Position numbers and translations under genes: made by a program. A DNA stretch of 51,634 bases. Origin: a virus. The DNA is taken from the IMG/VR virus record IMGVR_UViG_3300005466_000012, positions 1-51,634 of that record. One strand, written 5' to 3'. Each line of letters begins with the position of its first letter. The first letter of the stretch is position 1. A model generated the notes under the pieces. That model did not search any database and was not told the origin of the DNA. It worked only from the letters and a program-made list of their open reading frames with translations. Below, one piece after another: positions 1 to 51,634 of this stretch.

Positions 1-90
1 GAAGCTCTTGCTAAGACTGAAAATATGATTGACGCTAAGCTAGCACAGGCACATGAGCTGTATAGTCGGCTAGTCGGAGAGGTTGAGGCA
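1..90. repeat. Direct terminal repeat, copy 1
   Basis: Exact 90-base copy of 51545-51634. It lies inside a coding sequence and keeps the frame, which fits an assembly overlap of a circular or permuted molecule better than a functional packaged repeat. True virion ends cannot be told from this. Confidence 0.95.
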
Positions 91-471
91 AGAAATGTTC
101 AGAAACGTCTAGATATGACAGATACTCAACGCTTCCTAAATTCTCCTCGTATGACTGAAGATAGACCTAGTTTTGTTCAACAAAATGTAGGACAGACAGA
201 ACGCATACAACTTCAGAATTCTGAAGGTCCTTTCCAAGCTTATAGCCGACGCTGGGCTAACAACGATAACATCCGTCCTAAGAATGAACATGAACGTTTC
301 ATAGAAGCCTATGACAAACTTCATGCTTTTGGAGAGAATGTTCTTATGAAAAAAGGCGGATGGACTGAACTTAACGTCCATAAGTACAATAAGATGGGTA
401 GAGAATTAGCTAAGATCCATGGAGAAGGGTGGATTGAGGTTCCCTACGATCCCCTTGGAACCCGCAAATAA
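1..471 (+). CDS. C-terminal part of late virion protein with HExxH motif (wraps from 50231)
   Basis: This is the 3' end of the gene that starts at 50231. Bases 1-90 equal 51545-51634 and codon phase is kept, so the whole protein is 594 aa, of which 156 are encoded here. This part is hydrophilic and helix-prone, with no membrane segment. An ATG at 25 is only an internal methionine. A terminator follows at 509-540. Function is discussed at 50231-51634. The junction and frame are seen directly; the virion role is inferred from its place at the end of the internal virion protein operon. Confidence 0.85.
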   Translation, partial: EALAKTENMIDAKLAQAHELYSRLVGEVEARNVQKRLDMTDTQRFLNSPRMTEDRPSFVQQNVGQTERIQLQNSEGPFQAYSRRWANNDNIRPKNEHERFIEAYDKLHAFGENVLMKKGGWTELNVHKYNKMGRELAKIHGEGWIEVPYDPLGTRK

Positions 472-477
472 GCGAAA

Positions 478-489
478 AAACCTATCACT
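478..489 (+). repeat. AAACCTATCAC-type repeat
   Basis: AAACCTATCACT, one mismatch from a 12-mer that occurs exactly five times elsewhere. It sits between the end of the late operon and the bidirectional terminator. CCTAT here is followed by ATAGG about 12 bases on, as at 19583. Role unknown. Confidence 0.6.
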
Positions 490-508
490 TTAGAAAATAG
501 GCACGAAA

Positions 509-540
509 AAACCCCCAAGCCCGTAAGGACCTGGGGGTTT
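509..540. terminator. Bidirectional intrinsic terminator between converging arms
   Basis: Perfect 9-bp stem AAACCCCCA / TGGGGGTTT with a 14-base loop. Extra A residues precede it and T residues end it, so it works as a hairpin plus U-run on either strand. It lies between the last rightward gene (stop at 471) and the last leftward gene (stop at 557). Confidence 0.9.
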
Positions 541-556
541 AAACTTGTCTGGCTAC

Positions 557-847
557 TCAGGCAGCCATCTTCGTATCTTCGTTGTCGTTCGCCGGAACCT
601 GCTTCCACGCAGCCTTGCCAGCCTGAACTTCAGCATACTGGGCAGCAACGCAGTAGGCAGCGATGACAGCCATGTCGTGCCAGTAATCATCCTTGCCAGC
701 CTTGATGCCGGCAGCATCGAGATTCTTTGCACACAGCTGCATCTTCTTGCCGAGATCCAGCAGACGCGGATCATTCCGGAGCTTCTCGAGGAAAGCGTTA
801 TTCGCCTCGACAGCCTTCTTCAGTGCTTCCATGTCGATGTTCTTCAT
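557..847 (-). CDS. Hypothetical protein, 96 aa
   Basis: Last gene of the leftward arm. The protein is acidic to neutral and helical, with leucine-rich helices near residues 8-35, and has no membrane segment or motif I recognise. An AAGGAG ribosome site lies 7 bases before the ATG. A strong hairpin with a T-rich tail (878-901) lies just upstream, so this gene may be expressed by readthrough or from its own weak promoter. Function unknown. Confidence 0.75.
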   Translation of the reverse strand: MKNIDMEALKKAVEANNAFLEKLRNDPRLLDLGKKMQLCAKNLDAAGIKAGKDDYWHDMAVIAAYCVAAQYAEVQAGKAAWKQVPANDNEDTKMAA

Positions 848-877
848 CGTTCTTCTCCTTGGTAATAAGCAAAAGAA

Positions 878-901
878 TCCCCAGCTGTTACACTGGGGAT
901 C
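878..901 (-). terminator. Leftward intrinsic terminator
   Basis: 8-bp stem ATCCCCAG / CTGGGGAT with an 8-base loop, followed on the minus strand by TCTTTTGC. It should stop or attenuate leftward transcription before the final 96-aa gene. Confidence 0.7.
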
Positions 902-908
902 AAGTTTA

Positions 909-938
909 CCCGGAGGGAGGAAGCGCTAGTTCTCCGGG
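909..938 (-). other. Hairpin upstream of leftward terminator
   Basis: 7-bp stem CCCGGAG / CTCCGGG with a 16-base loop. It is adjacent to the terminator at 878-901 and has no T-run of its own. It may be a second termination or RNA-stabilising hairpin. Confidence 0.45.
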
Positions 939-972
939 AGTAGCTTACTCGGACCAAGGAGGCGTGGTGTCC

Positions 973-1128
973 TTAGTTACCTTTCGGGTCTTCCGAGTAT
1001 TCGACGTCTTGGACTTCGTTGGGTCCAATGACTTGGACGGGGACGGGGTTTCCATCGTTATCAACGATGAGGACGGAAACAGGCGTCGGGACAGTCGCGT
1101 TATCAATAGTCTGAACTTGGTCATTCAT
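973..1128 (-). CDS. Hypothetical protein, 51 aa
   Basis: Small acidic protein beginning MNDQVQTIDN, rich in valine, proline and aspartate. I chose the ATG at 1128, which has AGAAAGA about 8 bases upstream. An in-frame GTG at 1155 would add nine residues and overlap the preceding gene. No motif is recognised. It lies in a run of tiny genes at the distal end of the leftward operon. Confidence 0.55.
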   Translation of the reverse strand: MNDQVQTIDNATVPTPVSVLIVDNDGNPVPVQVIGPNEVQDVEYSEDPKGN

Positions 1129-1147
1129 TATAAATCTTTCTGATAAA

Positions 1148-1375
1148 TTATTCACCCTCGGGCTTTTCCTCGGGCTTTTGTAGGAGGTTGACGCCTACGA
1201 TTTGCTGAGCGAGAGACAAGGCGAGTAGGGACGTTATCGAGGCTACCAGTACGATGGTGTCCAACGTGGTCAAGTTCCTTTCCATCTCCTTTGTGAGCTC
1301 GACCTTCCTTGATCGCTTTTGCTCTGGCACGATTGCGTGCCATGCGTCGTTTAACTTGCTCAGGCCTGTTTTCAT
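1148..1375 (-). CDS. Possible small membrane protein, 75 aa (overlaps an HNH-like gene out of frame)
   Basis: The predicted protein has a charged N-terminal half (residues 1-36), one membrane-type segment near residues 38-58 and a charged tail ending KPEEKPEGE. It lies almost wholly inside the 87-aa gene at 1152-1415 in another frame. A weak AGAGA site precedes its ATG. The membrane segment and neat junction with the next gene argue that it is real. The better-recognised overlapping gene argues that it may be only a reading-frame echo. Confidence 0.4.
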   Translation of the reverse strand: MKTGLSKLNDAWHAIVPEQKRSRKVELTKEMERNLTTLDTIVLVASITSLLALSLAQQIVGVNLLQKPEEKPEGE

Positions 1376-1415
1376 AGGCAGTCTCTTTTTTATAGTTTCT
1401 AGCCACTCTTGTCAA
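1152..1415 (-). CDS. Small HNH-like phage protein, 87 aa
   Basis: Very basic. The segment PEQVKRRMARNRARAKAIKEG, then KGDGKELDH and NVPTRLVSRSANRR, follows the pattern of short phage HNH-like proteins: spEQ..rR..RN.AR, kGKDvDH, NlRvVs...NRs. The second histidine of a full HNH metal site is not clear, so nuclease activity is uncertain. The start is unusual: TTG at 1415, with GTG at 1406 possible. It shares about 220 bases with the 75-aa frame at 1148-1375. Family match is from memory of the motif; function is inferred. Confidence 0.6.
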   Translation of the reverse strand: MTRVARNYKKETAYENRPEQVKRRMARNRARAKAIKEGRAHKGDGKELDHVGHHRTGSLDNVPTRLVSRSANRRRQPPTKARGKARG

Positions 1416-1434
1416 GACTTTTCTGGTCCTAGTC

Positions 1435-1653
1435 TCATCCTCCTTTCGAGTAATATATTTTAAGTTTCATGTTACCTTCAGGGTTAACTTCCCCGAAGTC
1501 TATGTCTACGATGTGACGCCCACTCATGATGGGCTGTAACTGGGTGATTATTGCGTCCTTCAGGAATCCCATGCCGACTTCTTTAGTCAGGCTGCGGGAG
1601 AGGCGCTTCTGTCGTTCTTTCAAGAATTTCAAGCTCAGTGGGATGTCGCGCAT
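1435..1653 (-). CDS. Hypothetical protein, 72 aa
   Basis: Starts MRDIPLSLKFLKERQKRL and ends KLKIYYSKGG. It has a basic amphipathic N-terminal helix (residues 8-25) followed by a mixed region. AAGGA lies 8 bases before the ATG. It overlaps the C-terminal part of the 50-aa gene at 1583-1735 in another frame. The stop codon lies inside a GGAGGATGA sequence that may serve as ribosome site for the next gene. No family recognised. Confidence 0.6.
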   Translation of the reverse strand: MRDIPLSLKFLKERQKRLSRSLTKEVGMGFLKDAIITQLQPIMSGRHIVDIDFGEVNPEGNMKLKIYYSKGG

Positions 1654-1735
1654 TGTCGTGATCCTTAGGAGCCTTATGCTCCTTTAAATTCTTTAATCTA
1701 CGACGTTCGGCTCGATCGGAGGGATGTTTAATCAT
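1583..1735 (-). CDS. Small basic protein, 50 aa
   Basis: Begins MIKHPSDRAERRRLKNLKEH. The HP.(S/T)RAERR.LK pattern recurs in short basic phage proteins of unknown function. Its ATG overlaps the stop of the 48-aa gene (ATGA), which supports translation by coupling. The C-terminal half overlaps the 72-aa gene in another frame. Too short for routine gene calling; function unknown. Confidence 0.5.
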   Translation of the reverse strand: MIKHPSDRAERRRLKNLKEHKAPKDHDNARHPTELEILERTTEAPLPQPD

Positions 1736-1878
1736 GTGAATTCAAGGGGTAAGATTTCAGGTAAGCTGACGAACCCCTTTTCCACAAGGAACTCAAGAAC
1801 ATCCGCTTCTGTCAGGTCATTAATTTCAAGCAAGTCAGAGAAGGTATATGTTTCAAGTATAGTAGAGTAGTCCGTCAA
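1732..1878 (-). CDS. Small acidic protein, 48 aa
   Basis: Begins (M)TDYSTILETYTFSDLLEIN and ends LPEILPLEFT. It is strongly acidic and leucine-rich, a composition common in tiny phage early proteins. The start must be TTG at 1878, because an in-frame TAG lies directly upstream. That TTG overlaps the TGA of the preceding gene (TTGA), a coupling arrangement. No function known. Confidence 0.6.
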   Translation of the reverse strand: MTDYSTILETYTFSDLLEINDLTEADVLEFLVEKGFVSLPEILPLEFT

Positions 1879-2024
1879 CTAGGTATAATTCCAATTCCAA
1901 TCAGATAGAGCACACCAATAGTGCCAAGAGTAGCGATAATACAACCGGTCCAAAACCCATAATTATAACCTTTAGTGAATCCCCGTCCAAATTCATTTCC
2001 GTTTCTTTCGTTGTCGTTTGACAT
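1875..2024 (-). CDS. Small single-pass membrane protein, 49 aa
   Basis: A polar N-terminus (MSNDNERNGNEFGRGFTKGY) is followed by one hydrophobic segment, about residues 23-47, rich in Ile, Gly and Leu. GAGGAAG lies 6 bases before the ATG. Its first 32 bases overlap the end of the endonuclease VII gene and its TGA overlaps the TTG of the next gene. Membrane insertion is predicted; role unknown. Confidence 0.65.
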   Translation of the reverse strand: MSNDNERNGNEFGRGFTKGYNYGFWTGCIIATLGTIGVLYLIGIGIIPS

Positions 2025-2334
2025 GTTTCTTCCTCTTTCGCTTGGGGGGTACTACCCAACCTGGGTATTCCCCAGTCAGGTATTGGTAAGCACTAAGGAG
2101 TAGTTCTGAGCCTTTATCGCGGCGGTTTCTACCAACGACGTATCTATTGCAATGCGTACAGAGCAGTCCTCTGACATGCCCCGTGTAGTGATCGTGATCA
2201 ACGCAGAGTCGAACCTTGAATCCACTAGCAAGTCTACGGCAAACTGCGCAACGCTCATCCTGCTTCCTGAGAAGTTCATCATACTGGGTCTCCGTGATCC
2301 CGTACTTACGAAGAAGGCGGTTAGCTCGTGTCAC
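1993..2334 (-). CDS. Recombination endonuclease VII family HNH nuclease
   Basis: The 113-aa protein matches the phage endonuclease VII pattern. LLRKYGITETQYDELLRKQ at the N-terminus is followed by zinc-binding C29-x2-C32, the catalytic VDHDHYTGHVRGLLC, and C-T-H-C-N for the second zinc pair. Family members resolve branched DNA such as Holliday junctions before packaging. A GTG start, two bases after the upstream stop, gives the expected family N-terminus. The lysine/arginine-rich tail (KRKRKKHVKRQRKKRK) probably aids DNA binding. It follows the PD-(D/E)XK nuclease in the replication/recombination block. Confidence 0.85.
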   Translation of the reverse strand: MTRANRLLRKYGITETQYDELLRKQDERCAVCRRLASGFKVRLCVDHDHYTGHVRGLLCTHCNRYVVGRNRRDKGSELLLSAYQYLTGEYPGWVVPPKRKRKKHVKRQRKKRK

Positions 2335-2336
2335 AC

Positions 2337-3218
2337 TTAATTATACACTATCTTTCCGAACCGATCAACTTCTGTAATGAAACTTCCATCAGCTCTTTGA
2401 GGACGTCGGACTACCTTCGTTAGGTATCTTGGTCCGTCGGAGTAGAGGAAGCATCGAACGTGTGGCTTACATGCAAACTTGTACGCATTGTAGCTTGCGA
2501 CAGTGCCCAGTTTATAGTTTCCACTGGTACCGTCGGGTACTTCTTCACAAGTGCACTTTGGAGCTCGATCAAGAGCGACGATACTTCGGTAATTTCGGAT
2601 GCGTTCTCTAATGCTTTCTTCGCGACAATGATGCTCATATAATGCTAAGTGTCCTAGTTCTTGGTTGATGGCTAAAAGATAGCCCACAGTTTTGTTAGTA
2701 ACGAGAGGATCGTCCTGGGAACCAACGAGATAACCGTCAAGCTGGTCAAGGTAGCCGAAGCTGTCACGTGTTCGAAGAGTCCCATCTTTAAATTTCTGAA
2801 AGCTACGACTGTTAGCAGATTTGACATCGACAACGCAACCATCGATGACGCAATCACGGTGGCCAACGACTCCATCGACAACGAGTTCATCCTGCTCTCC
2901 TACCACTTCGTGACCAGCCGCCTTGGCCATCGAGATCACATACGCTTCAAGGATGTGTCCGTATGTGAACTTGATTTGGGTGTAGGGCTGGACGGGTTGA
3001 CGTAAGCTTGGTGAATGAATGGAGTGCCACAGTTGAGACGGGCACTTGATTCCCATCTCAGATAGACGGAGAGTAGGAACTTTGTCCGGTCGTCCAACTG
3101 CTTCCAGGATTTTTCGTCCAACTTCTCCGCTAAAGTCTTCAGCGATAGCTTTGGTGAACCATCCGTTGTTTCCAACTTCGGCATAAATATCCTTAATTAA
3201 GTTCTTAATGTCTTTCAT
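2337..3218 (-). CDS. PD-(D/E)XK superfamily nuclease (RecB/Cas4-like), 293 aa
   Basis: The core is VVGHRDCVIDGCVVDVKSAN. The GHxD..ID..x..DxKS pattern supplies the metal-binding Asp, the second Asp and the Lys of PD-(D/E)XK nucleases. It is followed by F.Y..QLDGYL, the helix with Gln/Tyr common in RecB-like exonucleases. Cysteines in the C-terminal third (C-T-C and two later C) could bind metal. I chose ATG 3218 (MKDIKNLIKDIY); an upstream extension would run through the membrane-protein gene. It probably acts as a 5'-3' exonuclease in recombination or host DNA degradation, in the position of T7 gp6. Family assignment is from motifs; role is inferred. Confidence 0.75.
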   Translation of the reverse strand: MKDIKNLIKDIYAEVGNNGWFTKAIAEDFSGEVGRKILEAVGRPDKVPTLRLSEMGIKCPSQLWHSIHSPSLRQPVQPYTQIKFTYGHILEAYVISMAKAAGHEVVGEQDELVVDGVVGHRDCVIDGCVVDVKSANSRSFQKFKDGTLRTRDSFGYLDQLDGYLVGSQDDPLVTNKTVGYLLAINQELGHLALYEHHCREESIRERIRNYRSIVALDRAPKCTCEEVPDGTSGNYKLGTVASYNAYKFACKPHVRCFLYSDGPRYLTKVVRRPQRADGSFITEVDRFGKIVYN

Positions 3219-3241
3219 GTTTACTCTAGGCTTGGGGCCTG

Positions 3242-3598
3242 TTACAGCCCCATAGCGCGGGCCGCTGTCTTTACGAACAGAATGATGAGAAGGGAATATC
3301 CCATCATAGCGACTGGGACGGCAGCTGTCAAGATGGTCATCTTCTTGATAAAGGAGTAGCTTTCCCACCCCTTCTTCTCTTCCTTCTTGTCCTCTTTCTT
3401 GTACATCTTTGCTCGCTGTTCAATGTACGTCTTGATGGCATCTGCCTTTCGTTCTGCAGCATCAAGTTTCATGAACAACACTTCTTCTGGAAGGTCCTCA
3501 AACTTCATGGTCGGATCCTTCTTCTTTCGGCGCTTGGGTTTCGGTTTGTCGAAAGCCCTAGCATATTCGAGCACAGCAATCAGGTCTTTGCCTTTCAT
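3242..3598 (-). CDS. Membrane protein with charged N-terminal domain, 118 aa
   Basis: A highly charged, lysine-rich region covers about residues 18-85, including a helical stretch near 40-70. One hydrophobic segment follows near 90-112 (TILTAAVPVAMMGYSLLIILFV). I chose ATG 3598, since GGAGAG lies 6 bases upstream; an earlier in-frame ATG at 3610 contains that ribosome site. It is the first gene after the giant RNA region. Likely a single-pass inner-membrane protein; role unknown. Confidence 0.7.
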   Translation of the reverse strand: MKGKDLIAVLEYARAFDKPKPKRRKKKDPTMKFEDLPEEVLFMKLDAAERKADAIKTYIEQRAKMYKKEDKKEEKKGWESYSFIKKMTILTAAVPVAMMGYSLLIILFVKTAARAMGL

Positions 3599-3613
3599 GG
3601 TACTCTCCATATG

Positions 3614-3657
3614 GCCCGGTAAACCCGGGCTCTTGATTAAGGAGGACGTGCCTCCTT
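3614..3657 (-). other. Tandem hairpins at the 3' end of the giant RNA
   Basis: Minus strand: AAGGAGG-CACGT-CCTCCTT (7 bp, 3639-3657), eight bases, then GCCCGG-GTTTA-CCGGGC (6 bp, 3614-3630). They may end or process the RNA. The first stem hides a perfect ribosome-site sequence. No T-run follows, so simple intrinsic termination is not certain. Confidence 0.55.
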
Positions 3658-4338
3658 GTTTGACGAGCGCTCCTTGCGCCCGCTTCTTGAAACTCTCATC
3701 TCTCTCTCCGCTCTTAACCTTGACGCTAATCTGGCGCCTTCTTGGTCCTCACCATCGATGTTCTACCAACTTGCGGACTGTCCCGGCCATGTACCTGACC
3801 TCACACCAGTACGACTTACGGTCTGCCACACAACTTACTCGCAGTCCTTTGGGTTGTGTGTCGTAGAACTCTAACTGCTTTGCTTAGACGGTGTGCTGTT
3901 GGAATACCCTGACTGTTCTTCACCCTACACCCGGTAGGCGAGTGCTACATCAGGTCGCTACTCCCTTCTTCGCTACCCCGTTCGATCGGGGACTTCTCTC
4001 CCGCTGCCGATACGACAATCGGTGGGACGCACTCTTGGCCTTCCGGCTCTTCACACATATGGCCTGTCTCCTACAGGGCGAGAGACATTGGCACCATTCT
4101 TACCATTCAGTTTGCAAAGCTGAACGCCTCCGGCTTAACCTTCGGATGGCTGTGTCATACAAGAATGCTGGGGTTCGTGCTCCAGAGATACAGGGCATAT
4201 ACATCCACTTCAGAGGTGGACTTTACTGACAGTACCAATCAGTCCCTGGGCATGGTTGAGGGCCATGCTTACGGCTAGCACTAGCTTTTCTGAGGTCAAA
4301 GCTGTAATCCCTACTAGATCGGTTTACTTTCCGGTGAT

Positions 4339-4356
4339 GTGGTATATCGAAACCAC
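4339..4356 (-). other. tRNA T-arm-like hairpin in the giant RNA
   Basis: On the minus strand, GTGGT-TTCGATAT-ACCAC: a 5-bp stem with an 8-base loop containing TTCGA as in tRNA T-loops. TGGTAGAG, similar to a D-arm, lies about 60 bases upstream. A full cloverleaf could not be drawn by eye. Confidence 0.45.
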
Positions 4357-4435
4357 GCAGTTCATGCCCTTCAAGCATTCTGCCACGCCATAGCTACTGT
4401 CCTCTACCATTGCAGTGCCCCTGAACCCGCTCTCA

Positions 4436-4450
4436 GTGGACTCGAACCAC
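4436..4450 (-). other. Canonical T-arm-like hairpin in the giant RNA
   Basis: On the minus strand, GTGG-TTCGAGT-CCAC: a 4-bp stem extendable by G.U, with a 7-base loop TTCGAGT that matches the tRNA T-loop consensus. The flanks do not pair as a 7-bp acceptor stem, so this is more likely a T-loop module than an intact tRNA. Confidence 0.5.
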
Positions 4451-5009
4451 CCGGGGAGTATCTGCGCCTTACCGCATCTTCTGCTTAGTCGTCCGTAGCC
4501 ATTTGGGCCCATCAACAGAGGGGTGACTGAGTTACACAGCCATCTACTATAGACGACAGGACTAGCTTCGTGTCACGTCAAGAGTTTGCTATGGAGTACC
4601 CAGCGGTTGTTCTGGGTCCACGCTAGTAACCGTGTCTCTACCTACAAGCTTCCGAAGAAGTCAGCGCGCTAGCGGGGTTCTGTCCCGTTGTCACACATCA
4701 CCATGTGCGCCACGCCTCGTAGGGCATTTGGTTTGTCAGCGTTAATGGACGCTGTATGTATCGGACCTTCTGTCAACCACCGTAGTAGTAGCCGGATTTG
4801 CACCGGTCTCTATACATCCACCTTGCTATCGGCTGGACTTTACGAGTGTCCCTAATCGGATACACTTGGTTCTGCCTACGCAGTTGCACTCACTATGTCG
4901 CTTGTGGAAGGCGACTTGCCCACAACCTGAACAGTGGCTCCCCTCGGGGAGGGCCGGTTAGGTACCTCAGTACCTGAGGTTTTCCGCTAGTAAGTGGAAA
5001 ATGAATTGA

Positions 5010-5519
5010 TTAGAAAAGAGGAGGCTGAGCACGGAGACCCTCAACCTCCTTCTTCTCGTCGTCTGAATAATCTTTGTCAGGATTGAATGGAACTAGGTTA
5101 TCGACACGGATACCAACCAAACGTGCTGCGATAGCCTTACCTCCTGTTGGAGTTCCGTGCTCATAAACCTCCAGCTTGAGTGTGCCGTCTGAGCCGTTAC
5201 CAATTGTCCTTCCGTCCATAGGTGCACCGTCAGCGTCGACGACCTTCGGAGGTTCAAAGGTCCACATAGTTCCGTCCTTACGGAGACGCTTAGTAGGACA
5301 GCCGAAACGGGTGACCCATGCGTTTCCTTCATTCTCATCCATCTTGAGAACATTCTTCAATCCTTTACCCTGAAGCTCACGGATCTTCTCCAGACCTTCA
5401 GCGGTTGGGTGGATGGTTACGCTCCATCGGTCGTACAGGGAGTCAGGCTTTACAACCTTCACCCAAGACAACTTACCTTGAACGTACTCAGTCCACGTCT
5501 TATTAAATGATTTCGCCAT
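5010..5519 (-). CDS. Probable single-stranded DNA-binding protein, 169 aa
   Basis: Compact mixed protein lying between DNA polymerase and the recombination nucleases, the position of T7 gp2.5-like SSBs. Its C-terminus is acidic (NPDKDYSDDEKKEVEG) and ends AQPPLF. A terminal aromatic residue after an acidic stretch is the partner-recruiting tail of gp2.5 and bacterial SSBs. WSVTIHPTAEGLEKIREL and KLEVYEHGTPTGGKAIAARLVGIRVDNLV resemble the strand pattern of phage OB-fold SSBs. The start overlaps the upstream 44-aa gene (TAATG). I infer SSB from tail and context; no active-site motif exists to confirm it. Confidence 0.6.
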   Translation of the reverse strand: MAKSFNKTWTEYVQGKLSWVKVVKPDSLYDRWSVTIHPTAEGLEKIRELQGKGLKNVLKMDENEGNAWVTRFGCPTKRLRKDGTMWTFEPPKVVDADGAPMDGRTIGNGSDGTLKLEVYEHGTPTGGKAIAARLVGIRVDNLVPFNPDKDYSDDEKKEVEGLRAQPPLF

Positions 5520-5653
5520 TAGAAACTAATAACCTCGTCTAGTGCTGTAATGATACTCTCTAATTCTACTCTAGTTAATCGAATTTCGTAGGTTCCATCT
5601 ACGATGTTGCTATCTGTAAAACTAGCATCCAGATAGTCACGCAGTGTTTCCAT
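5519..5653 (-). CDS. Hypothetical protein, 44 aa
   Basis: Begins METLRDYLDASFTDSN and is acidic and helical. AAGGGA lies about 8 bases before the ATG at 5653. A TTG at 5668 overlapping the polymerase stop would add five residues. Its stop overlaps the start of the SSB-like gene (TAATG), so it is embedded between polymerase and SSB by coupling. Function unknown. Confidence 0.6.
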   Translation of the reverse strand: METLRDYLDASFTDSNIVDGTYEIRLTRVELESIITALDEVISF

Positions 5654-5664
5654 TTCTTCCCTTG

Positions 5665-7674
5665 TCAATGTGTCATACTCCAATTCTTATGTATTGTATA
5701 AATCTTGTGATCGTCATTCCAATATGAACCTGCCAATGGGCAAAGTAAACCTAATTCTTCACCGACAATACGGAGACTGTCTGCCTGGAGAGAGGCGACA
5801 CGCAGAGCAATCTCCATATTGTTAGGAACTTCTGTCTGCCATTCGTCATGGACAAAATTGACTAATAGGCCACCCAGCTCCGTCACGGGTCGGAGCCATT
5901 TGAGGGTGGCCATTTTCATTACAATAGCTTCACCGTTCTGGAGGTAACCCGACATCGCAAGATGACGTCTCCCCCCTTCACTGTCTCCAGGTATTCGTAC
6001 ACGACGTCCGTCAAGTCCATTGAACCATCCTCGTTTCGCGTCACGAGGTATGATCGTTTCTTTGAGGGTTGCAAATCCGGTGTATCTTCGGAGAAGTCTT
6101 TCATAAGCCTCTTGAGCAGCTCTCTCGTCGCAATCGAGAATTTCACGGAGCTTTCCCATACCGGCACCAAGAAGGAGCGCATATATGTATCGCTTCGCGG
6201 CTGCTCGGGATTTGCATTGATCTCCAAGAATGGACTGGTTAAGACTGTGTGGGTCGGTCTTGAGCTCTTTCTTGCCATTGACAAGTGCCTCCGTAAACTC
6301 AGGGTCATTTATGTAGTGAGCAAATATTCTTAACTGAATACCTTCTGCGTCCACCCCCACGAGCAGTCTATTTCTCGGGGCTACCCAAAGCGACCGCATT
6401 TCGCGGCCGTATATCTTTTTCTTCCCCGCTGTATCTAGCTCGTTGGGGATGTTCGCAGTGTTAGGTGACTGGTGGGCCATCCGATGGGTCCACGCACCAA
6501 TGCCATAAAACTTTCCATGAATTCTGAAATGAGTCCCGACCCTTCCGCGAACAGAAGCGTCGCCATGATCGACACCGCCCGCAGATTGCTCTGGTCGGAC
6601 TAGATCAAGCCACTCGGTTAGAGTGCGACGTCGGGACTCAAGGAGTATACGCTTGGCTAGCAAGCGTGTAGCGTGCGGGGCAGAAGGTGGGAGCGTTTCT
6701 AAGTTGTTTTCGTTAACCTTCCACCCCGTTTTCTGTAGGCCTTTTAACTTAGCCTCTAAATCATCTAATGTCAACTGGGAAAGATTGTCTCTCTTGCGAT
6801 ACTTCAGCGAGTTTACAGCTCGTTCAGTATCCTTATGAGTCTCTGTCTTATCTACAGGTCTCCACCCAGCTTCGTTAAGTATTCGTATGATTTGAGGATG
6901 ACTAGAAAGGTTAAATGTAGTCCAGCAGCAATAAGAAAAAGGAGCACCGACACACATGTCAGCAATGTCTTGGCGAAGAGCCTTAGGAATGGAAGACAAA
7001 CTAATAGTGCCATGCTTCGTCTCCTTCGGTGTGACTTCTCTAATCAATTTAAGTCGCGGAGGAAACTGCTGATGAATCTCTTCGTCTAATCCTTCAAGCT
7101 CTTTTGTAACTCGCTCAAGTAATTTTGTTGCCTTCTCCTTATCGAAAGCAAACCCATTGTCATGCAGTTGTTGAGTAACCAAAGCAAACTCATGCTCCAG
7201 CCTAAGGCTGCGCTGGTGCTCGGGTTCCATAATATACCTAAGGTACTTACGGTAAATCCGCTCGCAGATATCCACGTCGCGGATACAGTAAAGCTCCATA
7301 TCCTTTGAATACTTACTGAAATCATGGAAATGTATTTTCTCTATACCGAATTCTATTCCGTAATCTTCAATCGAGTGACCAGATCTTGGGTAGTCCACTG
7401 CCTTGGAGACAATGAGGGTGTCCAATACCTTCCCAATATCGAGCGGATGTCCTGCAAGACGCTCAAGATGTATAGCGTCGTAACCAAGGTAGTTATGCCC
7501 GATAATGAGATCACAACCCCGCAAATAAGTAAGGCATTCTGAAAGGCTTCGTTCGTCATCTGTAATATTCCTAAATATATGATACTCTCCGGTGTCGATG
7601 TCCTTACAGACTACGACCCAGATCTTTGTAGGGTTATATAAAGCATTAGCTTCTATGTCAATTACTATTCTCAA
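5665..7674 (-). CDS. Family A DNA polymerase with 3'-5' exonuclease (T7 gp5-like), 669 aa
   Basis: The exonuclease domain has D6-x-E8, the HNYLGYD block with D66, and Y129-CIR-D133. The polymerase domain has motif A VGVDAEGIQLR (D442, R449), motif B R490-AAA-K494-RYI-Y498, and motif C VHDE (H609, D610). Length is close to T7 gp5 (704). In motif A the usual glutamate is glutamine (Q447). Tyr498 occupies the position of T7 Tyr526 and E. coli Pol I Phe762, a residue associated with virulent phages. The start is TTG, directly after the upstream stop; the exonuclease motif lies six residues in, so no longer start is needed. It copies the phage genome, probably with the SSB-like protein and primase-helicase. 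Confidence 0.95.
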   Translation of the reverse strand: MRIVIDIEANALYNPTKIWVVVCKDIDTGEYHIFRNITDDERSLSECLTYLRGCDLIIGHNYLGYDAIHLERLAGHPLDIGKVLDTLIVSKAVDYPRSGHSIEDYGIEFGIEKIHFHDFSKYSKDMELYCIRDVDICERIYRKYLRYIMEPEHQRSLRLEHEFALVTQQLHDNGFAFDKEKATKLLERVTKELEGLDEEIHQQFPPRLKLIREVTPKETKHGTISLSSIPKALRQDIADMCVGAPFSYCCWTTFNLSSHPQIIRILNEAGWRPVDKTETHKDTERAVNSLKYRKRDNLSQLTLDDLEAKLKGLQKTGWKVNENNLETLPPSAPHATRLLAKRILLESRRRTLTEWLDLVRPEQSAGGVDHGDASVRGRVGTHFRIHGKFYGIGAWTHRMAHQSPNTANIPNELDTAGKKKIYGREMRSLWVAPRNRLLVGVDAEGIQLRIFAHYINDPEFTEALVNGKKELKTDPHSLNQSILGDQCKSRAAAKRYIYALLLGAGMGKLREILDCDERAAQEAYERLLRRYTGFATLKETIIPRDAKRGWFNGLDGRRVRIPGDSEGGRRHLAMSGYLQNGEAIVMKMATLKWLRPVTELGGLLVNFVHDEWQTEVPNNMEIALRVASLQADSLRIVGEELGLLCPLAGSYWNDDHKIYTIHKNWSMTH

Positions 7675-7851
7675 TTAATTCCCTGTAAGCATTTTATTTA
7701 CCGCAGTCTCCATTACACTGCAATAATCTTCCATCGACATAGATGCGGGACATCGGAAGGTTATCTGCTTGTCCGTAAATCCGTCGCTGTAATAGACGGT
7801 TACATCATCCATCATGAGGTCTTTATCATAAGTACTATGAATACTAAACAT
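7675..7851 (-). CDS. Hypothetical protein, 58 aa
   Basis: Begins MFSIHSTYDKDLMMDDVTV. It is acidic, with a beta-strand-like first half (VTVYYSDGF, QITFRC) and a helical C-terminus. AAAGG lies 6 bases before the ATG at 7851; an in-frame TTG at 7857 is less likely. Its stop abuts the TTG of DNA polymerase, so it may set polymerase expression by coupling. No family recognised. Confidence 0.6.
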   Translation of the reverse strand: MFSIHSTYDKDLMMDDVTVYYSDGFTDKQITFRCPASMSMEDYCSVMETAVNKMLTGN

Positions 7852-7873
7852 TGTCAACCTTTAATTATCTAAT

Positions 7874-7889
7874 GGGAGCCGAAGCTCCC
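7874..7889 (-). terminator. UUCG-tetraloop hairpin, possible terminator or processing site
   Basis: Minus strand GGGAGC-TTCG-GCTCCC: a 6-bp GC-rich stem with the very stable C(UUCG)G loop. The downstream sequence ATTAGATAATT is only moderately T-rich. It separates the CobS/partner genes from the polymerase cluster. Confidence 0.55.
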
Positions 7890-7894
7890 AAACC

Positions 7895-8875
7895 TTAGAC
7901 TTTCTTTTTCCAAGGAAGTTTACTTTCCTTATCCTTCGGAACTACCACACGGTTCTTAAACGCAGGGCAGCCTTGCTCAGTCAGAGCATCAAGAAGGTAG
8001 GTAACGCCTTCCGTTGCACACTTCTCAGGAGTCTTGAACATATCGCTTTCAGTCAACTGAGGAAGGAAGTAGATGTTCTTTTCCTTGAAGTCTGCATCGG
8101 GTTCGAGATTGTAGACATGGCCTAGACTATGGCCAAGCTTCTGGCAAGTCTGCTCCGTACCCCAGTCGGCGAAGACCATCCGACGAAACATACCGGAGTT
8201 ACCAAGCCCGAAGGCCAGACGGCCGATGTCGACAGGCTGGTGACTAGGCTTGACAAGGACACTCACCGTACTGATGAAGCCCTTATCCTCACCCCAACCA
8301 CTGCAAGTCGTAGCGACAGCTACAACCTCACAACAGTATCCTGCTGCTTCGATCTGGTCGACGACAGCTGCGACAGACGCTGCACGATTGCTGATGCTTT
8401 CGGCACCAACATACCATGGACAAGACATGTTAGACACCAGCGTGATGACTGGTTTCTTCTTTGTCTTGGTCGCATCCAGCACCCGCATGTTCATCGGGTC
8501 GCCAGCGATAGCACGAGGCACATTGGGATATGCTCCTGCAATGCCGTACTTCACCGGCTCCTTTCGGATAGGGTTCTCAGCAAGCACACGGTCACGGATC
8601 TTACTCGCAGCGGCTGCACCTTCCGGCCAGCCATACCTGCATTGATCAATCGTCTGTTGCATGCTGCGGCTGCCAGAGAAGTCGTCACCTTCCTCCCAAC
8701 CAGAACCGTGCCATGCACGACTTTTGCTGAGAGTCTCGATGTACTTAGCGAAGGATTCAGGGCTCTCCCAGCATGACGCATGGGAGGTACCCCGAACGTA
8801 TCGCTCAAGGTAGAGGGCATCGCCACGACGGACTTTGCCCCCTTCCCTGATATCTTCATATTTCCATTCAGACAT
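7895..8875 (-). CDS. CobS-partner protein, possibly CobT/VWA-like or DUF7192-like, 326 aa
   Basis: The protein opens with a WESPESF..Y...L..SRAWHGSGW segment, then basic linkers. A fold beginning VITLVSNMSCPWYVGAESISNRAASVAAVVDQIEAAG and VEVVAVATT looks like an alpha/beta domain of the VWA type, though the MIDAS DxSxS is replaced by SNMSC. It directly follows the CobS-like ATPase with only nine bases between. Phage CobS genes are often paired with such a partner. AAGGAGG before the ATG gives strong expression. The name is inferred from pairing and a remembered family profile; the biochemical role is unknown. Confidence 0.55.
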   Translation of the reverse strand: MSEWKYEDIREGGKVRRGDALYLERYVRGTSHASCWESPESFAKYIETLSKSRAWHGSGWEEGDDFSGSRSMQQTIDQCRYGWPEGAAAASKIRDRVLAENPIRKEPVKYGIAGAYPNVPRAIAGDPMNMRVLDATKTKKKPVITLVSNMSCPWYVGAESISNRAASVAAVVDQIEAAGYCCEVVAVATTCSGWGEDKGFISTVSVLVKPSHQPVDIGRLAFGLGNSGMFRRMVFADWGTEQTCQKLGHSLGHVYNLEPDADFKEKNIYFLPQLTESDMFKTPEKCATEGVTYLLDALTEQGCPAFKNRVVVPKDKESKLPWKKKV

Positions 8876-8885
8876 GTCAACCTCC

Positions 8886-9881
8886 TTAGTGGAAGCGGCC
8901 CTTTTTCTTCTGGTCCAGCTTCTTCACGTTGTTGACAGCCTTGGCATCAGTGCCACAGTGCTTGACGATACGCTCCTTCAGCTCAGCATCGCAACCTTTC
9001 CAGATCAGACGCTGCTCGACAATCTCCTGAGGCCAACCGATGGCGAGAAGCTTCGCACCGTAGATAGTAGCCCGAGGGCTGATCACCATACGTGCACGCT
9101 CCTTCGCAGCAGCAACACGCAGTTCCTGCACACGGTCTGCCCAGTTCTTATTCCCCGACAGAAGAACTTCCAGAGGAAGATCATAGTCGAAGTCGAAGAA
9201 CACGAAGCGGTCGAGGGTCGAAGCATCCAGCTGGTTAGCACCAACGTACACACGGTCTGCACCGGTACCGAAGGTGTTGGCAGCAATGACGATCCGGAAG
9301 TTCTCATGACGCTGGACGGGAGCATCCTGATCAGGGAACATTGCATGGCCATTAGCCAGTGCAGTGTTGATCCATTTCAGTGCCGATGCATCCGACGTAT
9401 CCACCTCGTCGATGAGGATGACACCACCCTTCTCGAAGGCGGTGCGGAAGGAAGTACCATGGTAGCGACCATGAGCATCCATGTATCCTGCAAGCTCGTG
9501 CGTACCAGACACACTATTCTGAAGATAGTACGGGAGGTTCAGTGCCGTAGCAATCTGCTGAACAACCGTCGACTTACCAGAACCAGCCGGTCCGACGAGA
9601 GACACAGGGATGTTGCAGTTCACCGCCTCAAGGATTTCCTTGAAGAGATAGTGGCGAGGCTCTCCCTCGAGAATGACGATGTCGTCACCCTTCTTGAGTT
9701 CGATCTTGCCATGCTGGTGGTAGTTCATCAGCTCCTCTTCGATCAGGGATTTGATCTCAGGGAGGGATGCGGTATTGAGGGACTTACGCAGAAACTTCAG
9801 CTGATCCGTATCCATCGGCTCGACGTGGATAGGGGCGGCTGCATCCTGAACAGGACTCTTCAGTTCTTCGAGGCCAAACAT
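8886..9881 (-). CDS. cobS: CobS-like AAA+ ATPase, 331 aa
   Basis: Walker A GPAGSGKST (97-105), Walker B ILIDEVD (155-161), sensor-1 region RIVIAANTFGTGAD and an LDASTLDRF arginine-finger region are all intact. This is the MoxR/CobS branch of AAA+ proteins. Cellular CobS is a cobaltochelatase subunit in aerobic B12 synthesis. Phages carry CobS-like genes without the remaining pathway, so remodelling of a host or phage complex is equally possible. AAGGAG lies 6 bases before the ATG. Translation with the 326-aa partner downstream suggests a working pair. Confidence 0.8.
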   Translation of the reverse strand: MFGLEELKSPVQDAAAPIHVEPMDTDQLKFLRKSLNTASLPEIKSLIEEELMNYHQHGKIELKKGDDIVILEGEPRHYLFKEILEAVNCNIPVSLVGPAGSGKSTVVQQIATALNLPYYLQNSVSGTHELAGYMDAHGRYHGTSFRTAFEKGGVILIDEVDTSDASALKWINTALANGHAMFPDQDAPVQRHENFRIVIAANTFGTGADRVYVGANQLDASTLDRFVFFDFDYDLPLEVLLSGNKNWADRVQELRVAAAKERARMVISPRATIYGAKLLAIGWPQEIVEQRLIWKGCDAELKERIVKHCGTDAKAVNNVKKLDQKKKGRFH

Positions 9882-9933
9882 GGTAGTCTCCTTGATCTGG
9901 AGATCTTACTTCTTCGGTATTAAAGAAGCTAAC

Positions 9934-9962
9934 CCCCGGCGGGAGAGAGGGAACCGCCGGGG
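9934..9962 (-). terminator. GC-rich hairpin, probable terminator or attenuator
   Basis: 9-bp stem CCCCGGCGG / CCGCCGGGG with an 11-base loop. On the minus strand it is followed by a moderately T-rich stretch (GTTAGCTTCTTTAATACC). It lies between the 47-aa membrane protein and the CobS-like gene, so it may lower or reset transcription there. Confidence 0.6.
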
Positions 9963-9969
9963 TAGTGAC

Positions 9970-10113
9970 TCACACATTCTTGCCGATGACGCATCCCTTG
10001 GCAAGGCCAAAGAAATCGAAACAACTGACGTTCTTGTAGATGTAGATGCCACCGACGGCTATGCCGATTGCACACGCGGCGACGAGCATGGTCTCTACGA
10101 TTGCCTGTCTCAT
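9970..10113 (-). CDS. Small membrane protein, 47 aa
   Basis: Starts MRQAIVETMLVAACAIGIAV, with one hydrophobic segment over about residues 4-24, then a short cysteine-containing tail. GGAGA lies 7 bases before the ATG at 10113. Longer in-frame starts would overlap the 52-aa gene. Predicted to sit in the inner membrane; role unknown. Confidence 0.65.
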   Translation of the reverse strand: MRQAIVETMLVAACAIGIAVGGIYIYKNVSCFDFFGLAKGCVIGKNV

Positions 10114-10126
10114 GTAGTTCTCCGTG

Positions 10127-10285
10127 TTAAGCGGCCCGGGTAAAGGACCTAATAATATCTTCTTCCTTCTTAATGGCATCATCAAATCGGCCGCCAACAT
10201 TGCGGCCTCGATAGTACTGCAACTCCTTCTTAGCTAGAGCTGCATCCTTCCACATACTTTTGTCTGTCCTATAAATCACATTCAT
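10127..10285 (-). CDS. Hypothetical protein, 52 aa
   Basis: Begins MNVIYRTDKSMWKDAALAKK. It is basic and helical, with no membrane segment. Its ATG overlaps the stop of the preceding gene (ATGA). It fills what would otherwise be a gap of about 170 bases and is followed 13 bases later by the 47-aa membrane protein. No family recognised. Confidence 0.6.
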   Translation of the reverse strand: MNVIYRTDKSMWKDAALAKKELQYYRGRNVGGRFDDAIKKEEDIIRSFTRAA

Positions 10286-10458
10286 TCTAATACCACATAC
10301 TTCTTATAAAAGATATTTCTTCCATCCATCTCAGTACCTTTGATGGACTTTAGTCTCATGTCAACGTGGTCACGTGCTTTCTCCTCTTCGAGGTACATGC
10401 TGGTAAAGGTGTAGCCGGGGGCTACTTCGAAGACAATCCAGATTTCATTCAGGTTCAT
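10282..10458 (-). CDS. Hypothetical protein, 58 aa
   Basis: Begins MNLNEIWIVFEVAPGYTFTS and ends FYKKYVVLE, with a beta-rich start and charged middle (EEEKARDHVDMRLKS). I chose ATG 10458, which has AGGGA at good spacing and overlaps the end of the 122-aa gene. The longer upstream frame would run backward through that gene. Function unknown. Confidence 0.6.
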   Translation of the reverse strand: MNLNEIWIVFEVAPGYTFTSMYLEEEKARDHVDMRLKSIKGTEMDGRNIFYKKYVVLE

Positions 10459-10813
10459 CCGATCCCTCAGGAACTTCAGTTTGGGGTTCTTCAATGACAC
10501 CACGAAACTCCCATGCTTTGCACCACTCGTAGGGCTCAGCCCAAAACCAAGTTCGTGCATCGTTGATTGACACGGAGGGGGAAAGGAGAACATCTCCTAT
10601 GAGCTTACCCATATGGGTGTACTCCATGACCAGCCAGCGGGGAGTGCGGCCAGTCTTGTCACGGCACTTGAATTCTGTGCCGACGGGGAGGGGGCTAAGC
10701 CAGTCGCCCTCTGGAGGTTCTTTCATCTTAGGCTTAGGGATCGGTAAAGTCAAATCGGTGTAAGTCTCTGGATCATCCGATTTGACCAGATACAAGTCTG
10801 GTTTCTTCTTCAT
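10445..10813 (-). CDS. Hypothetical protein, 122 aa
   Basis: Begins MKKKPDLYLVKSDDPETYTD. Proline-rich linkers flank a tryptophan-rich centre (RWLVMEYTHMGKLIGDV, TWFWAEPYEWCKAWEF), and the tail is acidic (EVPEGSDEPE). The ATG overlaps the stop of uracil-DNA glycosylase (ATGA). No membrane segment and no family recognised. Confidence 0.65.
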   Translation of the reverse strand: MKKKPDLYLVKSDDPETYTDLTLPIPKPKMKEPPEGDWLSPLPVGTEFKCRDKTGRTPRWLVMEYTHMGKLIGDVLLSPSVSINDARTWFWAEPYEWCKAWEFRGVIEEPQTEVPEGSDEPE

Positions 10814-11607
10814 AGCTGGAATGCCTTCCCCGGTACGTAGTAGTTGGGACCTGCTCGTTCTTTAATACCATCGAGCGGTACACCACTAACGTTTTGTAAT
10901 AGATTGCCGCGTACGGCTGAAGCAGTTGAATCTCTCTCTTCATCGTCAAGCCTCCAGTCTATCGGGTCGAGGCCTAGTTGGTTGAGGTGATCATTAATCG
11001 TGGAGAACAACCGACTGCCTCGGAATGGCATGCGTGAGTTATTGCTTCCACGTGGGGAGGGATGGCTCGTCAGGATGATTTTGTTATTCCTGAGGTCGAC
11101 GTCGTTGGCGTATCGTCGAGCGACGGAGCCGAGGAGGGCGAAGACAATTCCTTTTTCGGACAGTCGTCGGAACACTTCTCGATTGAGACTTTTGTATTCA
11201 TCCCAGTCATGAGATAGTGAATGACCATCTGCACAGCTAGGGATAGCGTTCCACAATAATACTCCCTGTCTGGTCCATCGAGTGAGGTCGCCGTTACGTG
11301 GTATCTCGTATCCAAGATCGGATCGATACTCGGCGAGGATCTCTCGTAATGTCCCGGGGAACTCAGCTCTTCCGAATTTGGGAGGTATAGAAAAGGCCAG
11401 TCCGGTAGCGTATTTGTGCTGCGGGTACGGGTCCTGTCCCACGATGCATACCCGTATGCTATCGCAATTCCCACTAGCAAGAGACCGAAATAGATCAGTT
11501 CTTCCTGGGTTATAACGTACACCGTCTCTCTCCATCATCTTGAGTCTGTCGTTGGCGACATACCAGTCGTCCGATTGCCAGTAGTCTAGGTTCCAAGGCC
11601 TCGTCAT
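10810..11607 (-). CDS. ung: Uracil-DNA glycosylase, family 1, 265 aa
   Basis: Family 1 signatures are in order: VGQDPYP at 56-62 with catalytic Asp59, GVLLWNAIPSCADGHSLSH at 115-133 with the uracil-binding Asn120, and SHPSPRGSN at 181-189 with His182. Two departures are visible: GQDPYP where cellular enzymes have GQDPYH, and HPSPRGS instead of HPSPLS. The C-terminal 45 residues extend beyond the usual enzyme. It removes uracil from DNA. In this phage it lies just after the primase-helicase, suggesting repair or proofreading of newly copied DNA, or attack on uracil-containing competitor DNA. The start overlaps the upstream stop (ATGA). Confidence 0.9.
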   Translation of the reverse strand: MTRPWNLDYWQSDDWYVANDRLKMMERDGVRYNPGRTDLFRSLASGNCDSIRVCIVGQDPYPQHKYATGLAFSIPPKFGRAEFPGTLREILAEYRSDLGYEIPRNGDLTRWTRQGVLLWNAIPSCADGHSLSHDWDEYKSLNREVFRRLSEKGIVFALLGSVARRYANDVDLRNNKIILTSHPSPRGSNNSRMPFRGSRLFSTINDHLNQLGLDPIDWRLDDEERDSTASAVRGNLLQNVSGVPLDGIKERAGPNYYVPGKAFQL

Positions 11608-11885
11608 AGTAGGCCTGCCGGATTAATAAGCTTTTCCATATGTTTAAATTCTGCCTTTAAGTATTTACCATTCCACCATTGGAGAATGAGATGTTCATCC
11701 CAATGTCCGTTGAGTGCAGGGTATGTGATGATCTGGCGAAACTGCCATGTCGAACGCTTGCCGTTCGGGAACTCACTGTCGGAGCTATTGTGGATAGTGC
11801 CAATGACATATCCATTAATAACCTGACGCCATATGAGAAGGTCCGCCACCGTAGTTATCATTTGCCGGTCTTTGAGCATCCCCAT
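11604..11885 (-). CDS. Hypothetical protein, 93 aa
   Basis: Tryptophan-rich (LLIWRQVING, TWQFRQIITYP, HWDEHLILQWWNGKYL). It appears to be a small beta-rich soluble domain. GGAGG lies 8 bases before the ATG at 11885. It overlaps the last 71 bases of the primase-helicase in another frame and is coupled to the glycosylase by ATGA. Function unknown. Confidence 0.65.
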   Translation of the reverse strand: MGMLKDRQMITTVADLLIWRQVINGYVIGTIHNSSDSEFPNGKRSTWQFRQIITYPALNGHWDEHLILQWWNGKYLKAEFKHMEKLINPAGLL

Positions 11886-13407
11886 AGTCTAGGTCCTCCG
11901 CTAGAGTGTTGGTGAGTGGATCAAATAAAAGATTACCAGCTGGTCCTGCTCTTTCACAGAACCTATTCTTCACTACGGTTAGGTGAGTGATACGGCGGAT
12001 AGTAGGATCGGGATTAATTACGTCCCGATCCAGATGGATTTGTATGTCGCACACGTTTGTTATGTTGCGACTTCCTCTTGTTAGACCGTCGTCGTTGACG
12101 TGGGATACGAATATCAGCGCGAAGTCTAACTCCTTCACCATCATTTCGAGTCGCGTCGAAAGATAGTCCAAGGCCGTCCGCTCGTCTTTTCCTCCAAGAC
12201 CACTAACAACCATAGTAATGTGGTCCAGAAGAATATACTTGCAGCCACGAGCGGCAACCAGGAATCGAATAATGTCCAGAATAGTGTCAGGATCATCTGA
12301 GCCAAAGTGAGAGTACAGATGAAGCCGATCATCACTCCCAATAACGTCCTGAAGCGCTGCAGAGATTTCAGGATTGGTGACACCCGCGTCAGGTAGGTGC
12401 GCCGGCTTACGTAGGTGGACACCCGCAAGGCTTTGTAGATGCCTACGCTTAGGTTCTTCAAGGAAGATAACGCCGATTGCATCGTCTGTCTCCGTCAGAA
12501 GTTGATGTTCGATTGCTCTCATGACTGCGGTCTTACCGACACCAGACTTAGCTGTTATCAGTACACTCTCACCCGTACGTATACCGTAAGTCATGAAATT
12601 AAGGGTTGGGAAAGGATAAGGAATGCCTTCCTTTTCCTTCTCTGCCAGTATCTTATCAAACTCTGAAAATGACGAGACGATGGTCTCTGGAAGATACCGT
12701 CTCGCATTGGAATAGATGGTCGCTAGTTGGTCGGAGTCTCCGGACCGTAGGTAATCGTTGGCGTCCTTGTGGGTACCATCTCCGAGGGACAGCTGATAAA
12801 CCTTGTTGTAATCGAACAGACTTGCCACTGCACGTGCTGCTTGGCGTCCTGCTTCATCTGCGTCAAACGCAAGTACAATCCTCTCAAACGAATTGCACCA
12901 GGATCGATCCACGCTAACGTCAGTTCGAGCACTAGCAGCGCTGTGAACACTGACGACAGGTACATGTAGGACTTGATAGGCCGAAAGCGCATCGAGCTCT
13001 CCCTCTGTGATGATGAGAGTCTTGTTAGACCCAGCCGCAAATAGGTTACGACCAAATAAACCAGCCTTACCAATATCCCCTATACTATAGTGTTCCTTAG
13101 GTAATACTCTTACCTTAGTACTACCATTAGGGTAAGGAAATCCTATTGATATAGGTTTACCTTCTTCATTAATCTTAGTTAATGTATTATAAAATCTAAA
13201 GGTATCTTTACTTATACCCCTATATGGTAAGTATTCATAAGTATAATTATCAATCAAGTTATTATCCTTAGGTACATAATGGTACCCACATGAGAAACAA
13301 TGTCCATGTCCATCTTCATATATGCAATAAGCATCAGAAGATGGACAACTAGGACATTGGATATGTCTATCAACAATTGTCTGGGTTTTGGTATTTATAA
13401 TATTCAC
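11815..13407 (-). CDS. T7 gp4-like DNA primase-helicase, 530 aa
   Basis: The N-terminal zinc ribbon has C18, C21, C37 and C40. The TOPRIM primase core shows ITEGELDAL (E135) and VLAFDADEAG (D182, D184), with a KDAND motif near 214-218. The RecA-like helicase has Walker A KSGVGKT (287-293), a Walker B region ILLDHITMV and later H.NDDGLTRGS and RDVINP segments. Length is close to T7 gp4A (566). The start is GTG, overlapping the upstream gene; zinc ligands begin 18 residues in, so the domain is complete. It unwinds DNA and primes lagging strands at the fork with the family A polymerase. Confidence 0.93.
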   Translation of the reverse strand: MNIINTKTQTIVDRHIQCPSCPSSDAYCIYEDGHGHCFSCGYHYVPKDNNLIDNYTYEYLPYRGISKDTFRFYNTLTKINEEGKPISIGFPYPNGSTKVRVLPKEHYSIGDIGKAGLFGRNLFAAGSNKTLIITEGELDALSAYQVLHVPVVSVHSAASARTDVSVDRSWCNSFERIVLAFDADEAGRQAARAVASLFDYNKVYQLSLGDGTHKDANDYLRSGDSDQLATIYSNARRYLPETIVSSFSEFDKILAEKEKEGIPYPFPTLNFMTYGIRTGESVLITAKSGVGKTAVMRAIEHQLLTETDDAIGVIFLEEPKRRHLQSLAGVHLRKPAHLPDAGVTNPEISAALQDVIGSDDRLHLYSHFGSDDPDTILDIIRFLVAARGCKYILLDHITMVVSGLGGKDERTALDYLSTRLEMMVKELDFALIFVSHVNDDGLTRGSRNITNVCDIQIHLDRDVINPDPTIRRITHLTVVKNRFCERAGPAGNLLFDPLTNTLAEDLDYGDAQRPANDNYGGGPSHMASGY

Positions 13408-14071
13408 TTAACCACTCTTTGTCCTTCTTAGGCTTAAATGTAGGTACCTTTTGAAATAGATATGGGTTCTTTCGATACTGGTTCCAGAAGGCAGGCTTGC
13501 CTAGATACATCCAGGCATGAACGATACGGATACGTTCAGGTCCGACCCAACACTTCTTACCAGCCAGTGGATGACCATAAGGAAACTTACCATGCATCCA
13601 GTCGATGCCACCAGTCCACGTATGGTGAGGAGATCTTTCCTCTGTTGTATTTTCAAATACGATTGGCCCGTCTCGGTAAGGCTTGATCAGATCAACCCTC
13701 TTTCTAACGAACTGTAATCCATTTTGCTTGAGTTTGTCAAGCAATAGGAACGCAGATGGAGGAATAGAAACGATTTCTCCCTTCACCTTAAACCCTTCTC
13801 CAACCTCTACGACGGGTGTCCACTCGGGAGAGAGAAAACCTGTGAACACCCGGAAGAGGTAGGGATGTTTCGTAAAGGCTACACCTTCACGTTTCCCTAT
13901 TTCGTCAATGATAAAGTTCTGGCGTCGATCAGACATCCATTCGTCAGTGACAAACAGTTTCTGATCTTCGTATTTCTCCAATCTTGCGATGTCCGGAGTA
14001 TACTGCGAGGGCATTCCCTCAAGCAGGGCTAGGTGGTGGCGTAGTTCAAGCTTAATCTTATTTCCGAACAT
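13370..14071 (-). CDS. Possible gamma-glutamylcyclotransferase-like (AIG2-like) protein, 233 aa
   Basis: The stretch LFVTDEWMSDRRQNFII, then LFRVFTGFLSPEWTPVVEVG, VKGEIVSIPPSAFLLLDKLKQNG and QFVRKRVDLI follows the GGCT layout: (FvYGtL.s..r...l), (P.v..G), (v.GE.y.i....l..LD.lE..g) and (Y.R..v.v). The usual catalytic Glu position appears to be Lys/Gln here, so it may be an inactive fold. The C-terminal third is basic and aromatic with no recognised domain. AGGAAGC precedes the ATG. It overlaps the primase-helicase start. The fold assignment is by eye and tentative. Confidence 0.45.
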   Translation of the reverse strand: MFGNKIKLELRHHLALLEGMPSQYTPDIARLEKYEDQKLFVTDEWMSDRRQNFIIDEIGKREGVAFTKHPYLFRVFTGFLSPEWTPVVEVGEGFKVKGEIVSIPPSAFLLLDKLKQNGLQFVRKRVDLIKPYRDGPIVFENTTEERSPHHTWTGGIDWMHGKFPYGHPLAGKKCWVGPERIRIVHAWMYLGKPAFWNQYRKNPYLFQKVPTFKPKKDKEWLSEYYKYQNPDNC

Positions 14072-14099
14072 GCTTCCTCTCCATAAAAGGTGGAAATGA

Positions 14100-14115
14100 G
14101 TGGCCCGTAGGCCAC
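14100..14115 (-). other. UACG-tetraloop hairpin
   Basis: Minus strand GTGGCC-TACG-GGCCAC: a 6-bp stem with a C(UACG)G loop of the stable UNCG class. It lies between the 32-aa gene and the 233-aa gene. No T-run follows, so it may stabilise or process RNA rather than end it. Confidence 0.5.
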
Positions 14116-14122
14116 CCTAAGA

Positions 14123-14221
14123 TTATTTCTTGTTGATGCGCGGGACGCGCTTGCCGTTTTCAGATTTGGTGATCTTCAACGACACTCCCTTTTTCCTGTA
14201 ACGTTTGGAGATTTTCTTCAT
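14123..14221 (-). CDS. Very small basic protein, 32 aa
   Basis: The whole protein is lysine/arginine-rich, from MKKISKRYRKKGVSLKITK to RVPRINKK. The ATG overlaps the stop of the 554-aa gene (TGATG), so it should be made by coupling. It probably binds nucleic acid, judging from charge alone. A stable hairpin follows its stop. Confidence 0.5.
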   Translation of the reverse strand: MKKISKRYRKKGVSLKITKSENGKRVPRINKK

Positions 14222-15885
14222 CAACCAGCTCGACGGTTGAGGAAGCCCAACGCACCGGACTGGGTCTTGGGAGCGACGGAAGGAACCGACACCTTCGGCT
14301 CTTCCTTCTTCTCGACCTTGGTGGATGAGGTGCTCGCCACCAAATCCTCCAGCTTGACGCCAGACGACTCGATGTAGTTGCGGCGCATCTCGATGAACGC
14401 AGCGACAGCGATCTTGTTGCCATCGAATAGCTTGTAGACCTGCTCCACCGGGATGAACAGAAGATCGGTGAACTTGTAGCCGGTCGACTGACTGAACGTG
14501 GCGTGCTTGCTCTCGCCCTTCTGAACTTCAAGCGGGGTGGGCCGCTTGTCCTTCTGGAAGTACTCGTCCATGATGACCATTGCCTTCAGCTTCTCGTCGT
14601 CCGACATGGTCGGAAGATACGGAGAAGTGCCGGCACTGGGCGTCCCAGACGGGACGTACGCCTCCCGAACGGTCGATTTTCCGCTCGTGATAGGTTTTTC
14701 TTCCCTCCCCGTCAGGATTTCCGCAGCAGTCGCAGCCTCAGCGATGGCTTTCTGCTCTATCGGGGTCTGGGTCGTACTCACAGCGCCAGATCCAGCCGCT
14801 TCCTTTCGGCGCTTATTGACCTGGTAAGCAATGTTCTCGACTTCCCCCTTCGATGTAGCAGTGCGATTGGAGAGGTCGATGATGTCAGGGGAGACCCAGA
14901 CAGAACATTGAGAGGACTCGTGATCGGGAGGTAGCATTCCTCCGTTGAACACGCGGAGCCAGAAGTTCCGTGCTTTGCCGCGAGCCAGCTTCGGAGGCGG
15001 AAACGTCTTGCGCCATCCCGCCGCCTCCAATTGCTGAGGCGTCTTGCCGGCGATGGCAGGGTTGATTCCGACCTTCTCCTTGTTTTCCTTGCCGGATTTG
15101 GGAAGTCCATCCCCACCGCTGGGCTCAAGCTCAGGTACCGGCGGCTCAGGATCTTCGTGCCTGTTCGGCGAAGTGACTGGAACCTCAACATCAGGCGTAG
15201 CCTTAGGCGCCGGAACAGCCACCCCACCTCCACGCATGAAGGCGAGTGCTGGTTTCGTAGCAGGCGGAGCCTCGACCTTGGCGACCCAACCATGGGAGTT
15301 CGTCACCAAACCCCACGGCAGATCGAGAAGGCCATTAGGAACATTGCCGAAGCAGATCGGGTCTCCCTTCAACGGAAGGAAGACGTAGTAGCCTCGGTCC
15401 TTAAATGATTTGGACAGGGTCTTCTGGAGGTTCTCCTTCCGGAGTTCCTCGTAGAACCGATCGACGTTCTGATCGGCATCGTTCATCGCCTTGCTCAGGC
15501 GAGGAAAGACCACCTCATCGAACGCATTGGATACGTCCGTGTGATCGCCGTTCATGTTGGCGTACTCGCCGAAGTTACCCTCTGCGAACAACATAACGAT
15601 GTGTTCACCCGAAGCACCCACGACTGACCAAGGTTGAACGTCGTCAGGCACGACGGCCTTCGGGAAGTTGGCGAAGTACATGATGAGGTGTTCATCGTTG
15701 AACGCCTTCTGTAGCTCCTTCAACTCTTCGAGCGGGATGGTTCTGGGACTGATCTCACAGACCAGCTTACCGTCCAGTCGGCCGGCGAAACCAAACGCTG
15801 TCGGGCACCTCGATGAAACTGTGTTGAGCAGTTCGTCGGGCACAAATAGCTTTGGTTTCTTCACAACTATTGTTGCTGAGTTCAT
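14221..15885 (-). CDS. Large unknown protein, 554 aa
   Basis: N-terminal domain (about 1-215) is globular. A low-complexity Pro/Ala/Glu linker (about 216-290) carries VPAPKATPDVEVP and PEPPVPELEPSGG. A second region (about 295-370) contains GWRKTFPPPKLARGKARNFWLRVFNGG, followed by another flexible stretch and a C-terminal helical domain (about 440-520). The protein ends GFLNRRAG. GAGAG lies before the ATG. No catalytic motif is recognised and no membrane segment is seen. It is the largest left-arm product without a known role. Domain limits are by composition. Confidence 0.75.
   Translation of the reverse strand: MNSATIVVKKPKLFVPDELLNTVSSRCPTAFGFAGRLDGKLVCEISPRTIPLEELKELQKAFNDEHLIMYFANFPKAVVPDDVQPWSVVGASGEHIVMLFAEGNFGEYANMNGDHTDVSNAFDEVVFPRLSKAMNDADQNVDRFYEELRKENLQKTLSKSFKDRGYYVFLPLKGDPICFGNVPNGLLDLPWGLVTNSHGWVAKVEAPPATKPALAFMRGGGVAVPAPKATPDVEVPVTSPNRHEDPEPPVPELEPSGGDGLPKSGKENKEKVGINPAIAGKTPQQLEAAGWRKTFPPPKLARGKARNFWLRVFNGGMLPPDHESSQCSVWVSPDIIDLSNRTATSKGEVENIAYQVNKRRKEAAGSGAVSTTQTPIEQKAIAEAATAAEILTGREEKPITSGKSTVREAYVPSGTPSAGTSPYLPTMSDDEKLKAMVIMDEYFQKDKRPTPLEVQKGESKHATFSQSTGYKFTDLLFIPVEQVYKLFDGNKIAVAAFIEMRRNYIESSGVKLEDLVASTSSTKVEKKEEPKVSVPSVAPKTQSGALGFLNRRAG
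14686..14697 (-). repeat. AAACCTATCACG repeat (minus orientation)
   Basis: Exact copy of the genome-wide 12-mer, reading AAACCTATCACG on the minus strand, inside the 554-aa gene where it encodes part of EKPITSG. It is the only exact copy on this strand. Confidence 0.55.
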
Positions 15886-15907
15886 TTCACTCTCTCTGTT
15901 TGGCGGA

Positions 15908-16486
15908 CTATGCCGCGTTGCGCTTCTTCAGGAAGTCGAGCTTGCCTTCTGCCTTGGGCGCCTTAGCCTTCTCAAGACGACGAAGACGATTCTCGACGGC
16001 AGCTACCGACACATCTTTCAACATGGCGATATTGGTCAGCACGCGCTGACGTAAGCTAATCGGGTTACGTTTCTTGGGGACCAGATCGGTCAGACCAAGA
16101 GACTTGCCGATTATCTTGGACATGTGGCGATACTGTTCCTGAGTGATCAGATGATCCTCATAGCACAGCCTTGCCAATGTATCGTCGAGTTCGTCGGCGA
16201 CGATTGCCCGCCTCCACCTCGCCATGATACCTCCCGCGAGATAGCGAATGGGTTTGCGAATCAGGCGGTGATACCACCTAACCGGAGGCCACAACAGAAA
16301 CACTCGGATGAACCGACGCATCTGTTTGTGGTATTGGTAGACCATCAACACGAAGGTGACTGACAACATCGTGATTGATGTGTCCGGATGTTGGGACATC
16401 CAGATAGTGATTGCGGTCATAAGACCGAGTGAAGCTATGGCGGCATAGGCAACCGCCAAGCGCAGACCATCCAAGAAAGCATCCAT
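15908..16486 (-). CDS. Two-pass membrane protein, 192 aa
   Basis: Two hydrophobic segments lie near residues 8-28 (AVAYAAIASLGLMTAITIWM) and 35-50 (ITMLSVTFVLMVYQY). A basic juxtamembrane stretch (RRFIRVFLLWPPVRWYHRLIRKPIRY) and a charged cytoplasmic domain rich in Lys and Arg follow. AAGGAG lies 6 bases before ATG 16486; the longer upstream frame has no good ribosome site. The topology suggests a membrane-anchored nucleic-acid or replisome tether, but that is inference. Confidence 0.7.
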   Translation of the reverse strand: MDAFLDGLRLAVAYAAIASLGLMTAITIWMSQHPDTSITMLSVTFVLMVYQYHKQMRRFIRVFLLWPPVRWYHRLIRKPIRYLAGGIMARWRRAIVADELDDTLARLCYEDHLITQEQYRHMSKIIGKSLGLTDLVPKKRNPISLRQRVLTNIAMLKDVSVAAVENRLRRLEKAKAPKAEGKLDFLKKRNAA

Positions 16487-16520
16487 GTTAACTCCTTCTC
16501 TCGTGGACACCAAATGAATA

Positions 16521-16568
16521 TGCTCCATCGCATCTAGAATGCCTCTAGGAAGCCCTAGGAAGCCCGTA
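16521..16568 (-). repeat. Imperfect repeat element, copy A
   Basis: Minus-strand sequence GGCTTCCTAGGGCTTCCTAG followed by AGGCATTCTAGATGCGATGGAG. It resembles plus-strand 22383-22430 over about 45 bases with a few indels. It lies in the leader of the 192-aa membrane protein gene. Confidence 0.4.
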
Positions 16569-16634
16569 CATGCGTTTAAATGAGAACTGGCTACTACCCT
16601 ACGTCTCCCCATTTTATTTGATACTTGAGTCAAA

Positions 16635-16811
16635 TTATTTACGCCAGCTAAACTCTTTCGTAAGACGATTGATGGCTCTCTTAGAAACTTTCTTCTTATT
16701 CTTTATGGAAGGAAGTCCAGTCAGCTCCCCAATACACCAATGGACTGGACGGCGAGGACTACGAACTTTACTGTCTAACCAAATCTTTTCAAGCTGTTCT
16801 TTCAGGGTCAT
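16635..16811 (-). CDS. Hypothetical basic protein, 58 aa
   Basis: Begins MTLKEQLEKIWLDSKVRSPR. Basic, with a helical first part and lysine-rich end (IKNKKKVSKRAINRLTKEFSWRK). ATG 16811 is preceded by GGAGGG at proper spacing. Possibly a small helix-turn-helix-like DNA binder (GELTGLPSIKNKKKVSKRAINRL), but the match is weak. Confidence 0.6.
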   Translation of the reverse strand: MTLKEQLEKIWLDSKVRSPRRPVHWCIGELTGLPSIKNKKKVSKRAINRLTKEFSWRK

Positions 16812-16834
16812 GGTGCCCTCCAAACAAAGAAATA

Positions 16835-16871
16835 CCCTCGGCAGAGGGCGGGGAGGACGCCATGCCGAGGG
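16835..16871 (-). terminator. Probable leftward intrinsic terminator
   Basis: 9-bp stem CCCTCGGCA / TGCCGAGGG with a 19-base loop, followed on the minus strand by TATTTCTTTG. It lies directly after the 155-aa gene and before the 58-aa gene, where readthrough would set relative expression. Confidence 0.65.
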
Positions 16872-16892
16872 CTCGACGAAGGGGTTGGTTTG

Positions 16893-17360
16893 TTATCCCC
16901 CTCGGAGGAGAAACTCTTTCTTCCATTTCACCTTGTCTTGCATCCATGCGTCGATAGCATACGCACTCGACGGATAGGTCATGGACAGGTGAACTTTACG
17001 CTTACGATAGTCCGCCCATTGCAGGATGTAACACGTCATCTTGCTGTTGTAATACAGTCGGCATCGCTGTCGGCTGTTCTCCACTAGCGTGACGAAGAAT
17101 GGGTCACGAATGTCATCGATGATACCACGAAGTGGATCACCTGGATCTTTATATCTCAACATTAGCTCATGCCTCCCAGCAGCTACGTTGGGAAACCGCA
17201 CTTGTGCGATTTCTACACCTAATCCCTTTACCGTCTGTTGGTATTGAGAAACCAACTCCGGGTTAGGGCGAGCGCCACTCTTGACTGAGAACGGCCTAGC
17301 CCAGGCGCGGCGCTGGCGCTTGAGCTTAAGCAGTTTGGGTTTAACCCACCCCGCCGGCAT
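16893..17360 (-). CDS. Hypothetical protein, 155 aa
   Basis: Basic N-terminus (KPKLLKLKRQRRAWARPF) followed by a mixed alpha/beta domain (VEIAQVRFPNVAAGRHELMLRYKDP, CRLYYNSKMTCYILQWADYRKRK). No membrane segment or familiar motif. AAGGA lies 8 bases before the ATG, which overlaps the last 20 bases of the 69-aa gene. A strong hairpin follows its stop. Function unknown. Confidence 0.65.
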   Translation of the reverse strand: MPAGWVKPKLLKLKRQRRAWARPFSVKSGARPNPELVSQYQQTVKGLGVEIAQVRFPNVAAGRHELMLRYKDPGDPLRGIIDDIRDPFFVTLVENSRQRCRLYYNSKMTCYILQWADYRKRKVHLSMTYPSSAYAIDAWMQDKVKWKKEFLLRGG

Positions 17361-17550
17361 CGTCTACATCCTTGCCGAGGAAACTGTCGTAATCATCGAC
17401 GAACATGATGGTCTTGCCATCATGAAGCATCGTAAGGTTGAGGTAGGTTAGTCCCTCGTCTGCACTCAGACGAAGAACCTTCCGTTTCAGCAAGTTTGGA
17501 GTGTCTTTTTCCACCTGCTTTAGAAAGCCTAATAGTGTCTCCCAATCCAT
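17341..17550 (-). CDS. Hypothetical protein, 69 aa
   Basis: Begins MDWETLLGFLKQVEKDTPNL. Helical first part, then beta-like segments (TYLNLTMLHDGKTIMFVDDYDSFLG). A purine-rich ribosome site (GGGAGAAGAGAG) precedes the ATG. It is the first gene after the promoter-like element at 17585-17613. No known family. Confidence 0.65.
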   Translation of the reverse strand: MDWETLLGFLKQVEKDTPNLLKRKVLRLSADEGLTYLNLTMLHDGKTIMFVDDYDSFLGKDVDDAGGVG

Positions 17551-17584
17551 CTCTCTTCTCCCTTGGCATGATTGCCATTCTTAG

Positions 17585-17613
17585 ATTGTAAACCTAACTA
17601 AAGACTAAGTCAA
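17585..17613 (-). promoter_or_regulatory. Sigma70-like leftward promoter
   Basis: Minus strand TTGACT, 17-base spacer, TACAAT: five of six matches to each consensus hexamer. It overlaps the end of the zinc-ribbon gene and would start RNA near 17578, just ahead of the 69-aa gene. Confidence 0.65.
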
Positions 17614-17777
17614 CTTGACCTAATCGGCCAATTCCTCCTATTCGACTTCCTACACTTGCCGCACGACCAAATCCAACGGTGAGGTGGCACGTGCTGCAGG
17701 CGACACAGCTTCTTGTTTCCGCACTTCTGACACTTAACAACAAGTGCCTTCTTACCAACCCTCAGACTAAACTTCAT
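17610..17777 (-). CDS. Small zinc-ribbon protein, 55 aa
   Basis: Begins MKFSLRVGKKALVVKCQKCG. Two CxxC pairs, CQKCG at 16-20 and CGKC at 39-42, about 20 residues apart, form a zinc ribbon, with basic residues after the second pair. AGGGAGGT lies a few bases before the ATG. Likely binds nucleic acid or a host transcription or replication protein. A copy of the AAACCTATCACG motif lies 24 bases upstream of the start. Confidence 0.7.
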   Translation of the reverse strand: MKFSLRVGKKALVVKCQKCGNKKLCRLQHVPPHRWIWSCGKCRKSNRRNWPIRSS

Positions 17778-17800
17778 TTCTACCTCCCTTGCGCGGCCAA

Positions 17801-17812
17801 AAACCTATCACG
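17801..17812 (+). repeat. AAACCTATCACG repeat
   Basis: Exact 12-mer between the NYN gene stop and the zinc-ribbon gene start. In the direction of transcription it reads CGTGATAGGTTT and lies 24 bases before the start codon, a position suited to an operator or RNA-level signal. Confidence 0.6.
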
Positions 17813-17816
17813 ATCG

Positions 17817-18371
17817 TTATTTCCCGCGTAAGAACGTGAGCCCAGGCTTAACTATTTCCTTGACTCCCTCACCCATCTTGATATAATCCATGATCTCACG
17901 CAGATCGATGAACTTATTCACCTGCCTCCGTAGCTCATCAGCTACCATACCACCATCATCATTACGTTCGTGAATGGAGACGGCAGTCACTCTTCGTCCT
18001 CGCCGTTGTAGCTCGGACACCATACAGGTGAAATCCCCATCACCGCTAAAGAGAACGAGATCAGTAAAATGCTCCCACATAGCCCAAGCTTGAACCACAA
18101 TCTCGCAGTCCATATTCCCCTTGATGATCCCGCCATACTTCTTGGTCTCCTTGCTGATGACATTCCACCCATGATATTGGATCTGGTCCATGATCGCACG
18201 GATGGGAGAATGTATTTCCTTAGGTGGTAAGGCAGTGAAGTAATATGAACCAATTACATCACCGTCTTGTGCGAAGTAATTAACGAGGCGCTCATAGTTC
18301 GGACGAAAGCCCGCAAACTTGAACGCCTCGTTGAAGTTACTTCCATCAATAAAGATAGCTATGCGCTTCAT
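17817..18371 (-). CDS. NYN/LabA-like (PIN superfamily) ribonuclease-like protein, 184 aa
   Basis: Begins MKRIAIFIDGSNF. NYN domain acidic residues are in place: Asp9 in FIDGSN, Asp88 in KGNMDCEIVVQA, and Asp111/Asp113 in LFSGDGDF, with the typical MVSELQRRGRRVTAVS strand-helix after them. Family members are metal-dependent nucleases, often on RNA. I chose ATG 18371, which has GGGAG 7 bases upstream; longer starts lie inside the 134-aa gene. It overlaps that gene by 26 bases. Likely acts in RNA turnover or host takeover; the substrate is not known. Confidence 0.85.
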   Translation of the reverse strand: MKRIAIFIDGSNFNEAFKFAGFRPNYERLVNYFAQDGDVIGSYYFTALPPKEIHSPIRAIMDQIQYHGWNVISKETKKYGGIIKGNMDCEIVVQAWAMWEHFTDLVLFSGDGDFTCMVSELQRRGRRVTAVSIHERNDDGGMVADELRRQVNKFIDLREIMDYIKMGEGVKEIVKPGLTFLRGK

Positions 18372-18750
18372 TGAACACTCCCTGCACGTTCCATGCACCG
18401 TGCTTGCGATACCAATCAGCCTTAGCGTCGCCATAACAAGCTTGATACTTGCCATACCACGGACCCACCTCATAGAAATCCCAGCACGCAACTAACAATG
18501 GATCGTGCTCTACCCCATTGTCGTTGACGTAGATCATACCTGTATATCCTGCATCCTCCCAAGGATACACGACTTCATGTCTGATGGCAGGCACAGGGAA
18601 GTGAGGCTCAGTCTGACCATGTACGTATAGTCCCCACGCCTGTTGTAGGCGATTACACCACTTGACGGTGTCACGTACGTGCTTGTATCGAATGGACACA
18701 CGAATGAAGTACTCAGCACGTGCTGTCTTGTATGCATACTTAGAGAACAT
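18346..18750 (-). CDS. Hypothetical protein, 134 aa
   Basis: Begins MFSKYAYKTARAEYFIRVSI. Aromatic-rich and probably beta-sheet based (FIRVSIRYKHV, GMIYVNDNGV, CWDFYEVGPWYGKY). AGGAGAGAGAG directly precedes ATG 18750, a leader shared with several neighbours. No membrane segment, no recognised family. Overlaps the NYN gene start. Confidence 0.65.
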   Translation of the reverse strand: MFSKYAYKTARAEYFIRVSIRYKHVRDTVKWCNRLQQAWGLYVHGQTEPHFPVPAIRHEVVYPWEDAGYTGMIYVNDNGVEHDPLLVACWDFYEVGPWYGKYQACYGDAKADWYRKHGAWNVQGVFNEAHSYLY

Positions 18751-18837
18751 CTCTCTCTCTCCTATTGCTTGAGCAAATGAACGAATGCTGCCAGCCACTC
18801 ACGATAAGTTACGATGTGATGATCGTACACGATGCAC

Positions 18838-19107
18838 CTACGATTGTGTAATGATGATATGCCCGAACTCGGGCTCCCCATGGTTCCAGTCTTGAATGAG
18901 CACGAATGCACACTCGTACTCAATACCGCCTTGATGGCCAGGAAACCAATCCACAGTGCGTGGAATGGCAGGAAGATTGTGGTTAGGCTTACGATAACCA
19001 AGACGATATGCCCAATACCAAGTTGTCATGTCCGCGCTCTTAGTCATGACCTCAAATGAATAGGATTTTCCGTCACGTAGTGCGGCTATTGTCTCAAACT
19101 TTCTCAT
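18838..19107 (-). CDS. Hypothetical protein, 89 aa
   Basis: Begins MRKFETIAALRDGKSYSFEV, with beta-rich composition and several tryptophans (TTWYWAYRLGYR, VDWFPGHQGG). GGAGAGAGAC lies before ATG 19107. Similar in size and aromatic content to the 134-aa neighbour, but no clear sequence match. Function unknown. Confidence 0.6.
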   Translation of the reverse strand: MRKFETIAALRDGKSYSFEVMTKSADMTTWYWAYRLGYRKPNHNLPAIPRTVDWFPGHQGGIEYECAFVLIQDWNHGEPEFGHIIITQS

Positions 19108-19188
19108 GTCTCTCTCCATGAAATATGAGGGCGTCCCATTCAGGATCGTTTAAGATTTGCGATGGTCAGGCGTAGTGGGGGTTCCTAT

Positions 19189-19208
19189 GATTTGCCTGAT
19201 TGCAAATC
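19189..19208 (-). other. Short hairpin between small genes
   Basis: 7-bp stem GATTTGC / GCAAATC with a 6-base loop, 15 bases beyond the stop of the 83-aa gene. No T-run. Possible weak terminator or mRNA 3' stabiliser. Confidence 0.4.
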
Positions 19209-19222
19209 CCCTCAGGTTCAGA

Positions 19223-19474
19223 TTAAAGCTTCTCTCCGAACGCACCGAGTAGAGGATTCTTGCGCTCGTATTCAGACGTACGCGGGAATCCATTCGCGTC
19301 ATCTTCCATGAACACGCGACACCACTCTTCAGCACGACGCGCGTTCTGCGCTTGTGCAACTAGTGCAGACACTGGACGGAACACTCCCTCCGTACAGGCA
19401 GCACACAATCCATTCAATCTCAGCCCATTTCCGAGCTGATTGTAGACGCCATTTCCTACGTGAATGATGCTCAT
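19223..19474 (-). CDS. Hypothetical protein, 83 aa
   Basis: Begins MSIIHVGNGVYNQLGNGLRL. Contains a CAAC pair (GLCAACTEGVF) and another Cys further on, then a helical segment (SALVAQAQNARRAEEWCRVFM). ATG 19474 has GGGAGAGAA upstream. It is the first gene after the promoter at 19517-19545. A longer in-frame reading has no support. Function unknown. Confidence 0.6.
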   Translation of the reverse strand: MSIIHVGNGVYNQLGNGLRLNGLCAACTEGVFRPVSALVAQAQNARRAEEWCRVFMEDDANGFPRTSEYERKNPLLGAFGEKL

Positions 19475-19516
19475 TTCTCTCTCCCTTCTTTGGAACAGAC
19501 CATCTGCTCCATTGTC

Positions 19517-19545
19517 ATTATGGACCTTCCCATTTCTTAAGTCAA
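19517..19545 (-). promoter_or_regulatory. Sigma70-like leftward promoter
   Basis: Minus strand TTGACT, 17-base spacer, CATAAT, five of six matches in each hexamer. Predicted start near 19510, 36 bases before the ATG of the 83-aa gene. It restarts leftward transcription after the terminator at 19767-19809. Confidence 0.7.
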
Positions 19546-19582
19546 ACTGGCACATACGCCTATATCCCTCGCACACACGGCA

Positions 19583-19594
19583 AAACCTATCACG
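19583..19594 (+). repeat. AAACCTATCACG repeat
   Basis: Exact 12-mer, 38 bases upstream of the -35 box of the 19.5-kb promoter. Followed by an inverted ATAGG, giving CCTAT...ATAGG as at 478. Confidence 0.6.
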
Positions 19595-19668
19595 CTTTGA
19601 TAAATAGGATATAATAACACACACCACACACGCACATGCACACCACATACCCTCCCGCACACAACAAT

Positions 19669-19680
19669 AAACCTATCACG
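19669..19680 (+). repeat. AAACCTATCACG repeat
   Basis: Exact 12-mer, 86 bases from the copy at 19583 in the same orientation, directly beside a cluster of hairpins. Confidence 0.6.
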
Positions 19681-19682
19681 AT

Positions 19683-19732
19683 GCGCACCCTGGTGCGCTG
19701 CAGCATGTGCACTGCACCATAATGGTGCGTTG
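19683..19732. other. Cluster of short hairpins
   Basis: GCGCAC-CCTG-GTGCGC near 19683-19698 and GCACCA-TAA-TGGTGC near 19716-19730, with a weaker GCAG/CTGC pairing between them. Could be an origin structure, operator array or RNA structure. Confidence 0.45.
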
Positions 19733-19766
19733 CCGTTATGTTCTCCCTGGGAGCAGACAATAAAAA

Positions 19767-19809
19767 ACCCTGTGACATTTGAGCAACAGTTGCTCTCGTG
19801 CCACAGGGT
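19767..19809 (-). terminator. Strong leftward terminator
   Basis: Outer 8-bp stem ACCCTGTG / CACAGGGT encloses an inner 6-bp stem GAGCAA / TTGCTC. On the minus strand it is followed by TTTTTTATT. It ends the first leftward operon after the 97-aa gene. Confidence 0.9.
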
Positions 19810-19832
19810 GTGTTAGTTAGGTAACAGTGCTA

Positions 19833-20126
19833 TTATGCAACACGCGGTTTGCGCATTCCACGAATAGCCGACGCAAGTTCCATCAGTTCAGCCGACGCCA
19901 TGTCCAATGAGCGCGGGTTGCAATCAACCCAGATGGAACGGCGACCGATACGGACGTAAGCCTCGAAGTCAACGTGTGCTTGCATGTCCTCGCTCAGTGC
20001 TTCGAACGGCTGCCCTGCCACCTTGCTTGCGAGTTCATGGTCATGGGAAACGAAAGTCATTGTTCCCACCTTGGCAGTGTCTGCGCTGGTGTTGAATACG
20101 TGAGCAGTCACTTTAAACATAGCCAT
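19833..20126 (-). CDS. Hypothetical protein, 97 aa
   Basis: Begins MAMFKVTAHVFNTSADTAKV. An N-terminal beta region is followed by an acidic helical part and a conserved-looking end (RSIWVDCNPRSLDMASAELMELASAIRGMRKPR). AGGGAGA lies 7 bases before ATG 20126. It is the last gene before the strong terminator. No family recognised. Confidence 0.65.
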   Translation of the reverse strand: MAMFKVTAHVFNTSADTAKVGTMTFVSHDHELASKVAGQPFEALSEDMQAHVDFEAYVRIGRRSIWVDCNPRSLDMASAELMELASAIRGMRKPRVA

Positions 20127-20199
20127 TTGTAGTCTCCCTAATCGTGCGACATTGCACGCCACTCCCCCGCCCGTAGGCGAGGGAGGAACTTGCAATGGA

Positions 20200-21303
20200 T
20201 TAGGCCGCGTCTTGTTCCTTACCGATTAGTTCCTGATACCGTGCATTGTTGCGCGGAGTATCGGGACATACATCATTGAGGAACTTCTTCATTGCCATGA
20301 CGGTGGTGAATGCAAGGTCGGAACCTGCGCCGTTAACCGCCTTCTTCATTTGTTCCAGCAGTGCACCGTCCTTCTCGTCCCACGCATGGTCAGCGAACTC
20401 ATAGAGATCGGTCAACCGTGCGATGGCAGTATCAGCAGTGCGGATCAGTTGAGGTACGGATTGATTGCCCTCATTCTGGTTACCGCTTTCATCGTCCTTC
20501 TTCTCACGCTTTGCGGTGTCGATGACTGCTTGCCACGTGCCCTGACGTTCCTTTGCCTTCTCAACGTCATACTTCAGGAACGTACCGATTGAGACTTGCA
20601 CCTTATCAATGTCCTCTCTGCCCTTGACGGTAGAGCGAACAACGATCGGGACTTGCGTTGCCTCAATCTCAAAGCCTCTCCCTTCCTGCCCGTCCATTGG
20701 CAGGTTATCCGGTCCCAATTTGTAGATCGGATAGACTTCAACGTGCTTGAGTTCTTGGAACCGGCGGAATTGGTGGTACAACTCGAAGGCATTGCTGACC
20801 TTCGTTACTGCACCGTCAATCTCCTTTGTCAGTCGCTTGATTTCCGCAATGCGGTAGTCATGCGTCATGTTCTTAATGTCCGCACCAATGTCAGAAGTGT
20901 TGACCTTGGCAGGGTCTTTCATCGACCGGTTGAGTTGATCAATGCGGCGCTCGCGGTCCCGAATGGATGGGAAGTCACGAACCATTACCTCATAGTAATA
21001 ATGTTTCGTCACCTTTTCCTTTCCATCCACTATCCTAACCGAGTAGTAGATGGCAGGATTGTTGCCCGTGTTTGCCTTTGGATCAGGCAATGCGTCGAGT
21101 TGTTCAGGCGTCAGTCCGCTTGTCGTCTTGAACATGACAGCAAACGAACCGCCTTCCCACTCTTGCCTTGCCTTGTTCAGACTGTCCACAACTGGCATAG
21201 CCAGCGGTGACACAATCTTAGCCAGTGCATCGGCTGATACATCCATTGCACGACCGATTGCACGTTGATCAGCAGTCAATACGATCTTTGCTTTCTTAGC
21301 CAT
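20200..21303 (-). CDS. Unknown protein, 367 aa
   Basis: Begins MAKKAKIVLTADQRAIGRAM. Soluble and highly charged, with a long helical middle (DRERRIDQLNRSMKDP, RIAEIKRLTKEIDGAVTKVSNAFELYHQFRRFQELKHVEVYP), a beta section (RGFEIEATQVPIVVRST) and an Asn/Gly-rich hinge (DDESGNQNEGNQS). GGAGAGAGACA lies before ATG 21303. Its position early in the left arm fits an early host-directed or regulatory protein, but nothing in the sequence names a function. Confidence 0.7.
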   Translation of the reverse strand: MAKKAKIVLTADQRAIGRAMDVSADALAKIVSPLAMPVVDSLNKARQEWEGGSFAVMFKTTSGLTPEQLDALPDPKANTGNNPAIYYSVRIVDGKEKVTKHYYYEVMVRDFPSIRDRERRIDQLNRSMKDPAKVNTSDIGADIKNMTHDYRIAEIKRLTKEIDGAVTKVSNAFELYHQFRRFQELKHVEVYPIYKLGPDNLPMDGQEGRGFEIEATQVPIVVRSTVKGREDIDKVQVSIGTFLKYDVEKAKERQGTWQAVIDTAKREKKDDESGNQNEGNQSVPQLIRTADTAIARLTDLYEFADHAWDEKDGALLEQMKKAVNGAGSDLAFTTVMAMKKFLNDVCPDTPRNNARYQELIGKEQDAA

Positions 21304-21374
21304 TGTCTCTCTCCATTGCGTAGCCATAGCGTGGCACAATGCCCGCTTTGATGGCAACTGCGTTTGACGGAAAT

Positions 21375-21384
21375 CCCACGTGGG
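21375..21384. other. 10-base palindrome in leader of the 367-aa gene
   Basis: CCCACGTGGG, a perfect palindrome in the 147-base gap between the 44-aa and 367-aa genes. No further gene is seen in that gap. Confidence 0.35.
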
Positions 21385-21425
21385 CGGCTATCCGCACCTA
21401 GGGGCCGTCTTGACGACGCACCTTC

Positions 21426-21454
21426 AAGGTAAGGGCTGACCTAGCCTAAGTCAA
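21426..21454 (-). promoter_or_regulatory. Weak promoter-like element
   Basis: Minus strand TTGACT, 17 bases, TACCTT. The -10 match is poor, but the left part (TTGACTTAGGCT) resembles the better promoter at 17585-17613 (TTGACTTAGTCT). It would transcribe the 367-aa gene with a leader of about 115 bases. Confidence 0.35.
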
Positions 21455-21585
21455 CCCAGCCAAATCACAGAAGCGTGATATTTGGTAACGAAAGCGTGAG
21501 CAGCAGCCTCATTTGGAACACAACTAGTAGTGATGGCTATTGTGTGACCATTAGGTAATACATGCTGTCTCATTACGGTTTCCAT
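21451..21585 (-). CDS. Small hypothetical protein, 44 aa
   Basis: Begins METVMRQHVLPNGHTIAITT. Beta-rich first half, then NEAAAHAFVTKYHASVIWLG. GGAAGGGAA precedes the ATG at 21585. It lies between the palindrome-rich region and the 367-aa gene. No family recognised. Confidence 0.6.
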   Translation of the reverse strand: METVMRQHVLPNGHTIAITTSCVPNEAAAHAFVTKYHASVIWLG

Positions 21586-21604
21586 TGTGTTCCCTTCCAA
21601 TGCG

Positions 21605-21700
21605 TTAGCGTATTGCTAATACGTAATGCCAGCATGCTACCATAAGGTATACCTTACACTGTTAGAGTCTTATACAGTATACCAGATGGCTGGCATGCCA
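21605..21700. promoter_or_regulatory. Palindrome-rich control element
   Basis: Contains TTAGC-GTATT-GCTAA (21605-21619), an 8-bp inverted repeat ATGCCAGC / GCTGGCAT (21626 and 21689), the perfect 14-base palindrome TAAGGTATACCTTA (21643-21656) and TGGCATGCCA (21691-21700). A minus-strand extended -10 (TGGTATACT) lies among them. Probable operator/promoter or origin for the genes to the left. Confidence 0.5.
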
Positions 21701-21710
21701 GAACCGATGT

Positions 21711-21726
21711 GGGGGGTCGGGGGGTC
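21711..21726 (+). repeat. Tandem GGGGGGTC repeat
   Basis: Two perfect adjacent copies of GGGGGGTC, marking the border between the AT-rich tiny-gene cluster and the palindrome-rich element. Could be a protein-binding or cleavage site; nothing decides. Confidence 0.5.
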
Positions 21727-21741
21727 AAGCGCGCCAATGAA

Positions 21742-21897
21742 TTACACCTCAAATTTATCTCGGAAAAATTTTATATCGTACAATTGGGTAGTTTGGTTAA
21801 ATTCTACAGCTTCTATTACATCTCCTGCCTTTAAAGGAACTTGAGTATAGATCGGATCTGTAGAATTATATTTATAAAATTGAACACTAAACATCAT
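21742..21897 (-). CDS. Small hypothetical protein, 51 aa
   Basis: Begins MMFSVQFYKYNSTDPIYTQV. Beta-rich, with a VPLKAGDVIEAVEFNQ segment like a small barrel. The ATG overlaps the TGA of the 33-aa gene (ATGA). It is the last gene of the coupled chain from the main leftward promoter. Function unknown. Confidence 0.6.
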   Translation of the reverse strand: MMFSVQFYKYNSTDPIYTQVPLKAGDVIEAVEFNQTTQLYDIKFFRDKFEV

Positions 21898-21995
21898 CTA
21901 AACAAATACTCCAATAAATCATAACATAAATACCAAAGACTACAGAAAAAGGAAAGTAATAATACCCAAGCTACTAACGCTTCTCCCTTAGTCAT
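21894..21995 (-). CDS. Tiny membrane protein, 33 aa
   Basis: Begins MTKGEALVAWVLLLSFFCSL; almost the whole protein is one membrane segment followed by a short YDLLEYLFR tail. The ATG overlaps the stop of the 28-aa gene and its stop overlaps the next start. The overlaps, not length, support it. Confidence 0.55.
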   Translation of the reverse strand: MTKGEALVAWVLLLSFFCSLWYLCYDLLEYLFR

Positions 21996-22078
21996 CTAGA
22001 GAAACTAGCCCATAAGAAATACAAAAGCACCAGAAACGCAATCACTGGTGCTATTATTGTCATTACATCGTCAATCAT
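21992..22078 (-). CDS. Tiny membrane protein, 28 aa
   Basis: Begins MIDDVMTIIAPVIAFLVLLY, a single membrane segment. It overlaps both neighbours by start/stop fusion. An 8-bp hairpin with a T-rich tail (22026-22052) lies inside it. Role unknown. Confidence 0.5.
   Translation of the reverse strand: MIDDVMTIIAPVIAFLVLLYFLWASFSR
22026..22052 (-). terminator. Possible intragenic attenuator
   Basis: 8-bp stem AGCACCAG / CTGGTGCT with an 11-base loop, followed on the minus strand by TTTTGTATTT. It is inside the 28-aa gene and could attenuate the early operon when that gene is not being translated. Confidence 0.4.
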
Positions 22079-22229
22079 TGTTACATATACTGCTAACTAT
22101 CTTACTAATAATCCAATAACCTGCAAGAAAGACTCCTACAGCACAAGCTACTACAAAAGTTCCAAAAGCTATGTCGTCTATTTGCTGAAAGACTTCAAAG
22201 ACATTGCTGAGGTGACTATAAATTTCCAT
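22071..22229 (-). CDS. Small membrane protein, 52 aa
   Basis: Begins MEIYSHLSNVFEVFQQIDDI, then one membrane segment (about 23-43). AGGAA lies 6 bases before the ATG at 22229. It overlaps the end of the 107-aa gene by 52 bases and the next start by a few. Predicted inner-membrane peptide of unknown role. Confidence 0.6.
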   Translation of the reverse strand: MEIYSHLSNVFEVFQQIDDIAFGTFVVACAVGVFLAGYWIISKIVSSICNND

Positions 22230-22501
22230 ATTTCATTCCTGTAAAGTATTGCAATAAACACTCCCACGAGTGCCAAAGTTGTTAAAAAAGGCAAAATGCC
22301 TGACGATTGGTTTAGAAGCTCACTCGTAAGTTTTATGTCTTCCCCGGTAGGTGGGTAGCTCCCTACTCCAGAAAACGCATCAGCGGCCTTCCTAGAGGCT
22401 TCTAGAGGCATCTCAGCATCGATGGAGGGTTCATATTCTGAAAAGAGTCCAGAAGGCCGGGGAACAGGCAGTGGAGTAGGGTTTATGAAGAAATCAGTCA
22501 T
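22178..22501 (-). CDS. Single-pass membrane protein, 107 aa
   Basis: Begins MTDFFINPTPLPVPRPSGLF. Proline-rich, polar first half, then a membrane segment near residues 68-88 (GILPFLTTLALVGVFIAILY) and a short basic end. ATG 22501 overlaps the upstream stop (ATGA), preferred over the ATG at 22513. Third gene after the main leftward promoter; function unknown. Confidence 0.65.
   Translation of the reverse strand: MTDFFINPTPLPVPRPSGLFSEYEPSIDAEMPLEASRKAADAFSGVGSYPPTGEDIKLTSELLNQSSGILPFLTTLALVGVFIAILYRNEIWKFIVTSAMSLKSFSK
22383..22430 (+). repeat. Imperfect repeat element, copy B
   Basis: Plus strand GGCCTTCCTAGAGGCTTCTA followed by GAGGCATCTCAGCATCGATGGAG, resembling minus-strand 16521-16568. 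It lies antisense within the 107-aa gene. Confidence 0.4.
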
Positions 22502-22695
22502 AGCGTAATCCATCTATCGGCTAGCAAACGTCTAAACACATATTGTGCCTCTGCATCACCACCCTCGAAGAAGTTATAACCTCCATACTGTCTTACAAAC
22601 TCATCTTCCTGAATCTGAGCTCTACGTTCATAATCGAACTCCTGAAGATCCTTCCCTGTGTACTTCTCGTATATTCCGTTTATTCTTTCGTTCAT
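22498..22695 (-). CDS. Hypothetical protein, 65 aa
   Basis: Begins MNERINGIYEKYTGKDLQEF. Acidic and helical, with no membrane segment. GAGGAAC precedes the ATG, which overlaps the stop of the 37-aa gene. Second gene of the early operon. Function unknown. Confidence 0.65.
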   Translation of the reverse strand: MNERINGIYEKYTGKDLQEFDYERRAQIQEDEFVRQYGGYNFFEGGDAEAQYVFRRLLADRWITL

Positions 22696-22805
22696 AGTTC
22701 CTCATGAAGGTCAATGCCCACTCTAGGGCGTCTAGTTGTTTTGTAGTTATTGTAGAATCCTTCGGTATCCCAGTAATATCTTTGTCCTTCAACAAACTCA
22801 TACAT
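22692..22805 (-). CDS. First leftward gene, 37 aa
   Basis: Begins MYEFVEGQRYYWDTEGFYNN. Aromatic-rich first half and basic centre (KTTRRPRVG). A strong AAAGGAG lies 6 bases before ATG 22805, and the main leftward promoter begins its RNA about 13 bases before the start codon. It should be the earliest phage protein made. Function unknown. Confidence 0.65.
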   Translation of the reverse strand: MYEFVEGQRYYWDTEGFYNNYKTTRRPRVGIDLHEEL

Positions 22806-22815
22806 ATAAAACTCC

Positions 22816-22845
22816 TTTACAAAGTCTATACTACTCCTGTATACT
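22816..22845 (+). promoter_or_regulatory. Main rightward promoter
   Basis: TTTACA (22816-22821), 18-base spacer, TATACT (22840-22845). The predicted start near 22852 leaves a leader of about 11 bases before ATG 22863. It overlaps the leftward promoter completely. Confidence 0.6.
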
Positions 22846-22853
22846 TATGTCAA
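22825..22853 (-). promoter_or_regulatory. Main leftward promoter
   Basis: Minus strand consensus TTGACA (22848-22853), ideal 17-base spacer, TATAGA (22825-22830). It feeds the early operon beginning at 22805 and is stronger by sequence than the overlapping rightward promoter. Confidence 0.75.
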
Positions 22854-22862
22854 GGAGAATTC

Positions 22863-23054
22863 ATGCAAATTCAAGACCTTGATTCAAAAAAGAATGTTGC
22901 TAGACAAGCAGCGACTCTAGAAGGACTAATAGACCAATTAGACCAAAGAGGACTCCTTGTCTTACAGGTCATGCTAGGACAACAGGCTATGAAGCTATTG
23001 TCAGAGAAGCATGTCACCGAAGTAACTAAACCCAAAGTACTAAAACCCGAATAA
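22863..23054 (+). CDS. First rightward gene, hypothetical, 63 aa
   Basis: Begins MQIQDLDSKKNVARQAATLE. Helical, possibly coiled coil (LEGLIDQLDQRGLLVLQVMLGQQAMKLL), with a basic Lys/Pro tail. AAGGAG lies 5 bases before the ATG at 22863. Longer upstream frames run through the promoter. Its place at the head of the late arm would suit a regulator or small terminase, but no motif supports either. Confidence 0.6.
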   Translation: MQIQDLDSKKNVARQAATLEGLIDQLDQRGLLVLQVMLGQQAMKLLSEKHVTEVTKPKVLKPE

Positions 23055-23062
23055 GGAATCCT

Positions 23063-23479
23063 ATGGCTATTTATAACAATCGTGAAGTTTGGATCATTGG
23101 CCCTACCGCTATGTCTACGACTCCCGAACAACTAACCGTCCGCTACAAGGATGGTACCCAAGAGAACGTCCCAACCGCCGGCATTCGTTTTACTGAAGAT
23201 GAGAAGAAAACCCTTATCAAGACTTATCCTAGCAAGTTTGATGGTGTGTCTACTATCAGTGAGGATGACATTACGGCTGTTCGCGTTGGCGTTGCTCCTG
23301 CGTATGACCCTGACTACAAAGTCCAAGCAGAAACTCAAGCGCGTGCTAAGATACAGCAAGAGGAAACTGCGAAACGAACTGAACAGGCTCGCAAAGAAGC
23401 TGACGAACGACTGAAGAAAGAGTTGTCTGCGTCTCCCAAGGATGCTCCCGTCGCTCCTGCTGAGAAAGTAAAGAAATGA
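23063..23479 (+). CDS. Hypothetical protein, 138 aa
   Basis: Begins MAIYNNREVWIIGPTAMSTT. N-terminal beta domain (EQLTVRYKDGTQENVPTAGIRFTEDEKK), then a long charged helix (about 85-125: VQAETQARAKIQQEETAKRT) likely coiled coil. AAGGA lies 7 bases before the ATG. Its stop overlaps the next ATG. Probably a minor structural or assembly protein; inferred from location. Confidence 0.65.
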   Translation: MAIYNNREVWIIGPTAMSTTPEQLTVRYKDGTQENVPTAGIRFTEDEKKTLIKTYPSKFDGVSTISEDDITAVRVGVAPAYDPDYKVQAETQARAKIQQEETAKRTEQARKEADERLKKELSASPKDAPVAPAEKVKK

Positions 23480-23616
23480 ACCAAGTCTGGCATTTCCTTA
23501 AACTAGCAGTCTCTGTCATCACTGGCGTCGCTGCTTGCGTGTGTCTATTCGTAGCAATGCCGTATGTTGTGCCGCTGTCTGCGGTCAGCATCGCATTCTC
23601 CCTGATGCCCGAGTAA
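23476..23616 (+). CDS. Small membrane protein, 46 aa
   Basis: Begins MNQVWHFLKLAVSVITGVAA; hydrophobic from about residue 7 to 43, enough for one long or two short membrane segments. The ATG overlaps the preceding stop (AAATGA). It is followed closely by another membrane protein; together they could act in membrane damage or lysis timing. Confidence 0.6.
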   Translation: MNQVWHFLKLAVSVITGVAACVCLFVAMPYVVPLSAVSIAFSLMPE

Positions 23617-23625
23617 CTCTATGTT

Positions 23626-23928
23626 ATGGACAAGATACCTGATGTAATTCTGGTCGGACTCTCCGTCGGCGTTTTCGTCGGCGGAACTGTCTGGGCACTC
23701 GCATGGTGGTTATCTGGTCAATTCTCCGAAATAAGGTCTTTTGTCTACCAACAAATGTCTAGAGTCGAGGTAAACATCCTAGACAAACTTGAATATCACG
23801 AGAAACATGATGATTCTCGTTTCGATGACCTCAACAAAGAACTGTGGGACATCAAGATTAGACTAGCATCTAAGAACATCAGGATCAAAGAGTTGGAAAG
23901 AAAAGGCGGAGTCAAGATTGATGAGTGA
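23626..23928 (+). CDS. Membrane-anchored coiled-coil protein, 100 aa
   Basis: A membrane segment near residues 8-29 (ILVGLSVGVFVGGTVWALAWWL) is followed by a charged helical domain (about 36-95: LDKLEYHEKHDDSRFDDLNK, ELWDIKIRLASKNIRIKELERK). The layout of N-terminal anchor plus periplasmic coiled coil is that of i-spanin/Rz-like or related envelope proteins. No outer-membrane partner was identified nearby, so the role stays open. Confidence 0.65.
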   Translation: MDKIPDVILVGLSVGVFVGGTVWALAWWLSGQFSEIRSFVYQQMSRVEVNILDKLEYHEKHDDSRFDDLNKELWDIKIRLASKNIRIKELERKGGVKIDE

Positions 23929-24272
23929 TGTCATTCTACGCAAATAATGGAAGTATGAACGTTACAGTAGTTGATGGGTCTGTATACACAGGTCTATACG
24001 CTCCTGACGGTTCTGTAAATGTAATTAAGAGTCCCGGAGGCACCTACGTAGGATTACACCATCCTTGTGGAGCTTTGTGGGTCACTCTCACTACGACTAC
24101 CCTTTCATCTCTTTTCGCCCCGGATGGTTCGTTATACGTCGACGACGTAAACAGCCCACCTCCTAAAAACACTGGTCAGCCGGTAACGGTGGTCTCGGGT
24201 ACACTACACCCGTCCGTCGGAACCTTGGGCTCTCCGATGGGCTTACTCCTAGCCCTCACATACGCAGCATAA
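23928..24272 (+). CDS. Small tail-associated protein with DGS repeats, 114 aa
   Basis: Begins MSFYANNGSMNVTVVDGSVY. Short repeats of the type (Y/F)APDGS(V/L)(N/Y)V and Y(T/V)GL(Y/H) recur at about residues 16-30, 40-48 and 62-70, implying a small repeated beta fold. The ATG overlaps the previous stop (TGATG). It lies at the head of the first fibre cluster, so a virion surface or tail role is likely. Confidence 0.6.
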   Translation: MSFYANNGSMNVTVVDGSVYTGLYAPDGSVNVIKSPGGTYVGLHHPCGALWVTLTTTTLSSLFAPDGSLYVDDVNSPPPKNTGQPVTVVSGTLHPSVGTLGSPMGLLLALTYAA

Positions 24273-24281
24273 GGATATATA

Positions 24282-25160
24282 ATGGCCGATACAGCCATCG
24301 CAATTACTGCTGGTGCGGGTACTAACGTTGATACCCGTACCGAAGCAACTAACGGAAATCATCGTCAAGTCGTCGTCCTCGGAGACCCCAACACCAACGC
24401 TGGTGTAGCTCCTGTCGACGGAACTACAGGACTTGCAGTCAACGTCACTAACGCAGCTCTGACGGTCAACTCTCACGCAGTCACCAACGCAGGTACATTT
24501 GCTGTCCAGAACAATGCAGCTACTCCTGCTGGAAACAACAATATCGGTGACGTCGATATCGTAACCGTACCTACAGATCCATTTGGTGCTAACGCCGATG
24601 CCGCGTCTGTCTCAGGTTCTATCTCTGCAAAGCTCCGAGCTATCGCTACTGCTATAGGCTCTACTGCTTGGGATCTAGGGATTGGTACTGGTGGTTCGCG
24701 TACCCAACGTGTCGCTATTGACAGTGCTCAAATTGCTGCGAATACAGCTCCAGGCACCGATGCTACGGCTCTTGTCGGTATCCAAGGCGCTGCGTCTATG
24801 TCTCCCATAGCCATCAAGTATGCTGATTCTGCCAACATAGTATCCGGTGCTATTACCACAGCTATGACGGGAACGACAAGTACTTCCCTCGTGGCAGCCC
24901 CAGGCGCTTCTCTCCGCAATTACATTACTACGATTGTTGTGTCTAATAGTCATGCAACCGTAGGCACTGACGTCATCATCCAAGATGGCAGCGGTGGTAC
25001 TACGCTTATGACTATCCCCGCAGCCGCTGTATACGGTGGTGCGGTCATCAATCTCCCCGTTCCTCTAAGACAGCCTACGACCAATACAGCTCTCTTCTGT
25101 GCAAACGTTACTACAGGTTCAAGCACTAAGGTTTCTGCAGTCGGCTTTAAAGCAGCATAA
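24282..25160 (+). CDS. Probable virion surface/tail protein, 292 aa
   Basis: Ala, Thr, Gly and Asn rich with very few charged residues, as in phage fibre or decoration proteins. The C-terminal region (SLRNYITTIVVSNSHATVGTDVIIQDG, LPVPLRQPTTNTALFCANVTTGSSTKVSAVGFKAA) is a beta-sandwich-like domain common at the end of phage structural proteins. AAGGA precedes the ATG. The next gene starts in its stop codon (TAATG). Confidence 0.7.
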   Translation: MADTAIAITAGAGTNVDTRTEATNGNHRQVVVLGDPNTNAGVAPVDGTTGLAVNVTNAALTVNSHAVTNAGTFAVQNNAATPAGNNNIGDVDIVTVPTDPFGANADAASVSGSISAKLRAIATAIGSTAWDLGIGTGGSRTQRVAIDSAQIAANTAPGTDATALVGIQGAASMSPIAIKYADSANIVSGAITTAMTGTTSTSLVAAPGASLRNYITTIVVSNSHATVGTDVIIQDGSGGTTLMTIPAAAVYGGAVINLPVPLRQPTTNTALFCANVTTGSSTKVSAVGFKAA

Positions 25161-26566
25161 TGGGAATTATACTTTCGTCCGCTAGTGGAGGCTCGGATCC
25201 GTTTGCTTCATTGGACGGTCGTTCCGGAGCAACAGGCGCGTCTCCGCAACTTCCTAATATTTTAAATACGTTTCATCCGTCAGGCCCTGCTGACGGCAGA
25301 TACTTCTGGCCCAGTACTTCAGCCTTTAAGAGTGCTACTGGAAACTATCAACAGCCTCAATGGCGTGTCGCTGGCGTAGACTATGCCGTAGGCTTGGTCT
25401 CTAACTGCACTGTCGATACTGGAACAGGCATCATTACTGAAGCTGGAAGTTCTCCAGTCAACGGACAGAAGAAGTCTCTAAGGACTGTCAACGGGGGAAG
25501 CCTCCCGACTGTCAATGGTTCTGGTATTTCTCAAGGTACATCTTACTTTATCGTCAATGCATCAGGGAGTACTTACAAGCTCTCTCTGACTAGTGGTGGT
25601 GCAGCAGTTACCTTCGGCGGCTCACCTTCTGGTGTAGTCGCTCTCAAAATGCCCTCTACGACGTTAATGCCTCCGGGCGTTACCAACGGCGGTGGAACAA
25701 TCTCCATCAACGGCAGTGCTAACGTCACTAACGGCTCTCAGTCCACGACAGCCCAAATCAATCTAATTGGATGGGATCTCGCAGAGCAGTACGTCTATTG
25801 TACGTATGGCAGCAATAAGACGGTCATACAGAATTGCTATTTCTCTAGCATCTCTTCAGGTACCGTCCCTCTCCAGACAGATCCTCCCTGTAACTCTTTG
25901 GATGTTCGCTATTGCGAGTTCAATAACGGTGGTGTTCAAAACACTGGATCCAGTTCTACAGGTGGTGTCAAGTACGTCATGTCCCTCCTAGGGGCCTCTG
26001 GCACGGTTGAATATAATTATATCTACAACGTTTCTACTGAAGTCATCGCTCATGCGTCAAACAGTACGATGCAATACAACCTCATCACAGATTGTGGATA
26101 CGGCGCAGATGTTGACCATCTTGAGATGATATCGGGTCAGCCCGGGTACAGTAACTACACGTTGAGGTTCAACACTTTCTATAACCCTCCTGCTACGGGC
26201 GGCTATCCGAAAGAAATGAACACAGGTATGATCTTCTTTCAAACCCCGGCCGCAGTTACTTCAACTAATATCGTCTGTGACAACAATACCATTATTGGCC
26301 TAGGACCTAACACTCACAGATCGTCTGACGGAGTTTCGAACCATCCTGCCTATAATATGGGCATTTACTTCACTACAGGTAATGGCGGTAGCTCTACGAA
26401 TAACTGCTTCGTACGTAATAACTATCTTAATAGCAGTTCTATGGAAACCCTCGGCCTCATGATTTTCTATGAAGGCGGAGGAGCAATTACCGGAATGACT
26501 ACTTCTGGGAATGTCAGTCTTGATACGGCTGCTACAGTCTCCCAAGGCGTAACAGGACCTCAATAA
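25160..26566 (+). CDS. Right-handed beta-helix tail protein, 468 aa
   Basis: From about residue 200 onward the sequence shows beta-helix rungs with asparagine ladders: TVIQNCYFSSIS, LDVRYCEFNNGG, GTVEYNYIYNVS, STMQYNLITDCG, YTLRFNTFYNPP, NIVCDNNTIIG and NCFVRNNYLNS. Such proteins bind or cut surface polysaccharide. No catalytic residues can be named by eye. It begins in the stop of the previous gene and precedes the terminase, so it belongs to the first receptor-binding cluster. Confidence 0.75.
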   Translation: MGIILSSASGGSDPFASLDGRSGATGASPQLPNILNTFHPSGPADGRYFWPSTSAFKSATGNYQQPQWRVAGVDYAVGLVSNCTVDTGTGIITEAGSSPVNGQKKSLRTVNGGSLPTVNGSGISQGTSYFIVNASGSTYKLSLTSGGAAVTFGGSPSGVVALKMPSTTLMPPGVTNGGGTISINGSANVTNGSQSTTAQINLIGWDLAEQYVYCTYGSNKTVIQNCYFSSISSGTVPLQTDPPCNSLDVRYCEFNNGGVQNTGSSSTGGVKYVMSLLGASGTVEYNYIYNVSTEVIAHASNSTMQYNLITDCGYGADVDHLEMISGQPGYSNYTLRFNTFYNPPATGGYPKEMNTGMIFFQTPAAVTSTNIVCDNNTIIGLGPNTHRSSDGVSNHPAYNMGIYFTTGNGGSSTNNCFVRNNYLNSSSMETLGLMIFYEGGGAITGMTTSGNVSLDTAATVSQGVTGPQ

Positions 26567-27291
26567 TGGCAGCACTATGGACAACTACTGGGCAAATACC
26601 ATTCCAGTCGCCTCTGGTCGATACCAGCTTTACTACTTCTAAGGGAGCAAACTCTATTGCCGCAGGCGATCTTCTTGTCATCGTAGCGGCTGTTGGCGAT
26701 GCTTCAGGAGCCTCAGGTGACCCAGGTTCCTTCAGCGTAGGTTCTAGTGGCTTCACAGCCGCTGTCAACCAGAACGCTGGTTCTGTAGGCAATAACCTTC
26801 GTGGTGGTCTTTTCTGGAAGATCGCAGGAGGCTCTGAAACCGGCGCTTATACGTTCTCATGGACTACCCCTGATCCTTGGGGATGGGCTATGATCAACTA
26901 TGGTCCGCATGCAAGCCCTGCAGATGCTGGCCCAGCGAGCACACCTAATGGCAGTTTCTCTTTCGTAACCTGCCCTGCTGTCTCCCCTACCAACTCTACT
27001 GACACAGTCATTGCAGCTATTACCGTCGTTGGTGGTGGTGCAAAGACCACGCCGTCTGGATACACCAGAGATATAACTCTGATTGATACCGGTACCTATG
27101 TTAATGAACCGAGTATGCATGTCGCCTCGAAACAACCCATCGGTGCAACAGGTTCTACCGGCGCTATTAACTGGGGTGCAGGTCCCGATACAGCCAACTC
27201 TTCTGTCTGCATGACCATTGCCTTTACACCTAATGGTGGTGGAGGCGGCGGAGCAACCCGACATAACATAGCGATGCTTGGTGTCGGATAA
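26566..27291 (+). CDS. Tail/fibre-type structural protein, 241 aa
   Basis: Begins MAALWTTTGQIPFQSPLVDT. Ser/Gly/Thr-rich beta-sandwich-type protein with aromatic strands (LFWKIAGGSETGAYTFSWTT) and a VCMTIAFTPNGGGGGG end. Low charge fits a virion surface role. It is coupled on both sides by TAATG overlaps and lies directly before terminase. Confidence 0.65.
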   Translation: MAALWTTTGQIPFQSPLVDTSFTTSKGANSIAAGDLLVIVAAVGDASGASGDPGSFSVGSSGFTAAVNQNAGSVGNNLRGGLFWKIAGGSETGAYTFSWTTPDPWGWAMINYGPHASPADAGPASTPNGSFSFVTCPAVSPTNSTDTVIAAITVVGGGAKTTPSGYTRDITLIDTGTYVNEPSMHVASKQPIGATGSTGAINWGAGPDTANSSVCMTIAFTPNGGGGGGATRHNIAMLGVG

Positions 27292-28853
27292 TGGCCATCA
27301 CACATAAGATCTTAGACCAAAGGTCTGAACGTCGTAAGTTGGCAGAGTCTGACTTAGAAGAGTTTATCAAGCTCGTACACCCGAAGCGACTGCTTGGTAA
27401 CATACACAGAGAAGTAATACGTTGGTGGACATCAGGTAACGCTAAGTCACATCAGTTACTTCTTCTGCCTCGAGACCACATGAAGAGCGCACTTATCGCT
27501 TACCGTGTGGCATGGGAACTAACCCGGGATCCCACCCTTCGGGTATTGTATATTTCGTCTACGAGTAACCTTGCCATCAAGCAATTGAAGTTTATCAAGG
27601 ATATTCTTACAGACGATACGTACCGTCTTTACTGGCCAGATATGGTCAACAAGGAAGAGGCTAAGAGAGAAAAATGGACAGAACGAGAGGTATCTTTAGA
27701 TGATCCTAGAAGGCGCGCGGAGTCAATTAGAGAACCTAGCATTTTTACAGCTGGTCTTACAAGTAATATCGTTGGGTTGCATTGTGACATTGCTGTTCTT
27801 GATGATGTCGTTGTCGTGGGAAATGCATACACGGAAGAAGGACGAGGACGAGTAAAAGATCAATATGGTTACCTTTCATCTGTCGAAGGTGTTAACGCTA
27901 AAGAATGGGTTGTTGGTACGAGGTACCATCCATTAGATCTGTACTCAGATCTCCTCGACATGAAGGTAGAAGAATACGATGAACTGGGGAATATCATATC
28001 CACTAGTCCGCTTTTTGAAGTTATGGAGCACGCAGTTGAAACGGCTGGGGACGGTACTGGACAATACCTCTGGCCCAAGCAACAACGCTCAGACGGAAAG
28101 TGGTTCGGGTTTGATCAAGACATATTGCGAACGAAACGAGCACAGTACCTTAACAAGGTACACTTTAGGGCCCAATACTACAATGACCCTAGAGACGCAG
28201 AATCATCCCCAATACGAAGAGATCTCTTTCAGTATTACGATCCGAACTTCCTCACCCACCAAAACTACAATTGGTTCTACAAAAGAGAAAGACTCAACGT
28301 CGTCGCAGCAGTTGACTTCGCTTATAGCACTGGCAAACGAGCAGACGCAACTAGCATCGTCGTTATCGGGGTCTCAGGTGGAGGCGACTACTACATCCTC
28401 GAAATCGACAGATTCAAAACAGACACGATCTCAGAGTACTACAAACATATCCTTGCACTCTACCAAAAATGGGGATTCAGAAAAATCAGATGCGAAGTAA
28501 GCGTAGCCCAGCAAGTGATCGTAAAAGATCTAAAAGACAACTACATTCGCCGAAACGGACTCAGTCTAGTTATTGACGAGTTCCGTCCAACCCGTTGGCA
28601 AGGTAGCAAGGAAGAGCGGATACTAGCCATCTTGGAACCTAAATATGCAAATCGCCAAATCTGGCATTATCCGTCAGGTAACATCCAAACGCTTGAAGAA
28701 GAACTTGTCTTCCACAACCCCCCTCATGATGACGTCAAAGATGCGCTCGCGTCGGCCGTAGACTTCGCGGTGATGCCATTAGATTTATTCAGAATTAGAA
28801 AAGAAGCAATGCCAACCTATCATTACCATAATAAATTTGGAGGAGTCTCGTGA
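27291..28853 (+). CDS. terL: Terminase large subunit, 520 aa
   Basis: The ATPase has a variant Walker A LPRDHMKS (59-66) and Walker B HCDIAVLDD (164-172), as in T7-like terminases. The nuclease domain opens with VVAAVDFAYSTGKRADATSIVVIG and closes with HDDVKDALASAVDF, giving acidic metal ligands of the RNase H-like fold. Length is typical. It packages DNA into the prohead and cuts concatemers. The small subunit is not evident nearby. Its stop overlaps the GTG start of the portal gene. Confidence 0.95.
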   Translation: MAITHKILDQRSERRKLAESDLEEFIKLVHPKRLLGNIHREVIRWWTSGNAKSHQLLLLPRDHMKSALIAYRVAWELTRDPTLRVLYISSTSNLAIKQLKFIKDILTDDTYRLYWPDMVNKEEAKREKWTEREVSLDDPRRRAESIREPSIFTAGLTSNIVGLHCDIAVLDDVVVVGNAYTEEGRGRVKDQYGYLSSVEGVNAKEWVVGTRYHPLDLYSDLLDMKVEEYDELGNIISTSPLFEVMEHAVETAGDGTGQYLWPKQQRSDGKWFGFDQDILRTKRAQYLNKVHFRAQYYNDPRDAESSPIRRDLFQYYDPNFLTHQNYNWFYKRERLNVVAAVDFAYSTGKRADATSIVVIGVSGGGDYYILEIDRFKTDTISEYYKHILALYQKWGFRKIRCEVSVAQQVIVKDLKDNYIRRNGLSLVIDEFRPTRWQGSKEERILAILEPKYANRQIWHYPSGNIQTLEEELVFHNPPHDDVKDALASAVDFAVMPLDLFRIRKEAMPTYHYHNKFGGVS

Positions 28854-30688
28854 CCGGGAAGGTACTTGAGCTTCTTGACGTAATATCTCCAGATATTCTT
28901 GCGAGTAGAATAACCGAAACCTGGCTGGATTGGGATGGCCGCCGTCAAATAAAGAAAAACGAATGGGAAGAAGTACGTAGATATGTCTATGCGACCAATA
29001 CGGATCAAACTAGCAACTCTTCTCTTCCATGGAAAAATAAGACGACAGTACCTAAACTGTGTCAAATACGCGATAATCTCTTCGCAAACTATACTGCTAC
29101 TCTCTTCCCTAAACGTAAGTGGCTGGAATGGGAAGCTGATAATGCCGATAGTAACTCTCTATTGAAGAGAGATGCTATCGTCAACTACATGAGCTGGGTT
29201 GTTGAACAACCTACTTTCCGCCCTGAGGCAGAGAAACTCATTCAAGATTACATCGACTTCGGCAACTGTTTTGCCACTGTCGAGTGGAAGGACATGCGTG
29301 TCGAACAGAGCTCAAAAACACAAGTGGGCTTTGTTGGCCCCGCCCTTCGTCGTATATCTCCTCTTGATATTGTTTTCAATCCTACTTCAGAATCTTTCAT
29401 AGAGTCCCCCAAGATCATACGGAGTGTCATCAGTACTGGAGAACTCAAGTCTCTGCTTGACCGCATGAGCAACGACGAGAACCACGAAGAATATGAGACC
29501 CTTTACAAGTATCTTAGAGATATTAGGTTCCATGCGCAGCAATTCCAAGGCGACTGGATCCAGCGAGACAGACTATATCAAATGGATGGATTCACCTCCT
29601 TCCGAGAATATCTCATGTCAGACACCGTCGAAGTACTTACCTTCTTCGGAGATTGGTACGACCCCTACGCAGACGAACTCCAACGTAACCGTGTTATTAC
29701 TGTGGTGGATCGGCATAAACTCATCAATAATCGCCCTAATGACTCTTTTTATGGCTATCCACCTATCTTCCATTCTCCCTGGAGACGAAAGCAAGACAAT
29801 CTATGGGGTATGGGACCCTTGGATAATCTAGTCGGTATGCAGTACCGAATGGATCATGTGGAGAATATGAAGGCCGATATTTGGGATCTGGTTACATATC
29901 CAGTCCAGAAGATCAAAGGCTTTGTCGATGACTACACATGGCAGCCAGGAGAAAAGATATTTGTCACCGATGAAGGTGACGTAGAATTAGTCCAGCCTGA
30001 AGTACAAATCATGCAATCCAACTCGGAGATAGGCCTGCTAGCGCAGACTATGGAAGAAATGGCAGGCGCACCTCGTGAAGCAATGGGCATTAGATCCCCC
30101 GGTGAAAAAACCAAATACGAAGTACAACGTCTTGAGAATGCATCAGGCAGACTATTCCAAAACAAGATCTTCCAGTTCTCTGATTTTCTTGATGATTGTC
30201 TTAACGCTATGCTCGAGCTTGCACAGAGGAATATGGCCTCTATAACCTCAATCCGAGTGTTCAATGATGACTTTCAAACCACAACCTTCCAGAACCTCAC
30301 TGTCGATGACATTACCGGAATTGGGCGTATTCGCGCCGTGGGCGCTAGGCATTTCGCGGAACAAGCCGAGATGGTCCAGAACCTCACATCCCTTACCGGG
30401 TCTGGGCTCTGGCCAGCCGTACAGCCACACTTCTCTGGAATTGTAATGGCTAAGATACTTGAGTCGATATTCGATCTCAAAGACTACCACGTCGTCACTC
30501 CGTATGTCGCTTTAGCCGAACAGGCAGATGCGCAGCGGTATATCCAAGCAATGCAAGAACAGCTCGCTAAGGAGACCACAACGGCCACAGGTATGGGAGA
30601 TGACTATGATGTTGATGCATCAGGTAACTTCCAACCTCCTGCAGGTCAGGTAGCGTCTCCTAACGTAGCTCAAACAGGTACGCCATGA
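28850..30688 (+). CDS. Portal (head-tail connector) protein, T7-like, 612 aa
   Basis: Large soluble protein placed directly after terminase. It has the T7/P22-type portal pattern: an N-terminal region with LPWKNKTTVPKLCQIRDNLFANYTATLFP, a central NLVGMQYRMDHVENMKADIWD and PVQKIKG..., and a helical EAMGIRSPGEKTKYEVQRLENASGRLFQ stem region. The C-terminal tail is Gln/Thr/Gly rich. The start is GTG in the terminase stop. It forms the dodecameric entry for DNA and the site of tail attachment. Confidence 0.88.
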   Translation: MTGKVLELLDVISPDILASRITETWLDWDGRRQIKKNEWEEVRRYVYATNTDQTSNSSLPWKNKTTVPKLCQIRDNLFANYTATLFPKRKWLEWEADNADSNSLLKRDAIVNYMSWVVEQPTFRPEAEKLIQDYIDFGNCFATVEWKDMRVEQSSKTQVGFVGPALRRISPLDIVFNPTSESFIESPKIIRSVISTGELKSLLDRMSNDENHEEYETLYKYLRDIRFHAQQFQGDWIQRDRLYQMDGFTSFREYLMSDTVEVLTFFGDWYDPYADELQRNRVITVVDRHKLINNRPNDSFYGYPPIFHSPWRRKQDNLWGMGPLDNLVGMQYRMDHVENMKADIWDLVTYPVQKIKGFVDDYTWQPGEKIFVTDEGDVELVQPEVQIMQSNSEIGLLAQTMEEMAGAPREAMGIRSPGEKTKYEVQRLENASGRLFQNKIFQFSDFLDDCLNAMLELAQRNMASITSIRVFNDDFQTTTFQNLTVDDITGIGRIRAVGARHFAEQAEMVQNLTSLTGSGLWPAVQPHFSGIVMAKILESIFDLKDYHVVTPYVALAEQADAQRYIQAMQEQLAKETTTATGMGDDYDVDASGNFQPPAGQVASPNVAQTGTP

Positions 30689-30972
30689 TTAGTGCATGGA
30701 CTAAACACTGCAAATCTGAAGAAGAGAAGCAGCAATACCAAGAATCTCTCAAGAGAGTAAAGTGGGTCCTAGATGACCTGACTGCTCTTGTCGAGACGAA
30801 TGTAAGCTCTATTGAGCTACAAGAGACCTCACCGAAATCTTACGATAGTCCTAACTGGCCTTACCGTCAAGCACACGCTAACGGCTACAAAGAAGCTATG
30901 AAGGATTTCATCAAACTAATTACCTTAGACCCCAAGGAAACAAATGGCCGACAGCCTCCTCAATCTGGATGA
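30685..30972 (+). CDS. Small hypothetical protein between portal and scaffold, 95 aa
   Basis: Begins MISAWTKHCKSEEEKQQYQE. Charged and helical; the C-terminal part (AHANGYKEAMKDFIKLITLD) is amphipathic. It overlaps the portal stop (ATGA) and the scaffold start by 29 bases. Probably a minor head-assembly factor; inferred from location. Confidence 0.65.
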   Translation: MISAWTKHCKSEEEKQQYQESLKRVKWVLDDLTALVETNVSSIELQETSPKSYDSPNWPYRQAHANGYKEAMKDFIKLITLDPKETNGRQPPQSG

Positions 30973-31693
30973 TAACCAACCATCCGCCCAAGATCGCGAA
31001 GCAATCCTAAACAAGTGGAAAGACAAGCCACAGGAAGAACTTCTCGAAGCAAAAGTTAACGCTGACCTATACGTTAAGACCCTCACAGCTAGACTTGATG
31101 ACTTAAGAAATGATTATCTTTCGTTACGAGAACAGCACCAAGCAGGTACCGAACTGAAGGATTTGATTGACCAATTAAAGTCAAAGCCTCAGGGAGACGA
31201 TAATTCCCAACTTACCAATCAGGGAAACAATCTACCAGCTATTAAGCCAGAAGACATTGATACTCTCGTCACTCAACGAGTGACTGAACAGTTGACGCAA
31301 CACCAGCGTACGCTTGCTCAGCGAGAGAACTTCAAGACCGTCGAGGCTAAACTTAAAGAGCAATTTGGTCCCGATTACCAGAATGCTTATAAGCAACGTT
31401 TAGATACTCTAGGACTAGATCGTGAATTCGCAGATGATCTCGCAAAGAATCATCCACAAGTATTCATAAAAACCTTCGAGTTGGACAATGTTAAGCAGCA
31501 GAACAATGTTTCTGTTCCTCGCAATACCCAACGTCCAGGTTCGTTCGCTCCATCCGCACCCGTGCGTAACTGGGCTTACTATCAGGAAATGAAGAAGACT
31601 AATCCGAAGTTGTATCTGGATCCCAAAATAGCGGTCCAGATGGATGCCGACGCTCAGGCCTTAGGGGCTGACTTCGGACTTCCGGTGGACTAA
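30944..31693 (+). CDS. Scaffold/capsid assembly protein, 249 aa
   Basis: Highly charged and helical with coiled-coil stretches (LYVKTLTARLDDLRNDYLSL, VTEQLTQHQRTLAQRENFKT). A C-terminal part holds PVRNWAYYQEMKKTNPKLYLDPKIAVQMDADAQ, seen in T7-like scaffold-type proteins. It lies directly before the capsid gene, as scaffolds do. AAGGAAAC precedes the ATG. Confidence 0.8.
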   Translation: MADSLLNLDDNQPSAQDREAILNKWKDKPQEELLEAKVNADLYVKTLTARLDDLRNDYLSLREQHQAGTELKDLIDQLKSKPQGDDNSQLTNQGNNLPAIKPEDIDTLVTQRVTEQLTQHQRTLAQRENFKTVEAKLKEQFGPDYQNAYKQRLDTLGLDREFADDLAKNHPQVFIKTFELDNVKQQNNVSVPRNTQRPGSFAPSAPVRNWAYYQEMKKTNPKLYLDPKIAVQMDADAQALGADFGLPVD

Positions 31694-31714
31694 ACCCACT
31701 AAGGAGATAACTTC

Positions 31715-32674
31715 ATGGCTGGTTTTACCTCACAAGGCAATCAGCATCTCATTAGGACACAGCTCTGGTCGACTCAGATCAAAGAGCTGCTTCTTGATGA
31801 GTTGAACGCAATGAAGTTTGTCCGTATCCTCGGGGATTTCCCTGATGGTTACACGATCAACATCCCCTCGATTGGTGAAGCTGAGACTGCCGATTTCAAT
31901 GAAAATATGGCAATCAAGTACAACGCACTAGACACTGGTAACTTCCAGTTCTCGTTCGACCAGTACAAGTACTCTGCTAATGCAATCTCGGAGAAGTTTA
32001 AGAGGGATAGTTTCTACGCGCAAGACGTAGTCGCGGCATTCGTGCCACGTCAACATCGTGCGTTGATGGAAGCTGTCGAAACTCGCATCTTTGCCGTTGC
32101 GAACTCTGGACAAACTGCATCTAACCTAAACACTATCAACAACGCAAGCCACCGATGGGTCGCTGGTGGTACTGGTCAGTCCCTTACCATTCAGGACTTC
32201 GCCAAGGCTCAGTATGCCCTTCAGAAGGCTAACGTGCCCCAGACGAATCTGTGTGCGATTGTTGACCCGTCCGTTGCCTACACTTTGGCCACGCAAGCTA
32301 ACATGGTTAACCTCATGTCACCACAGCAAATGTGGGGGGATGTTGCCCGTGATGGTATTGTGACTGGCTTTAAGTTCCGGTTCAACGTCTTCGGTTTTGA
32401 TATCTACGTTTCCAACTACCTTCCCGGTAGCATCAGTGAAACTATCAACTCCGTCGCCGTAACCAATGGTGTGGCCAACTATTTCTTCAGCGCAACCCCC
32501 GGTGACACCTGTCCCTGGATTGGTGCATTCCGTCAGCAACCTACCGTCTACAGCGAGTTCAACAAGGACCTGCAGCAGACTGAGTACCTGACGATCTGCG
32601 AATACGGCTTCAAGCTGTATCGGCCTGAGAATATGGTCATCATCCTCACCAGCACCTCTGCTGTGCCTGCATAA
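31715..32674 (+). CDS. Major capsid protein, 319 aa
   Basis: Position after scaffold, size and composition fit an HK97-fold capsid protein. Features are an N-terminal arm, a beta-rich E-loop region (FPDGYTINIPSIGEAETADFNENM, YKYSANAISEKFKRDSFYAQDVVAAFVPRQ), and the spine-helix and P-domain segments CAIVDPSVAYTL and VFGFDIYVSNYLPG. It ends GFKLYRPENMVIILTSTSAVPA. AAGGAG lies 6 bases before the ATG. Forms the icosahedral shell. Confidence 0.9.
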   Translation: MAGFTSQGNQHLIRTQLWSTQIKELLLDELNAMKFVRILGDFPDGYTINIPSIGEAETADFNENMAIKYNALDTGNFQFSFDQYKYSANAISEKFKRDSFYAQDVVAAFVPRQHRALMEAVETRIFAVANSGQTASNLNTINNASHRWVAGGTGQSLTIQDFAKAQYALQKANVPQTNLCAIVDPSVAYTLATQANMVNLMSPQQMWGDVARDGIVTGFKFRFNVFGFDIYVSNYLPGSISETINSVAVTNGVANYFFSATPGDTCPWIGAFRQQPTVYSEFNKDLQQTEYLTICEYGFKLYRPENMVIILTSTSAVPA

Positions 32675-32685
32675 GGAGTAACAAC

Positions 32686-33216
32686 ATGGTAGCTGGAAAT
32701 TGGATGAACAATGACGGACTCTACATCCAGTACGGAACTTCGAAAGCTGTTCCTACTACGATGGGAGACTATCTATCCTATGGTGAAACTCGAGAAGTCG
32801 AATTCACCGTCACCTTCGCAAACGCTGTCCCTGCGGGTCAGTACATTCTCGGTAACACTACGATGTTCCCGTCTGGCGTGTTCATTGAACAGGTCGAGAT
32901 GGACGTCGAAGTTGCTGCCGCTGGCGGTACTTCCTTCAGCATCGGTACTGTAAGGGCTGACCGTACGACGACTGGTACTGGTGGCACTGCCGCTGGCACC
33001 TTCATCAACGGTGAAGTCTTGGCCACTATTACCCCCGCTGGTAAGAAGGTCATTTACACTGCTGGTACGTCGGGCGCTGGTACCGGTATCGGTACTACGA
33101 CCAACTTTACGGATGGTTTTGCATATATCGCGATTACGACTGTCGGTACGTTTACCGGTGGTGGTACGGCTAAGATCCGTATCAAGTATCGTGGTATTGG
33201 TACAATCACTCAGTAA
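32686..33216 (+). CDS. Probable head decoration/fibre protein, 176 aa
   Basis: Thr/Gly/Ala-rich beta protein with few charges (VEFTVTFANAVPAGQYILGNTTMFPSGVFIEQVEMDVEVAAAGG). It follows the capsid gene after 11 bases with its own AAGGAG and precedes a terminator. Such proteins usually coat or stabilise the head; the assignment is by position and composition. Confidence 0.65.
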   Translation: MVAGNWMNNDGLYIQYGTSKAVPTTMGDYLSYGETREVEFTVTFANAVPAGQYILGNTTMFPSGVFIEQVEMDVEVAAAGGTSFSIGTVRADRTTTGTGGTAAGTFINGEVLATITPAGKKVIYTAGTSGAGTGIGTTTNFTDGFAYIAITTVGTFTGGGTAKIRIKYRGIGTITQ

Positions 33217-33223
33217 TTGATCT

Positions 33224-33249
33224 AGGGGGTCCTAGCGGCCCCCTCTTTC
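33224..33249 (+). terminator. Rightward terminator after capsid block
   Basis: AGGGGG / CCCCCT stem with a 9-base loop, followed by CTTTCAT. Only 14 bases separate it from the next gene, so it probably reduces rather than ends transcription into the second fibre cluster. Confidence 0.65.
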
Positions 33250-33262
33250 ATAAGGAAAACAT

Positions 33263-33520
33263 ATGACTCTTCCTAATCTTATTCTAGATAATACAGGCAA
33301 TACGGAAGTCGAAGACGCCGTCCGCCTGTCTTATAACGCGATGACGAACGTTCCGATCCCCGTGGCTTCGCAGCCTTATATCTGCGCTGGCACTGGCGCT
33401 CCTACGTTTACCGCTCCTCAGGGTACCATGTACATCCGTATCGACGGTGGTGCAGGTGCTCGTCTTTATATGAACAGCACAGGTTCTACGACCTGGATTG
33501 TTGCAGGTAGCGCGGCGTAA
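33263..33520 (+). CDS. Small tail-fibre associated protein, 85 aa
   Basis: Begins MTLPNLILDNTGNTEVEDAV. The second half (GAPTFTAPQGTMYIRIDGGAGARLYMNSTGSTTWIVAG) is a beta domain recurring in phage fibre and head-fibre proteins. AAGGAAA lies before the ATG. First gene after the terminator. Confidence 0.65.
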   Translation: MTLPNLILDNTGNTEVEDAVRLSYNAMTNVPIPVASQPYICAGTGAPTFTAPQGTMYIRIDGGAGARLYMNSTGSTTWIVAGSAA

Positions 33521-33522
33521 CA

Positions 33523-34593
33523 ATGACTAAAGTAACCCTGGCTAATGTAGGAAACATCATTGATGCTACTACGGCGGAAACAAATATAAATAATAATTCT
33601 GCGGCCATAGTTACCGCCGTTGAAAATACATTATCGAGAGACGGCACAAACCCTAACTCGATGAATGCTAATATAGATATGAATTCTAACCGAATTCTTA
33701 ATCTGCCTACTCCTGTTAGTAATCTCGAGCCAGCTAGATTAGTTGATCTGGAAACGCTAACAGGCAGTGGTACTATTACTGTCAATCCTCTCCCAACGGG
33801 GGGAACTACTGCTCAGGTTCTTTCTAAGAACAGCAACGCTAACTTCGACGCTGGTTGGTCTACACTCCCTACTTTCGTCAGTTCAATTGATGCTCAGACC
33901 GGCGTATTCACTACTGGAAATGGTATCGATAGTCTAGGCAAAGTCATCGAGTTGACAGCCGCTCGAAGAACTTTACCAACTCGTCAAGTATTTAATACTG
34001 GGTCTGGAACTTATAACCGACCTGCTAACTGCCTTTACATCATCGTTAAGATGGTGGGCGGCGGTGGAGGTGGCGGTGGTTCTGGTACTTCAGGCGCTGG
34101 TACAGGAGGTACTGGAGGTACTACATCTTTCTCTACATTCTCTGCAACAGGAGGTGTAGGAGGAACTGGTGCTAATCTAACTTCCAACGCAGGCGGTGCT
34201 GGAGGCTCTGCATCCGGAGGTAATATAAACCTAAGCGGTCAGCCCGGTGGAAGCTCATTCAGTGAAGTTCTATCGACTGTCTACGGAGGTGTAGGTGGAA
34301 ACTCTGCTTGGTATTGTGGAGGTGCTACCAACAATCTGGTAACAGGTGCAGGTGGAGCTGCTGTTAACAACACTGGAGGCGGTGGTGGCGGTGCTGCCAT
34401 GTCTAGCGGAAACGCTGCAGCTTCTGGCGGTGGCGGAGGCGGAAGTCTCGAGGGCATTATATACAGCCCTGCTGCAACATACTCATATGCCGTTGGTGCT
34501 GCTGGCTCTGCAGGTTCTGCAGGTGTCGGCGGATCAGCAGGCGGTGTTGGTGGTGCAGGCTTGATTATAGTCGACGAATACTACGGAAGTTAA
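33523..34593 (+). CDS. Tail fibre protein with glycine-rich distal domain, 356 aa
   Basis: The N-terminal 120 residues (NTLSRDGTNPNSMNANIDMN, SNRILNLPTP, GGTTAQVLSKNSNANFDAGW) are a virion-attachment module also present in the next gene. The C-terminal half, from about residue 180, is a glycine-rich region with GGGGGGGGSGTSGAG runs, resembling polyglycine distal fibre domains that bind receptors. It ends LIIVDEYYGS. Low charge throughout. Confidence 0.8.
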   Translation: MTKVTLANVGNIIDATTAETNINNNSAAIVTAVENTLSRDGTNPNSMNANIDMNSNRILNLPTPVSNLEPARLVDLETLTGSGTITVNPLPTGGTTAQVLSKNSNANFDAGWSTLPTFVSSIDAQTGVFTTGNGIDSLGKVIELTAARRTLPTRQVFNTGSGTYNRPANCLYIIVKMVGGGGGGGGSGTSGAGTGGTGGTTSFSTFSATGGVGGTGANLTSNAGGAGGSASGGNINLSGQPGGSSFSEVLSTVYGGVGGNSAWYCGGATNNLVTGAGGAAVNNTGGGGGGAAMSSGNAAASGGGGGGSLEGIIYSPAATYSYAVGAAGSAGSAGVGGSAGGVGGAGLIIVDEYYGS

Positions 34594-34594
34594 A

Positions 34595-35920
34595 ATGTCT
34601 AAGATAACACTCACACCTCTGGCTAATCTCCAGAATGAAAATACAGCAGTAAATGCTATTAACAATAATAGTGATACTATCCAGACTGCTTTCGATAACA
34701 CTCTATCCAGAGATGGTACTGCCCCTAATACTATGCAGGCTACCATTGACATGGATTCCAACAGGATACTAAATCTTCCTGAACCTGCCACGGCAGACGA
34801 ACCTCTTCGTCTACAAGATCTTAGTGATTTTGTTGGAGGTGGTACGGTTACGAATATCCCAGCAGGTGGTACTACTGGACAGCACCTGACTAAGTCAAGT
34901 AACGCAGACTATGCCGTAGGCTGGACTTCAGAGTCCTCTTCCCTCGTCGCAGGAACTAACATAAATATCACTGGTTCTAGTCCTGCCACTGTCGCTACGA
35001 TAACTAACCCTACGTTCACGACAGTCAATACTGCTACTATACCTACTGTCGTAGATACACTAGTTGGACGTAATACTACTGACACCCTGACTAATAAAAC
35101 TCTTACTGCTCCTACAATGACTGCCCCTGTCTTGGGCACTCCTGCGAGCGGTACTCTTACTAACTGCACTGGGTATACCCCAGCCAACTTGTCAGGTATA
35201 GCAGCAGGCATGGCTACCTTCCTGACTACTCCTTCTTCGGCTAACCTGAGGACTGCAGTTACAGACGAGACAGGCTCTGGTGGTGCTCTTGTATTCGCTA
35301 CAGGTCCTACCCTGTCTGCCCCAGTAATCTCTACGATATCTAATACTGGAACGCTCACTCTACCTACTTCTACTGATACTCTTGTAGGTAAGGCCACTAC
35401 AGATACCTTCACCAACAAGACCTTCAACAGCACTGCCACAGGCAATGTCCTGCAGGTAAGTGGTGTTACTGTCTCTGCTGGTCAGTACCCAGGTGAACCT
35501 ACAACTGGCAATGCTACAGCAGGTAACAAAGGCGAGTATATCGAAAGTGTAATCGCTTCTGGCTCTGCTATCTCTGTACTGAGCAATACTGCTAAGGACT
35601 TGACTACGATCTCTCTCACCGCAGGTGATTGGGATGTCGACGCTGTTCTTCAGTATCTCTTCCCTGCCAGCACTAGCGTGACGGCGATGGGAGCATCTCT
35701 CTCTACAACCTTGAATACTCTGGATGCTACAGCAGGTAGATTTGTAAACCTCATCTCTGCGGCTAACGTCCCCGGTAACGGTGCTACATCCTCCGTAGTT
35801 ATTCCCTCTCTTCGTTTCAGCTTGTCTAGCACCACTACTATCCATCTGGTTGCATTGACAACGTTCACAGTCTCCACTCTCAGTATGTACGGTATCATCC
35901 GTGCAAGAAGGGCTCGTTAA
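34595..35920 (+). CDS. Tail fibre protein, paralogous N-terminus, 441 aa
   Basis: Residues 1-110 repeat the pattern of the previous fibre (NTLSRDGTAPNTMQATIDMD, SNRILNLPEP, GGTTGQHLTKSSNADYAVGW). The middle carries repeated DTL(V/T)..NTT/TNKTLTAPTMTAPVLGTPASGTL segments typical of phage fibre shafts. The end is a beta-sandwich (LSTTLNTLDATAGRFVNLIS, SLRFSLSSTTTIHLVALTTF). It abuts the tailspike gene by TAATG. Confidence 0.8.
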   Translation: MSKITLTPLANLQNENTAVNAINNNSDTIQTAFDNTLSRDGTAPNTMQATIDMDSNRILNLPEPATADEPLRLQDLSDFVGGGTVTNIPAGGTTGQHLTKSSNADYAVGWTSESSSLVAGTNINITGSSPATVATITNPTFTTVNTATIPTVVDTLVGRNTTDTLTNKTLTAPTMTAPVLGTPASGTLTNCTGYTPANLSGIAAGMATFLTTPSSANLRTAVTDETGSGGALVFATGPTLSAPVISTISNTGTLTLPTSTDTLVGKATTDTFTNKTFNSTATGNVLQVSGVTVSAGQYPGEPTTGNATAGNKGEYIESVIASGSAISVLSNTAKDLTTISLTAGDWDVDAVLQYLFPASTSVTAMGASLSTTLNTLDATAGRFVNLISAANVPGNGATSSVVIPSLRFSLSSTTTIHLVALTTFTVSTLSMYGIIRARRAR

Positions 35921-37392
35921 TGGTTACCCCCGAGGCATATGGAGCAGTAGGCAACGGTACTACCGATGACTACGCTGCTATGCAATCCGCTCTTAATAGC
36001 GGACAGACGGTAAGACTAACAGAAGGCAAGACGTATAGGATTGTTATTAACTGGATGACCACTCCTAACTTAGGTCTGGTTATTCCTGCGAATACAACTC
36101 TAGACACAAGCAACGCTACAATCAATCTAGAGATCGCTGGTAATGCTTATGGCATCCGGCTTCAGAGTAACTCTCACATTTGCGGGCACGGTAACATCAA
36201 CGTAACTGCCATATCAAATGTGGATAGTCTACAAGGTATTATACAATCTGTAATCAGCATTGGTGCCTGCTACGGTGAAGTAACGAGTGTCTCTAGCTTA
36301 GGTCCTTTCATCACAGCCACTGGCTGGAGTGTGGAAGGTGTAACTCTATCTACCATTAAACCTAATGGTCTTCACATTTCATGTGTAGGAGGCGTCTCTG
36401 GAATAATTCGAGATGTCCGCTTCCCAAGTAATGCTTATGCCTTTGGTTGTATAAACTGCGATTGGGGGACGGTTGGTACCCTAGGTACTATCCCAGCTAA
36501 TAAGACTGCATGGTCTGCTGGCACCTTCTATACAGTTCATCCAAGTAACATCCTAATCGAAAGTGTCTCTATTGGAGACATGAGCAACTCAACCTCGATA
36601 CCCATCAGGTTGTCTGGTACTGACAATATCACTGTACGTAACTTCCGTATCGCAGGCAGCCGAGCTATCGGTGTAGCCCACTACGGTGGTGACTACGGTT
36701 ATGAGTTTGCACAAGCTGGCTCTCCTCAGCGTCGTGCGTTTATGGGAACCTCGATTACCAATGGTAAGATAGACAATACTAACTCCGGAGAAGCTATCCA
36801 TGTTGACGCCTTTGCAGATAACATTTTTCGTGAGTCTGGATACACTCCTACTCTTAATCCTATCTACCACTCCAACATTATAGTTGATGACATCCATGCA
36901 GAAGGAAACTTCTCAGGAACATCCCACGGTGTGATGGTTAACTATATCGACGGAGCTACCGTACGCGACGTAGATATGATTGGGTTCAGCAATGGAGTAT
37001 GCTTTGGTGATTACACTACTAACTGTAATCTAGAGCGTAGTCGTGTGTGGGGCAACATGAGCGACGGTGTTTACATCGGAGGCTCTCTGTCAGCTCCTAC
37101 AGATATCAGCGTCACTGACAGTTGGATTTGTAATAACGGTGCTAACTCAACCAATGCAGGTATTCGCTCAGCAAATGGTAGCAGGCATTACCTCCAGCAT
37201 AATATCCTAGGTGGTCCCGGAGAAGGCGGCCAGTACTATGGTATCTATGTAGCATCGACAGACGCTTTCATCTTCTCCAATTATGTAAAGGCAATCAAAT
37301 CAGGAGGGGCAGGTATCTCTAAGGGGAGTACCGTGCAGATTGCTTGGAATTTCTTCGACCCTTCAATCCCCTCTAGTAGGCAAATCATATGA
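35920..37392 (+). CDS. Tailspike with pectate-lyase-type beta-helix, 490 aa
   Basis: Opens MVTPEAYGAVGNGTTDDYAAMQSALNSG, the signature of pectate lyase superfamily-3 tailspikes (YGAkGDGtTDDtaAiq.A). Rungs with Asn/Gly turns follow: SDNITVRNFRIAG-type, NIIVDDIHAEGN, ATVRDVDMIGFS, CNLERSRVWGNMSDGVYIGG and HYLQHNILGG. It probably degrades or binds host capsule or O-antigen. It lacks its own head-binding domain, so it may attach through the preceding fibre. Its end overlaps the lysozyme start. Confidence 0.85.
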   Translation: MVTPEAYGAVGNGTTDDYAAMQSALNSGQTVRLTEGKTYRIVINWMTTPNLGLVIPANTTLDTSNATINLEIAGNAYGIRLQSNSHICGHGNINVTAISNVDSLQGIIQSVISIGACYGEVTSVSSLGPFITATGWSVEGVTLSTIKPNGLHISCVGGVSGIIRDVRFPSNAYAFGCINCDWGTVGTLGTIPANKTAWSAGTFYTVHPSNILIESVSIGDMSNSTSIPIRLSGTDNITVRNFRIAGSRAIGVAHYGGDYGYEFAQAGSPQRRAFMGTSITNGKIDNTNSGEAIHVDAFADNIFRESGYTPTLNPIYHSNIIVDDIHAEGNFSGTSHGVMVNYIDGATVRDVDMIGFSNGVCFGDYTTNCNLERSRVWGNMSDGVYIGGSLSAPTDISVTDSWICNNGANSTNAGIRSANGSRHYLQHNILGGPGEGGQYYGIYVASTDAFIFSNYVKAIKSGGAGISKGSTVQIAWNFFDPSIPSSRQII

Positions 37393-38033
37393 AACAAAAC
37401 TACGACTTTTGCATTAGAGAAGTTCTTAAATCGGAAGGCGGTTATACTAATGACCCCGCCGATAGCGGTGGTGAAACCAACTTCGGTATTACCCAGCGTG
37501 AGACTTCTATCCCCGTCAAGACTATGACGAAAGATCAAGCTATCGCTATCTACAAGAAGAAGTATTGGGATACTGTCGACGGAGATAACCTTCCGTCTGG
37601 TGTCGACTATACTGTCTTCGACTATGGAGTTAACTCCGGTGTAGCTCGTGCGAAGAAGATCTACAATCAGTTTAAGGATGAGAAAGACCCTAACGTTCTG
37701 ATCAATAAGATCAACGATGAGCGTCAAGCCTTCCTCAACAATCTAGCCGTCCGTCGTCCTAAGGATCAGAAGTTCCTTCGAGGATGGACTTCTCGAGTTG
37801 CCCGTGTTCGTAAGGATAGCCTTGGTCTATCTAAGCCCGCCGTGGTGGTCACTAAGACCCCTGACAATGTCTCAGGTCCCGCTGCAGGTATGCTGGCTGG
37901 CGGTGGTTTCATCGCAGCGATGTGGGAACACATTCATACTCACCCCATTATGACTGCCGTAATCGCAGTTGGTATTGCAGGCATCATCTGGTCTGTCGTA
38001 CACGAAATCAGGAACAACAATGCAGTGGATTAA
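37389..38033 (+). CDS. GH108-type lysozyme with C-terminal membrane segment, 214 aa
   Basis: The catalytic motif is VLKSEGGYTNDPADSGGETNFGIT with Glu16, as in glycoside hydrolase family 108 lysozymes (N-acetylmuramidases). A peptidoglycan-binding-like region follows (WDTVDGDNLPSGVDYTVFDYGVNSGVARAKK). From about residue 166 a glycine/alanine stretch and a membrane segment near 188-205 (PIMTAVIAVGIAGIIWSVVH) are added at the C-terminus, unlike ordinary soluble endolysins. It cleaves the cell wall at lysis; tail anchoring may hold it at the membrane. Confidence 0.88.
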   Translation: MKQNYDFCIREVLKSEGGYTNDPADSGGETNFGITQRETSIPVKTMTKDQAIAIYKKKYWDTVDGDNLPSGVDYTVFDYGVNSGVARAKKIYNQFKDEKDPNVLINKINDERQAFLNNLAVRRPKDQKFLRGWTSRVARVRKDSLGLSKPAVVVTKTPDNVSGPAAGMLAGGGFIAAMWEHIHTHPIMTAVIAVGIAGIIWSVVHEIRNNNAVD

Positions 38034-38295
38034 AGACTATCTAATATCTCCTACTCACAAGTGGTGGGTGGAGAACATATGGCGTCCTTCTTGGACCCGT
38101 GTCGTTACCTTCATCTATGGTGTCCCTGCTTTAGTTACCAGCGTCTTCGTGCAGCTTGCTGCATGGGGCAACGACTCCAGTGTTGCTGCATACATGGATC
38201 GCATGCACGTACCCAACTGGGTTCCTATGGCTTTCGCAGGTGTTGCTCTCGTCTCATACATTGCCCACGGTCGTAAGGCTGGGGATGTAACCTAA
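38020..38295 (+). CDS. Holin-like two-pass membrane protein, 91 aa
   Basis: Begins MQWIKDYLISPTHKWWVENI. Two hydrophobic segments, about residues 27-47 (VVTFIYGVPALVTSVFVQLAAW) and 67-83 (WVPMAFAGVALVSYIAH), end in a short charged tail. AGGAAC precedes ATG 38020. It overlaps the lysozyme by 14 bases, the usual holin/lysozyme arrangement. Holin is inferred from topology and neighbour. Confidence 0.65.
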   Translation: MQWIKDYLISPTHKWWVENIWRPSWTRVVTFIYGVPALVTSVFVQLAAWGNDSSVAAYMDRMHVPNWVPMAFAGVALVSYIAHGRKAGDVT

Positions 38296-38669
38296 TGTTA
38301 GCTTGGCTTCCTATTGTAGGACCTATCATTCAAGGCATTATTGGTCTATTCACTAAAAAGATGGACACTGATGTTGAGAAAATTAAAGTTACAAGAGCCT
38401 CTGACATAGAGGAAGCCAAGGTATCTTCTGAAATTATCAGGACTACTCAAGACGATATCGCTCTCAGGATCGCCAGAGATATGATGATCTTTCCTGTAGC
38501 CGTCTGGTTTATGCTGGTAACTTGGGACACCATCATAGCTGAAACTGTCTGGAAAGAGTATATGTGGCATACTGCCTCTTTCGACAGGACCAGCGTCCCA
38601 TATCTGCCTTATGCAGTTCTTGTCTTTCTTCTGGGTAACATCGGTCTCAACATGTGGAACCGTAAATGA
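38295..38669 (+). CDS. Holin-like three-segment membrane protein, 124 aa
   Basis: Hydrophobic stretches near residues 3-19, 66-82 (MMIFPVAVWFMLVTWDTII) and 102-118 (LPYAVLVFLLGNIGL), with a charged helical part between the first and second. The layout resembles the GTA-type three-membrane holin family. It is coupled to both neighbours by ATG/stop overlap. It may be the main holin or an antiholin to the 91-aa protein. Confidence 0.6.
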   Translation: MLAWLPIVGPIIQGIIGLFTKKMDTDVEKIKVTRASDIEEAKVSSEIIRTTQDDIALRIARDMMIFPVAVWFMLVTWDTIIAETVWKEYMWHTASFDRTSVPYLPYAVLVFLLGNIGLNMWNRK

Positions 38670-39559
38670 AATTAACAAACCTACAGTATGTACAGTCTAT
38701 TCTAAGCTCTTTAGGTTCAGACGAAGTCAACTCTGTTTCAGATACGACTGAGTCTCTCCAAGTCTTAGATATTCTCAAGACTACTTACTTCAATATTCTA
38801 TCTAGGACGGCTCTACCTGCCCATACGCAGCTGATAACTCTCGATCCTTCTCTAGACCCCTCTACTCCAGTCCTAATGTATATTCCCTCTGGAGTAAACA
38901 AACTAGAGTGGATTAAGTACTTCGATAGCAACAATCTTCCTAATGCAGATCAGACAGACTTCATTCACGATTTGAATGTGGATCTATCGTCTACTCCGGG
39001 AGAACCTGGCGCTGCTCCCGGGTATACGTATGTAACCATGTTAGGTAATCAACAGTTCATTGATATGGTCAATACTATGAACCCTAACAATGATAATGTA
39101 GAATCCTTTACCTTTACCAATAGTAAGAATAATTATCCAGGTACTTATACATTCTACTATAGGAATGATAAACAGCCTCAGTTTTGTACTACTATTAGTA
39201 ACTACTATGTAATCTTCGATAGCTTCGATAGTGCAGTAGACGATACTCTTCAGTCTAGCAAAGTAATAGCTTACGGAGAAGTTGCTCCTGTCTGGTCTAA
39301 TGAAGATAACTTCACTCCCAATCTGGATGATGAACAAGTTCCTCTCCTGCTCAATGAAGCTAAATCACTAGCCTTCTTCGAGCTAAAGCAAAGCGCACAC
39401 CCTAAGGCAGAACAGTTTGCTAAACGACAATGGAGTTCAGTTCAGAAAAGAAAAGCGAAGGTAGAAAGACCTACTGCATTCGATGCTCTGCCTGACTTTG
39501 GCAGACGATCACAAAATCAAACAAGACTCTTCAAAGACCGTGGATGGGATAGATTCTAA
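38666..39559 (+). CDS. Tail tubular protein A (T7 gp11-like), 297 aa
   Basis: Opens MKLTNLQYVQSILSSLGSDEVNSVSDTTESLQVLDILKTTYFNILSR, the pattern of T7 gp11-type proteins that form the adaptor ring under the portal. It ends FDALPDFGRRSQNQTRLFKDRGWDRF, with the usual Arg/Tyr-rich tail. It is located upstream of tail tubular protein B. Confidence 0.85.
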   Translation: MKLTNLQYVQSILSSLGSDEVNSVSDTTESLQVLDILKTTYFNILSRTALPAHTQLITLDPSLDPSTPVLMYIPSGVNKLEWIKYFDSNNLPNADQTDFIHDLNVDLSSTPGEPGAAPGYTYVTMLGNQQFIDMVNTMNPNNDNVESFTFTNSKNNYPGTYTFYYRNDKQPQFCTTISNYYVIFDSFDSAVDDTLQSSKVIAYGEVAPVWSNEDNFTPNLDDEQVPLLLNEAKSLAFFELKQSAHPKAEQFAKRQWSSVQKRKAKVERPTAFDALPDFGRRSQNQTRLFKDRGWDRF

Positions 39560-39858
39560 TGAGCTTCAGCGCAATGAGCAATCTTAAAGCTAACGACCGT
39601 ATACTCAAGCTGGAACCTATTGAAGGTAAGCCAGCTCTTTCTTCAGGACTTACTCCTGATACTCGGTTGTTTACTGGAGAACAAAACCTTTACCTAAAGA
39701 TGGACCCAGAGACTTGTCTTTGGTCCTTTCAGTACACCAACAACGGATTACTTCCTCAGGGTTTGACTGGTAAGTTTACTTCCTTCAAAGCTGGACTTAA
39801 ACACGCTGAAGGTTACTTTCTAAAACGTAATGTTAGAATTACGCAAGTGAAAGACTAA
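39559..39858 (+). CDS. Hypothetical protein between tail tubular genes, 99 aa
   Basis: Begins MSFSAMSNLKANDRILKLEP. Soluble and basic, with WSFQYTNNGLLPQGLTGKFTSFKAGLKHAEGYF suggesting a small compact domain. It is coupled to both tail tubular genes by TAATG overlaps, so a tail-assembly role is likely. Not otherwise recognised. Confidence 0.65.
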   Translation: MSFSAMSNLKANDRILKLEPIEGKPALSSGLTPDTRLFTGEQNLYLKMDPETCLWSFQYTNNGLLPQGLTGKFTSFKAGLKHAEGYFLKRNVRITQVKD

Positions 39859-42197
39859 TGCCTCAACAGATAACTACCGCAGTAGAGAACAACTTTACTA
39901 AGGGTCTAATCACCGAAGCTACTGCCCTTAACTTCCCCGAGAACGCTGCTACTGACACAGACAATAGTGCATACAGCCTACTCGGCGATGTAACACGTCG
40001 GTTAGGTGTTGACTTCGAAGATAACTTCTCCCTCTTCTCTCAGTCCCTTACCAACAAGGCTGTCAATACTTATAGATGGAATAACGCAGGAGGAGACGGT
40101 TCGTCTCAAGTGGTAGTCGTCCAGAATGGAATGACCCTTCTGTTTTATGCATCTTCTAACGTAATTATATCTACCAGCCTGTCTCTCAACAGACTGTCTT
40201 CTACTGTAGATATGACCCAGTTCCAGACAGGAGTAACTCCTGATCCTTCCTTAGAAGAGTGCCAGTTCTCAAGTGGCAATGGATACTTGTTTGTATACCA
40301 TCCCAGGTGTCAACCTTTCTTCTGTTCTTACTCTGGCGGTACTATTACAGCCAACATCATTACCGTCAATATCAGAGACTTTACAGGAGTCCTTGAACCT
40401 GGTGTGGCTGTCACAGACAGACCTACAAGTCTTACCAACCAACATTTGTATAACCTAATCAACCAAGGCTGGACGCAAGGTTCCCCTTGGGTTGCTATAT
40501 CGAGTGGCTCCGGTCCTGCCGTAGTAGCTGCTCCCGGTGGTGCATCCTTTACAGTCCCCGCAGGTATACCCGGCACTACTATCGGAGATACTGTAGGCAT
40601 TTATACTACAAGGGATATCTTTACTGGTGCTGGTCTTATACCTGCAGGAACAGGTGTGATGGGAGGTATCCTATCTTCATACGTAAGTAATACGATGGGG
40701 ATAAGCATAACTTCAGACTTGCTTATGGCCAGAGGTCTGCAATTAGGACCATATAAGATTGTTCCCTACAATAAGGGCTACATCAACACATGGGCAGCAG
40801 CTCTCTCTAATTACCCCAGCAATTCAGACGTATGGTGGTTCTTTAAGAACTCTTCCAATACCTTTGATCCTCTTACTACGCTCAATCAGGTTACCGTCAA
40901 CACCGGAAATGCCCCTCGTGGTCATTTCATTATGAATGCTTTCAACTTAGATCGCTCTACCATATCTACTGTGTCTGGTATGAATACTGTGTCTACTAGC
41001 TTACGTCCTAGGACAGGAACATGGTTTCAAGGACGAGTGTGGTACGCCGGGGTAGATGCGTCAGCTCAAAAGAGTACTACGACAGATTTTTACACTTGGA
41101 CTGAGAACATCTACTTCTCTCAGATAGTCACAGGACCTGAGCAGTTTGGTATGTGTCATCAATTGAATGACCCCACGTCTGAGACATTGTTTGATCTGCT
41201 TCCCACCGATGGAGGTGTCATAACAATCCAAGATGCTGGAGCCATATACAAACTATTCCCAATACAGAATGGTCTGCTTGTGTTCGCAGCCAATGGCATA
41301 TGGTTCATAACTGGTAGTCAAGGGATAGGGTTCACAGCTAACGACTACACCATCACTAAGATCTCTTCTATTCAAAGCATATCTGGAACGTCTATGGTAG
41401 ATGTCAATGGACTTCCTTACTTCTGGAATGAAGAAGGTATCTACTCAGTCTCTCCTGCTCAAGGCGGAGGATTACAAGTAGAGTCTATTACAGTCAGTAC
41501 TATCGCCTCGTACTATGACGAAATACCAATAGAAGCTAAGAGATACGCCAGAGGTGTGTACAATCCTATTGAGTACACAATCCAATGGCTATTCAAGAGT
41601 GAGTCAGACGGAGACAGTGTAACTAATAGGTATCAGTTCGATAAGATACTTAATTACAACACTTATAACAAAGCATTCTTCCCTTATTCTTTCTCAGGCG
41701 GTCCTAAGTTAAACGGGGTACTCTACCTGACTTATCCAGGAAGTGCTCAGTCTCCACCCCCATCGTACAAATACTTATGCTCGGAAGCAGGCAATATAAC
41801 CTTTGCCGATGAACACGATGAGGACTATGTAGACTGGGCATCCTCCTCTGCTGGAGCGTCTAACTATGAAAGCTTCTTCGTAACTGGATATAAGATTAGA
41901 GGACAGGGTATACGCCGCTCTCAGCCTCAGTATGTTCAGGTCTTCTCTCGAATGAATGGCAGAGCTAATGCATATAAGATACAAGGTATCTGGGATTATG
42001 CCAATGATCGTAACTCCAATCGTTGGAGCAATATCCAACTCGTTACGAATGGCTTAATCAGGCACGATACTATACTCAGACGTCATAAGATAAGAGGGCA
42101 TGGATATGCTCTACAGTTCAAGGTAATCTCTGCAGATGGAATGCCGTTTGACATTCAAGGATGGTCTGCTGTCGATACAGTAAATCAAGGTACATAA
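39858..42197 (+). CDS. Tail tubular protein B (T7 gp12-like), 779 aa
   Basis: Begins MPQQITTAVENNFTKGLITEATALNFPENAATDTDN, the hallmark of gp12-type tail nozzle proteins. Long beta-rich propeller-like body with repeated aromatic strands (VWYAGVDASA, LLVFAANGIWFITGSQGIGF, LPYFWNEEGIYSVSP). Length matches T7 gp12 (794). Forms the distal tail tube through which DNA passes. Confidence 0.9.
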   Translation: MPQQITTAVENNFTKGLITEATALNFPENAATDTDNSAYSLLGDVTRRLGVDFEDNFSLFSQSLTNKAVNTYRWNNAGGDGSSQVVVVQNGMTLLFYASSNVIISTSLSLNRLSSTVDMTQFQTGVTPDPSLEECQFSSGNGYLFVYHPRCQPFFCSYSGGTITANIITVNIRDFTGVLEPGVAVTDRPTSLTNQHLYNLINQGWTQGSPWVAISSGSGPAVVAAPGGASFTVPAGIPGTTIGDTVGIYTTRDIFTGAGLIPAGTGVMGGILSSYVSNTMGISITSDLLMARGLQLGPYKIVPYNKGYINTWAAALSNYPSNSDVWWFFKNSSNTFDPLTTLNQVTVNTGNAPRGHFIMNAFNLDRSTISTVSGMNTVSTSLRPRTGTWFQGRVWYAGVDASAQKSTTTDFYTWTENIYFSQIVTGPEQFGMCHQLNDPTSETLFDLLPTDGGVITIQDAGAIYKLFPIQNGLLVFAANGIWFITGSQGIGFTANDYTITKISSIQSISGTSMVDVNGLPYFWNEEGIYSVSPAQGGGLQVESITVSTIASYYDEIPIEAKRYARGVYNPIEYTIQWLFKSESDGDSVTNRYQFDKILNYNTYNKAFFPYSFSGGPKLNGVLYLTYPGSAQSPPPSYKYLCSEAGNITFADEHDEDYVDWASSSAGASNYESFFVTGYKIRGQGIRRSQPQYVQVFSRMNGRANAYKIQGIWDYANDRNSNRWSNIQLVTNGLIRHDTILRRHKIRGHGYALQFKVISADGMPFDIQGWSAVDTVNQGT

Positions 42198-42742
42198 TGG
42201 ATCCTATTTCAGCCGGTCTTTCAGTTGTTGGGTTTGGGTTACAGCTCTTTGGAGGAATGGAATCCGCCAAGATATCCAAACAACAAGCTCAGCAGAGCAT
42301 GGCTATAGCTGCTGACGAACAGAAGATAAACGAACAGAAGCAAGCCCAACAGCAACTAGAAGCTAGACGAATGCAGATGCAGACACTTCGGAATGCTCAA
42401 CGAGCTCGTGCGATGGGTACAGCAGCGGCTGTCTCTCAAGGTGCTTCTCTAGGTTCTGGTCTACAAGGAGCTCTCGCTCAGAACACTGACGAAGGTCTCT
42501 TCAACCTGTCTGGTATCAATCAAGCCAGCCAGATCCAAAGCAACATCTTCGGTATTAACAACGATATCTCAGGACACAAAATAGAGTTGGCTAAGTTGGG
42601 TGGTGAGCAAGCTCAGTACCAAGGACTAGCTTCTCTAGGCGGGTCTCTTATGAAGATCGGACCTACCGTAGGAGCCTTCGGTAAAGATCTCACAGCAGGG
42701 ATTGGTAAAATTGGAACAGGCTTTGCAGGACCTTACGTCTAA
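42197..42742 (+). CDS. Small internal virion protein (T7 gp14-like), 181 aa
   Basis: Begins MDPISAGLSVVGFGLQLFGG. A Gly-rich amphipathic start is followed by a Gln/Ala-rich helix (QQAQQSMAIAADEQKINEQK, QAQQQLEARRMQMQTLRNAQR). This is the usual make-up of gp14-like ejection proteins that enter the outer membrane. ATG 42197 sits in the stop of tail tubular protein B. It is followed by the two very large virion proteins. Confidence 0.75.
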   Translation: MDPISAGLSVVGFGLQLFGGMESAKISKQQAQQSMAIAADEQKINEQKQAQQQLEARRMQMQTLRNAQRARAMGTAAAVSQGASLGSGLQGALAQNTDEGLFNLSGINQASQIQSNIFGINNDISGHKIELAKLGGEQAQYQGLASLGGSLMKIGPTVGAFGKDLTAGIGKIGTGFAGPYV

Positions 42743-45700
42743 TGGAAACGAACTTTAACTCCCCGGTTACTTATGGCGCCACCTCTATGGACGCCAATGA
42801 GATGCCGGTATACCTGACAGACGATACTGCTCCTACTCTACCTCCTTCTCCTGTTGTCGCTGCCAAGCGTTCAGAGAAGGCAGACCTTGGCTTGTCTGAA
42901 GCAACTAACATGCCTGCTGGTGAGATAAGGAATATGATCCAGTCTGGACGTGAGGAAGAGTTCCGTCAGCGTGCTGCATCAGATCTTAACTACAGGTTAG
43001 GTCAGAAGCTAGATCAGAAACTGATTGACGCTAGGAATGCCAAAGGCGGTCCTCTCACTTACGAAGAAGCCCTCAAACTAGTTGATCCTTTCAACCCTGA
43101 GAATGGTAAGGCTGATCCTAAGGATGTAATTGAGAAGGCTTATAGCCAGAAGTTTATCTCTGCTGCCAATACAGCTGCAGGATATATGAAACAAACAGTA
43201 CTAGACGATGCCGTACGGGAGACTCCTGAGCAGTTAAAAGCTGCGCAAGAAGGTACGTCTCGTCTAGTCACTCATCTCGAGATAGCTAAGACTCTCAAGC
43301 AAGATATTGATAATGAAGTCAAGGCTCAGTCTTGGCCGGGCTGGCTTGCTGACCAAGGCAAGACGATGTTCCAGCCATACAATGAATGGAAGCTGCGTGG
43401 GCTATACCCCAGTGTAGGCCCCATTTCTGGTGGACTTCTTCTCGGCGATAATATGAAAGCGCAGGCTGATGCGATCTTTAACCTCCCTACTGAACAGTAT
43501 AGGAAGGTTCTTCCAGAAACCGTCAAACAACTTCGTCGTGATAATCCTGCTCTTGCTAGTCAATTCGTTGATTATATTATTGGGCTGGGAAGTAGTGATC
43601 GAGTCCTTCAGAATACCTTTACAATACTTGCTCCGCTTGATTACGCTGGAGTAGGAAACATGAGCAAGAGTTTGCTTCGTAAGATCGAAGTGAACAACCG
43701 TACCCAGAAAGCATTCAAGGATATCGTCGCTGCAGCTGCTAAGGCTGACGGAGATGTACCTGTAAAGGCTGCCCTTCAGGAAGGCGCAGGAGACATTAAG
43801 GGAGCTGCAGTCACTCGTGCAGCCGATCATGTCGAGAAAGCTATGTCTGGCAAGCTTGATCCTGTCCAAGATATCAAGGAAAGTCTTACTAGTAATTGGC
43901 GTCTTGACGGTGATTTACTCGATAGTAATCCCGGAAACCTATCACGTTCTGAACTAACCGATCTGAAAGATTCATTCTACAGGAGCGGGGACAGCTTCTA
44001 CGAGAAAATATTGAGCCTATTGAAGGTCAGCCGTACTCCAGAACCTCTTAAGAATGAAGAAGCTATCAAGGCTTATCAAGCATTAGGTCAAAGCCAGTAT
44101 CCCAATGAGAAGCTGCTAGACAGATCTTCTCCTATTCACATGCCTGAGACCAACACCTACCACATCGCAGATACGTTTGGTAATGCTGAAGGTCGTCTAT
44201 TCTCTGATCCTGAGACTGCCTATAACTACGCTAAGATGCGTGGATGGGCGGATCCTCGTATCCAGAGCGCTACTGGTGAAGTAGAACGTGTACCTGCCAA
44301 ACTGACAGGCACTAAGACTGATCTAGCCAACAAGGTTAGGCTTGAGAAGTCTATCCCTGAGCTACAAGCTACAATAGATAAGATTAAGAACTACGCTGAT
44401 CGTCGATCAACCTTCATTGGTCCTCGTCGAGATGCTGACATTGAGAAGGCTAAGAAAGATCTATCCATCTTTGAGACCGTCCAAGCTCGCTACAAGGCTG
44501 AGCTAGAGGCTATCAATAAGAAGGTGGTTATGTCTGAGCCAGTCATCGAACAGCAAGGACTAGGCTACAAATATACAATCGTCCGTCCCTATAAGGAAAC
44601 AGATGATGCAGTTCGCATGTACCTCCTCAATGGCAAGGAAACCCGATCCTCTGCTTCTCTGGAAGGCTTCCAAAGCTGGAAGAACGCTGCCCTAGGTTGG
44701 ATACGCGGTTCAGACGATACTCTCGCCTACAATGAATCCCTTCAACGTAAGATCGCTACATACACTCAGAATGAGATGAAGAAGTGGGCGGCTGAGGAAG
44801 CTAAGGACCTTGAGAAGTTAGCTAATCCTGCCACTTGGTATAAGCCTTGGACTTGGCCATATAAGTTTACCAGCAAGGAGAAGTTTGAGCAGTTCAACTC
44901 TACGTTGAACTTTGCTAAGACTGCTGTAGATAAAAAGACTGGAGAGCTAGGTTATTTCTTCAAGACTCCTGGTGAGATCCAAGATCACTATCAACGCTGG
45001 TTTGGTAGAACAGCCAATCTAGACGAGATCAAAGCTTACTTCGCTCACGTCAAGCTACTGGAAGCTAACCGTGTCCTGTCCGAAATCGCTGAGTTCCGTA
45101 ACCGTGCCCGCCTAGGTACAGAGCAGCATGCTATCTTCATGCTTGCTAAGGATGGCACCCGTATCTCTTCAGGAGACTTCGATGGTATCTGGCAGAGGGA
45201 ATTCCCTCAAGGCGGTGGACAGATCCTAGTGATGGGAGGCCATCAAGGCGATGAGCGTCTATACAATCTAGGTGCGAACGACATTTCTCCCAAACTACTC
45301 AAGAAGATGAAGGAAGATGTCAGTACAGGTAAAGCTAAGGTAATCCGTATTTATGATCCCGACTCCAACCCTCTTTCAGGTTTCTCTGATGTTGCTGGCA
45401 GTAACCGTGTTCGTTATGTGCTTACTTCTGACGTAGAGACTAAACCTCTCGGCATCAACCATGTCAATCGACGTGGTGGTGGTCACTATGACATTGATGC
45501 AGAGTACTACGTAAAGCAAGCCGATATCTTCCACGAGTTCGCTGGAGATGCTGCTTCAGACAAACGTAAAGTATTTAAGAAGATTTATACTGGCGATAAG
45601 ACGCTAATGCCTATGGCTAATAGAGTTATGGGTAAGGATGTCGTCGAGAAGATGAACCAGATGAATATGTTCATGAGGGAAAATCGTATAGAGGAAGCTA

Positions 45701-48051
45701 AAGCTCTCTCCCGTTCCCTCGGAATTGACTGGGATAAGATGTCATCTTGGTATGACAAAGACAGGATTAGTAATGGAAAGAAGGTATCTAGACCGTACAT
45801 TGACTGGGATGAACCTTTCTATCTGGTCCCCAGAAATAAAAAGATATACGACATCGACAAATCCCTCGAGACTAGGATCGGTAAAGACCTTTTCCAGGAC
45901 GGCACAAGATCGGGCTCAGATGCGAAACAATTCCAAGTTGCCTACAACCAAGCGAGGGACAGTGAAATTCAACATACCCTCACCGACGTTGGAACCCAAG
46001 GAAACCCTATCTACAAGCTAGAGCAGGCTAAGTACGTCGATCCAATCCCAAGTCTAAATAAAGCTCTCAATCGAGCTATCAACAGTACATTCATGGATGA
46101 CTACAAGATCCATGCTGTGGAGCACTGGCTGGCTGAGGCTATCCCTCACATGAAGGCTAGTGAGAGTGAAGTAAGGTCTGCTCCTTTCTACTACTTCCAC
46201 ACAGCTAATGCTGGGGAGTTCAAGTCTGCTACAGACAGAGCAGTCGTATCTAATCTCCTGTCTAACAAGTTTAAGATAGACCAGTTTATGGGTAGACCTA
46301 ATGTAGCTGAGACCTACATCCACGGTATGACTCAAACATTGACTGATGCTTTCTATACCAAGTTCGGTCCCGAGGAAAGTCGTAATCTCCTTACTAAGGC
46401 GGTTACCATTGTTCCTCTATGGGCCCTAGGAAAGTGGCAAGATCCTATCTCCGGAATTAGATCTCTCGCTTTCAACGCGAAACTAGGGCTCTTTTCTCCT
46501 GCCCAGTTCTTGGTACAGGCTCAAACCTTCGCCAACATATGGGCGCTAGGCGGACGCCACTCTGCTGCAGGTACCTTCGGTACTATGCTCCATGAGTGGA
46601 GTAGGATTAACAAGTCTGAAGCCTTCATGAATAAGTTTGATGACTATTATTCTAAGCTGAACATGTTTGGTAGTAAGGCTAAGCCCGGTGAGTTCATAGA
46701 AGCTAACAAGGTACTTGAACGAACTGGCTTCGAACATGTCGGGGGCGAGTATCAACTGGCTGACGATCAGATGCAACATCGGTTCGTCAAAAACGAGTTC
46801 AATAACTTCCTAGACGCTGGTCAAGTCTTCTTCAGAGAAGGTGAGAAAGCTACACGTCTAGGTGCATGGTATACAGCATTCCGGGAGTTCCGACATGCCA
46901 ACCCTAATAAAATACTTACTAACGATGATGTTGCTGGCATTCTTGCTCGGGCTGACCTGTTCACTGTTAACATGTCCAGAGCCTCCGCCAGTGCACTAAA
47001 CTCCAGCATCTTCTCTCTCCCCATGCAGTTCCTGAGTTATCAGGTGCGCATGGCAGAGCTCTTCCTTGGTAAACGACTAGGTGGGACGACCCCTGAGCGT
47101 GTCATGGCTAGAGCGAGGCTGTTAGGCATGTACTCAGCCCTGTATGGCGTCCCTGGTGCACTTGGCGTTACTGGCTATCCGTTCGCGGACTCTATCCGGG
47201 AGGCAGCCCTCAACAAGGGGTATGTTCCCGGCGACAACCAACTCGCCGATGCCATCATGAATGGTTTCACCAGTTGGTCAATGGCTATGATCTCCGGAGA
47301 CTTCGATTATAAGAAAGGTACTCAATACGACGTCCAAGGACGTTGGGGTACTCAAGGTATGACATTCTTCAGAGAGTCTATGAGATCCGATAAGACTGTC
47401 TGGGCCCTCCTAGGCGGTGCTGGTGTCGATACCATTCTCTCTACGATGGGTAAGATTACAGATCCCTTCTGGCAGTTTGCCAGACAGATGGTTACTGAAG
47501 ATGAGGAAGGCAATACGTTCAAGATTACTCCTGCTCATCTTAACTCTATCCTTTCAGAAGTCGCATCCTACGATGCAGCCTCCCGTTTCATCTATGCCAT
47601 GCATACCGGCCGATGGTTGAATAAGAGTGAAAACTACATTGAGGATGTGTCAGCAAAGGATGCTCTCTTCCGAACCATAACAGGTATCAAAAGTCAAGAT
47701 CAGCTAGACGTGATGAGCATGCGCAATATCGCTGAAGCTGAGAAGAACGCTCAGAAGAAAGCGGAGAAAGAGATCATCCGAGACTACCGTCGTGGGTTGG
47801 ATGCTACTCGAGATAAAGATTATGAAACCGCAACTACATACTTCACTAATGCCCGTGCGCGTATGATCGCTGCAGGCATCCCCGTCGATCGTCGTAGCCA
47901 GATCTTTGCTAACGCAAGTCGTAACTACGAAGCACAGACTGTCACCAGTCAGTGGAACTGGGCTACCAAGAATGTGCCGTATGGTGAACAAGCAACAAGA
48001 ATGGATGCAGTCACTAGACGAAATGCACTCCGTGATTACAGGAACCAATAA
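42742..48051 (+). CDS. Giant internal virion protein, 1769 aa
   Basis: Longest gene in the genome. A proline-containing N-terminus is followed by long helical regions (about 150-620), a central mixed part (about 620-1150), then a C-terminal region with hydrophobic amphipathic stretches (AVTIVPLWALGKWQDPISGI, RLLGMYSALYGVPGALGVTG). A helical charged end carries NAQKKAEKEIIRDYRRGLDA. This fits the largest ejection protein (T7 gp16-type) that spans the envelope and pulls DNA in. No lytic transglycosylase motif is clear. Bracketed by gp14-like and another virion protein. Confidence 0.8.
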   Translation: METNFNSPVTYGATSMDANEMPVYLTDDTAPTLPPSPVVAAKRSEKADLGLSEATNMPAGEIRNMIQSGREEEFRQRAASDLNYRLGQKLDQKLIDARNAKGGPLTYEEALKLVDPFNPENGKADPKDVIEKAYSQKFISAANTAAGYMKQTVLDDAVRETPEQLKAAQEGTSRLVTHLEIAKTLKQDIDNEVKAQSWPGWLADQGKTMFQPYNEWKLRGLYPSVGPISGGLLLGDNMKAQADAIFNLPTEQYRKVLPETVKQLRRDNPALASQFVDYIIGLGSSDRVLQNTFTILAPLDYAGVGNMSKSLLRKIEVNNRTQKAFKDIVAAAAKADGDVPVKAALQEGAGDIKGAAVTRAADHVEKAMSGKLDPVQDIKESLTSNWRLDGDLLDSNPGNLSRSELTDLKDSFYRSGDSFYEKILSLLKVSRTPEPLKNEEAIKAYQALGQSQYPNEKLLDRSSPIHMPETNTYHIADTFGNAEGRLFSDPETAYNYAKMRGWADPRIQSATGEVERVPAKLTGTKTDLANKVRLEKSIPELQATIDKIKNYADRRSTFIGPRRDADIEKAKKDLSIFETVQARYKAELEAINKKVVMSEPVIEQQGLGYKYTIVRPYKETDDAVRMYLLNGKETRSSASLEGFQSWKNAALGWIRGSDDTLAYNESLQRKIATYTQNEMKKWAAEEAKDLEKLANPATWYKPWTWPYKFTSKEKFEQFNSTLNFAKTAVDKKTGELGYFFKTPGEIQDHYQRWFGRTANLDEIKAYFAHVKLLEANRVLSEIAEFRNRARLGTEQHAIFMLAKDGTRISSGDFDGIWQREFPQGGGQILVMGGHQGDERLYNLGANDISPKLLKKMKEDVSTGKAKVIRIYDPDSNPLSGFSDVAGSNRVRYVLTSDVETKPLGINHVNRRGGGHYDIDAEYYVKQADIFHEFAGDAASDKRKVFKKIYTGDKTLMPMANRVMGKDVVEKMNQMNMFMRENRIEEAKALSRSLGIDWDKMSSWYDKDRISNGKKVSRPYIDWDEPFYLVPRNKKIYDIDKSLETRIGKDLFQDGTRSGSDAKQFQVAYNQARDSEIQHTLTDVGTQGNPIYKLEQAKYVDPIPSLNKALNRAINSTFMDDYKIHAVEHWLAEAIPHMKASESEVRSAPFYYFHTANAGEFKSATDRAVVSNLLSNKFKIDQFMGRPNVAETYIHGMTQTLTDAFYTKFGPEESRNLLTKAVTIVPLWALGKWQDPISGIRSLAFNAKLGLFSPAQFLVQAQTFANIWALGGRHSAAGTFGTMLHEWSRINKSEAFMNKFDDYYSKLNMFGSKAKPGEFIEANKVLERTGFEHVGGEYQLADDQMQHRFVKNEFNNFLDAGQVFFREGEKATRLGAWYTAFREFRHANPNKILTNDDVAGILARADLFTVNMSRASASALNSSIFSLPMQFLSYQVRMAELFLGKRLGGTTPERVMARARLLGMYSALYGVPGALGVTGYPFADSIREAALNKGYVPGDNQLADAIMNGFTSWSMAMISGDFDYKKGTQYDVQGRWGTQGMTFFRESMRSDKTVWALLGGAGVDTILSTMGKITDPFWQFARQMVTEDEEGNTFKITPAHLNSILSEVASYDAASRFIYAMHTGRWLNKSENYIEDVSAKDALFRTITGIKSQDQLDVMSMRNIAEAEKNAQKKAEKEIIRDYRRGLDATRDKDYETATTYFTNARARMIAAGIPVDRRSQIFANASRNYEAQTVTSQWNWATKNVPYGEQATRMDAVTRRNALRDYRNQ
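43935..43946 (+). repeat. AAACCTATCACG repeat
   Basis: Exact 12-mer inside the giant virion protein gene, encoding part of GNLSRS. A weaker form, AAACCTATCATA, lies at 50027-50038 in the next gene. Confidence 0.5.
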
Positions 48052-50231
48052 TGGCTATTTTTAATCCACAAACACCAGATATTAAAACTCCAGATTGGAC
48101 TAACACATCTAGACCAATCTCCCAACCTGAGTCAGACAAGAGTGCAGGAATGCTTCTTCAGACTCTAGGCCAGTCCCTTGAGAGTGGAGTCAAGATAGCT
48201 GAAGATACCATGGAGGACTTCCTTAAGGATAAGGTCTCCGCTGGTGTGGATGCGCTACGCGATACGTCTATCCTAGCTTACCAAGACATACGGTCTAATC
48301 AAATTACAGGGACTCCTCCTGCACAGGGAGCGGTACAGACTGCTGGCTTCAAGGGCACTCTAACCAAAGAAGCTAACTCAGATATCCCTGATGATCTTCA
48401 GTCAGGTCTAGACCGTGCACAGAACATTGCTCTGGCTAAAGCTCAACGTGGCTCTGCTAACGATACGCTGTATACAGCCAACCTCTACGCACTAACCAAA
48501 CAACTACGTGCAGAATACCCCGGACACAGAGACTTCATTGATCAACAGATCGCTCGTATCTCTGGTAAGAATCCAGCTAACGCTTATATGGACAATCTAC
48601 TGTCGGACATTAATCGGGCTAGTACCGGTCAAGATGTCTTCCAGAAGCAGATCCTTACCAAGGCTGCTGCGAATATGGGAGATGCTGAAGTTCAGAAGTG
48701 GTGGCTTGCTACTCAGCAAGGTTTGCCTAATGGCATGGCCGGTCTGACTAAAGCTGTCTTCAAAGCAGAGGAAGAGAAGGCTAGGCATGAGAGATGGAAA
48801 GTAGAGAATGAGGAAGGCAAGGGAGATCAGGCTGCCGATGCTACTAAAGCGGCTGGACAGTATGAAGTTCGTGCTCAGCAGATCATAGATAAGCATCTCA
48901 ACCCAGTCCTAGATATCCCCGGATTGACAGCCCCTCAGACTATGAAGAAGTTGATTGATGACAGCATGACTGGAAAGATCACTCTCAAAGAGGACCAGAA
49001 AGCTCTGCTTCTGTCCAGTCTAGTTGCTGCTAGAGGCCAGGCCGCTGATGATCTACAGAGAGTTGCTGACAAGGATGGATATTCTCAACGTATTAGAGAT
49101 CCTAAGGCAGTGCAAGCTATCCGAGATGACAAGCTTGGGTATATGGATCGTGCTATCGATAATATCACTAACGACAAATGGGGAAGCCTAGGCGAAGCCA
49201 AGCGTCGTGTAACCGCCATGCAAGATCAGACCAACCTACAAGTCAATACCTCTCCGTTGGGTGAATGGTTCCGTCGCAGTAAGGTTGCTCAAGACTATCT
49301 CGGTCCTAACTGGACTAACTACATGGACAGCCTCGGTATGTCCAAGGGCGGTCTACAACAACTACAGTCCTTCTATAACGACAGCATGTTCAGAGCCAGT
49401 CTTCCCGACGATGTCCGTCAGGATGGAGTAGTGAAGAGTATGTACGCTGATCTGGTAGCAGCCCAGACTGCTAAGAACGGTGGCGTTAAGGCTCCTGATA
49501 AAATCTATGACAATCTAGTAGATAACGTTAAGCTTATTGTGCGTGCTAGAGAAGAAGGTAAGACTGACGTAGCTAAGGAAGTAGTCAAGTATACCTTTGA
49601 TCCTAATAAGAATGCTAAGATACTGGAGTTCTTCGGTAAGGACTTCTACGATGACAGAGGGATTCTACATAAGGGTAGGAATGCTGTCTACGATACGCTG
49701 ACTGAACCAAAGATCGTCGACTCTATCTGGGATCTTAGAGATCAAAAATCTTGGCAGATGCACAAAGACTGGCAGGAGATGTCTTTCAAAACTCTCTTCG
49801 GCGAGAATGTGAAAGACCTTGACAGAAAGATTAACTGGCAGACTGCAGGTATGAAAGATACCAAGCTCGTGTGGGACTCTGACTTCAATCAGTTCAGTCT
49901 CGCTGGCCCTGCTGTAGAAAAGAGTAGAAAGATTGATCCAAGTGTCCCTCCTAATGCTCTCCCTGCTGACGTTGCTAATGTTCGTATCACTCAAGCAACC
50001 GTCGATGATCTCAATAAAGGTCTGAAAAACCTATCATATATGAGAAAGAAGGAAGGTTCTGACGTTAACAGCTATCTATTCCAGATGCTGATGGACCTCG
50101 GCTACTCTCCCAACGATAAACTACATGGAGATAACCTCCCACAGAAGGCTATCGAAGCTGTCCAAGCTTCTTCCAAGTCTAACAAGATGAGGATTGAGGA
50201 TGCCTTCCGGGCAAGCAGAGGCGCTGACTAA
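48051..50231 (+). CDS. Internal virion protein, 726 aa
   Basis: Begins MAIFNPQTPDIKTPDWTNTSRPISQPESDKSAGML, a pattern common at the start of podovirus internal core proteins. The rest is helical, Ala/Lys/Asp-rich and soluble, with no membrane segment. Size matches T7 gp15 (747), the middle ring of the ejection channel. Start and stop overlap both neighbours (TAATG). It ends KMRIEDAFRASRGAD. Confidence 0.78.
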   Translation: MAIFNPQTPDIKTPDWTNTSRPISQPESDKSAGMLLQTLGQSLESGVKIAEDTMEDFLKDKVSAGVDALRDTSILAYQDIRSNQITGTPPAQGAVQTAGFKGTLTKEANSDIPDDLQSGLDRAQNIALAKAQRGSANDTLYTANLYALTKQLRAEYPGHRDFIDQQIARISGKNPANAYMDNLLSDINRASTGQDVFQKQILTKAAANMGDAEVQKWWLATQQGLPNGMAGLTKAVFKAEEEKARHERWKVENEEGKGDQAADATKAAGQYEVRAQQIIDKHLNPVLDIPGLTAPQTMKKLIDDSMTGKITLKEDQKALLLSSLVAARGQAADDLQRVADKDGYSQRIRDPKAVQAIRDDKLGYMDRAIDNITNDKWGSLGEAKRRVTAMQDQTNLQVNTSPLGEWFRRSKVAQDYLGPNWTNYMDSLGMSKGGLQQLQSFYNDSMFRASLPDDVRQDGVVKSMYADLVAAQTAKNGGVKAPDKIYDNLVDNVKLIVRAREEGKTDVAKEVVKYTFDPNKNAKILEFFGKDFYDDRGILHKGRNAVYDTLTEPKIVDSIWDLRDQKSWQMHKDWQEMSFKTLFGENVKDLDRKINWQTAGMKDTKLVWDSDFNQFSLAGPAVEKSRKIDPSVPPNALPADVANVRITQATVDDLNKGLKNLSYMRKKEGSDVNSYLFQMLMDLGYSPNDKLHGDNLPQKAIEAVQASSKSNKMRIEDAFRASRGAD

Positions 50232-51634
50232 TGCCGATTGGGACTTCTGACGGCGAGTATTTTGACAATCACTTTGAGGCCATGGTTGGATCTGGCGCAA
50301 CTGCCGGACTCAAACGTGTGATTATCACGAAGGAAGAGAACCCAGAAATCATCCCAGGGACAGACCCAGGAGATGAGAAAATGGTACTCGATCCTCAGGT
50401 CATGCAGCAGAATAAAGCACTCGATAAATCCTATATGGATCCGACGACTGGGATGGGGGAAGAGATCAGTTTTAAAAGGCCTCTAGGAGGCTCTACGGAG
50501 CCCGCTGGTGCGTTAAATGGAGGGGAAGGTACTAGGGTAGCTCCCCCCGATAATTTTGATACTTCAACCAAAATAGACTGGTCTAAAATGAACCAGCCGA
50601 CTGGTGAAGTCAGGCTGCCAGAAACGCAATGGGAGAATTTCCAACGTAGAGCTTCTGAACCTGTAAAACCTCTGAAAGACACTTCTCCGGAAGACATCCA
50701 AACAGCTATAGACGTAGCTATGAGCTTTGGCACAGGTACTATTACAGGTATTAAATCCAAGACCTTTAATAAGACTAACCTTTACCAAGCTCAGAATATG
50801 AAATCTGAAGGAGCTTCTCCGGAAGAGATTTGGAAAGCTACAGGTACCTACCTAGGCAAGGATGGTCGTTGGAGACAAGAGATCTCTGATAAGGGTATGG
50901 CTCTGAAAGAAAAAGCTTTCGATAAAGAGATAACCTTAGGAACACCTGACAAAGATATTCCAGGCTTTCCTAAAGGATGGGGACAATTAGGAACTAGCGG
51001 GACCGAGAAGTGGAGTATTAGAGGTTGGGATGACAAACCTATTAAAACTCTCAAAGATGTAGAGGATTTCTTCAAGAGAGATCCTGACCTCCCAATCACC
51101 GATGTCATACATCACCCAGAGCTATTCAAAGCATATCCTGAGTTAGCGAATTATAGAGTAGCCCCTCTCCCCCATGCACTGATAGAGAAAGGGATTAAGG
51201 GTCAGGTGTCTGGTAACACTATCTATCTAGCTCCAGGTAATCCTGAGTATCTACGCAGCGTTATAGCTCACGAGATGCAGCATACTGTCCAGAGAACGGA
51301 GGGCTTTGCCCGAGGCGGTATGGCTGATGAGTTTATGTCTCCGGAAGTAAAGAAAGTCGTCGAAGACTTCAAGCCTTTGGCTAAGGAAATTGAATCTGAG
51401 ATTAAACAGATGTCTGGTATGGATGATGCTGCAGTAAACGGATCTATTAATCTGTTTAAGAAACATTTGCAAGAACCTACTAAAGATACTGCCCGTCGTG
51501 TTGAAGAGATACAAAAACAATACCCTGAAGTCGCAGGAAAAATAGAAGCTCTTGCTAAGACTGAAAATATGATTGACGCTAAGCTAGCACAGGCACATGA
51601 GCTGTATAGTCGGCTAGTCGGAGAGGTTGAGGCA
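50231..51634 (+). CDS. Late virion/polyvalent-type protein with HExxH motif, N-terminal part of 594 aa
   Basis: The frame is open to the window end and continues at 1-471. Domains: a Pro/Gly/Asp-rich N-terminus (1-150), then GASPEEIWKATGTYLGKDGRWRQEISD (194-220), then a metalloprotease-like VIAHEMQHTVQRTEGFARGG (His347, Glu348, His351; 344-363), then a charged helical tail. The TG.(W/Y)..G.DG.WR.EI and HExQH..Q..EGFARGG blocks occur together in phage large polyvalent proteins (LPD23-like domain). It follows the internal core proteins, so it may be carried in the virion and injected. Protease activity is inferred from the motif. Confidence 0.75.
   Translation, partial: MPIGTSDGEYFDNHFEAMVGSGATAGLKRVIITKEENPEIIPGTDPGDEKMVLDPQVMQQNKALDKSYMDPTTGMGEEISFKRPLGGSTEPAGALNGGEGTRVAPPDNFDTSTKIDWSKMNQPTGEVRLPETQWENFQRRASEPVKPLKDTSPEDIQTAIDVAMSFGTGTITGIKSKTFNKTNLYQAQNMKSEGASPEEIWKATGTYLGKDGRWRQEISDKGMALKEKAFDKEITLGTPDKDIPGFPKGWGQLGTSGTEKWSIRGWDDKPIKTLKDVEDFFKRDPDLPITDVIHHPELFKAYPELANYRVAPLPHALIEKGIKGQVSGNTIYLAPGNPEYLRSVIAHEMQHTVQRTEGFARGGMADEFMSPEVKKVVEDFKPLAKEIESEIKQMSGMDDAAVNGSINLFKKHLQEPTKDTARRVEEIQKQYPEVAGKIEALAKTENMIDAKLAQAHELYSRLVGEVEA
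51545..51634. repeat. Direct terminal repeat, copy 2
   Basis: Identical to 1-90 and in the same codon phase. Shows that the contig closes into a circle of 51544 bases. Confidence 0.95.

Follow-up and report, generated by a model that had tools for sequence, protein, structure and literature searches.

We identified a giant structured RNA of about 1.3 kb in the replication operon of a podovirus-like phage (minus strand, 3700–5009, the outer limits being those of a gene-free gap). The RNA lacks normal protein coding and, as judged from the comparison of homologous sequences, its fold has been kept while the sequence changed. The DNA that was analysed, below referred to as the window, comprises the whole of an IMG/VR virus record of 51,634 bases. 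Members of the RNA family occupy the corresponding position in about 65 related contigs of soil phages, in which the length varies from about 1.2 to 2.2 kb. At its 3' end it is followed by two small genes: a minigene that ends in Pro-Pro-stop and a gene for a lysine-rich protein with a membrane helix. Whether the RNA represents a new family of giant structured non-coding RNAs of a soil podovirus lineage, which forms one module with these two genes and acts by the mechanism proposed below, is in our estimate an evenly balanced question.

Genomic setting and distribution of the RNA

The structural arm of the window is podovirus-like and lies on the plus strand (terminase, head-tail adaptor, major head and internal virion proteins), and the replication arm is found on the minus strand. 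The operon of the latter runs: primase-helicase, AAA ATPase, DUF7192 protein, DNA polymerase A and gp2.5-like ssDNA-binding protein (ssb; 5010–5519), followed by a gap of 1.4 kb, a small gene and a Cas4-domain exonuclease (2337–3368, with the conserved part starting near 3220). An earlier note, made on this sequence alone, had placed the element within the replication operon, and the stretch 3611–5009 indeed separates two minus-strand genes. The note's description of the left arm as otherwise gap-free was incorrect, as 1416–1992 and 17361–17816 are also devoid of ORFs of at least 75 aa. That the stretch holds no credible gene was true for ordinary genes, the longest operon-strand ORF being one of 63 aa with a TTG start, but overlooked a 20-codon ORF, led by a Shine-Dalgarno (SD) sequence and ending in Pro-Pro-stop, at 3699–3637. 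Two further observations were made on the window. An AAA+ ATPase in the replication arm (8886–9881) matches PHROG 249, a family annotated as porphyrin biosynthesis (cobaltochelatase CobS-like). Where the left arm (minus) and the right arm (plus) diverge, 820 bp (21358–22177) are free of ORFs of at least 75 aa and include a 17-nt inverted repeat at 21800/21851; this is likely a divergent control region, in which no promoter consensus was found above chance.

A scan with the polymerase yielded 80 related viral contigs, and in nearly all of these the distance between ssb and exonuclease is 1.4–4.2 kb. In the most distant relatives (L066, L071 and L072) only 12–193 bp separate the ssb stop from the exonuclease match, and the polymerase tree puts the same three outside the gap-bearing clade. 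DNA and profile matches connect the gaps with one another, the family links being on the operon strand; a profile built from seven relatives (group A, window excluded) matches the window at 4060–3637 on the minus strand (E 4.7e-4). No conserved ordinary gene was found over the RNA in the gaps of the relatives, where only the terminal minigene is conserved, and a conserved long protein frame, which by the earlier note would have spoken against the RNA, is absent across the ~65 relatives. In L017, L022, L041, L061, L073 and L075 extra ORFs of about 170–290 aa are present between ssb and the RNA, which also in these contigs adjoins the Pro-Pro-stop ORF and the membrane-protein gene. Occurrence of the RNA outside the lineage was considered and rejected: exact-pattern scans of IMG/VR returned only contigs of this same lineage, and one stray locus (L088) sits inside a terminase gene. 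A DNA-level search of phage records gave no match, and a polymerase scan of bacterial genomes, directed at the host, found none.

Conserved fold, covariation and T-loops

The earlier note had pointed to a density of perfect hairpins. Six perfect hairpins indeed have a stem of 6 bp or more, where dinucleotide shuffles gave 1.4 ± 1.1, but the excess is equal on both strands and hence not strand-specific, and the folding energy of the whole 3611–5009 stretch is the same as that of shuffles (single sequence, z = 0.00). Hairpins and stability alone are therefore no proof and the evidence had to be comparative; as far as sequences can tell, the proof of structure comes from the comparison of relatives, not from thermodynamics. 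The UUCG and GGAA loops that had been noticed do read on the minus strand: a CUUC(UUCG)GAAG hairpin by direct reading (4660–4649), and GCC(GGAA)GGC (4047–4038), the latter inside the region that the group A profile recovers. Folding also gave a hairpin at the 5' end, CCUCAG-GUA-CUGAGG (minus strand, 4965–4979), and by eye a similar one, CCUCAGG...CCUGAG, was recognised near the 5' end in L014.

Within group A (seven phages) we counted 116 compensatory pairs versus 37 ± 5.6 in a null in which the substitutions were reshuffled on the inferred tree (R-scape type); the neighbouring coding DNA of this group, used as control, showed no excess (18 versus 41). For group A, consensus folding along most of the RNA gave z-scores from -2 to -7.5, where neighbouring coding sequence averages about -0.5, and the sense alignment folds better than the antisense (-419 versus -381). 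A second group gave 68 compensatory pairs versus 40 ± 7 in the null, on an alignment that is only 42–74% identical and in which sense and antisense fold about equally well. Covariation across homologues, a check that the earlier note had recommended, is present beyond the tree-based null, and together with the same-locus homologues and the strand-specific motifs it supports the note's proposal of a giant structured RNA.

The strongest covariation, in which the window itself takes part, was found for a conserved 50-nt hairpin element with a CUCAAC loop (minus strand, 4232–4281), located 0.5–0.8 kb upstream of the minigene. In its main helix each of the six pairs shows changes on both sides, and 37 compensatory cells were counted versus 13 ± 2.6 in shuffles, a signal that vanishes when the helix partner is slid. 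A covariance model made from 16 relatives (window excluded) recovers the element at 4281–4232 with 43.7 bits (E 2e-11), which is the sole match in the 51.6-kb window. An outer 3-bp helix (columns 8–10/38–40) covaries as well in the element and its homologues (L007, L021, L067, L070, L080 and others), its middle pair having switched from GC to CG; this suggests that the hairpin is bulged and has two parts. The joint alignment of 16 members supports additional helices in the window (4373/4356 and 4115/4053); the secondary structure of the window RNA is confident in parts only. A scan with fuzzy motifs was too loose to be of use past a few loci.

T-loops recur in the gaps in a strand-specific manner. 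On the operon strand 131 G-TTCRANN-C sites were found, in 85 of which all four outer pairs are formed, and the paired stems cover all Watson-Crick types; on the opposite strand none of the 17 sites is fully paired. T-loop hairpins of the kind seen in cobalamin riboswitches (UGNAANU) showed the same strand bias, with 12/33 on the operon strand versus 0/7 on the other, both being small numbers. The window contains one tRNA-type T-loop, in the T-arm hairpin GGUGG-UUCGAGU-CCACU (minus strand, 4435–4451), and at least one of the cobalamin type, CCGG-UGCAAAU-CCGG (minus strand, 4792–4806). In L009 the T-arm is preceded by an anticodon-arm-like hairpin, and the pair gives an Rfam half-tRNA match below the cutoff. 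We read the T-loops and tRNA-like parts as architectural modules, not as functional tRNAs. The T-arm motifs had suggested a tRNA array, a candidate that was dropped: in the window ARAGORN detects neither a full tRNA nor a tmRNA, and in the gaps of the relatives it calls few tRNAs, mostly intron-bearing. Two such calls, for tRNA-Leu, lie inside the gaps of L010 (9628–9760) and L049 (13635–13773) and are probably not genes for tRNAs but the tRNA-like module within the giant RNA. A boxA-like antitermination motif was not enriched.

The two small genes at the 3' border

The 3' end of the RNA is closed by the SD-led minigene MRVSRSGRKERSSNKEARPP-stop, which has 20 codons and ends in Pro-Pro-stop (minus strand, 3637–3699). 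An SD-led ORF of 7–28 codons with this ending is present in 58 of 67 gaps and in 58 of the 60 complete relatives; seven of the nine misses concern cut contigs, and the other two (L015 and L073) possess the Pro-Pro-stop codons and lack a recognised start. The antisense strand yielded such an ORF in 2/67 gaps, the next commonest terminal dipeptide occurs in 12/67, and outside the gaps 26 similar Pro-Pro-stop ORFs were found in 1.09 Mb (both strands). The sequence CCUCCUUAA near the RNA 3' end equals the anti-SD tail of 16S rRNA, and mimicry of this rRNA was considered; the in-frame codons of the relatives rule against it, since they read CCA/CCC/CCG CCU UAA in frame, so that CCUCCUUAA encodes Pro-Pro-stop. 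Each of the two Pro codons is variable in its third base, which points to selection on the peptide.

Pro-Pro at the C-terminus, directly before the stop, is a preferred site of tmRNA tagging (PMC3985003). The minigene has the hallmark of arrest-peptide leaders, a conserved C-terminal motif that is known to slow translation or termination, located upstream of a gene, and it is a probable ribosome-arrest minigene. Related arrangements are found in CruR (DUF2946), where a RAPP-type motif stalls ribosomes and shields the transcript from Rho (PMC9426467), and in CutF, which combines a proline-rich, stalling-like end with a stem-loop over the next SD (PMC9973294): in both an upstream ORF carries a C-terminal proline motif, for which stalling is established or proposed, and controls the next gene. 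The CruR and CutF ORFs differ in being much longer (145 residues in CruR) and copper-sensing, whereas the minigene has its Pro-Pro directly before the stop and comes after a giant RNA. It is set apart from the next gene by a GC-rich hairpin (minus strand, 3614–3630), and the median distance from stop to start is 69 nt. In several loci base pairing is possible between CCUCCUU and the SD of the following gene. When a stalled ribosome was modelled, the mean accessibility of this SD rose only slightly, from 0.39 to 0.47, with a clear gain in 9 loci, a minority.

The next gene encodes a lysine-rich protein of 118 aa with a C-terminal membrane helix (minus strand, 3242–3598, with an alternative upstream ATG at 3610). 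Its counterparts in the relatives are about 90–118 aa long and rich in lysine and glutamate, and 48 out of 61 contain a hydrophobic helix (Kyte-Doolittle) at a median of 12.5 residues from the C-terminus, where it should be noted that the 61 downstream ORFs were picked automatically and that some may be the wrong gene. No known family was found for this small protein. The membrane-tail proteins of L030, L031, L036, L044, L061 and L077 begin proline-rich (e.g. MYWPPPPYYG), and such starts could also slow ribosomes right after initiation.

The nearest isolates, the Zobellviridae/Cobavirinae phage CRP-5 and Roseobacter phage CRP-13 (DNA polymerase 36–38% identical), have a replication operon related to that of the window but differ at the ssb-exonuclease junction, where, as in the RNA-less relatives, the RNA, the minigene and the membrane-protein gene are all absent; in these relatives the T-loops are absent from the junction as well. 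The three components are gained or lost together, and this provides the best clue to function: they look like a three-part module. The earlier note recognised the giant RNA and missed its membership in this module.

Known RNAs, proposed mechanism and rival explanations

Among bacteria and phages, few ornate RNAs of such size have been described, and for most of these a function is still to be assigned. The covariance models of Rfam 15 gave no match in the window, including those for OLE, HEARO, group I and II introns and tmRNA, and none in 12 relatives. The models for GOLLD (RF02032; the accession given in the earlier note, RF01998, is that of a group II intron family) and ROOL (RF03087) did not match either, where the search with the ROOL model came without a positive-control signal. 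The scan that the note had proposed, with GOLLD, ROOL, OLE and HEARO among the models, returned zero matches, and the note's guess of a new class has gained support in that all Rfam models fail to match. No published description of this RNA was found in a literature that was mostly open-access and excluded bioRxiv preprints. Like GOLLD and ROOL, the window RNA is a very large ornate RNA of phages or prophages, and the tRNA-type T-arms recall the linker of GOLLD, which sometimes holds tRNAs; it differs from both in its greater length, in its site in the replication operon between ssb and exonuclease, and in its link to a minigene and a membrane protein. OLE RNA has a membrane partner, OapA, that tethers it to the membrane (PMC12286853). 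The likeness lies in the combination of a large structured RNA with a membrane protein, the small membrane-protein gene here being encoded beside the RNA and travelling with it; OLE is bacterial and only about 0.6 kb, whereas the window RNA matches no Rfam family and its partnership with the protein is putative. We know of no Pro-Pro-stop minigene for OLE. A giant ornate phage RNA is thus of a known kind; as far as tested, what is new is the family, the T-loops that it contains and its coupling to a Pro-Pro-stop minigene and a membrane-protein gene.

We propose the following mechanism for the module. The RNA would be co-transcribed in the replication operon, and the operon transcript would fold into an RNA built around repeated T-loop hairpins. 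A ribosome that finishes the Pro-Pro-stop ORF would pause at the 3' border of the RNA, where it may block Rho or exonucleases, or release the RNA by triggering a cut at the stop codon; the paused ribosome may also open translation of the next gene and so set the expression of the membrane protein. This lysine-rich membrane-tail protein would bind the RNA and anchor it at the membrane during infection, in the way of OLE and OapA. The most far-reaching form of this proposal, a membrane-anchored giant RNA-protein machine of phages whose 3' end is made by a programmed stall plus cleavage at the Pro-Pro-stop minigene, is one that we put forward with considerable reserve and think rather unlikely.

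The main rival of the module is a purely cis-acting leader. In that case the RNA would have no separate life and would be an untranslated, very long part of the mRNA with a control function, its fold and the minigene acting solely on the membrane-protein and exonuclease genes downstream, in the manner of the CutF and CruR leaders. The RNA, the minigene and the next gene form one uninterrupted stretch, the short stop-to-start interval with its GC hairpin and CCUCCUU-SD pairing would suit a leader, promoter- or terminator-like sites between ssb and the RNA are not above chance, and stalling leaders are known (PMC9973294, PMC9426467). A conserved complex structure of 1.2–2.2 kb far exceeds the known leaders of such kind, however, and the 50-nt hairpin element lies at a distance of 0.5–0.8 kb from the minigene; we consider a leader rather doubtful. 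The second rival is a trans-acting RNA that folds and self-assembles, e.g. into a cage, without the downstream protein, as has been found for GOLLD and ROOL, which form RNA-only cages (PMC12286853). Size, phage location, the complex covarying fold and the many T-loops, suited to tertiary contacts, would all agree with such a particle. It is nevertheless unlikely in our view: the linkage to the minigene and the membrane-protein gene is left unexplained, neither sequence nor covariance searches match it to ROOL or GOLLD, and the window RNA is not beside a tRNA array.

A tRNA mimic or decoy, in which anticodon-arm-like and T-arm modules serve as bait for tRNA enzymes of the host, for ribosome factors or for anticodon nucleases, could be argued from the recurrence of T-arms and from the half-tRNA match in L009 (anticodon arm plus T arm, below the Rfam cutoff). 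This match has no D arm, however, a full tRNA fold is absent from the window, an acceptor/CCA end was not seen there by eye, and T-loops are common architectural modules of large RNAs, all of which makes a decoy improbable. Decayed genes or chance, i.e. a degenerate protein or tRNA cluster that forms hairpins by accident, would explain the ordinary single-sequence stability, but this reading is already contradicted by the covariation beyond the tree-based null, the strand-specific T-loops, the leave-one-out covariance match and an absence of frames that is conserved across the ~65 relatives, and we give it next to no credence.

The RNA, which in our preferred reading belongs to the module, adds a further family to the known giant RNAs; it exceeds GOLLD, ROOL and OLE in length, has no entry in Rfam and is widely distributed among soil phages. 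The tie between the RNA and two small genes makes the function of a giant phage RNA testable, by deletion of one part at a time, with the probable arrest minigene and the small membrane protein as direct handles. If the proposal is true, a 3' end made by stalling and cleavage would be a way of making a giant RNA that has not been described before.
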